From: a virus
Reading direction: 5' to 3' (one strand)
IMG/VR virus record: IMGVR_UViG_3300023179_000320
Span: 1 to 32,678 of that record
Length of the DNA: 32,678 nucleotides
Positions 1 through 32,678 of the stretch are shown here, piece after piece (the stretch's first letter is position 1; each line of letters starts with the position of its first letter). Both the position numbers and the translations under genes were made by a program. The notes under the pieces are model-generated. The model was not told the origin of the DNA, did no database searches, and saw nothing but the letters and a program-made list of their open reading frames with translations.

Positions 1-84
1 TTGAAATGCTAAGTTACCAGTAGCATCAGATGTAACTGATAGTCCGCCAGTTCCTGAATTTGATGCATTTAAAGTTACTGCCAT
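1..84 (-). CDS. Putative tail fibre/tail protein, N-terminal 28 residues only
   Basis: An ATG at 84 opens a minus-strand frame that runs off the left edge of the window. The visible residues begin MAVTLNASNSGTGGLSVTSD and are rich in Ser, Thr, Gly and Asn. This resembles the first residues of the 393-aa tail protein two genes upstream (a short MA-x-L start followed by a T/S/N-rich stretch), so a second fibre-type protein is likely. A Shine-Dalgarno AAGGA lies about 6 bases before the ATG, the same type used by several neighbours. It follows the 51-aa gene by 16 bases. Function is inferred from style and position only; the body of the gene is outside the window. Confidence 0.6.
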   Translation of the reverse strand, partial: MAVTLNASNSGTGGLSVTSDATGNLAFQ

Positions 85-100
85 TTTTTATCCTTAATGT

Positions 101-256
101 TTATTCGTCTGCGGGTTGTGGCGTATTGCCTTCAGCCACCCACTTTAAATAGGCTTGGTAATCTGTGTTAGCGGGGTCAAATGGTATGCAAGCACCATCG
201 CTTGTGCGCTGAACTGCAACAGGCTGATTATTTATTCCGTTTAATAGTTTATACAT
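101..256 (-). CDS. Small conserved phage tail-region protein, 51 aa
   Basis: A 51-codon frame starts [18 protein letters not shown] and ends in an acidic tail (NTPQPADE). The central motif [20 protein letters not shown] is one I recognise from small proteins next to tail-fibre genes of many aquatic bacterial phages; their role is not known to me. The start ATG abuts the TAA of the 393-aa gene with no gap, and a GGAG lies inside the end of that gene, so translation is probably coupled. The reading frame is intact and compositionally normal. It could be a small chaperone or a tail accessory protein; neither is shown by the sequence. Confidence 0.75.
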
Positions 257-1438
257 TTATAACTCCGATTCAGCAGTAAAGTATTGTGAAGATGCAGAAG
301 CATAAAAATAAGCATCTCCGCTACTACTTACAGTTAACCCAATACTAACGCCACTTGTGTCATATTCAACAATAGAAACTGTTGCCGTATTTACAGTTGC
401 AAAAGTCCCAACAAGTGTTGCTGTAGGGTTCGCCCTCATGGTTACTGGAAAACTAAATCTTGTCATTACAACATTACCAGTTGTGTTGTAACCTCTTCCA
501 ATAACAGAATTAACTAATGCTGTGTATCTGTAAAAATACCGCTGACACAAAGACAACTCAGTACCATAAGGTCTGTAATCAAAACTCGTTGCTTTGGTGC
601 CTGTCTCTAGCTGAACGCCTGTGATGTAGAAGGTTGCGCCATTAGTGCCGACTACGCTTGTTGCGCCTGTAACAGAACGATAATCACCAGCTACCCATGC
701 ATTAGCAGTTCCACTTTTTGTAGAACCCATGCCAAGACTAAACACAATAATCATTGAGCCAGCATTAGAAGCACCTACCCAAGTTCCACCAGTATCGCCA
801 GCAATTGTTACGTTTATTTGTGTCCAAGTATTTGCAGATGAAATTGTGTAACTAAATGGATATGACCTATTATTAGCACCATTTTGCAAAGATGCACCAA
901 AAGAACCAGTCAGGCTTGAATAAACTAAAAAAGATATGGTGACTGACTTTGCATTAGCAGTACCAAATGCCAAATCTGCCGTATTAAAACCTTCAATAGT
1001 TTGTTGCACAAAAAATAAATCACTAGCAGTAACTGTATATGCAGAAGATGATGTGCAAGCCAAATAGTTTGTAAATCCAGCACCAACTCTTGTTGCATAT
1101 CCTGTTTCTGTTGCGCTTGGAGTTTGTTGAACAGTAAATTTACTAGATGGGCTTGAATATGTTTGCCATCTATCAACAGAAAAAAGTGCAGAAGTAGATG
1201 CTGTAATACTTGCCCCCGCATTACGCTGGTCAATCACCATTGCCCCATTGATAATCCTATTTTTGAATCCAAATGTATTCGGTGCATTTACGCTACTAGC
1301 AAAAGTTGCATTTTGATTAGCATCAATAGTTACAGCCGTAACATTATTATTAGAAGCTAATATTAAAGAACCAGAATTATCAGCCGTTAAATTAAGTGCT
1401 GTTGAATTCGTTGTTCCTGCTGACAAAATTGATGCCAT
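257..1438 (-). CDS. Tail protein with putative carbohydrate-binding (receptor-binding) domain
   Basis: A 393-aa protein. Residues 1-50 are a low-complexity Ser/Thr/Asn/Ala stretch, likely an attachment or trimerisation segment. At 56-73 is FGFKNRIINGAMVIDQRN, and at 268-302 is FYITGVQLETGTKATSFDYR followed by a PYGTELSLCQRYF stretch. These two signatures bracket a predicted beta-sandwich found in many aquatic phage tail proteins and commonly regarded as carbohydrate-binding. The C-terminal 90 residues are a variable beta-rich tail. It is a candidate receptor-binding protein. The start has an AAGGA Shine-Dalgarno, and the upstream gap carries a NATAAATA box and a hairpin, so it may be transcribed on its own. 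The stop codon abuts the next ATG. The fold and sugar binding are inferred from family resemblance. Confidence 0.75.
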   Translation of the reverse strand: MASILSAGTTNSTALNLTADNSGSLILASNNNVTAVTIDANQNATFASSVNAPNTFGFKNRIINGAMVIDQRNAGASITASTSALFSVDRWQTYSSPSSKFTVQQTPSATETGYATRVGAGFTNYLACTSSSAYTVTASDLFFVQQTIEGFNTADLAFGTANAKSVTISFLVYSSLTGSFGASLQNGANNRSYPFSYTISSANTWTQINVTIAGDTGGTWVGASNAGSMIIVFSLGMGSTKSGTANAWVAGDYRSVTGATSVVGTNGATFYITGVQLETGTKATSFDYRPYGTELSLCQRYFYRYTALVNSVIGRGYNTTGNVVMTRFSFPVTMRANPTATLVGTFATVNTATVSIVEYDTSGVSIGLTVSSSGDAYFYASASSQYFTAESEL

Positions 1439-1452
1439 ATTTTTTCCTTAGA

Positions 1453-1471
1453 GTATCAACCAGAGTGATAC
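1453..1471 (-). promoter_or_regulatory. Stem-loop in the leader of the receptor-binding candidate
   Basis: On the minus strand GTATCA - 7-base loop - TGATAC forms a perfect 6-bp stem 14 bases before the ATG at 1438, just ahead of the AAGGA ribosome-binding site. With the AATAAATA box at 1480-1487 acting as a late promoter, the hairpin would sit at the extreme 5' end of the transcript, where it could protect the mRNA. On the plus strand the same stem is followed by a T-rich run, so a terminator for plus-strand transcripts is the alternative reading. Confidence 0.4.
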
Positions 1472-1479
1472 TGTTTTTG

Positions 1480-1487
1480 TATTTATT
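1480..1487 (-). promoter_or_regulatory. Candidate T4-type late promoter AATAAATA
   Basis: The minus strand reads AATAAATA, matching the NATAAATA form of the T4-like late promoter. It lies 41 bases before the ATG of the 393-aa tail protein, in a 53-base intergenic gap. No other core element is needed for this promoter class. A single 8-mer in AT-rich DNA can occur by chance. Confidence 0.45.
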
Positions 1488-1491
1488 GTCA

Positions 1492-2211
1492 TCACAGAAC
1501 CAACCACCGTGAATTAGCTGAAACTGTAACCGTACGGTTTGCATCAAGTGTGATTGGACCAATTGAAAGTCCGCCAGTGTTTGGCAGTATAGTTATGTTT
1601 GCAGTAATCTGTGTATTTGCTGACAAGATAACATTGTTTGAATTTGCAACATATGTACCGACTGCTGCTGTGTTTGCCTTTGCAAAAGCACCGTTAGCAT
1701 AAGATGCAGCTGAATTTGCTACATTACTTGGAGTATTTGCTGAAAGAAATGCTGAATTAGCATATGAACTAGCTGATGTTATATTCGTATTCTGTGTAGT
1801 ATCAATGCCTAAAATATTATTAGCAGTTAAGAAAGCAGAGTTAGCATAAGAAGCAGCAGGTGTTGCTATATTAGCAGCAGTAAAAGCTGAATTGATATAA
1901 CTAAATGTGTCACCAGACAACTTAGTTAATGTAACTGAACCATCTGATGTTACTTGAGCTACAGAACCAGTACCAAGATGCAGAACAATAATATTGTTTG
2001 TACCAGTTGCAGGTGCAGTAGCAAATGTAATTGTTACTCCACTTAATGTGTAAGTACCTGGTGCTTGATATACACCAGCTATGAATACTGCAATAGCTGC
2101 TGTGCCTGCAGGTGCTCTTGTTAAAGGAGTAAATGCAGTTGTTGACGCATTACCAGAGAATGAATCTGCGATAAATGGTACTGATGTTGGTGTATTTCCA
2201 ATGTATGACAT
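1492..2211 (-). CDS. Tail fibre protein of MSYIGN type with ANSAASY repeats
   Basis: A 239-aa protein. It begins MSYIGNTPTSVPF, a start shared with the 234-aa protein at 9455-10159 (MSYLGNEPG) and with many aquatic T4-like phage fibre proteins. Residues 10-80 form a beta domain (FIAGVYQAPGTYTLSG, then TFATAPATGTNNIIVLHLG) also present in that paralogue. Residues 104-190 carry spaced copies of SYANSAFxxAN, an Ala/Ser/Asn-rich repeat likely to form a fibrous trimer. The end ITLDANRTVTVSANSRWLVL is a terminal motif seen in phage tail proteins. The upstream ribosome-binding site is weak. It is inferred to be a virion fibre component lying between the Gly-rich pair and the receptor-binding candidate. 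Confidence 0.7.
   Translation of the reverse strand: MSYIGNTPTSVPFIADSFSGNASTTAFTPLTRAPAGTAAIAVFIAGVYQAPGTYTLSGVTITFATAPATGTNNIIVLHLGTGSVAQVTSDGSVTLTKLSGDTFSYINSAFTAANIATPAASYANSAFLTANNILGIDTTQNTNITSASSYANSAFLSANTPSNVANSAASYANGAFAKANTAAVGTYVANSNNVILSANTQITANITILPNTGGLSIGPITLDANRTVTVSANSRWLVL
1642..1902 (-). repeat. Coding repeats of SYANSAFxxAN type
   Basis: Four imperfect copies (INSAF, YANSAF, YANSAF, YANGAF, each followed by xxAN) are spread over residues 104-190 of the 239-aa fibre protein. Spacing is irregular compared with the tight array in the paralogue at 9617-9811. Confidence 0.6.
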
Positions 2212-2250
2212 ATGTTTATTTAGTTCGTTTTAATTGCTGACATAATTTTT

Positions 2251-3183
2251 TTAATTAATAACATAAACATAGGCCGGATTTCCAGCAAATGTTCCATCAC
2301 CAGTAAATGTGTGAACAACATAACCTGATGGTGTTGTGATTGTACCACCAGTAGCATATTGAGTTGAGCCAGCGTAACGAATAATTACAATGCCTGATCC
2401 ACCAGCACCACCGTAACCTATTGGGCCTGGGTCTACATATGTACCTCCGCCGGCACCACCGCCGCCACCGCCACGATTTGTTACGCCAGCAGTTCCTGTG
2501 CTTGTTAAACTTCCAGATCCACCACTTATACCTGGAGTTCCAGGACCACCAGTTCCAGCGGTTGTAAAAGCACCTCCGCCTCCACCTCCTGCGTAAATTA
2601 CAGGAGAACCTGATATAGGAGATGAAGATCCGTTACCACCATTACCACCTATATTTGCAGGATTTGGAGAAGCATTTCCGCCAACACCACCTGCGCCACC
2701 ACCACCTGCGCCTGCTATTCTTACTCCAGGAAATGATCCAGATCCGCCATTATTTCCTTGGCCAGGAGTTCCAGCTCCGCCGGGGCCATCAGCAGCACCG
2801 CCACCAGATCCGCCATCTCTGCCTTGAGCTCCATTACCGTTAGCACCATAGCCACCCCCGATAGCTGTAACAGTTAATCCTGGTCCTGATATAACTGCAT
2901 TTTGGCCATAATTACCTGTGGCACCACCACCACCAACAGTAATAGCATATGAACCAGCTAAAGAAAGTGTTCCACTAGCTGTAATAAGACCTCCAGCGCC
3001 TCCAGCACCTCCACCCCAAGCAGCTGGTGAAACAGAAACTCCACCGCCTCCTCCACCAGCAAGAACAAGATAGTCTACTGAAGTTGGAGCTGTAATATTC
3101 AGTCCTGTTGGAAATTTATATCCTATTGGTCGTGATGAGATTAAATCACTTGAATCTGGAACATTAAGAAAGCTTATAGGCAT
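2251..3183 (-). CDS. Glycine-rich phage tail/adhesin protein, paralogue 1
   Basis: A 310-aa protein. The N-terminus has SSRPIGYKFPTGLNI then VDYLVLAGGGGGG, matching the RPxGYxFPTG...VDYLVVAGG start of four other proteins in this window. The core is dominated by Gly with the family landmarks GTPGQGNNGG and SPISGSPVIYAGGGGGG. The end has GSGIVIIRYAG then GYVVHTFTGDGTF. This is the glycine-rich domain family common in T4-like phages of aquatic bacteria. The role is inferred: poly-Gly stretches could form a polyglycine-II-like sandwich as in the S16 gp38 adhesin, but that is an analogy. The gap to the neighbouring paralogue is 12 bases. Proline-rich open frames on the opposite strand are the complement of GGN codons. 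Confidence 0.75.
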   Translation of the reverse strand: MPISFLNVPDSSDLISSRPIGYKFPTGLNITAPTSVDYLVLAGGGGGGVSVSPAAWGGGAGGAGGLITASGTLSLAGSYAITVGGGGATGNYGQNAVISGPGLTVTAIGGGYGANGNGAQGRDGGSGGGAADGPGGAGTPGQGNNGGSGSFPGVRIAGAGGGGAGGVGGNASPNPANIGGNGGNGSSSPISGSPVIYAGGGGGGAFTTAGTGGPGTPGISGGSGSLTSTGTAGVTNRGGGGGGAGGGTYVDPGPIGYGGAGGSGIVIIRYAGSTQYATGGTITTPSGYVVHTFTGDGTFAGNPAYVYVIN

Positions 3184-3195
3184 TGTATCAAAATA

Positions 3196-4143
3196 TTAAT
3201 TTACAGAGTAAATTGTGTTTGCAATTCTAAAATCAGAATTTGTAGCAAATGTTCCATCACCATTGAATGTATGTATGGAATATCCACCAGATGTTGAGTA
3301 GTTACCACCGCCAGCTGTTTGAGCACCAGCGTAACGAATGATTACAACACCAGAGCCACCAGCGCCAGCTGTATGACCATTGTTGTCACCGCCACCGCCG
3401 CCACCACCTGTGTTTGGCGTTCCTGTACCGCCATTTACAGCACCGTTGTAATGAGAACCAACGCCTCCTCCTCCTGTACCACCTGCACCTCCTGGTCCGC
3501 CTCCGCCAGCAGCGCCAGCAGAACCTCCTCCGCCTCCAGCATAAGTTACTGGTGTTCCAGATAACGGGTAAGCAGCACCAGCACCGCCAGCACCACCCAC
3601 AGATGTATTTACACCACCCGTAGCAGTACCGCCTACTGCGCCCGCACCGCCACCGCCTCCAGCACCTTGACCAGCGGCATTTGCGTCACCACCATTGTTA
3701 CCTTGACCTGGTGTGCCAGAACCAGCAATACTATTAGAGTTTACATCTCCACCACCAGAGCCACCATTTTTACCGTTTGAAGGATTAGAACTACCACCGC
3801 CTCCACCGCCACCGCCTATTGAAGTAAATGAACTAAATATTGAATTTGAGCCGTTGGCACCAGCAGTACCCGGTGTACCTGCCGGACCTCCACCACCTAC
3901 TGTAATAGCATATGGTGTTGAAGAAGCTATTGAAATTGTTCCTGTGAGCAAACCACCAGCACCGCCGCCACCGCCTTGACCTGACGCATAGTTTTCTCTA
4001 CCACCACCCCCACCACCAGCAACCACCAAATAATCCACAGCAGTGTTTGCTGTGGTGGACATGCCTGTTGGAAATTTATATCCTGTTGGTCTTGATGAAC
4101 GTAAATTAGTTGAACCGGGAACATTAAGGAATTTGATTGGCAT
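3196..4143 (-). CDS. Glycine-rich phage tail/adhesin protein, paralogue 2
   Basis: A 315-aa member of the same family. It starts MPIKFLNVPGSTNLRSSRPT and continues GYKFPTGM, nearly the same N-terminus as paralogue 1, so these two are the closest pair at that end. It has GTPGQGNNGG and YPLSGTPVTYAGGGGGS in the core and SGVVIIRYAGAQTAGGGNY near the end. Its last third at the DNA level is identical over 95 bases to the gene at 6065-6889, whose N-terminus is different, so the gene looks mosaic. Its ATG overlaps the stop of the KILGQ gene upstream (TAATG), implying coupled translation. Confidence 0.75.
   Translation of the reverse strand: MPIKFLNVPGSTNLRSSRPTGYKFPTGMSTTANTAVDYLVVAGGGGGGRENYASGQGGGGGAGGLLTGTISIASSTPYAITVGGGGPAGTPGTAGANGSNSIFSSFTSIGGGGGGGGSSNPSNGKNGGSGGGDVNSNSIAGSGTPGQGNNGGDANAAGQGAGGGGGAGAVGGTATGGVNTSVGGAGGAGAAYPLSGTPVTYAGGGGGSAGAAGGGGPGGAGGTGGGGVGSHYNGAVNGGTGTPNTGGGGGGGDNNGHTAGAGGSGVVIIRYAGAQTAGGGNYSTSGGYSIHTFNGDGTFATNSDFRIANTIYSVN
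3266..3360 (-). repeat. 95-base perfect direct repeat, copy 1
   Basis: Compared base by base, this segment equals 6114-6208 with no mismatch and in the same orientation, and diverges immediately on both sides. It encodes the C-terminal VVIIRYAGAQTAGGGNY to GGYSIHTF region of two Gly-rich proteins. Confidence 0.95.
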
Positions 4144-4481
4144 TATGACACTTCCACACCAAATGTTGAAATTGCTAAACTGGCGCCATTTGTATTAGCT
4201 GCAACAACTGTACCAGCTGGCAAAGTTAAAGGAAAATCTAACAATACTGTATCACCATTAGGAGCAATAGAACCCCTCAGTATGAAATGTTTTGGTAACG
4301 GTGTTGTGGAATTCTCAGAAGAAGGAACAACAATGATACTATATGATGCATTTGTTGTTGATAAATTGTTCACATGAATTGAATTTACAAGAGCTGCCGT
4401 AGAGGCAGGCACTACATAAACATTCGTTTGTGTATTGGAACTTGGATTAATCTGACCAAGAATTTTATGAATATTTGGCAT
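4143..4481 (-). CDS. KILGQ-type small beta-rich tail protein, copy 1
   Basis: A 112-aa protein beginning MPNIHKILGQINPSSNTQTN, then VYVVPAST and a pattern of alternating hydrophobic residues ending STFGVEVS. Four domains of this kind occur in the window (here, the end of 4481-5143, 8767-9108, 9108-9455). Shared landmarks are KILGQ, an xNVYVVPAxT strand, SxxIxNxS, an LPAGxVLAANT-like stretch and a final FGVEx. Function is unknown; a small virion beta-sandwich decorating or capping the fibre is a reasonable guess. Both ends overlap neighbours by one base (TAATG), so it is read as part of a coupled fibre - KILGQ - Gly-rich unit. Confidence 0.65.
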   Translation of the reverse strand: MPNIHKILGQINPSSNTQTNVYVVPASTAALVNSIHVNNLSTTNASYSIIVVPSSENSTTPLPKHFILRGSIAPNGDTVLLDFPLTLPAGTVVAANTNGASLAISTFGVEVS

Positions 4482-5143
4482 TAGATAATCTCCACACCGA
4501 AGGCATTAATAGAAATATTTGAACTTGCATTAGCACCAGTAATATTAGCAGAAAGAATAGAACCTACATTAAGTGATATTCTTGGTTCTAAAACTAATGT
4601 TTCAGCAGCACCAAGAGAATAACCAGAAACAATAAAATTCTTTGTTGCTACAGCTGAACCACTTACATTTGCAGCCACATTAACTGATACAGTATTTGGA
4701 CTTTGATTGCAAATTGTAATTGTTGATATCATTGTGTTTGTTGCAGCTGGTACTGTATAAATTGTGGTCAAAATATTTGCTGTTGTTTGAACTTGACCTA
4801 GAATTTTATATGGCAAACGACCAGCGGCTGAATCAGCAATAACACCAACTGCTGAAGAAACAACGGAAAGTTGACCATTAGAAATCGCAGCACCTGGTGC
4901 CAATTTAGTAGAAGTAATACTTGCATCAACTATATTGTTTGCATTAATAATATTTGTTGCAAGTAAATTACCAGTGATTGCACCAGCAGCAATTAAATTA
5001 CCAGTAATCTGTAAAGTGCCAATGTTATTGGCTTTAATTGTGCCTGAAGCTATTTTACCAAATGTGATAGTACCATCTGCAATATCAGAGGCAATAACTG
5101 TGCCGTCTGCAATTGAGTCTGCTATTATTCTGTTAAGTGCCAT
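4481..5143 (-). CDS. Fibre-like protein: decapeptide-repeat shaft fused to a KILGQ domain
   Basis: A 220-aa protein in two parts. Residues 8-87 are about eight 10-residue units of the form xxxIAxGTIT (for example ASDIADGTIT, FGKIASGTIK), the pattern of a beta-structured fibre shaft. Residues 110-220 are a KILGQ domain (YKILGQVQTTANILTTIYTV to the end INAFGVEII) homologous to the three stand-alone copies. It is therefore a natural fusion that ties the KILGQ family to fibre shafts. It leads the first of two similarly ordered blocks. The ribosome-binding site is weak; a NATAAATA box lies only 7 bases before the ATG. Confidence 0.7.
   Translation of the reverse strand: MALNRIIADSIADGTVIASDIADGTITFGKIASGTIKANNIGTLQITGNLIAAGAITGNLLATNIINANNIVDASITSTKLAPGAAISNGQLSVVSSAVGVIADSAAGRLPYKILGQVQTTANILTTIYTVPAATNTMISTITICNQSPNTVSVNVAANVSGSAVATKNFIVSGYSLGAAETLVLEPRISLNVGSILSANITGANASSNISINAFGVEII
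4883..5122 (-). repeat. Eight 10-residue coding repeats (xxxIAxGTIT)
   Basis: Units start at residue 8 of the 220-aa fibre-like protein and keep an exact 10-residue period through residue 87, with Ile/Leu at position 4, Gly or small residues at 7 and Ile at 9-10. They degenerate toward the C-terminal side. Confidence 0.75.
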
Positions 5144-5150
5144 AATGGTC

Positions 5151-5158
5151 TATTTATT
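5151..5158 (-). promoter_or_regulatory. Weak candidate late promoter AATAAATA
   Basis: The minus strand reads AATAAATA 7 bases before the ATG at 5143. If used, the transcript would be essentially leaderless for that gene. It may be chance in the AT-rich gap. Confidence 0.2.
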
Positions 5159-5167
5159 CCGTTTTAA

Positions 5168-5575
5168 TTAATCTTTTGTTGGTGGTTCACCTTCAGATTT
5201 AGGAAACTTTTCTTTGATTTCCTTAATCGCCTTAAACCATTGTGAATTTTTCAATTCAACACCTTCATTGATAGCATGCCACAACATATCAAGTTGTTCA
5301 AACCCATCGGGGTAATGACGGCACCTGTCATATGCATACTGATAATGCTTAGCTAATTTTTCTTGAAAAACAAGTTCTTCATCAATCTCAGCTTTTGTTG
5401 GTGCTGATAAACCATCAGGATGATGCCACTTATGATAAGTAATAACACCACCAGCCATTGCAATTTCAAAAGTGCAACCAGGCCTTAAAGCTTTAATTGC
5501 AGTATCAACACCGACTGGCATTCCGCCTTCGGCTGAAAAATTCTTCATCACTTCACTTGCGTTATTTAAATCCAT
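5168..5575 (-). CDS. Conserved phage hypothetical with QLDMLWHAI motif
   Basis: A 135-aa soluble, charged protein. The N-terminal half contains an aromatic/His cluster (ITYHKWHHPDG). The C-terminal half is helical and carries RHYPDGFEQLDMLWHAINEG, then QWFKAIKEIKEKFPK. The YPxxxEQLDMLWHAI...AIKxxKExFPK pattern is one I recognise in small proteins beside tail-fibre genes of aquatic phages. Its role is not established; tail accessory or fibre-assembly function is only suggested by position. It follows the MAHFAK gene by 17 bases and has a GGAG Shine-Dalgarno shortly before the ATG (TTAGGAGATATAATATG). No membrane segment or signal peptide is seen. Confidence 0.65.
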   Translation of the reverse strand: MDLNNASEVMKNFSAEGGMPVGVDTAIKALRPGCTFEIAMAGGVITYHKWHHPDGLSAPTKAEIDEELVFQEKLAKHYQYAYDRCRHYPDGFEQLDMLWHAINEGVELKNSQWFKAIKEIKEKFPKSEGEPPTKD

Positions 5576-5592
5576 ATTATATCTCCTAATAA

Positions 5593-5988
5593 TTAAAACG
5601 TAACTTCAACCCAATTAACTGTCGCTTCATTCCAACTATACATCTTAGGTGGATTTCCTGTGCCAGCATCAGAAGGCATATCAACAGGAGCTTTCCATCG
5701 GCAAGTTGATTCAACCAATACCCATGATGGATATGGTTTAATTGCAATGAAAGCATCACGACCTGAATCGTATGTCATACCGATACCGGCATAATTTTTA
5801 CGAATGTTATTATTGTAGCTTGTTTGTTTCCAATAAACATCATCATGCACACCATGAACACCTTCAAGGTATGCGATGCCTATTGATTCTACTTCATCAC
5901 CTGTGCCATTAACGCAGTTCCAGTTATCAACAACGGATACATGAAGAACTTCGTTTGTAGCTTTATTAATTTTTGCGAAATGTGCCAT
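5593..5988 (-). CDS. MAHFAK-family conserved T4-like phage protein
   Basis: A 131-aa protein starting MAHFAKINKATNEVLHVSVV and containing WKQTSYNNNIRKNYAGIGMT, YDSGRDAFI and PYPSWVLVESTCRWKAP. This set of motifs marks a protein family found again and again in T4-like phages of cyanobacteria and other aquatic bacteria, usually near tail genes. Its biochemical role is unknown. The start is well supported by a strong GGAGGT seven bases upstream. A CATAAATA late-promoter box sits 35 bases upstream in a 76-base intergenic gap, so the gene probably heads its own late transcript that also covers the QLDMLWHAI gene. Confidence 0.8.
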   Translation of the reverse strand: MAHFAKINKATNEVLHVSVVDNWNCVNGTGDEVESIGIAYLEGVHGVHDDVYWKQTSYNNNIRKNYAGIGMTYDSGRDAFIAIKPYPSWVLVESTCRWKAPVDMPSDAGTGNPPKMYSWNEATVNWVEVTF

Positions 5989-6023
5989 TTTTTTACCTCC
6001 AAAATAGTATAAAAAGATACCTT

Positions 6024-6031
6024 TATTTATG
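6024..6031 (-). promoter_or_regulatory. Late promoter CATAAATA
   Basis: The minus strand reads CATAAATA, a form of the NATAAATA late promoter of T4-like phages. It is 35 bases before the MAHFAK ATG, inside a true intergenic gap, and is followed by a strong GGAGGT at 5995-6000. Spacing to box, leader and ribosome-binding site are all as expected. Confidence 0.65.
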
Positions 6032-6064
6032 CTATCTTTATTGTGATATTATTTTTTTTGCCCG

Positions 6065-6889
6065 TTAATTTATAGAGTATTGACTGTTAGCACGAAAAGT
6101 TCCATCACCAGTAAATGTATGTATGGAATATCCACCAGATGTTGAGTAGTTACCACCGCCAGCTGTTTGAGCACCAGCGTAACGAATGATTACAACACCA
6201 GAGCCACCTGTACCAGAATTTCCGCCACCTCTATTAGCCGTAGGGCCACCGCCAGAGCCGTTTGACCCAGGTCCGTAAGTGTCACCCCAACCGGCACCGC
6301 CTCCAGCATAAGTAACAGGTGTGCCACTAATTGGTGATGCTACGCCACTTCCACCGTTACCACCTGCACCAGCATTACCACCATTTGATCCTACGCTACC
6401 TGCGCCGCCACCGCCACCATTTGATGTAAAACTTACTCCGTCAGTAAAACCTCGCCCACCAGCATAACCTTGTCCTGGTGTTCCTGCGCCACCAAGACCA
6501 TTTGATCCGCCACCACCACCACCTGAACCGCCACTATTAGAATTTCCTGAGGGAACTCCCCAACCGCCACCCAAAGATGTGACAGTATGAAAAATAGAAG
6601 AACTTCCATTTGTAGATGCGCCGGCGCCGCCTACTGTGACTGCGTAATTAGTTCCTTTTGTGAGATTTAATGTAGATTCAGCAGGTGCGCCACCACCAGA
6701 AGTTCCCACAGAAGTGCGATATCCGCCAGCTCCACCTCCACCTCTTATTGATCCACCAGCACCACCTGCTACTACAAGAAAATCTACTGAAAGTGGATCA
6801 TCATCACTATTCAATCCTGTTGGAAAAGTATATCCATCTGGTCTAACAAGAGCAAGACTTTTAGAAGCTTTTAAAAATTCAATTCCCAT
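6065..6889 (-). CDS. Glycine-rich phage tail/adhesin protein, paralogue 3
   Basis: A 274-aa member of the Gly-rich family and the shortest of the five. N-terminal landmarks are LVRPDGYTFPTGLNSDDD and VDFLVVAGGAGGS; core landmarks are GTPGQGYAGGRG and SPISGTPVTYAGGGAGW; the end is SGVVIIRYAGAQTAGGGNY then GYSIHTFTGDGTF. The C-terminal DNA is identical over 95 bases to paralogue 2, although its N-terminus groups with no single neighbour. The core differs in length and in its interspersed aromatic residues (a Trp after the poly-Gly stretch). It is the last gene of the second Gly-rich run, eight bases after paralogue 4. Confidence 0.75.
   Translation of the reverse strand: MGIEFLKASKSLALVRPDGYTFPTGLNSDDDPLSVDFLVVAGGAGGSIRGGGGAGGYRTSVGTSGGGAPAESTLNLTKGTNYAVTVGGAGASTNGSSSIFHTVTSLGGGWGVPSGNSNSGGSGGGGGGSNGLGGAGTPGQGYAGGRGFTDGVSFTSNGGGGGAGSVGSNGGNAGAGGNGGSGVASPISGTPVTYAGGGAGWGDTYGPGSNGSGGGPTANRGGGNSGTGGSGVVIIRYAGAQTAGGGNYSTSGGYSIHTFTGDGTFRANSQYSIN
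6114..6208 (-). repeat. 95-base perfect direct repeat, copy 2
   Basis: Identical to 3266-3360 in the same orientation. The block covers the conserved C-terminal part of paralogue 3. Matching of third codon positions as well as protein shows recent copying or gene conversion, not just protein conservation. Confidence 0.95.
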
Positions 6890-6897
6890 TTTGTATC

Positions 6898-7821
6898 TTA
6901 ATTAATAGAGTAACTTATTGTATTAGAACGGAAAGTTCCATCACCAGTAAATGTATGTATAGAATAACCACCAGATGATAAGTAATTTCCACCACCAGCT
7001 AGTTGACTACCAGTATAACGGATGATTACAATTCCACCAGCACCGTTGCCACCAGAAGTTGTGCCGCCACCACCGCCGCCACTTCCAGTATTTGGACTAC
7101 CAGCACCTCCAGTACCTGTAGAACCACCACCACCAATTCCAGAACCTCCAGAACCAAGATTATTTTGTCCTAATCCAGATAATCCACCGCCACCACCACC
7201 GCCAGCATATGTTACTGGTGAACCTGAATATGGTGATGGAGAACCAGAACCTCCAGAACCGCTAGTATAAGGACCAGATGGAATATTTGCATAAGAGCCA
7301 GCACCACCAGATCCTCCTGCGCCGCCACCGCCACCCATCGCAACTGAACTACCAGCACCTCCATTATTTCCTTGACCTGGTGTTCCTAAACCACCATTGC
7401 CGGCAGAACTGTTATAAACATCAGATCCGCCGCCACCGCAACCACCGGATCTTCCATGTACAGTTGTTCCACTACCACCTCCACCGCCGCCAATTGCAGT
7501 TAATGAACTGAATATTGAATTGCTACCATTAGCACCGGCATCAGAAGCTGGTGTACCAGCAGGACCACCACCGCCAACTGATATTGGATAAGATGTTCCT
7601 TTAGTTATTGAAAATCCTGAAGCTGTGAGAAATCCACCAGCACCTCCGCCGCCACCTTGACCTTGAGCACCACCACCGCCACCAGCAATAACAAGATAAT
7701 CTACTGAAGTTGGACCATCAGCAGCATCTCCAGTATTAGACAATCCTGTTGGAAAAATGTATCCACTTGGCCTAATTAACTTGCCAACTTTATTTGATTT
7801 TATGAATTTGATTGCTGACAT
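6898..7821 (-). CDS. Glycine-rich phage tail/adhesin protein, paralogue 4
   Basis: A 307-aa member of the family. It begins MSAIKFIKSNKVGKLIRPSG and continues YIFPTGL and VDYLVIAGGGGGA. The core has GTPGQGNNGGAG and SPYSGSPVTYAGGGGGG, and the end has GAGGIVIIRYTGSQLAGGGN followed by GYSIHTFTGDGTF. A Cys-Gly-Gly-Gly-Gly stretch (SGGCGGGGSD) gives it the only core cysteine I notice in the family. The start is three bases after the stop of paralogue 5, so translation is likely coupled. Function is inferred as for the others: surface-exposed fibre tip or decoration. Confidence 0.75.
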   Translation of the reverse strand: MSAIKFIKSNKVGKLIRPSGYIFPTGLSNTGDAADGPTSVDYLVIAGGGGGAQGQGGGGGAGGFLTASGFSITKGTSYPISVGGGGPAGTPASDAGANGSNSIFSSLTAIGGGGGGSGTTVHGRSGGCGGGGSDVYNSSAGNGGLGTPGQGNNGGAGSSVAMGGGGGAGGSGGAGSYANIPSGPYTSGSGGSGSPSPYSGSPVTYAGGGGGGGLSGLGQNNLGSGGSGIGGGGSTGTGGAGSPNTGSGGGGGGTTSGGNGAGGIVIIRYTGSQLAGGGNYLSSGGYSIHTFTGDGTFRSNTISYSIN

Positions 7822-7823
7822 TT

Positions 7824-8750
7824 TTAATTTATAAAGTAACCAGTTGTATTAGCACTAAAGGTTGAATCACCAGTAAATCTATGTATAGAATATCCACCTG
7901 ATGAAGAATAGTTTCCACCAGCTGCAGCTTGTGAACCTGTATAACGAATGATTACAACACCTGAACCTCCGCCACCACCTGTTCCAGGAGTGGCACCAGT
8001 TGAACCAGCACCACCGCCACCGCCACCAGTATTTGGTGAACCAGAACCTGCAGTTCCACTACCCACTCCAGATCCACCTGGTGTGCCACCTGAACCTCCT
8101 GGTCCGTTATTGTCAGCTCCGCCGCCGCCACCGCCAGAATATGTTACTGGTGTGCTTGAGTATGGTGATGAAGAACCAGATCCGCCATTACCACCAGTAT
8201 TTCCACTTCCAGCGCTACCAACAGAACCTGCTCCACCACCGCCACCGCCAGATGCGTTGTTTTGAGTGCTGTTACCACCAGAACTACCACCATTATTTCC
8301 TTGACCTGGTGTGCCAGATCCGCCAGCAGTATTTTGACCACCTCCGCCGCCGCCGCCTGATCCACCAGAACCGCCTGTTCCACCATCATTAGCGCCAGTG
8401 CCTTTACCACCACCAATAGAAGTTATTGTAGAAAAAACACTATTTGATCCAGAAACTCCAGGAGTTGTTCTAGCCGCACCGCCTGGACCGCCACCACCTA
8501 CTGTGATAGAATACGGTGTTCCTTGAATGATAGAAAATCCTGTGCCTGTTTGAAAACCACCAGCGCCACCACCAGCACCACTACCATGGCCAGTATTAAC
8601 TTCACCGCCTCCGCCACCTCCACCAGCAACTACAAGATAGTCTACTAAAAAATTATCTGCACGACCAAAAGTTAAACCTGTTGGATATGTGTATCCACTA
8701 GGTCTAACAAAAGAACCAATTGGAGAAGTTTTTAGAAATAGTATCGCCAT
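7824..8750 (-). CDS. Glycine-rich phage tail/adhesin protein, paralogue 5
   Basis: A 308-aa member heading the run of three. It starts MAILFLKTSPIGSFVRPSGY then TYPTGL and VDYLVVAGGGGGG. Core landmarks are GTPGQGNNGGSS and SPYSSTPVTYSGGGGGG, and the end is SGVVIIRYTGSQAAAGGNYS and GYSIHRFTGDSTF, where two otherwise conserved positions differ (HRF for HTF, DSTF for DGTF). A strong GAGGTG ribosome-binding site sits just before the ATG, so this gene is the best candidate for independent translation in the group. It follows the KILGQ pair by 16 bases. Confidence 0.75.
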   Translation of the reverse strand: MAILFLKTSPIGSFVRPSGYTYPTGLTFGRADNFLVDYLVVAGGGGGGGEVNTGHGSGAGGGAGGFQTGTGFSIIQGTPYSITVGGGGPGGAARTTPGVSGSNSVFSTITSIGGGKGTGANDGGTGGSGGSGGGGGGGQNTAGGSGTPGQGNNGGSSGGNSTQNNASGGGGGGAGSVGSAGSGNTGGNGGSGSSSPYSSTPVTYSGGGGGGADNNGPGGSGGTPGGSGVGSGTAGSGSPNTGGGGGGAGSTGATPGTGGGGGSGVVIIRYTGSQAAAGGNYSSSGGYSIHRFTGDSTFSANTTGYFIN

Positions 8751-8766
8751 ATCACCTCAAATAAAT

Positions 8767-9108
8767 TTAAGTGATTTCAACACCGAACGCAGAAAAAGAT
8801 ATACTTGCTGAGTTTGTATTTGCGGCTAATATTGCACCTGCTGGTAATGTTAAACTTAAAGTAAGTGTTGCCGCATCTGATGCTGGTATTGTACTACCAC
8901 GAATAATATAATACATTGAATTAGAAGCTGGACTTGCAAAGTTAGCAGACGGCATTACAATCAAACTATATGATGAATTCGTTGCTGATTGATTTGCAAT
9001 TTGAACTGAATTGATTACTGTTGATGTTGCGGCAGGAACCACATAGACATTACTTTGTGTGTTTGCCGATGGGTTTACTTGACCAAGAATTTTATAGGTA
9101 TTAGGCAT
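8767..9108 (-). CDS. KILGQ-type small beta-rich tail protein, copy 3
   Basis: A 113-aa protein beginning MPNTYKILGQVNPSANTQSN, then VYVVPAATSTVINSVQIANQ. It is closest to copy 1 at 4143-4481: both share MPNxxKILGQxNPSxNTQxN, the LPAG-I/V-xAANTN stretch and the FGVEx end, which supports block duplication. Its start overlaps the stop of copy 4 by one base (TAATG). No enzyme motif, signal peptide or membrane segment is present. Role unknown, presumed virion. Confidence 0.65.
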   Translation of the reverse strand: MPNTYKILGQVNPSANTQSNVYVVPAATSTVINSVQIANQSATNSSYSLIVMPSANFASPASNSMYYIIRGSTIPASDAATLTLSLTLPAGAILAANTNSASISFSAFGVEIT

Positions 9109-9455
9109 TATGTTAACTCTACTCCAAATACGTTGAACGATACATTAGCAGCAGTTTCACCAGAAGCAACAGCATTATTTACTGCAACAATAACCGATGC
9201 ATTAAGTGTAACACCTGGTGACAAAATCATTGTGTCTGCTCTAGGAATTGTAACACCTTTTATCAAGTAGTGTTTGTTTGCTAATGTTTCATTGATTGGT
9301 CTAATCATAATATCTACGTTTGCATTAGCAGAACTTTGATTACAAATAGTAATCGTACTAACAATTGCAGATGTTGATGTTGGTACCACATACACATTAC
9401 TCAACAAGTTAGCAGTTGGTAATGTTTGACCTAAAATTTTATATGTTGTTGGCAT
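9108..9455 (-). CDS. KILGQ-type small beta-rich tail protein, copy 4
   Basis: A 115-aa protein beginning MPTTYKILGQTLPTANLLSN and ending NVSFNVFGVELT. The strand IVSTITICNQSSANANVDI matches the KILGQ domain of the fusion protein at 4481-5143 (MISTITICNQSPNTVSVNV) better than the other stand-alone copies. Thus the two blocks pair up copy by copy: fusion domain with this one, copy 1 with copy 3. One-base TAATG overlaps at both ends place it in a coupled series with the MSYLGN fibre upstream. Confidence 0.65.
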   Translation of the reverse strand: MPTTYKILGQTLPTANLLSNVYVVPTSTSAIVSTITICNQSSANANVDIMIRPINETLANKHYLIKGVTIPRADTMILSPGVTLNASVIVAVNNAVASGETAANVSFNVFGVELT

Positions 9456-10159
9456 TATGACCCCATTGCTGTAAAGAAGAACGGATGAGCATCCACACCC
9501 GTCACTACTTGTGTTGATACTGTATTAACACGACCATTTGCAGAAACAGTAATGATTGGATAATAAGCTGCATTTCCGTATGTACCACTAGTAATACTTA
9601 TGTTAGTTACATCCGTGTTTGCTTGCGTGAAAGCACCGTTTGCATATGCTGCAGCTGAGTTAGCTGAAGCGAAAGATGAATTAGCGTATGAAGCTGCACT
9701 ATTTGCACCAGCAAAACCTGAGTTTGCATAACTAGCTGCTGAGTTAGCAATGTAACTTGGTGTATTTGCTTGAATGAAAGCAGCATTAGCATAAATGGCT
9801 GCTGAATTTGCGGTTGCAGTAGGTAATGTACCAGATGCTAGTTTAGATGCAGTAATTGTTCCATCTGGTATCTGAGAATTTAAAATATTACTATAAGTGA
9901 TAACAGTTGTTGCACGATAGGTAACAATAATATTTTGAGTACCAGAAGGCGGCGCTTCGGTAAATGTAATTACACCACTAGCAATAGAATAGGAATTTAT
10001 TGGGTCTTGCTGAACACTACTTACAATAACTTCAATTGCATTAGCATCAGAAATTCCAGTTTGTGTTATAGTAAACTGTGTGCAAGCACCTGTACCGTTG
10101 AACCTTTCGGTTGAAACGATAAATGATCCTACACCAGGCTCGTTGCCAAGGTATGACAT
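9455..10159 (-). CDS. Tail fibre protein of MSYLGN type with 14-residue repeats
   Basis: A 234-aa protein. Residues 1-90 are the MSYLGN beta domain shared with the 239-aa protein (here FNGTGACTQFTITQTG and ITFTEAPPSGTQNIIVTYRA). Residues 95-112 have SQIPDGTITASKLASGTL, a shaft motif that also resembles the decapeptide repeats of the 220-aa fibre. Residues 117-181 hold tandem 14-residue units (ANSAASYANSGFAG type). The C-terminus has YYPIITVSANGRVNTVSTQV, a motif seen at the ends of phage fibre proteins. A GGAG lies before the ATG. It heads the second fibre - KILGQ - Gly-rich block. Confidence 0.7.
   Translation of the reverse strand: MSYLGNEPGVGSFIVSTERFNGTGACTQFTITQTGISDANAIEVIVSSVQQDPINSYSIASGVITFTEAPPSGTQNIIVTYRATTVITYSNILNSQIPDGTITASKLASGTLPTATANSAAIYANAAFIQANTPSYIANSAASYANSGFAGANSAASYANSSFASANSAAAYANGAFTQANTDVTNISITSGTYGNAAYYPIITVSANGRVNTVSTQVVTGVDAHPFFFTAMGS
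9617..9811 (-). repeat. Tandem 14-residue (42-base) coding repeats
   Basis: Residues 117-181 of the 234-aa fibre consist of about four to five units such as ANSAASYANSGFAG, ANSAASYANSSFAS and ANSAAAYANGAFTQ. The 14-residue period equals two heptads, with Tyr and Phe recurring at fixed positions, compatible with a trimeric stalk. Confidence 0.75.
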
Positions 10160-10160
10160 A

Positions 10161-10487
10161 TTATGATATCTCCAAAACCGATACGATTACATCAGCTGAA
10201 TTTACTGTTGATGTTTGAACTTGCATAAAGTCTCCTGCTTCCATAACCAATTTTTGGTCACCACCAATTGGTACTAATGCACCGCCATTAGAGATTATTG
10301 CATTTTGTAGCATGAAATATGTTGTGCCAGAAGATACAACAGTAACATTACAAGTAATCGGAGATGCAGTTGTGTTACCAATTGTCATACCGATAACCGT
10401 AGCCTGTGTTGAAGCTGGGCCAACATAGACATTGGCAGCAGTCGTTGTTGCGTTTTTGAGAAAATAATTTTTAAAATTGTTTGCCAT
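10161..10487 (-). CDS. Small beta-rich virion protein, 108 aa
   Basis: A 108-aa protein beginning MANNFKNYFLKNATTTAANV then YVGPASTQATVIGMTIGNTT and ending DVIVSVLEIS. Length and strand pattern (NVYVGPAST..., a TIGN strand, a final hydrophobic strand) resemble the KILGQ proteins, so it could be a distant relative without the KILGQ start. I recognise similar short proteins in fibre regions of other aquatic phages, with no known function. It has its own perfect TATAAATA late promoter 27 bases before the ATG and a TAAGGA ribosome-binding site, so it probably heads the transcript for the adhesin block that follows one base downstream. Confidence 0.65.
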   Translation of the reverse strand: MANNFKNYFLKNATTTAANVYVGPASTQATVIGMTIGNTTASPITCNVTVVSSGTTYFMLQNAIISNGGALVPIGGDQKLVMEAGDFMQVQTSTVNSADVIVSVLEIS

Positions 10488-10514
10488 TGAATAAATTCCT
10501 TAGTATTGATTCAC

Positions 10515-10522
10515 TATTTATA
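10515..10522 (-). promoter_or_regulatory. T4-type late promoter TATAAATA
   Basis: A perfect minus-strand TATAAATA sits directly after the stop of the 105-aa gene and 27 bases before the next ATG at 10487. Sequence, orientation and spacing fit a T4-like late promoter at the head of the adhesin block. Confidence 0.7.
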
Positions 10523-10840
10523 TTAACCTAATGCGATAGAATACGCTAAAGCAGTATCCTCAGCAGCTGTAATCCTAGTGTAAATTCCAGTATTTGCCGT
10601 TCCAATAAAACTTTCCACATTTGCGACCAAAAGATTTCCAGTATTCACATACAGCTGATTAATACCAGAAGAAGTTCTAACATTTAAAGTTGAACCAGTT
10701 CCAGAAACATCAAGTTTTGTGTTTGCAATAAATGTCGCACCGTTGCCGTCAGTTAGTGTGTTGGCGGTTGAAATTAAAGCCGAAGTAGCTGTTAACCAAT
10801 GTTGAAATGTATTAGCAGTTGTTAATTGATTAATTGCCAT
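10523..10840 (-). CDS. Short tail-fibre N-terminal-like protein, 105 aa
   Basis: The first 32 residues (MAINQLTTANTFQHWLTATS and a following LISTANTLTDG stretch) match the N-terminal attachment segment I know from long tail-fibre proteins of T4-like cyanophages and relatives. Here it is followed only by a short beta-rich stretch (FIANTKLDVSGTGSTLNVRT, then NQLYVNTGNLLVANVESF) and ends after 105 residues with an intact TAA. It may be a fibre adaptor, or the remnant of a fibre whose distal part has moved to separate genes downstream. It overlaps the coiled-coil gene upstream by 11 bases. No frameshift scar is evident. Confidence 0.65.
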   Translation of the reverse strand: MAINQLTTANTFQHWLTATSALISTANTLTDGNGATFIANTKLDVSGTGSTLNVRTSSGINQLYVNTGNLLVANVESFIGTANTGIYTRITAAEDTALAYSIALG

Positions 10841-11066
10841 CTTGGAGCCTTGAATTTACTAGGGTATGCAATAGATTTTTAATTTCTGACATATCTTGTT
10901 CTATTTTTGTCAAACGATTTTTTGTTTCAATTTGTTCTTCTTGTTGCTTCTTGGCAACATTCCTTTTACGAAGATAATCTTGCAAACCTTCTTTATCTGT
11001 ATTTAGAACAGCTTTGGAATGCATATCCCGAATTAAATTTTCATGTTCAATTACTTTTGCATACAT
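10830..11066 (-). CDS. Small coiled-coil protein of the baseplate/fibre region, 78 aa
   Basis: A 78-aa, strongly charged, all-helical protein. Residues 1-34 read MYAKVIEHENLIRDMHSKAV then LNTDKEGLQDYLRKR, and residues 35-72 form a heptad coiled coil ending NRLTKIEQDMSEIKNLLHTL. Similar short proteins (HENLIRDxxSKAVLN...) follow the large structural gene in T4-like aquatic phages. An oligomeric adaptor or chaperone between baseplate and fibre is plausible but unproven. The start is two bases after the stop of the 1979-aa gene, and the end overlaps the 105-aa gene by 11 bases. Confidence 0.7.
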   Translation of the reverse strand: MYAKVIEHENLIRDMHSKAVLNTDKEGLQDYLRKRNVAKKQQEEQIETKNRLTKIEQDMSEIKNLLHTLVNSRLQDGN

Positions 11067-11068
11067 GA

Positions 11069-14000
11069 TTAAGCACCAGCAGGTAATGCGATTGCACGGA
11101 AGTCACGAACTTTTGGTACATCAACTGTAGATGTTCCAGTCAAAACAATTTTGATTGCAAATGTTCTGAATGTATTATATCCGGTTGAAGCCGATGTATA
11201 TGATACAGCATTGTTTGCAGTATTGTTTGTTCCTGGTGCATAAGCTATTTCACGATAGTCATCTTGATTTGCTGACACAAAGTTAGAATTTGATAACTGT
11301 GTCATCAATTGATAGTTCTTATCATCAAATGTGTCAGCGTCTGATGTGGATAAAATCTTGTAGTATACAAGTATATCGGCACCAGTTGGTTTATATGCAG
11401 TTAGATAAACACGCAAATCACCAGAATCAAAACCGTCAGCAAGTGTAACACGGCGAGTAATATAACGAACAGAACCATTACCGCCAGATTTCTTATCTTC
11501 ACCGTTATATGTGATTGTTGCACCGGTGCCTGGTGTTGTGTTTGCATCAACCAATGTAATAGTTGGAGATGTTGTGTATCCAGAACCAACATTTGTCAAG
11601 TATACAGATGTAACAACATTATTAGTCACAACAGCAGCTGCGGTTGCACCTGAACCATTACCACCAGTAATTGTTACAGTAGCATTTGCGTTTGTTGAGT
11701 AAGCTGTACCACCACTTGAAAGAGTTATGCCAGAATTGCTTAATGGCAAGTTATTAATAATATTCTCAACAGCAATAATGCCGTAACGAGAAGTGTCTAA
11801 TATTGGTGAAACATCTGGATTAGTTGTTGCAACAGTTGCTGACACATTAAGTGTGGAGTTTCCTGTTGCTGGGTTTAAAACACGGCGACCATAACCATCA
11901 AGCATTTCATAATCTTTAAATGGTGTTACAGATAAAGCAGGTGTCAAACCGCCAGTTGATTTTTCAGATTTGAAGTTGTAAACAATGGATGTATTGGCCA
12001 AAGAAATATCAGAAGTAATTAAATGCATCAAATCATAAACAGTATTTGATGTTGGGTAATTAACAGTAAAGAAAGCAGTTATTGGTGTTGTACTAAATGT
12101 ATAACGGAACAATCTAAACATCATATCAGAATTTTGGTCAGCCGTCCATGTTGAACCGTTTTGTGACAAGAACAATGAACCACCATAAGGTTGTTCAGAA
12201 ATTTGTCTTTGATTTACCAAATCTAGTTTACCAATTTCAGCAATATAGACTTCATATTTGTTTGAATTGGATAACAGAACAAACGAATGTTCTCCAGGTT
12301 GCAAATATAATGGTGCATCAAATGTAAACTCAGTATATTTTGTTGCATCATCTAAACTTGGAGATGAAGTTGTTTTAACTTTATCTGGAGTTAATGTAAC
12401 TGTTGAATATGGATAAACTATTGAAGATGATGGGTAACCATTTGTTGCAGGTCTAACTTGCAATGTAATTGGTTGTGAACTATCAGCTGATTTGAAACAG
12501 AAGCGAGCTTTACTCAGAAAAATACCTTGTGGATAATTTACTGGAGAAACAAGGAATGTTTGTGCTAAAGGATCCCAATACCCAATAACAACTTCTTTAG
12601 ATGTGGTTGAAGTAATTACTCTTGTGTCGGTTGCAGCTGCACGCTGAATAGTTGGAACAGTTGTTGAGATAATAGTATTCTCAGTCTGTTGCAAAATACC
12701 TTGTGCAAAGAATGTTGCATCACCGTTTGTTGAAGAAGATGGAATATCTCCAGTTGAATTATCAATTAATCGGAAATTCTTTTCACCAACACGGAACTGA
12801 CTTGCTGGAATACTAAAGACACCAGCAATATCACCAGCATTGGTTGTTGTTAAACGACCAATTGAGTATACAGAATCGGTAGATGGTGTTGTTGTCCATG
12901 TTCCAGTAATTGCCACATTTCTTGTAGCAGTTGTGTAAGCAGAAATTGTTGCTTGTTGACCAGCACCAGTACCAGAAACAATACTGATTGGTTGACCAAC
13001 AAGAGAACCAATATTATTTGCGGCAGATGCATCAACAGCCAAGACAATAGTATTTGCCGTAGCAGAAGATGCTATACCAGAATAGTGGTCATATCCGTTA
13101 ATCTTATATGTTGTACCAGTTGATTGGCCAACAAGATTCATCGTAGCGCCATTAAATGCTGTTGATGGGTTTACACTAATTATAAATGCTTCAGTATTAG
13201 AAGTACGAACAACAAATGCGGTACCATTAGTTGTGCTTGTTGCTGTATTAGAAACATTTACAGTTTCAGGATTGCCAGATTGTGTTCTATATTGTAAATT
13301 ATTTGCAGCTAATGTAACTTTATTTGCACGAGCAACATATTTCTCAACAGTTGTATTATCAAAAAATGGATATAATGTTGTATTAGCTTTGAAATCTGAA
13401 CCAGTAAATAATACAGTTCTATTCCTCATATAAGGAATAATAGAAACATCAATTACACGGTCACCAAGTGATTGTGTTATAGTGGATGGAACAACTTGTG
13501 TTTTAATACCAGTCCTAATTTGATTTGATGTTGTAGTTGTTGTTTGTGTTCCATAAACAAGGTCATAATGACCAGTTGTACCTAACCAACCACGATATTC
13601 ACCACCACTAGTAGATGTGCCGGTCCAATATGTTGACCAATCACTCCATTCATATGAAAAAGCGTTTTGTGCGATAATAGCCCATGCATCTTTATCACCT
13701 TGTAAATTAACCAAAACATCTGGTTGTTTACTTGTATCAACCCAAATATCAGAAGGTGGATCTAAATTAATTTTACCCAAATAATTAATTACATTGAATG
13801 GGTTTACATTAATTGAACGAGATGCTTTTGATTGGTCAATTAATGCTGTATGTGTTCCATTAGCCGTAATTAACGGACCAGATTTCATGTAATTTGTAGA
13901 AGTTGCAGAATCAAAAGTCAACAAATGCGAAGAGATGTTGAAAGTTGGACGCATCTCTTTGTTTTGTGGGTCAATAGATGCTTCAAATTCATCTCTTGAA

Positions 14001-17000
14001 ACATCAGCAACGGATGAACCATTAAAAGAATCTACAATAATACCATTTTTAAATCTTGGTAAATTTGTGCTATCAAGAATAGTTAAATCTTGTTTATTAA
14101 CAGCAGATTGCTCTAACAAAGATAGTGCAGTATAGTATTCTAAGTTTTCAACACGCTTAGAAATTGTGCCAATATCTCGCATCGTATAACGGCGATTATC
14201 GGTATATTCAACTTTTGTATCGGCAGTATTGGCAAGATAGGCAGGATGACGAAGAATATAAAGAGTCATTGACCCATCTTTTTCTTTTGGTTCAACAGGA
14301 GTCAATGAAGGCACTCCAGAAAGAACTTCAAAAGATTTATTCTTGTTCAATATTACCTTATCAATTCTTGGTAAATAATATTGATAGCTTAAAGTGATTG
14401 TGGAACCATTCTGTGGAATCTTAGGACCAGTCGTGGTTGAAGCAACATCAAAGCTGACGGTGTTTGCTGTAGCCGCAGTTGTCGGTATGGAACGGACAGG
14501 TCTATAATCTAAACTATCACGCAACTCATATGAATTGCCTGTAGTAGCTGATGTATACACAGGTATATTTGCATAGAATGGGTATGAATCTACTGTAAAG
14601 AATCCAGAGTCAGTAGTGGTACTATATCTATTATATTTTACAACTAATGGTCCTGTTGGCGCACTTACGCCTGGTTTTAATTTGATTGATGAATGGTCAT
14701 AATAAGAATCTCTTTGACCTGTATCAAGGCTATATCTAGAAGTAACATCAATTGCAGAAGATGAATTAGCTACAGTAATTGCAGTATTGTTAAAATCTAA
14801 AACTTGTACCGATACTACATCAGGAACAAATAAAGATTGGAGTGTATCTGGTGTCTTATACACAGTATTGGCCATAATATGAACTTGGCCATTTGCTGAA
14901 TAAGTTATGACGCCATTGTTTGCAAAAATACTTGTTCCACCTGAAGTTTGAACGGTAGCATTAGCAGAAACAAAAGTTTTTGATTTTGCCGTTGGGTTAG
15001 TAACATCAATTGTAGCAATCACATTTGCTGTCATACTACTACCACCAGTAACACTAATCTGGCGATTGGCATCATCAACAGTAAATAAATTAGGAGGAAT
15101 AATATCACCAACTTTATAAGATGATCCTCCAACAGCAGTTACAACAATTTGATATTTTTGAATTTCAGTTGATGAACTACTTGCTGGTGAAAGAACTTCT
15201 GGTCCTATATCAACAGACATTTGAGCTGATGTTCCAGATGTAAATTGCAAATCTTTATAAAGTTTTTTATATGAATGATAATAATTTGCTATGCTACCAG
15301 CTGTAACATATTTTTGTCCTAAACCAAATATTAATGGTTCAAGTGATTTATCAACAAGGTAAGCGTCTTCATATGTTGATGAATAATCTCTTGAACCAAT
15401 ATCAATATCTGCACCATTAATTTTAGTTGTTGAATTGAATGTAGCCAAAGAATCAACATCATTAAATTCAAAATCAATTGACCATATTGAAGTTGTGTTT
15501 GGTGTTGCAGAAAATGGTGAAGAGAGTGTTATTACTCCAGTTGCACCATTATAATTTGTAATAAATTTTGGTGCTTCGCCAGAACCTGGTCCAGCAGATA
15601 TACGAACTTTAGCACCGGTGTATGCGTTATTTACTGTTGAATAGTATTGACCACTACCAATATTACCAATTGTGATAGATGTGGAGTTAGAAGTTAAAAC
15701 ATTACCTGTAAGTGAACCAATATTTACATCAAACAAATATGTGCGATATACAAACGATTGTGCATTTGAAGTGTTTGCTGCACCATCAAACTCTACCGAT
15801 TTAACTCTTGCTGTACCAATTTTTGTATTAGTAATAGTTGCTGTTGTAGAAGTATTAATTAAACTATTAGCTACACAATGTAAATCTACTGTTTGCAAAC
15901 TATTGATTGGAAATGTTCCATAATTGTTATTTGCATAAACAAAATAACCATAGTCAGCAGAAACTTTCTTTGCAGTTACCGAATCACCCAATCTTGGTTT
16001 GTCAAATGTAATTGTTGTTGGTCCAATAGTTTCAAATTCATAACCATAGACATATGCTTTTCCAGGTGACAAAACAACATTTGCTTTTGCGGTATTAGCT
16101 GCACTTGTATCTAACGCAATTTTAAATGGCCGAACTGTATAATTACCAGATTCGTCATATGTTCTACGAGCAAGGGTTTCTTCTAATACCGCATATAGTG
16201 GGTATTGAACTGAGTAAACTAAGTAACCATTTTCAACACGAGCAATTTCAATAAATTGTGTATCATCGGTTGAAGTTAATGAGCGTGTAGCAAGAACAAG
16301 TTCTACCTTATAACGATCCGAACCAGGAGCTTGGTAATTTGAAGCATCTTGTGCTGGGTCAAGCAAAGAAGTATCTTGTGATGAAACAACAACGGATTCA
16401 GTTACTTCAAAACCAATACGAACATTGGCTGTTGTATTACTATATTTTGATGTTGCAATAGTTTGTGGGTCGGTTTTAATAAAAAAACCATCATAAAAAT
16501 AAACACCTTCATTTGCAGAGAATACTTGACCTGTACCAACACCAGATGTTGAAACATTTGCAAATACTGGCGAAGTTTCAGAAGTTTGAATTGTATCACC
16601 AGCAACAAATGCAGCACCATATAATTGTTTAATTAAAATTGTTTTTGGATCACCTGTGCCAGCATTAGCATCATAAACAATAACAACTTCACCACGCTTT
16701 GTACCTGTTGAATTTGTAATTGTTTTACCATTAAAATTGGTTACAGATACAGCCGTTCCAGAATAATCGGTATCTATTTTAAGATATGTAGCATCCTGTA
16801 AGAATGTTTGACCACCAGTTACAATAGAACCATTTTTGAAAACATGATTACCAAAACGACTGGTTTGGTTTTGTAATAGGGTTTGTAACTGTGTTAATTC
16901 ACGAGCTTGAACTGCATAGCCTGGTTTGAACAACAGCCGAAGAAACTTTTTATCTTCGTCAAAATCGTCATAATACGGATTGACATTAAAATTAGTATTT

Positions 17001-17008
17001 AACGACAT
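11069..17008 (-). CDS. Giant DUF4815-like virion structural protein, gp10 position
   Basis: A 1979-aa protein, the largest gene here. Residues 1-70 (NVNPYYDDFDEDKKFLRLLF, then KPGYAVQARELTQLQTLLQ) match the DUF4815-type N-terminus of structural proteins in T4-like cyanophages. About a third to half way in, roughly at 14100-14190, is a conserved coil (YTMRDIGTISKRVENLEYY). The rest is beta-rich Ser/Thr/Asn sequence. Near the C-terminus a GSGYTTSPTITL-type module appears, before a final domain ending KVRDFRAIALPAGA. T4 gene order 6-7-8-(9)-10 puts this in the gp10 slot (T4 gp10 is about 600 aa), so it may be a wedge/fibre-platform protein; homology to gp10 is positional inference only. It has no separate promoter and an AAGGAA ribosome-binding site. 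Confidence 0.8.
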   Translation of the reverse strand: MSLNTNFNVNPYYDDFDEDKKFLRLLFKPGYAVQARELTQLQTLLQNQTSRFGNHVFKNGSIVTGGQTFLQDATYLKIDTDYSGTAVSVTNFNGKTITNSTGTKRGEVVIVYDANAGTGDPKTILIKQLYGAAFVAGDTIQTSETSPVFANVSTSGVGTGQVFSANEGVYFYDGFFIKTDPQTIATSKYSNTTANVRIGFEVTESVVVSSQDTSLLDPAQDASNYQAPGSDRYKVELVLATRSLTSTDDTQFIEIARVENGYLVYSVQYPLYAVLEETLARRTYDESGNYTVRPFKIALDTSAANTAKANVVLSPGKAYVYGYEFETIGPTTITFDKPRLGDSVTAKKVSADYGYFVYANNNYGTFPINSLQTVDLHCVANSLINTSTTATITNTKIGTARVKSVEFDGAANTSNAQSFVYRTYLFDVNIGSLTGNVLTSNSTSITIGNIGSGQYYSTVNNAYTGAKVRISAGPGSGEAPKFITNYNGATGVITLSSPFSATPNTTSIWSIDFEFNDVDSLATFNSTTKINGADIDIGSRDYSSTYEDAYLVDKSLEPLIFGLGQKYVTAGSIANYYHSYKKLYKDLQFTSGTSAQMSVDIGPEVLSPASSSSTEIQKYQIVVTAVGGSSYKVGDIIPPNLFTVDDANRQISVTGGSSMTANVIATIDVTNPTAKSKTFVSANATVQTSGGTSIFANNGVITYSANGQVHIMANTVYKTPDTLQSLFVPDVVSVQVLDFNNTAITVANSSSAIDVTSRYSLDTGQRDSYYDHSSIKLKPGVSAPTGPLVVKYNRYSTTTDSGFFTVDSYPFYANIPVYTSATTGNSYELRDSLDYRPVRSIPTTAATANTVSFDVASTTTGPKIPQNGSTITLSYQYYLPRIDKVILNKNKSFEVLSGVPSLTPVEPKEKDGSMTLYILRHPAYLANTADTKVEYTDNRRYTMRDIGTISKRVENLEYYTALSLLEQSAVNKQDLTILDSTNLPRFKNGIIVDSFNGSSVADVSRDEFEASIDPQNKEMRPTFNISSHLLTFDSATSTNYMKSGPLITANGTHTALIDQSKASRSINVNPFNVINYLGKINLDPPSDIWVDTSKQPDVLVNLQGDKDAWAIIAQNAFSYEWSDWSTYWTGTSTSGGEYRGWLGTTGHYDLVYGTQTTTTTSNQIRTGIKTQVVPSTITQSLGDRVIDVSIIPYMRNRTVLFTGSDFKANTTLYPFFDNTTVEKYVARANKVTLAANNLQYRTQSGNPETVNVSNTATSTTNGTAFVVRTSNTEAFIISVNPSTAFNGATMNLVGQSTGTTYKINGYDHYSGIASSATANTIVLAVDASAANNIGSLVGQPISIVSGTGAGQQATISAYTTATRNVAITGTWTTTPSTDSVYSIGRLTTTNAGDIAGVFSIPASQFRVGEKNFRLIDNSTGDIPSSSTNGDATFFAQGILQQTENTIISTTVPTIQRAAATDTRVITSTTSKEVVIGYWDPLAQTFLVSPVNYPQGIFLSKARFCFKSADSSQPITLQVRPATNGYPSSSIVYPYSTVTLTPDKVKTTSSPSLDDATKYTEFTFDAPLYLQPGEHSFVLLSNSNKYEVYIAEIGKLDLVNQRQISEQPYGGSLFLSQNGSTWTADQNSDMMFRLFRYTFSTTPITAFFTVNYPTSNTVYDLMHLITSDISLANTSIVYNFKSEKSTGGLTPALSVTPFKDYEMLDGYGRRVLNPATGNSTLNVSATVATTNPDVSPILDTSRYGIIAVENIINNLPLSNSGITLSSGGTAYSTNANATVTITGGNGSGATAAAVVTNNVVTSVYLTNVGSGYTTSPTITLVDANTTPGTGATITYNGEDKKSGGNGSVRYITRRVTLADGFDSGDLRVYLTAYKPTGADILVYYKILSTSDADTFDDKNYQLMTQLSNSNFVSANQDDYREIAYAPGTNNTANNAVSYTSASTGYNTFRTFAIKIVLTGTSTVDVPKVRDFRAIALPAGA

Positions 17009-17020
17009 TAAATAATTTCC

Positions 17021-18577
17021 TTAAAATCTGATAACAAACTTGACATTTTCTGCTTGCCCATCTGCTCTTTGAATCTTTGTAACATTTTCAACATATTCTA
17101 TATCACCTGTATAGGGTTCAAACTCTGGATCATATCTCTTAACAACGGTTCTATTGACACCTGATGCAGCACCAATTAATGATCCGCCAACCGCAACATC
17201 ACCTACAACCTTAGTTAGGCGAACCTCATTTGATGATTGTGAATTAACAAAACCATAAAAATATGCGTTATTTGCGGCACTACCTTGATAAACAAACTCA
17301 TCTGTGTTAAATGGATTACCAGCAACCAAAGTCAAATTGACAGTTTGTGATATAACGGTATTTGCATTAGAGGTGGATACTGCCGAATTAGCACCATATT
17401 TATACGGGTCTCTCAGTAAACCATACTGTCTTATTGAGGTTGAGGTTGAAATTAATCCATTTTCAGTTGAATCTACTGAACCTATCCTCTCAGCAACCAT
17501 AACATTTGTAGCATCCAATTCTTTAGCTGAGTTGAATCCGTGGCCAAATTTTGGAGGTAATATAACTCTTGCGGTTGCATTGGTACCAGAACCATAGATT
17601 GTTGCATTGGCATAAGAATAGCCTGTACCAGTTACATTAATTGTAATTTTGGAGATTGCACTATTTGAAATGTTTGCACTAGCAACAGCACCAACACCAT
17701 CGCCAGAAATAGTAACAGTTGTACTGAAAGTTAATGCGTTTGCTAATGTTCCACCACCGTTTGCGGTAGTTGGAGTAGAAATAGTAATAACACTTGATAC
17801 TGTGTTAGAAGTTACAACTTTAGTTCCGGTTGCAATACCAGTTCCACTAACAGTCATATTGGCTGCAACATTAGTTGTATTTGCCAAAGTTATAGTTGAA
17901 ACTCCATTAATAAATGCGGTAGCGTTTATTGTTGGCTCAGCGTATCCAGAACCACCATTTGTAATAAAAATAGTAGTTATTTCACCGTCTATTGTACTGG
18001 TTGAACTAACATTATAATCTAATTTTGAAGTGGATATTGGTGCTGGTATCCATGCAGTTGTTAAAAATTTATTAGATGGTTTAATATTATAAAGATATTT
18101 CCAAACATATCCATCAGCAGTAAAAATTGTTCCGTTTGCAGTATTAAAATCGCCAGTTGGTTCTACTGTTGAAAGTACATTGGCATTATTAGACAAACAC
18201 TTATACACATTCCTAGAAGTAGTCAAAACATACATTGGTTGACTATTGCCACCAGCACCACTATCAGCAGTTAATAATGTATCAGTTGATATCTTATCAT
18301 CAAACTGTTTATATCGTTTATTTGTAACCCAATTTATACGAGGTAATACTAATTCAACATCGTTACCTGTAATTTTTTTGGCCGCAAACATATTGTCCCA
18401 CACAGATTTTTCATCAAATGTGCTATCCACAATTGAGTTTGGTGATGATTCGTTTGCATAAGGAACATGGTTGCCAATGAACAAAAAGCCAACAGTTGGC
18501 TGAGGTTCGGCAAAAGATTCTTTGAATTGTTCTGCGTTATTAAACGAGAGTTTTTTTGATGTGTATGTTGTCGCCAT
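17021..18577 (-). CDS. 8: gp8-like baseplate wedge protein with internal beta insertion
   Basis: A 518-aa protein that I match to T4 gp8 (334 aa) by ordered motifs: an early wedge pattern with VWDNMFAAKKITGNDVELVL then PRINWV; NVYKCLSNN in place of gp8 VYRCL; FTADGYVWKYLYNI in place of gp8 DGYVWEYLFEI; and the end GDIEYVENVTKIQRADGQAE NVKFVIRF in place of the gp8 GEMIYMENRPPI...INILFTF end. Between residues 198 and 341 is an insertion made of GSGYxxP and GTGYxxA beta modules that explains the greater length. gp8 forms a dimer in each baseplate wedge. It follows the gp7-position gene by 14 bases and precedes the DUF4815-like gene by 12. Confidence 0.8.
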   Translation of the reverse strand: MATTYTSKKLSFNNAEQFKESFAEPQPTVGFLFIGNHVPYANESSPNSIVDSTFDEKSVWDNMFAAKKITGNDVELVLPRINWVTNKRYKQFDDKISTDTLLTADSGAGGNSQPMYVLTTSRNVYKCLSNNANVLSTVEPTGDFNTANGTIFTADGYVWKYLYNIKPSNKFLTTAWIPAPISTSKLDYNVSSTSTIDGEITTIFITNGGSGYAEPTINATAFINGVSTITLANTTNVAANMTVSGTGIATGTKVVTSNTVSSVITISTPTTANGGGTLANALTFSTTVTISGDGVGAVASANISNSAISKITINVTGTGYSYANATIYGSGTNATARVILPPKFGHGFNSAKELDATNVMVAERIGSVDSTENGLISTSTSIRQYGLLRDPYKYGANSAVSTSNANTVISQTVNLTLVAGNPFNTDEFVYQGSAANNAYFYGFVNSQSSNEVRLTKVVGDVAVGGSLIGAASGVNRTVVKRYDPEFEPYTGDIEYVENVTKIQRADGQAENVKFVIRF

Positions 18578-18588
18578 AGTAATTCTTT

Positions 18589-18596
18589 TATTTATG
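18589..18596 (-). promoter_or_regulatory. Possible late promoter CATAAATA
   Basis: The minus-strand CATAAATA overlaps the stop codon of the 846-aa gene and ends 11 bases before the ATG of the gp8-like gene. The implied leader would be only a few bases. Weak. Confidence 0.25.
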
Positions 18597-21132
18597 TAAC
18601 AATTACGAGAGTTTCGCCGTTTGAAGTGATTGTAAATGCTGAGTTGACCGTCATTGTTCCATTGCTGTAAATAGCATTAATATATCTAATTTCAGAATTA
18701 ACCGCAATCTGTGTTCCAATTGTAATAACATTATTAGTATTTGCAATATTGAATAGTGTATTTGTACCTGTTACATATATGCTACTGTTAACATTTACTG
18801 TTCCAGAAATAACATTACTTGAATAACTGTTAATTGATATGTTATTTGCTGCAACAATTTTATCAATTCTAAAGTCTGCGTATTGTTTAAATCCAGCTGG
18901 GTGAATTAGATTCTTAAACAATTCTTTAAATTTAGAGAACTCAACTTTAGATGACAAAACATATGCATAATCTATGTAATAGTTTCTACCTTGCATAACC
19001 CTTTCAGCTGAAGATAATATGCCATCAGATGTTTTCCAATTGCCAGGAAAAGAAACATAAGATGGTTCAATTACTGAATTAGCAGTTGCAGTTCCACTAC
19101 CTTTGTTTGTTAAATCAATTGTTGGTGGTGATTGATATCCTGCACCAGGATTTATAATTCTAATAGCTAAAACAGCTCCAGGGTTTTGGTCTGCTGATGC
19201 AGTTAAATCTTCTCCATCACCCATTAAGCAAGTAACAGATAAATTTGCATTTGCACCAGCAATAGAAGATACTGTAATTGATGGTAATTTTGTTTTATCA
19301 TAATTTATTCCACCAACAGGCAATAGACCATGTAGTCCAATCTTTTTAGGAAGGCCAGTTGTTGCAGAATTGAAGTTTGCATTTACTGTAAGTGATGTAT
19401 TAGAAGTAATTGTATTGATATATCTGGATTCATTGTTTATAATAATACGGTCACCAACACGCAATTCATCTAGAAAATATGTTCCAGTACCAATAACAGT
19501 TACATTAGTTGTACCAAACGCATTTGCTGTACCAGTAATTCTTGGTGGTTGTAATGCAACATTAGTTATTGCACCAGTTGCTGAAACATTTAATACAGCT
19601 GCTGCAGCACCAAAACCAAAATTCATATTACCTGAATTAGTAAAAACCAATTCATCACCAATTTTATAATTATCACCAGCAGTATTAATTGTAATTCTGC
19701 CTAAAGATTTTGTATATAAAACATGTTGTTCTTCTGAAGCACCATTGATAAAAGGTGCTGAATCAGCATCTAATGTTGGAACATAAGCAAAAATAGCATT
19801 TGCAAACAAAACTGCCACATTTGTAATTGGTCCAATACTTGTGATACTTGAAAAAGCCAATGCATCTATTATTCGTGAATTAACATTTTCAGATATTGCT
19901 GTGTTTGGAAAACCATAATCAGCAGCACTAATTAATAGAGAAGAATAATTGGCAATTCTTGAAGTGTCTACAACAAATGAGTTTGCGCTATTTGCACCAG
20001 AAGTATCAACACCATCAATCGCAAGAACTAAAGATGCATTAGCAGTAGCCCCAACAAGATTAACATTTGAACCAGTTTTAAAACCTGCACCGCCAGCGGC
20101 AATTAAAACTTTATTAATGTATCCAGAAAACACATCAGAAACAATCGCTTCAGCACTAGTTGTTGCACCACCACCAGAAATTACAACTGGATCACCAATA
20201 TTATAACTTGCACCACCGTTGATAACATTAATTACAGCAAGAGTTGATAACCCATTAACTTCAATGTTTATTAGTTCATCATTATCACCAATGATATTGA
20301 GTGTCGCATTTTCACCGTTCTCAAAAGATCCAACTAAAGTTTTATCATTAACATATAATTCAAATGCAGAACCGGTACTTAATGTTTTTTGGCCAACTCT
20401 TTCAACGATAGCGGTTGCACCAGATGTTGTTCCAGTTAACTTTCTATTTTCTAATAGTGCATAATCAAAATCATTATATAATATTTTTACTTGAGAATTA
20501 GCTGAAGGTGCAGTATTAAAAACAACCTTTTTTGATTCACGGCGAACATTATAACCAGAAGTTTGTAAAACCCCGTTTACATAAACTCCTATCTCACTTG
20601 AAGAGGCAACTTGTGCCATTTTAAATATGGTATTGCCAGATTCTGTTGCAGTTGAAGATGTATTACCGTTTGCAGTATATGAACTGTAAACACCTTGTGT
20701 GATACGAAAGGCATTTTCAACTACCCATTTTCCATCTGAAGCACGAAGAATATTTGATTTTGGTTGAACAATTTCCACTTCTTCATCAAACAACAATCTA
20801 AAAAGAAGTTTAAAAGATTGTTCATTACCTTTGGCCAAATAAAAAGGCAAAAGTTGTTTAATTAAAAACGCCTTATCTACTTGAACATCTTTTGGTAAAA
20901 GGTCAGCAAATGTGTTGAAGAAGTTATCTTCAAATTGGCCTATTGAATAATCAACATCTGAAAGATAACGAAGGTCTTTTGATTTAACATTTAAATCATT
21001 ATTTTTACCCGTTTGTTTATTTTCCAAAAACTCATAGTAAGCTTCTAGAAAGCGAATAAACGTAGGATATTCGTCCCGAACAAATTCAGGTACCTGACGA
21101 TTAATCAGTAATGAAACTTTTTGTTCCGACAT
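18592..21132 (-). CDS. Baseplate structural protein in the gp7 position
   Basis: An 846-aa protein. Residues 1-125 are a helical domain (VPEFVRDEYPTFIRFLEAYY; LLPFYLAKGNEQSFKLLFRL) that I recognise in structural proteins of T4-like aquatic phages. The middle is built from beta modules: GGASYNIGDPVVISGGG near 306-322, GAGFKTGSNVNLVG near 348-361, NPGAGYQSPPTIDLT near 661-675, and VGDRIIINNESRYINTITSN near 559-578, with a related C-terminal copy. Residues 700-760 contain RVMQGRNYYIDYAYVLSS and FKNLIHPAGFKQYADFRI. It lies between gp6 and gp8 as T4 gp7 does (1032 aa), so a wedge role is inferred; I see no direct gp7 signature. The start overlaps the gp6 stop (TAATG) with no separate ribosome-binding site, so translation is coupled. 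Confidence 0.75.
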   Translation of the reverse strand: MSEQKVSLLINRQVPEFVRDEYPTFIRFLEAYYEFLENKQTGKNNDLNVKSKDLRYLSDVDYSIGQFEDNFFNTFADLLPKDVQVDKAFLIKQLLPFYLAKGNEQSFKLLFRLLFDEEVEIVQPKSNILRASDGKWVVENAFRITQGVYSSYTANGNTSSTATESGNTIFKMAQVASSSEIGVYVNGVLQTSGYNVRRESKKVVFNTAPSANSQVKILYNDFDYALLENRKLTGTTSGATAIVERVGQKTLSTGSAFELYVNDKTLVGSFENGENATLNIIGDNDELINIEVNGLSTLAVINVINGGASYNIGDPVVISGGGATTSAEAIVSDVFSGYINKVLIAAGGAGFKTGSNVNLVGATANASLVLAIDGVDTSGANSANSFVVDTSRIANYSSLLISAADYGFPNTAISENVNSRIIDALAFSSITSIGPITNVAVLFANAIFAYVPTLDADSAPFINGASEEQHVLYTKSLGRITINTAGDNYKIGDELVFTNSGNMNFGFGAAAAVLNVSATGAITNVALQPPRITGTANAFGTTNVTVIGTGTYFLDELRVGDRIIINNESRYINTITSNTSLTVNANFNSATTGLPKKIGLHGLLPVGGINYDKTKLPSITVSSIAGANANLSVTCLMGDGEDLTASADQNPGAVLAIRIINPGAGYQSPPTIDLTNKGSGTATANSVIEPSYVSFPGNWKTSDGILSSAERVMQGRNYYIDYAYVLSSKVEFSKFKELFKNLIHPAGFKQYADFRIDKIVAANNISINSYSSNVISGTVNVNSSIYVTGTNTLFNIANTNNVITIGTQIAVNSEIRYINAIYSNGTMTVNSAFTITSNGETLVIVT

Positions 21133-23189
21133 TATTGTTTGTTATTTGTTGTTAATGTGGTAACAATCGCTGCTGGGTCAGTAGTATCAATAGTAATAAT
21201 AGTATTTCTATTAGATTCAATGATGCCTTTTTCTGCTTCAATTGTCATACGAATTAATTCATCTGTTGAATTAATAGTTAAAAATTTTATATCATTAATT
21301 ACAACAATTCCAGTATCATAATATATTTTACCAGCATCAGCATTAATAATTTGTCTTTGAGCCAATGAGTCATAATAGATAGTTCTTAAAGTACCAACCT
21401 TTGCATCAATTACGGCAAGAGCTTCAGCACCATAACCATCACCACCAGAAATCGTTACTGTTGCCCTAGTGTATTCAATTCCACGATTTGTAATTGTAAT
21501 CTTTTGAATACGACCATTAACAATAGTTGCTTCGGCTGTAGCATTTGAACCGTCACCATTAATTGTAACTGTTGGAGCAGTTGTATAACCTGAACCAGGA
21601 TTCACTACTTGTATTTCAGAAATACCGGTATATGATTGTGGAGTTTCATCAAATTGTGCTGTTCTTATTGTACCAGTTGTATCAGTAATAGTAAATTCAG
21701 ATGAAGTTAATTTATTAGTAATTGTACCACGATGTAATGGCACATTAAAATTAATAGTATAACTTGCAGAGGTATTTAATTGTGGTACAAATCTGCGTTG
21801 CACACGAACAGTTGTTTCTGAACCAATAACAGAATTCAAATCTGTTTGGTCTATACTATCTTGTAATTTAGATAGAACAAAACTTGCACCAAAGTTATTT
21901 AAATTTGTAGTTTGATAAGATATGATTGCATTTCTAATAGCAGTTTTAATTGCACCTTCTGTAGATACAGTTTTTCTTGGATCATATTGAACTGAAGATT
22001 CAATTAACAAATACAAATATTCTGGATCACGAATTTCGGCTTGAACAGATACAATAGATTTTGGTCCAATAATTTCGGAAATAATTCTAGCTTTTTCTAA
22101 TTCAGAAATAAAATAATTTGTTTTTGGTTTTAATGCAATATAAACTTTACCATAAACTGGTGGTGATTCATTTTCACCACCCCAAACGGACAAAGAATCT
22201 ACGCTTGGGTATTTTGATTTAATATACGATTCATAATCTTTGACTGTTACCAATCTGTTTTGATTTGCATATTGTGCTGCAGCTGAATATTTAATAGAAT
22301 CTACCGATTCACGGATTGCTCCACCACTTGCAATATCTAAAACTTCAATTGCAATGTCTGTGTAACCACCAAGTGTAGTATCTGCAACAAATCCATCAAC
22401 ACCGTTTGCAGCTGTGCCGCTTGTTGTAAGATAGTTGACATTCACTAAAGCTCCATCTGTTAAAGCTGTACCAATTACTCCATTACCAAAATAAATTTCA
22501 TAGTTGCCATTTTTAGATTCTTGTAAAAAATACACCAATGAAGTTGAATCTACATCTAAAATTTCTGTTACTTGATTGTAAACTTGCGTTGCTGTATTAC
22601 CTGTTGTGTCTGATACAGTAACATATATTGTATTTGTATCAATATTAGTATCTGGCAAAACAAAGATGGATTTTGGATTTGAATTTTTATTATAATTGAA
22701 ATTATAACTTACCAATTTACCTTCATACAATTCAAAGTTATCAAGAAAAAAACTAGTACCAGATTTAGTTACGGTTACATCTTGAAGTGATACAAAATTA
22801 TATGAAATGTTATCAATTAAATTTGAACTGAATGTGGTGCCTTTAGCTACAGTTAAAGTTGCCGGTGTATTATTCAAAGTAGTCACAGTAATATTCACAA
22901 TAGCTTTTGGAGCAGAGTAAGAATATGGAATATAACTTAATGTTTTTGCATGAGACACAACTGAATCACGCAACAATGCTGTATCCAAAAATGCCTCATT
23001 GGCAACCATGTTAAGATAGTAGGCATTATAGTGAGTATTGTAAGCTAAAATATCCAACAAAACACTAAGTCCAGAACCTTCAAAATTGTAGTCTGTGAAC
23101 TCAGTTTGTTGTTGTAGATATGATTTTAGATTGGTCTTGATTGTATCAAAATCAAGGTCTGTAATTTGTAAACGAGCGTTTGTTGCCAT
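21132..23189 (-). CDS. 6: Baseplate wedge protein gp6 (baseplate J-like)
   Basis: A 685-aa protein, close to T4 gp6 (660 aa). The N-terminus TDLDFDTIKTNLKSYLQQQT and the run EGSGLSVLLDILAYNTHYNA then YYLNMVANEAFLDTALLRDS are the conserved gp6/J-like signature. The middle holds VKDYESYIKSKYPSVDSLSV and VYGKVYIALKPK, typical of the J core. Residues 523-597 are an extra GSGYTTAPTVTINGDG module, also found in neighbouring wedge genes. gp6 forms the inner ring of the baseplate and joins the wedges together with gp25 and gp53. It starts directly after the gp25 stop, with a GGA inside the gp25 end as likely ribosome-binding site. Confidence 0.92.
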   Translation of the reverse strand: MATNARLQITDLDFDTIKTNLKSYLQQQTEFTDYNFEGSGLSVLLDILAYNTHYNAYYLNMVANEAFLDTALLRDSVVSHAKTLSYIPYSYSAPKAIVNITVTTLNNTPATLTVAKGTTFSSNLIDNISYNFVSLQDVTVTKSGTSFFLDNFELYEGKLVSYNFNYNKNSNPKSIFVLPDTNIDTNTIYVTVSDTTGNTATQVYNQVTEILDVDSTSLVYFLQESKNGNYEIYFGNGVIGTALTDGALVNVNYLTTSGTAANGVDGFVADTTLGGYTDIAIEVLDIASGGAIRESVDSIKYSAAAQYANQNRLVTVKDYESYIKSKYPSVDSLSVWGGENESPPVYGKVYIALKPKTNYFISELEKARIISEIIGPKSIVSVQAEIRDPEYLYLLIESSVQYDPRKTVSTEGAIKTAIRNAIISYQTTNLNNFGASFVLSKLQDSIDQTDLNSVIGSETTVRVQRRFVPQLNTSASYTINFNVPLHRGTITNKLTSSEFTITDTTGTIRTAQFDETPQSYTGISEIQVVNPGSGYTTAPTVTINGDGSNATAEATIVNGRIQKITITNRGIEYTRATVTISGGDGYGAEALAVIDAKVGTLRTIYYDSLAQRQIINADAGKIYYDTGIVVINDIKFLTINSTDELIRMTIEAEKGIIESNRNTIITIDTTDPAAIVTTLTTNNKQ

Positions 23190-23594
23190 TTATCGTATCC
23201 GTTCAAGGAGAAAATTAATTACTATGGGTGCAGTTTGGTTTACAATGAAAAACTCCAAGTAAACTTTAAACCCATTATTGTCATAGTCAGCGGTTACATT
23301 TATAGTTTTAACTGTTGCCCTAGGCTCATAATTTACGATAGTCCGCTCTATCTCATCTTTTATGGTGGTTGCTGTGATATTATCAAGATTTTCAAATAAC
23401 AATCTGCGAACATTTGAACCAATATCTGGTTGAAATGGTCTTTCGTAGTGGTTTGTAAGTATAAGATTCTTTATGGAGTTGACAACAGCCATCGGACCGA
23501 TGGACTTACTAATGTCTTTCCGAACTGGATGAATATTAAAATTCAAATCCAAGTCTTTAAAATCTCTAACAATATCTGTGGTAACTGTAGCCAT
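23190..23594 (-). CDS. 25: Baseplate wedge protein gp25 (GPW/gp25 family)
   Basis: A 134-aa protein against 132 in T4. It shows the family landmarks: NFNIHPVRKDISKSIGPMAV, VNSIKNLILTNHYERPFQPD, IGSNVRRLLFE, and the conserved YEPRA at about residues 88-92 before the two terminal beta strands. gp25 is the sheath-initiator-like wedge component and is structurally similar to the sheath handshake domain; despite old naming it is not regarded as an active lysozyme. Adjacent gp6 follows without a gap, reproducing the gp25-gp6 pairing typical of contractile systems. The Shine-Dalgarno is poor; a CATAAATA lies 4 bases before the ATG. Confidence 0.93.
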   Translation of the reverse strand: MATVTTDIVRDFKDLDLNFNIHPVRKDISKSIGPMAVVNSIKNLILTNHYERPFQPDIGSNVRRLLFENLDNITATTIKDEIERTIVNYEPRATVKTINVTADYDNNGFKVYLEFFIVNQTAPIVINFLLERIR

Positions 23595-23601
23595 ATCTTA
23601 T

Positions 23602-24426
23602 TTATGAGTTAAGCCGAGAGACAAGTTTGTCCGAACCAATATAATTATTAGCTAATTGCGTATCAATAGGCCCCATATTTGAGAATTGAGACACTTTACC
23701 AAAATCTTGAACCACTTGAGCGCTATTTCTAAAAAAAGTTATATCATGGTTTCTTCTAATATCAATCAAAGTGTTAGCAGTTTGAATGTGTGTGATAATA
23801 GTGTTTATCTGAGAACCAGTCAAATTTGATACATTTGTAACATTCAAAGAACTATTTAAACTAATTCTGTCAGTATAAATGATGGTGTTGTTGGCGTTCA
23901 ATTGGTCAGTAACAAACAAACTGGTTAAACTACCCAATGATGCAGAGGCATTTGTTATACCATCAGTTTGATAAGTTAAATATATTAGAAATTTACCAAA
24001 ACCCAAAGCACTTTCACGATATGGAAAATCTCTGGCAGAGGTACCGGCATCCGCAAGTGCGTTTACACCAGAAATATTATCAGTATGAGATTTGAACTGG
24101 TTTAAAGTTATTAAAAAGTTATTAGCCGTATTTGCTAAGTTTGCACCTTCACCTCTAAAGGCTAAAGGAAATGTGTTTGCTGTGAATACAGTATTCGCTG
24201 TTTGAAAAATTAAATTTGTATTTGCATATAATGATGTATACACATTTGCAGTTGGATTTTGATAGTACCCACCAGTATTATTAGCTGAAAGGTCAGTTAC
24301 TTGCCATTCTTTTGGTAAAAAACTTGGTGATGAATTTAGATGAGCTATTGCTTCATCAGATAATGTAAAAACTGTTGTATTGTTGGAGTCAAAATCAAAA
24401 CCCAATCTTCCATAAACACTTGCCAT
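23602..24426 (-). CDS. Unknown virion/baseplate-region protein, 274 aa
   Basis: A 274-aa Asn/Thr/Ala-rich protein beginning MASVYGRLGFDFDSNNTTVF. I do not recognise a functional family. Visible features are a Phe/Leu/Asn-rich middle with an ANTANNFLITLNQFKSHTDN helix, DFPYRESALGFGKFLIYLTY near residues 131-155, and a helical C-terminus with IQTANTLIDIRRNHDITFFR ending in a DKLVSRLNS stretch. No signal peptide or catalytic motif is evident. It lies between the spike beta-helix gene and gp25, with a clear AAGGAAATAAA ribosome-binding region, so it is probably a baseplate structural or assembly component. Confidence 0.6.
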   Translation of the reverse strand: MASVYGRLGFDFDSNNTTVFTLSDEAIAHLNSSPSFLPKEWQVTDLSANNTGGYYQNPTANVYTSLYANTNLIFQTANTVFTANTFPLAFRGEGANLANTANNFLITLNQFKSHTDNISGVNALADAGTSARDFPYRESALGFGKFLIYLTYQTDGITNASASLGSLTSLFVTDQLNANNTIIYTDRISLNSSLNVTNVSNLTGSQINTIITHIQTANTLIDIRRNHDITFFRNSAQVVQDFGKVSQFSNMGPIDTQLANNYIGSDKLVSRLNS

Positions 24427-24448
24427 TTTATTTCCTTTTCATAGTATA

Positions 24449-25285
24449 TTAACCTGCCGCAATTTCTGTAGTGCCTTTTGGTGCATGTGTTAATCTTAAA
24501 ATATAATTAACTACATCCGATTCCCATATGGAGCCACCAATAATCGTTGTACTAAACAAAGATGTTAATGAAGCCGTTGTAACACTAAAACCAAATGTTC
24601 CAGATTTAAGAGCTCTAACATCACCAAATGAAGCAGTAGGAAAACCAACTGCCAATCCGCCGGTTAATGAAACGAATCCTAAAGGACCAGCACTAACACC
24701 TGTTCCCGCATCAACTCTAGTCTTAGAAGTAATTATGTCGCCTTGGATTGCTCCAGCAACATTCAAATCAGACCTTACTTGTACTACATCACTTGCAGCT
24801 AAAGAAATAGAATTAAAATCTTCACCAGATTGAATTGCAATATCGGCTTGACTTAGAAGAGTTAAATCATCAGTAGAACGAGCATTAATTTTTCCACCAA
24901 CTTTAAGATTATAATTTCCTTTGACATCCAAATTATAATCACCTTTAACTTCCATGTTACAATCACCCATGACAGTTACACTACATCGGCCTTGAATCAA
25001 AACATTTTTATTTTTGATTGTAATTTCATAATCATCACCGAACACTTTATGTACTTGGTCGCCATTAGGATGCATCTCAATAAAAGTATAACTTTTGCCA
25101 TGTTGTAAACGGATATTTTCACGGGTAGGTGTATCATCCATTGCGAATAGATGGCCGCCATCGGTCATTTTTACATCATAGTATGGATATACTGGTTGAT
25201 TTGTTTCGTTTACACACGATTCAGGTTCTGTCCAACCTGAATCTCCAGCAACATTAGGTACATTTAATGGGGAAGATGATGACAT
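24449..25285 (-). CDS. Central spike beta-helix protein (gp5 C-terminal-like)
   Basis: A 278-aa protein. Residues 40-90 (GGHLFAMDDTPTRENIRLQH, then YTFIEMHPNGDQVHKV) match the gp5/VgrG entry strands where an OB-fold leads into a spike. Residues 94-133 are five exact octapeptides (NVLIQGRC, SVTVMGDC, NMEVKGDY, NLDVKGNY, NLKVGGKI), the VxVxGxxx repeat of the T4 gp5 triple beta-helix needle. Residues 160-278 are a separate Ser/Thr/Gly beta region of unknown role. It lacks the N-terminal OB-fold and lysozyme domain of T4 gp5; the OB-fold is encoded separately at 26408-26704. It would trimerise under the hub and pierce the outer membrane. Confidence 0.8.
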   Translation of the reverse strand: MSSSSPLNVPNVAGDSGWTEPESCVNETNQPVYPYYDVKMTDGGHLFAMDDTPTRENIRLQHGKSYTFIEMHPNGDQVHKVFGDDYEITIKNKNVLIQGRCSVTVMGDCNMEVKGDYNLDVKGNYNLKVGGKINARSTDDLTLLSQADIAIQSGEDFNSISLAASDVVQVRSDLNVAGAIQGDIITSKTRVDAGTGVSAGPLGFVSLTGGLAVGFPTASFGDVRALKSGTFGFSVTTASLTSLFSTTIIGGSIWESDVVNYILRLTHAPKGTTEIAAG

Positions 25286-25286
25286 A

Positions 25287-26396
25287 TTATATTGGGTTCG
25301 CAGGTCTAGTAAATGGTTCAGTAACAGCTGCAGCTGCAGCAGAAAGATTTTGTGCTAACATTGCATCTAAAGCTTGTGAAGTTGCTGAGTTAGCTTCTTC
25401 TGCTGTTGGTGGTGAAAACAAAGCTACAGCTGTAATTGCTACACCAGCAACAGCTGTAGTTGTTTCTTGTACAGCTGATAATGTTTCATTCACAGCCGTG
25501 GTTGCATCTTTAGCAGCAGCTATAACATCTGCAAAACCAGCACTATCTGATCCAGTCAATCCTGCATCAATTGCATTTGGATCAGCACCACTACCAACTG
25601 CTGCAGCCGATGTTACAATACTAGTAAAAACACTAGCAATTAATTTTCTTAATCTCACTAAACAATCTGAAAGTAATTGTGCCAATTTTGCAGGCAGACT
25701 TAAAATCCATGCGATTATTGAACGAAGAGTTGCTATGTAAGCTATAACTTCTTTTGCAAATTCTGTAATTGGTTTAAGAATATACTTATTAAAATCTTTT
25801 AATTCTCTTGCAATATTTTTTAAAGTATTAATAAGAAATGTTGTTACTCCAGATGAGTCGGTTGCTCCTAACAATGCCAATAGTTTACGAACAGCTTCTC
25901 TGATTGTATTAGCGATAGCTTTTGTATATTTTGATAAATTTATATCTTTCTTCATTTCTAATATAAAATCACAAACATGACTTCTTTTAGCATTTGTATA
26001 ATCAATTGCTTTACAATAATTTTCAGTTGCTGGTGTTGATGGTTGACCAGTTTCAGGAGTATTAACACTTGTTGGTGGGTTAGTTTCAACAATAATTCCA
26101 GCTCTAACATTAGTTTGAGCAACTATTCCAGATTTTCTAGCTGCTGGTTTTGATACCGGTGTCAGTTGAGCTTTCAACGCAGAAATTTGACCGGGAATAG
26201 TTGCAACTTCATTTTTATATCTGGCTATGATAACCTGATTAGCTTGTAGGTTTGGATTTAGACTTACTAAACCGTTACGAGCAATTCTTAGTCTGTCTTC
26301 TAAACGAGAGATTTGTGTTTGAATTTGTGCTTTTGTTTGTGCCTCAATAGCATTATCCGCTGCCCTTACTGATGCTTGTGTTGATGTAGTTGCCAT
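25287..26396 (-). CDS. Unknown helical protein between the two spike genes, 369 aa
   Basis: A 369-aa protein with three parts. Residues 1-80 are a coiled coil (AQIQTQISRLEDRLRIARNG). Residues 80-130 are a Pro/Thr-rich linker. Residues 135-275 are amphipathic to hydrophobic helices (CDFILEMKKDINLSKYTKAI; NTLKNIARELKDFNKYILKP; IIAWILSLPAKLAQLLSDCL), and the tail is Ala/Thr-rich. I recall similar CDF...REL...ILSLPAKL sequences attached to or near gp5-like proteins in T4-like aquatic phages. The hydrophobic helices could touch a membrane or pack inside the tail tube; neither is shown. The ATG has a GGAG formed across the stop codon of the OB-fold gene, so it is a separate polypeptide. Confidence 0.65.
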   Translation of the reverse strand: MATTSTQASVRAADNAIEAQTKAQIQTQISRLEDRLRIARNGLVSLNPNLQANQVIIARYKNEVATIPGQISALKAQLTPVSKPAARKSGIVAQTNVRAGIIVETNPPTSVNTPETGQPSTPATENYCKAIDYTNAKRSHVCDFILEMKKDINLSKYTKAIANTIREAVRKLLALLGATDSSGVTTFLINTLKNIARELKDFNKYILKPITEFAKEVIAYIATLRSIIAWILSLPAKLAQLLSDCLVRLRKLIASVFTSIVTSAAAVGSGADPNAIDAGLTGSDSAGFADVIAAAKDATTAVNETLSAVQETTTAVAGVAITAVALFSPPTAEEANSATSQALDAMLAQNLSAAAAAVTEPFTRPANPI

Positions 26397-26404
26397 TATA
26401 TTTT

Positions 26405-26410
26405 CTCCTA
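26405..26410 (-). promoter_or_regulatory. Ribosome-binding site overlapping a stop codon (TAGGAG)
   Basis: On the minus strand the TAG stop of the OB-fold gene is the first part of TAGGAG, followed by 8 bases and the ATG at 26396. This shows that the split between the OB-fold gene and the helical gene is a real gene boundary and not a sequencing frameshift. Confidence 0.75.
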
Positions 26411-26704
26411 AGCTTTTATTCCGGGTAATACACCCATCATTATAGGCATTTGAGCTTGTTCACCATCCATAAAAAATCCAAGAACCCATTCTCCAGAAGC
26501 TGGAGGTGAGATATGTTTAGAATTATTAAGTGGTATCATAGCTTGCGCCCAAGGTAAATCTTTTGTTGGTAAAATAGTTGGATTCTCATTATGCCATCCA
26601 AATATACGGACTTGACAACGACCAACCCTTAATGGGTCAACTCGGTTTTCTATAACACCAACCCACCATATAAAACCATTTAATCCAACAAAATTTGTAT
26701 TCAT
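26408..26704 (-). CDS. 5: Baseplate hub spike OB-fold protein (gp5 N-terminal domain alone)
   Basis: A 98-aa protein that matches only the N-terminal OB-fold of T4 gp5: FIWWVGVIENRVDPLRVGRC for T4 FVGVVEDRMDPLKLGRV, then VRIFGWHNENPTILPTKDLP WAQAMIPL, and SPPASGEWVLGFFMDGEQAQ ending in a MPIMMGVLPG strand. In T4 the OB-fold is fused to a lysozyme domain and the beta-helix in one 575-aa chain. Here it stops at 98 residues with its own TAG. It would bind the gp27-like hub encoded just upstream, whose stop overlaps its start (TAATG). Its presence as a separate gene, with the beta-helix two genes on, is the oddity. Confidence 0.85.
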   Translation of the reverse strand: MNTNFVGLNGFIWWVGVIENRVDPLRVGRCQVRIFGWHNENPTILPTKDLPWAQAMIPLNNSKHISPPASGEWVLGFFMDGEQAQMPIMMGVLPGIKA

Positions 26705-28032
26705 TACGATTTTAATGCTTCCGTCATTTTAGTAGTTTGTTGTCTAACTAATGGTTTATTTGTTGAATCTGTAGCTACTTCAATAACAGTTTCATGCATA
26801 TCACCTTTAATAACATGTCTTGTTGCAGTAACTATGTATTTGCCAGTTAAAGTTTGATCCAAACCTTCACCGACTTCTGTTTTTCCTGATTTGATAGGCA
26901 TTTTTAAATTAATTATAGCACCAGAAGTTATACCAAAATTACCTGGAACATTTAAATGAATTGTTGTTTGTAATAAATTTGCAAGTATTGGTGCTCTTTG
27001 AAACACATACGCATGAGTATCATCAATATTTGTTCCTGTTTGTGCATCATTTTGTTTAACCCAACTTGTATCTTTACGAGTTGTGGCAAAAGCATATAAT
27101 GAAACTTTAGAATCAAACATATGTGCAGCATCTTTTCCATCACGATTTGATGCGGCTGTAAAATTTGGATATTTGTTCAAATGCACTTTTGTTTTATTAT
27201 ATGTTTGAGTGAAATCTATTTTATTAATTTCAACTTGCCTTGTTAATGTGTCTATACCAATAAATTTACCAGAATAAACTCCATTTTTAATACTCTCAAT
27301 ATAATTTGTTGAATTAATAATTTTAGCTTCACGAGCACCATAAAATTCTTGGCCACCAGAAACTGAAAGGTTTTTTGGTTCAAAATTAATATTAATTATA
27401 GGTTCTTGTTGTATTAACTTTGTCAAAGAAACAAAATTATAACCATACTTGTTTTCAAAAAATAAAAAATTTGGTAAAGAATCTGTATCTACAGCTCTTT
27501 TACTTAACCAATCCATTGTATCAAATGGTGATAAATTTGGAATAATTACTGTATGCAAACCTTTTGAAGCTTCAATTAATCCTAACTTTTTAGAAGTAAC
27601 ACCAAGATATTTTTTCAAAACAACATTTACAATATCAGTATAAGTTCCATTAAATGATTGGTTGACTTTTTTTTGTTCAGAAAAAATCATTTCTTCTGAT
27701 GCAAAATGTAAAATATAAATTTCAGAGTTTTGATTTATATTTTCTCTATTGCTTTGTTTATAAATTCTAAAAGTTTTTTTGAATGTGGTAGGACCAGATT
27801 CTTCATCTTTTAAAATTTCCATTGACAAGTATTCACTACCATCTAACAATAATTTAGATGACAATCCAATAGCATCTTGAATAAGAATTTCACCACGAAT
27901 ACATGGCATAAACATACTATCATAAATGTTTATTTCTTGATATACACCGGCAATATTTACATTACCCAATTTTGTAATTAGGGTTAAATCTTTTATCTTA
28001 AATTGTGTTGATTGAGATAAATTTAAACTCAT
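26704..28032 (-). CDS. 27: Baseplate hub protein, gp27-like
   Basis: A 442-aa protein (T4 gp27 is 391). Order of features agrees with hub proteins: an early strand region (SMFMPCIRGEILIQDAIGLS, then SKLLLDGSEYLSMEI), a second barrel with FKKTFRIYKQSN, the linker VIIPNLSPFDTMDWLSKRAV that parallels gp27 [21 protein letters not shown]-type sequence, and an ending strand-rich region (GKYIVTATRHVIKGDMHETV). gp27 forms the trimer that adapts the six-fold tube to the three-fold spike. It overlaps gp53 by 4 bases (ATGA) and the gp5 OB-fold gene by one base, the expected partner order. Assignment rests on pattern and position; a conserved T4-like structural protein is certain. Confidence 0.75.
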   Translation of the reverse strand: MSLNLSQSTQFKIKDLTLITKLGNVNIAGVYQEINIYDSMFMPCIRGEILIQDAIGLSSKLLLDGSEYLSMEILKDEESGPTTFKKTFRIYKQSNRENINQNSEIYILHFASEEMIFSEQKKVNQSFNGTYTDIVNVVLKKYLGVTSKKLGLIEASKGLHTVIIPNLSPFDTMDWLSKRAVDTDSLPNFLFFENKYGYNFVSLTKLIQQEPIININFEPKNLSVSGGQEFYGAREAKIINSTNYIESIKNGVYSGKFIGIDTLTRQVEINKIDFTQTYNKTKVHLNKYPNFTAASNRDGKDAAHMFDSKVSLYAFATTRKDTSWVKQNDAQTGTNIDDTHAYVFQRAPILANLLQTTIHLNVPGNFGITSGAIINLKMPIKSGKTEVGEGLDQTLTGKYIVTATRHVIKGDMHETVIEVATDSTNKPLVRQQTTKMTEALKS

Positions 28033-28673
28033 GGGTTAAAAACATTTTTTAATTCTTGCTCAAGTGCATATGCAAATTCAGGTTTCAAAATTTTAATTTG
28101 CCTTTTATTTTCATTCTCTGCCAGTTCATAATCATAATATGTTTTATTCTCTTTTGTAACGGAAATTGTAATTTGATTGCCATCACTCAATGTCACATTA
28201 CTTGATGTGACTGAAACATTTGCATATGTATTAGCATCAACTTGAACTTTTTTCTCCAAATATTCACCATTCTTTACTGTTGTTCTTTTTTCAACCGAAT
28301 AATAAGATTGTGTGTTTTGTTGAGCCCAAACTAATCCAGTTTGACCAGCTGCTACATTTGCATTAGCTGTATACTTATCATCAATAAATGATATCAATGT
28401 TCTATAATCTAAAGGCCAATCCCATTGTGCGTCAACAACATCATTCATTGCCAAAACAATCCAATGACGCTCTGGAGAATCATATATTTTAGCGGCTATA
28501 ATTTCTGGTGTATCACTATCTTGAACATTATATTTTTCATAAATTGATGTGTTTTCTTTGAAAGCTTGCTCAAGAGAAAATCTTGATATGATATTAGTAA
28601 CAATATCAAGACCATTTGGTTTATCTTCTAAAGTGTAATATTCTTTGGGAAAATTATTAAAATATTTTGCCAT
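28029..28673 (-). CDS. 53: Baseplate wedge protein gp53
   Basis: A 214-aa protein (T4 gp53 is 196). The match to T4 runs along the chain: EIIAAKIYDSPERHWIVLAM NDVVDAQWDWPL for T4 LANAIYGNPQLYWVLLMCND, and near the end YELAENENKRQIKILKPEFA for T4 ENEKLRQIKIIAKSDI. Between them lies a strand-rich segment with variable length. gp53 clamps the wedge heterocomplex (gp6, gp25) in the inner baseplate. The start is directly supported by AGGAGGA inside the last codons of the gp48-like gene, whose TAA overlaps this ATG. The end overlaps gp27-like by 4 bases. Confidence 0.9.
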   Translation of the reverse strand: MAKYFNNFPKEYYTLEDKPNGLDIVTNIISRFSLEQAFKENTSIYEKYNVQDSDTPEIIAAKIYDSPERHWIVLAMNDVVDAQWDWPLDYRTLISFIDDKYTANANVAAGQTGLVWAQQNTQSYYSVEKRTTVKNGEYLEKKVQVDANTYANVSVTSSNVTLSDGNQITISVTKENKTYYDYELAENENKRQIKILKPEFAYALEQELKNVFNP

Positions 28674-29911
28674 TAATATCCTCCTGGTCCAAAATCAAAA
28701 TCTGGTAATTTAGGATTAGCTGCTCCATTTGCGGTGACAGTAGGCCTTTTTCCAGTATTGGTGCGTAAATTATTTAATAGTGGACTACCTTTAACTATAT
28801 ATTCTGTCTCTTTGAATGATAAACTCAAATTGATACCAACAGGCATACCCGTTTTACCTCTTTCAGGTTTTGTGAGACCTGGAACTTCATATGCAGCAAA
28901 ACCGCCAGGTGCATAATTTGTTTGTATACTTTCCAAAACACAAGTTGATATTCTTGGTATATTTGGATTAACTTGTCCATTATAATAAAAACCAATATCA
29001 AATTCAGAAGGAGGATATAAAAAATAACCTCCACTATTTGAAACTAGCTCTGGCGCTTGATGAAATCTTAATACATCAATAATTTTTAATACGATTTCAG
29101 CTTCTTGTTCATCTCTTGGAAACATAGCAAAATCAAATTGGAATGTACGGAAAGATGGAGAAGAATACAATATTTCTAACATTGGATTTTGAACCAAACC
29201 TCCACTACCAGCAGTAAATAGAATTTGGCCAGTTGGACCAGCAGAATTCAAAACACTACTAAAAAGAAAAGGTGCAACACTTTTAAGAAGTTGTTTTGCA
29301 TCTACTGTATTTCCACTATTTTTATATGAATCTGTAATTGAATTTAATCCAGATAATACAGCTTGAGCTGTACTGCCTCCAGGTGTTACACTATTATAAC
29401 CTTGATTATCAGAGAAGGTTAGATTATTAGGCATATAAAGCGCAATCGTATCTGATATTCTACGAATAGTTCTTACACCAATGTTACTTTTAGCTTGGCC
29501 AAGAAAACCACCAACAACATCTCCAACTCCAGTAGCGTTGTTAACATCATCGTAAATTTTTTTAACTAATGGAACATTGTCTCCTATAATACTAGCAGCT
29601 TTTGATAATAGTTTAGCAGAGTTAGCTAAAGTTCCTGCGGTTGTATACTCACCAAATGCACCTGCTAATGTTGCTTTATTTCCAAAAACTGTAGGAGCAT
29701 CTCCTCTGACTTGAGTTCCTGGAAATGATGTGTTAATCTGTTCATTAATGTTTATAAGTATATAATGACCCTTATCAGCTGCACCTAAATCAATTGGATA
29801 TCTAAATGTACTAGATTCGTACTGTGATGAAGTTAAAGCGCTTAAGAGGGTTCCAGAACGAGATTGTGTACCAAAAGTGATACCACCGCCTAAAAGATTA
29901 AAAAGTGCCAT
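28673..29911 (-). CDS. 48: Baseplate tail-tube cap protein, gp48-like
   Basis: A 412-aa protein (T4 gp48 is 364). The N-terminus has STFRYPIDLGAADKGHYILI NINEQIN, a start I recognise in gp48 of T4-like aquatic phages. The C-terminal half carries a tube-protein-like fold signature: FQFDFAMFPRDEQEAEIVLK, DVLRFHQAPEL, YPPSEFDIGFYYNG, and CVLESIQTNYAPGGFAAYEV followed later by LSLSFKETEYI. gp48 and gp54 form the platform on which the tube polymerises. gp54 is the alternative name; the plus-strand gene at 31053 fits gp54 better. It is first in the minus-strand baseplate operon and has a perfect TATAAATA late promoter 26 bases upstream. Confidence 0.75.
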   Translation of the reverse strand: MALFNLLGGGITFGTQSRSGTLLSALTSSQYESSTFRYPIDLGAADKGHYILININEQINTSFPGTQVRGDAPTVFGNKATLAGAFGEYTTAGTLANSAKLLSKAASIIGDNVPLVKKIYDDVNNATGVGDVVGGFLGQAKSNIGVRTIRRISDTIALYMPNNLTFSDNQGYNSVTPGGSTAQAVLSGLNSITDSYKNSGNTVDAKQLLKSVAPFLFSSVLNSAGPTGQILFTAGSGGLVQNPMLEILYSSPSFRTFQFDFAMFPRDEQEAEIVLKIIDVLRFHQAPELVSNSGGYFLYPPSEFDIGFYYNGQVNPNIPRISTCVLESIQTNYAPGGFAAYEVPGLTKPERGKTGMPVGINLSLSFKETEYIVKGSPLLNNLRTNTGKRPTVTANGAANPKLPDFDFGPGGY

Positions 29912-29937
29912 TGAAATTCCTATGAAAGATTGCTAGA

Positions 29938-29945
29938 TATTTATA
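29938..29945 (-). promoter_or_regulatory. T4-type late promoter TATAAATA heading the baseplate operon
   Basis: A perfect minus-strand TATAAATA lies in the 33-base divergent gap between the gp48-like gene and gp4, 26 bases before the gp48 ATG. It shares its last base with the first base of the plus-strand gp4 ATG. Position at the head of about 29 kb of colinear minus-strand genes makes it the most convincing promoter here. Confidence 0.75.
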
Positions 29946-30391
29946 TGACATTCGGTAACAAAACATACAAAGGAAGATTTAAACCTAACAATCCAAAGAA
30001 ATACAATGGTGATGCCAACAACATCATATATCGTTCTACATGGGAAGTGAGGGTTATGAAATGGTTGGATGAACATCCAAGCGTGATATGGTGGGCTTCT
30101 GAAGAAATACACATACCTTACAAGTCACCGTTGGACAGCAAAATGCATCGTTATTTTCCAGACTTTATTGCCAAAATGAAACAAAAAGACGGGTCTGTAA
30201 TGACTTATATTATTGAAGTTAAACCATTTAACCAAACTAAGATGCCGGTTCAGAAGAATAAGACCAAGAAGTATTTGCGTGAAGCTGCGACTTATCTGGT
30301 CAACCAAGAGAAGTGGAAAGCAGCTGACATCTTCTGCCAAGAACATGGTTGGAAATTTATGATTATGACGGAGAAGGAATTAGGTATTTAA
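29945..30391 (+). CDS. 4: Head completion nuclease gp4
   Basis: A 148-aa protein (T4 gp4 is 150). NKTYKGRFKPNNPKKYNGDA then NIIYRSTWEVRVMKWLDEHP is the conserved start. PYKSPLDSKMHRYFPDFIAK and TYIIEVKP give the D-x(n)-ExK core of a TnsA/PD-(D/E)XK-like nuclease fold: Asp of YFPDF, Glu and Lys of IEVK. The end KWKAADIFCQEHGWKFMIMT is also typical. gp4 acts on the head after DNA packaging so that tails can join. The ATG at 29945 is preferred because the family begins near NKTYKG; an in-frame TTG at 29930 would add five residues. The Shine-Dalgarno is weak for both. The nuclease activity is inferred from the family fold. Confidence 0.88.
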   Translation: MTFGNKTYKGRFKPNNPKKYNGDANNIIYRSTWEVRVMKWLDEHPSVIWWASEEIHIPYKSPLDSKMHRYFPDFIAKMKQKDGSVMTYIIEVKPFNQTKMPVQKNKTKKYLREAATYLVNQEKWKAADIFCQEHGWKFMIMTEKELGI

Positions 30392-30462
30392 TTGAAAGCG
30401 GACACCGATACTTATAAGAAAATCCATTATTTTTTAGGTAATTATGGAATGAAAATTAGTGA

Positions 30463-30470
30463 TATAAATA
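30463..30470 (+). promoter_or_regulatory. TATAAATA box just before a start codon
   Basis: A perfect plus-strand TATAAATA lies only 4 bases before the ATG at 30475, in an 83-base gap after gp4. If it is a late promoter, the transcript would begin at or inside the start codon (leaderless); otherwise it serves only the genes further on, or is chance. Confidence 0.4.
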
Positions 30471-30474
30471 AACA

Positions 30475-31053
30475 ATGGCATATTTAATAGAGAGAATCAA
30501 AGAACAATTAGGTAAATCGGGATATCAACCGAGAACTACTGCCGCAAGAGATTGGCTTAGGTCTAAGATACAAGACTTGAAACCTACACGCCAAACACTC
30601 CTAAGCGACAAGGAACGACTTAAAAATAGTACAATGATTGGTCGTATGTATTTCTATTTTTATGACCCCAAATTGAAAGATGAGTTGCCATATTACGATA
30701 GGTTCCCATTGGTTATACCAATAGAACGATACCAAGATGGTTTTTTAGGGTTGAATTTGCATTACATAAGCCCAAAGCAACGCATCAATCTTTTAGATGC
30801 ATTAAGTGAATATGCATCAAATTCAAATTATGATGAGACAACAAGACTTCGGTTAACATGGAGAAAATTGCAATCTGTGGGTGCAGCCTTCAAGGCAAAA
30901 CCTTGCATTAAAAAATATCTCTTTAAACATGTTGATAGTAGATTTCTTGAAATAACGGCAGACGAATGGGATATTGCAGCACTATTACCATTCCAAGACT
31001 TTAGAGGCGCATCTGCAAATAAAGTATACAACGACTCTAGGAATAAAACTTAA
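30475..31053 (+). CDS. Conserved T4-like phage protein of unknown role, 192 aa
   Basis: A 192-aa soluble protein with a highly recognisable centre: MIGRMYFYFYDPKLKDELPY, YDRFPLVIPIERYQDGFLGL, NLHYISPKQRINLLDAL, and later RFLEITADEWDIAALLPFQD F. I recall close homologues in many T4-like phages of aquatic bacteria, with no assigned function that I can name with certainty. It sits between gp4 and a tube protein. T4 places gp2 (DNA end protector) beside gp4, so gp2 function is a positional guess only. No Shine-Dalgarno precedes the ATG, which follows a TATAAATA by 4 bases. Its stop overlaps the next start (TAATGA). Confidence 0.75.
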   Translation: MAYLIERIKEQLGKSGYQPRTTAARDWLRSKIQDLKPTRQTLLSDKERLKNSTMIGRMYFYFYDPKLKDELPYYDRFPLVIPIERYQDGFLGLNLHYISPKQRINLLDALSEYASNSNYDETTRLRLTWRKLQSVGAAFKAKPCIKKYLFKHVDSRFLEITADEWDIAALLPFQDFRGASANKVYNDSRNKT

Positions 31054-31853
31054 TGACTTTTTCTCCACAATTATTTTTATCTAATATCAAAGCAAAAGAT
31101 GGATTAGCTAGACCGGCTAGATTTGAAGTTATTCTTCCAATACCAAAATATATAAGTGAATTTGTTTCACAATCAATTTTTGAAAAATTATTAGATTTGC
31201 CTAATACAATACTTGCTGATGCTGCTGCTCTTGCAAATAAAGCTTTAGGTAGAAATGGTCCGCAAAACGAACAATCAAAAACATCAAATGCTTCAATCAG
31301 CCGATATCTTGCACTTCAATGTGAATCAGCTGAACTTCCTGGCAAAACAATATTGACACAAGATGCTAGAGTTTATGGACCAGGATTTAAAGTTCCATAT
31401 CAAACACAATACGGTGATACCACTTTAACATTTCTTTGTACGAATGAGTTTTATGAGAGAAAATTGTTTGAAAGATGGATGGAAGCTATTATGCCAACCG
31501 ACACAAATAATTTAAGATTTCCAAAAGGAAAATTGGGCCCAAACGGAACTAGATATTTAACTAATATAAAAATTATCCAATATGATGATTTTATTAAACG
31601 AATTTTTGCTGTTGAATTGGTTGACGCTTTTCCAATTGGAATTGCATCACAAGCATTAAATTGGTCAGAAGATAATTTTCATAGATTAGCAGTTCAATTT
31701 GCTTATCAAAAATACAATGTGATTTATGAAGGAAGTTATGACCTTGTTGCAGCTGCAACCGATTATTTTGGTGCCAAGGGTGCTAGAATATTTGATAAAG
31801 CCGGACAACAGGTGAATAATAGTATAGGGAATGTTTTTAATAGAATATTTTAA
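31053..31853 (+). CDS. 54: Tail tube-like protein (gp19 family), probable gp54 tube initiator
   Basis: A 266-aa protein. The N-terminus reads FLSNIKAKDGLARPARFEVI LPIPKYI. The C-terminal 150 residues have the T4 gp19-family tube pattern: SAELPGKTILTQDARVYGPG, TLTFLCTNEFYERKLFERWM EAIMP, YLTNIKIIQYDD, and FAVELVDAFPIGIASQALNW SEDNFHRLAVQFAYQKY. T4 gp19 is 163 aa and gp54, its baseplate homologue, is 320 aa. The extra N-terminal part with a helical insert favours gp54, the initiator on which the tube grows. Assignment to the gp19/gp54 superfamily is firm; the choice of gp54 is likely. It is translationally coupled to the preceding gene. Confidence 0.75.
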   Translation: MTFSPQLFLSNIKAKDGLARPARFEVILPIPKYISEFVSQSIFEKLLDLPNTILADAAALANKALGRNGPQNEQSKTSNASISRYLALQCESAELPGKTILTQDARVYGPGFKVPYQTQYGDTTLTFLCTNEFYERKLFERWMEAIMPTDTNNLRFPKGKLGPNGTRYLTNIKIIQYDDFIKRIFAVELVDAFPIGIASQALNWSEDNFHRLAVQFAYQKYNVIYEGSYDLVAAATDYFGAKGARIFDKAGQQVNNSIGNVFNRIF

Positions 31854-31870
31854 TTTGATGGAGATAAAGT

Positions 31871-32605
31871 ATGTTACCAAAAATTGATGTGCCTGTTTTT
31901 AGTATTAATTTAATATCAAGCGGCAAAGAAGTTAAGTTTAGACCATTTACGGTCAAAGAAGAAAAATTGTTTTTAATGGCTAGCGAAAGTCAAGAGTTTA
32001 AAACAATTATTGATACAACAAAGCAGGTTCTGAATAATTGTATTATTTCAGATATTGATGTTGATAAGTTACCTATATTTGATATTGAATATTTGTTTTT
32101 AAATATTCGTGCAAGGTCGGTAAGTGAGATTATTAATTTAAGTTATAAATGTAATAATGATATCAAAAACGAAGAAGATGTGGAAACTCACAAGTGTGCG
32201 AATGTTGTACAGATTGATTTAAATGTTTTAGACATTAAACCAGAGAGTAGTAAAAAACAAGAAACAAAAATTGAAATTACTGAAAAACTTGGCATAGTTA
32301 TGAAGTATCCAAATTTCAATACCATTAAAGATTATGATGGACAAAATGAAAATGATATTGTTTTTAAAATGACAATTGATTGTATAGATTACATTTATGA
32401 CGGCGAACAAATTTATTATGCTAAAGATGCAACGGAAGAAGAGTTGGTTGAATTCATTGAAGGCATGCAATCAAAAGATTTAGAGAAAATTAAACATTTT
32501 TTTGAAAACATGCCAAAGATTTCAAAAGATGTGGATTTTAAATGCAACAAATGTGGATACGAAGAAAAAATTACAGTTGAAGGACTAGAAAGTTTTTTCG
32601 TCTAA
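31871..32605 (+). CDS. 26: Baseplate hub assembly protein gp26, zero-frame product
   Basis: A 244-aa protein (T4 gp26 is about 208). EVKFRPFTVKEEKLFLMASE and FDIEYLFLNIRARSVSEIIN mark the T4_baseplate (gp26) family, as does the end ELVEFIEGMQSKDLEKIKHF FENMPKISKDV. It has four cysteines in two places, YKC...HKC near residues 96-111 and FKCNKCGYEE near 227-230, consistent with a zinc-binding ribbon. gp26 is an assembly factor of the T4 hub. A GGAG eight bases before the ATG supports the start. The last sense codons AGT TTT TTC GTC before TAA include a T TTT TTC slippery site, and a gp51-like frame follows in -1, so this may be the shorter product of two. Confidence 0.85.
   Translation: MLPKIDVPVFSINLISSGKEVKFRPFTVKEEKLFLMASESQEFKTIIDTTKQVLNNCIISDIDVDKLPIFDIEYLFLNIRARSVSEIINLSYKCNNDIKNEEDVETHKCANVVQIDLNVLDIKPESSKKQETKIEITEKLGIVMKYPNFNTIKDYDGQNENDIVFKMTIDCIDYIYDGEQIYYAKDATEEELVEFIEGMQSKDLEKIKHFFENMPKISKDVDFKCNKCGYEEKITVEGLESFFV
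32593..32599 (+). promoter_or_regulatory. Candidate programmed -1 frameshift site T TTT TTC
   Basis: In the gp26 frame this is (AG)T TTT TTC, which obeys the X XXY YYZ rule. It lies two codons before the gp26 stop. AAGGA at 32580-32584 is 8 bases upstream, in the range where a Shine-Dalgarno-like element stimulates the dnaX frameshift. A weak 5-bp GTTTT/AAAAC stem could form from 32606. Confidence 0.7.
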
Positions 32606-32678
32606 GTTTTGGTTATGAAAACCTAGGGAATCTCTATCAAACTAATTTTGCATTAATGCAACATCACAAATATAGTTT
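32593..32678 (+). CDS. 51: gp51-like hub/chaperone segment in the -1 frame, partial
   Basis: The -1 frame is open from 32581 to the window end. After the slip it reads FFRL, then SFGYENLGNLYQTN, then FALMQHHKYS. The NFALMQHHKYSL type of sequence is what I associate with the start of gp51-type hub assembly proteins of T4-like phages. No ATG, GTG or TTG start with a ribosome-binding site precedes the conserved stretch; the first in-frame ATG is at 32656, in the middle of it. It is therefore best read as the C-terminal part of a gp26-gp51-like fusion made by -1 frameshifting. The rest lies outside the window. A sequencing deletion or insertion in the T6 run is the main alternative. Confidence 0.65.

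Follow-up and report, generated by a model that had tools for sequence, protein, structure and literature searches.

The combination of an N-terminal anchor that stays constant and a distal part that is exchanged is well established for phage receptor-binding proteins (e.g., PMC10408124, PMC12692247). In the tail fibre gp24 of cyanophage Pam3 (PDB 7ypx, 7yfw), a TNF-like part is joined to a Gly-rich region with a conserved Gly stem and variable distal loops, and its authors proposed that the variable distal tip recognizes the receptor (PMC9608196). The protein begins with an alpha-helical trimerisation/docking domain and forms a single fibre with gp25 as its chaperone. The tail-tip protein of mycobacteriophage Bxb1 (PDB 9d93, chains Qa/Qb) contains the same fold region within a siphovirus tail tip. 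The gp38 adhesins of S16 and T2 (PDB 6F45) also carry a Gly-rich lattice with variable loops at the fibre tip and act as modular host-range determinants with a short N-terminal attachment part (PMC12892980, PMC7917993); they are encoded as a single copy per genome, and their attachment domain spans about 40 residues in Pfam. Hafunaviruses, which infect haloarchaeal hosts, have one adhesin gene per virus, and members of the same species with different Gly-rich adhesin groups differ in host range (PMC8651126). Melnitz-type Kyanoviridae (T4-like OM43 phages, MZ577095-MZ577098) harbor Gly-rich genes with constant N-termini and exchanged bodies, as well as phrog_7759.

The locus described here lies on a 32,678-base IMG/VR fragment (the window), which, judged by its gene content, comes from a T4-like myovirus, a freshwater-type virus of bacteria. 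This assignment is based on gp6 and gp8 baseplate domains and baseplate-wedge PHROGs, and the nearest cultured relatives of its gp6, at about 42% identity, belong to OM43 phage Melnitz and SAR11 phage HTVC008M. Five intact Gly-rich paralogues (G1 to G5) are found where the first-pass annotation had placed them, on the minus strand like all other features given below. In the order of transcription, G5 (7824-8750), G4 (6898-7821) and G3 (6065-6889) are contiguous and occupy positions 1, 2 and 3, and four genes encoding proteins of 131 aa (5593-5988), 135 aa (5168-5575), 220 aa (4481-5143) and 112 aa (4143-4481) then separate them from G2 (3196-4143) and G1 (2251-3183), the first and second positions of cassette 2; the region 2251-8750 is hence not a pure array. 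The Gly-rich genes are sited between baseplate wedge genes and tail-fibre genes. A 234-aa tail-fibre-like protein (phrog_18673, 9455-10159) is a candidate shaft for cassette 1, and the 220-aa tail-fibre-like protein, the C-terminal part of which resembles the 112-115-aa family discussed below, is a candidate shaft for cassette 2; another tail-fibre-like protein, of 239 aa (1492-2211), is encoded downstream of cassette 2. The fibre operon starts with a 108-aa gene, 28 nt before which there is a T4-late-promoter-like TATAAATA (10515-10522); the count of this motif within the window is not above chance.

The paralogues share 51-61% of their amino acids with one another or with their nearest family members, and their pairwise alignment scores lie 24-35 SD over composition-preserving shuffles, so that the similarity exceeds mere Gly-rich composition. 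All five match Pfam Gly_rich_2 (PF21722) with 64.9, 68.6, 25.1, 71.7 and 60.9 bits at a curated cut-off of 24.3. The common RPxGYxFPTG, GTPGQGxxGG, SPxSGxPVxYAGGGG and VVIIRY...GDGTF landmarks that had been noticed in the first reading were confirmed, with small exceptions in G5 (YPTG and GDSTF), G2 (YPLSGTPV), and G1 and G4 (IVIIRY). Conserved Gly runs alternate with connectors of fixed length (SPxSGxPVxY, VVIIRY) and with high-entropy loops of variable length, a pattern in keeping with a stem that is conserved and tips that vary. A tblastn search of cultured phages with G5 gave no match, probably since low-complexity filtering masks this protein, and relatives, mostly metagenome contigs, were located via the gp6, 1979-aa anchor, jelly-roll and phrog_7759 genes. 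Related records carrying the family have 2-7 Gly-rich copies. Several syntenic relatives did not match the Gly-rich profile, which indicates that this type of body is not essential.

The AlphaFold2 model of G5 (monomer, 51 homologues) reached a pLDDT of 86.9 and a pTM of 0.84, the pLDDT being 42-58 over the first 30 residues and mostly 80-98 over the body. Its long core, which is devoid of regular helix or strand, matches those of Pam3, Bxb1 and the ALK glycine-rich domain; S16 gp38 itself is absent among the listed structural matches. The Bxb1 tail tip (9d93_Qb; Z 14.9, rmsd 2.9, 172 aligned residues, 34% identity) and the Pam3 fibre (7ypx_A; Z 14.3, rmsd 2.5, 174 aligned residues, 28% identity) were both recovered with the model, the glycine-rich domains of ALK/LTK much more weakly (Z about 5), and among PDB entries the family profile hit the Pam3 fibre alone (E 8e-5). 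These matches, the ALK/LTK ones weakly, support the earlier proposal of a phage tail adhesin with a poly-glycine-type core. A kinship with S16 gp38, the adhesin with which the first reading had compared these proteins, was not borne out: gp38 matches PF05268 and PF21721 but not PF21722, whereas the window proteins match PF21722 only, and profile comparison by hhalign gave a probability of 0.5%, with no detectable homology. Pam3 gp24 is the nearer relative. Unlike gp24 with its helical N-terminal domain, however, the window proteins have just 17-19 residues before RPxGY, and the G5 model contains no helix of at least four residues; there are also five paralogues, with a jelly-roll protein ahead of them, where Pam3 has a single fibre with its chaperone. 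The same five-copy, tagged array distinguishes the window from Bxb1, where there is no evidence of one, from the single-copy gp38 with its longer attachment domain, and from the hafunaviruses.

The organization of these proteins, which is new here, consists of a position-conserved tag of 17-19 residues that leads, at RPxGY, into a body exchanged in one block. When 56 proteins were split at RPxGY, the N-terminal tags were mostly 9-20 residues long, and they tracked the position of the gene across distant phages, with other lineages having other sets. The consensus is MxILFLKxxxxGSFVRP at position 1, MSAIKFIKxNKVGKLIRP at position 2, MGIEFLKASKxxALVRP at position 3 and MPIxFLNVPxSxxLxSSRP in cassette 2. 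Within the window, the tags are encoded at 8700-8750 in G5 (MAILFLKTSPIGSFVRP, followed by the body at 7824-8699), 7768-7821 in G4 (MSAIKFIKSNKVGKLIRP), 6839-6889 in G3 (MGIEFLKASKSLALVRP), 4087-4143 in G2 (MPIKFLNVPGSTNLRSSRP) and 3127-3183 in G1 (MPISFLNVPDSSDLISSRP). Pairs from the same position have 84-100% of their tag residues in common in most cases, whereas their bodies have 47-63%, as compared to 55+/-5% in random pairs of the family. Compared with the established principle of anchor and exchange, the differences are a tag that is very short and specific to position, the presence of multiple copies in an array, and the small proteins that accompany them.

We contend, with a probability of roughly 70%, that the five genes encode exchangeable receptor-binding tips of tail fibres that are docked by position-specific tags. 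The tag, ending in RP and specific to the position of the gene, receives low confidence in the model and so would probably fold only on its partner, which would be the fibre tip or else the jelly-roll protein of 112-115 aa encoded upstream. The body, from GYxFPxG to the stop codon, would comprise a TNF-like beta part and a Gly-rich lattice, presumably in trimeric form, with its variable-length loops facing the host. Several adhesins would be carried by one phage at once, and specificity would change when recombination swaps a whole body behind the constant tag, the donor being either another phage or a paralogue within the same genome. The association of adhesin groups with host range in hafunaviruses makes this host-range reading likely (PMC8651126).

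The jelly-roll family is represented three times in the window. The 113-aa protein (8767-9108), encoded directly upstream of G5, is a candidate adaptor ring at the fibre tip; its 112-aa paralogue precedes G2, with its stop codon overlapping the G2 start by 1 nt, and a 115-aa paralogue (9108-9455) belongs to a family the members of which are, in other places, attached by fusion to the C-terminal end of fibre-shaft-like proteins. Across the data set, a 112-family stop lies no more than 16 nt from the start of the Gly-rich gene in 39 distinct cases, and in 23 of these the two overlap by 1 nt. Distances within the 112-family were correlated with those of the tags (Mantel r=0.40, p=0.0002) but not with those of the bodies (r=0.04, p=0.32), nor were tag and body distances correlated with each other (r=0.07, p=0.14), all three tests ignoring phylogeny and relying on tags the shortness of which makes their distances noisy. 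Docking is not proven by this correlation, as the same pattern could arise if the tag followed its neighbouring gene through linkage alone. The conserved N-terminus could be something other than a docking tag, namely a homology anchor for recombination or a constraint on translation beside the upstream stop, which overlaps the start in the 23 first-position genes mentioned above. We regard this as rather doubtful, given that tags differ between positions of one genome and yet each position keeps its tag in distant phages, which extends to second and third genes with no jelly-roll gene before them, and that the amino acid sequence itself is conserved (MxIxFLK...RP).

The model of the jelly-roll protein has eight strands (pLDDT 91), and the sequence profile of this family found no match in the PDB. 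In structure, the model comes closest to a trimeric cement protein of the head (Z 9.7), albeit within a very common fold, and on this ground it can be asked whether the Gly-rich proteins are a general decoration of the head or tail surface that lacks receptor specificity. Such a role is highly improbable considering that the genes are flanked by those of the baseplate wedge and tail fibres, that the fold matches receptor-binding regions of tail tips and fibres, and that block replacement between near-identical strains typifies host-range proteins.

Such replacement is evident from two pairs of genomes. L116 and L119 are 95.7% identical over about 15 kb, with the shaft gene at 95-100% and the jelly-roll gene mostly at 98% nucleotide identity, while both of their Gly-rich bodies fall to mostly 48-78%. 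At identical residues, the same codon is used at frequencies of 0.97 and 0.93 in the flanks but only 0.47 and 0.47 in the two bodies, as compared to 0.45+/-0.05 for random members of the family. Since codon sharing in the bodies is at the random level next to near-identical flanks, the bodies were replaced and not mutated in place. In L194, which is about 93% identical to the window, the gene at the G3 position is a natural chimera that carries the G3 tag on a G5 body: the first 59 nt match G3 (51 of 51 nt in the tag), the rest up to the stop codon is G5 at 95% nucleotide identity, and the downstream sequence of G3 then resumes. The two junctions have only about 7 and 10 nt of homology, and no exact match between G3 and G5 exceeds 20 nt, which argues against misassembly at a repeat. 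The chimera is known from one metagenome contig, and no other contig with the G5 body turned up when more were sought. Together with the contrast between tag and body, these cases support the modular exchange proposed in the first reading.

It could be argued that the bodies are not exchanged at all but evolve very rapidly where they stand, by replication slippage at Gly codons and selection on the loops; the low-complexity Gly-rich sequence and the many length-variable loops would suit such a process. As a general account this is scarcely credible and has been largely refuted for the two cases above, by the codon sharing in L116/L119 and by the L194 chimera, which along with the sharp boundary at RPxGY requires block replacement. 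Block replacement combined with synonymous divergence is also not the pattern that a diversity-generating retroelement would be expected to leave. Switching by inversion, as in invertible tail-fibre systems, was rejected: all copies are on one strand and only weak, chance-like inverted repeats of up to 30 nt were detected, although a recombinase could be encoded outside the fragment.

The source of the incoming bodies bears on a further explanation, in which the array serves chiefly as a silent or semi-silent store, with one copy in use and the others donating bodies by intragenomic gene conversion. The G5 body at the G3 position of L194 is a direct case of such a donation, and C-terminal tracts of about 120 nt with 92-95% identity are shared by paralogues of one genome in the window, L182 and L001. 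In the window, 95 nt of G2 (3266-3360) are identical to G3 (6114-6208), a gene-conversion or copy tract. However, a paralogue could be identified as the source of just one full body across the data set, and the other replaced bodies match nothing sampled; most replaced bodies originate outside the sampled genomes. In addition, inverted repeats of the recombinase type are lacking, and every copy is intact, has its own position-specific tag and follows its neighbour with almost no gap; simultaneous use accords better with this than does a silent reservoir. We thus consider a predominantly silent array unlikely; the reservoir idea of the first-pass annotation has the L194 chimera as its one direct case, along with the C-terminal tracts.

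Returning to the proposed docked, exchangeable tips, it can be speculated that the tags work as an addressing code, in which each directs a single adhesin to a fibre or jelly-roll adaptor of its own. One virion would then display several receptor specificities that are exchangeable independently of each other (related records have as many as seven Gly-rich genes), and bodies would move between addresses and phages as units with phrog_7759 as a dedicated accessory protein; this extension is tentative. The 131-aa phrog_7759 protein, whose syntenic partner is the 135-aa protein (phrog_9114/1787-like), is a candidate cognate chaperone or accessory. A Gly-rich ORF was present on the same strand in 52 of 80 phrog_7759 loci and in 0 of 80 gp6 loci, the latter being a weak control that rarely reaches the cassette; another 42 loci were hand-listed and partly picked for Gly-rich ORFs, and only the 52/80 is quoted. 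The phrog_7759 family profile had no match in the PDB.

These data provide, at the level of sequence, an account open to testing of the way in which abundant aquatic T4-like phages may switch hosts, with L116/L119, window/L194 and Melnitz-3/Melnitz as natural before/after pairs. They also provide candidate functions for two widespread unannotated families, the 112-115-aa jelly-roll proteins (distantly related to phrog_1276) and phrog_7759, as well as for the Gly-rich family phrog_2295. The pair of a 112-family and a Gly-rich gene is a conserved partnership that recurs in the unrelated phages phiPsal1 and ct2KA10. The Melnitz-type phages, unlike the window, are without a tandem array bearing RPxGYxFPTG tags, and in several of their copies an IHTFTG strand precedes the Gly-rich region. 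Isolates of this group have altered gene lengths in this tail region and yet did not differ in host range when compared on a small panel (PMC9004378), which counts against the host-range reading. Melnitz-3 and Melnitz EXVC044M are 99-100% identical in the flanks, and their bodies behind constant N-termini differ, switching between Gly-rich and unrelated versions; in each of the two exchanges, phrog_7759 accompanies the Gly-rich version and is missing from the other.

Exchange of C-terminal bodies is observable between two cultured OM43 phages, Melnitz-3 and Melnitz EXVC044M, which are near-identical apart from these bodies: across positions 3218-9558 of the former and 3218-9734 of the latter, at least four bodies (genes 175, 177, 181, and 183) are exchanged, Gly-rich for unrelated proteins or the reverse, and the N-termini remain constant. 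In L180, an autotransporter-type PATR repeat comes after a gene start of the tagged Gly-rich kind (RPLSYTFPTGL; 3507-4121), and therefore the tag may also bear non-Gly-rich bodies. Position 1 of L115, the closest relative by the 1979-aa anchor (94%), is occupied by a Gly-rich gene (3847-4755) with a different start (MALPSSGVIKFSNINTELG...) and without the RPxGY tag.

The IHTFTGxGTF strand precedes the Gly-rich region in phiPsal1 (15950-16747) and in Melnitz-3 (86810-87685 and 98459-99292), whereas it follows that region in the window family; these units are thus apparently circularly permuted relative to the latter.

The widespread family phrog_7759, which is without annotation (pattern MAHFAKI...WKQTSYN...RKNYAGIG), accompanies Gly-rich tail genes, with members in the window (5593-5988), Melnitz-3 (1813-2184 and 7501-7848), and Melnitz EXVC044M (4443-4826). 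It is a candidate dedicated chaperone or accessory.

The number of TATAAATA motifs in the window (n=4) is not above chance; three of them (10515-10522 and 29938-29945, minus strand; 30463-30470, plus strand) lie a short distance upstream of gene starts, resembling T4 late promoters. The 1979-aa baseplate-region protein (11069-17008, minus strand; phrog_358, function not assigned) marks, by synteny, the point at which this fibre region begins in many T4-like contigs from fresh water.
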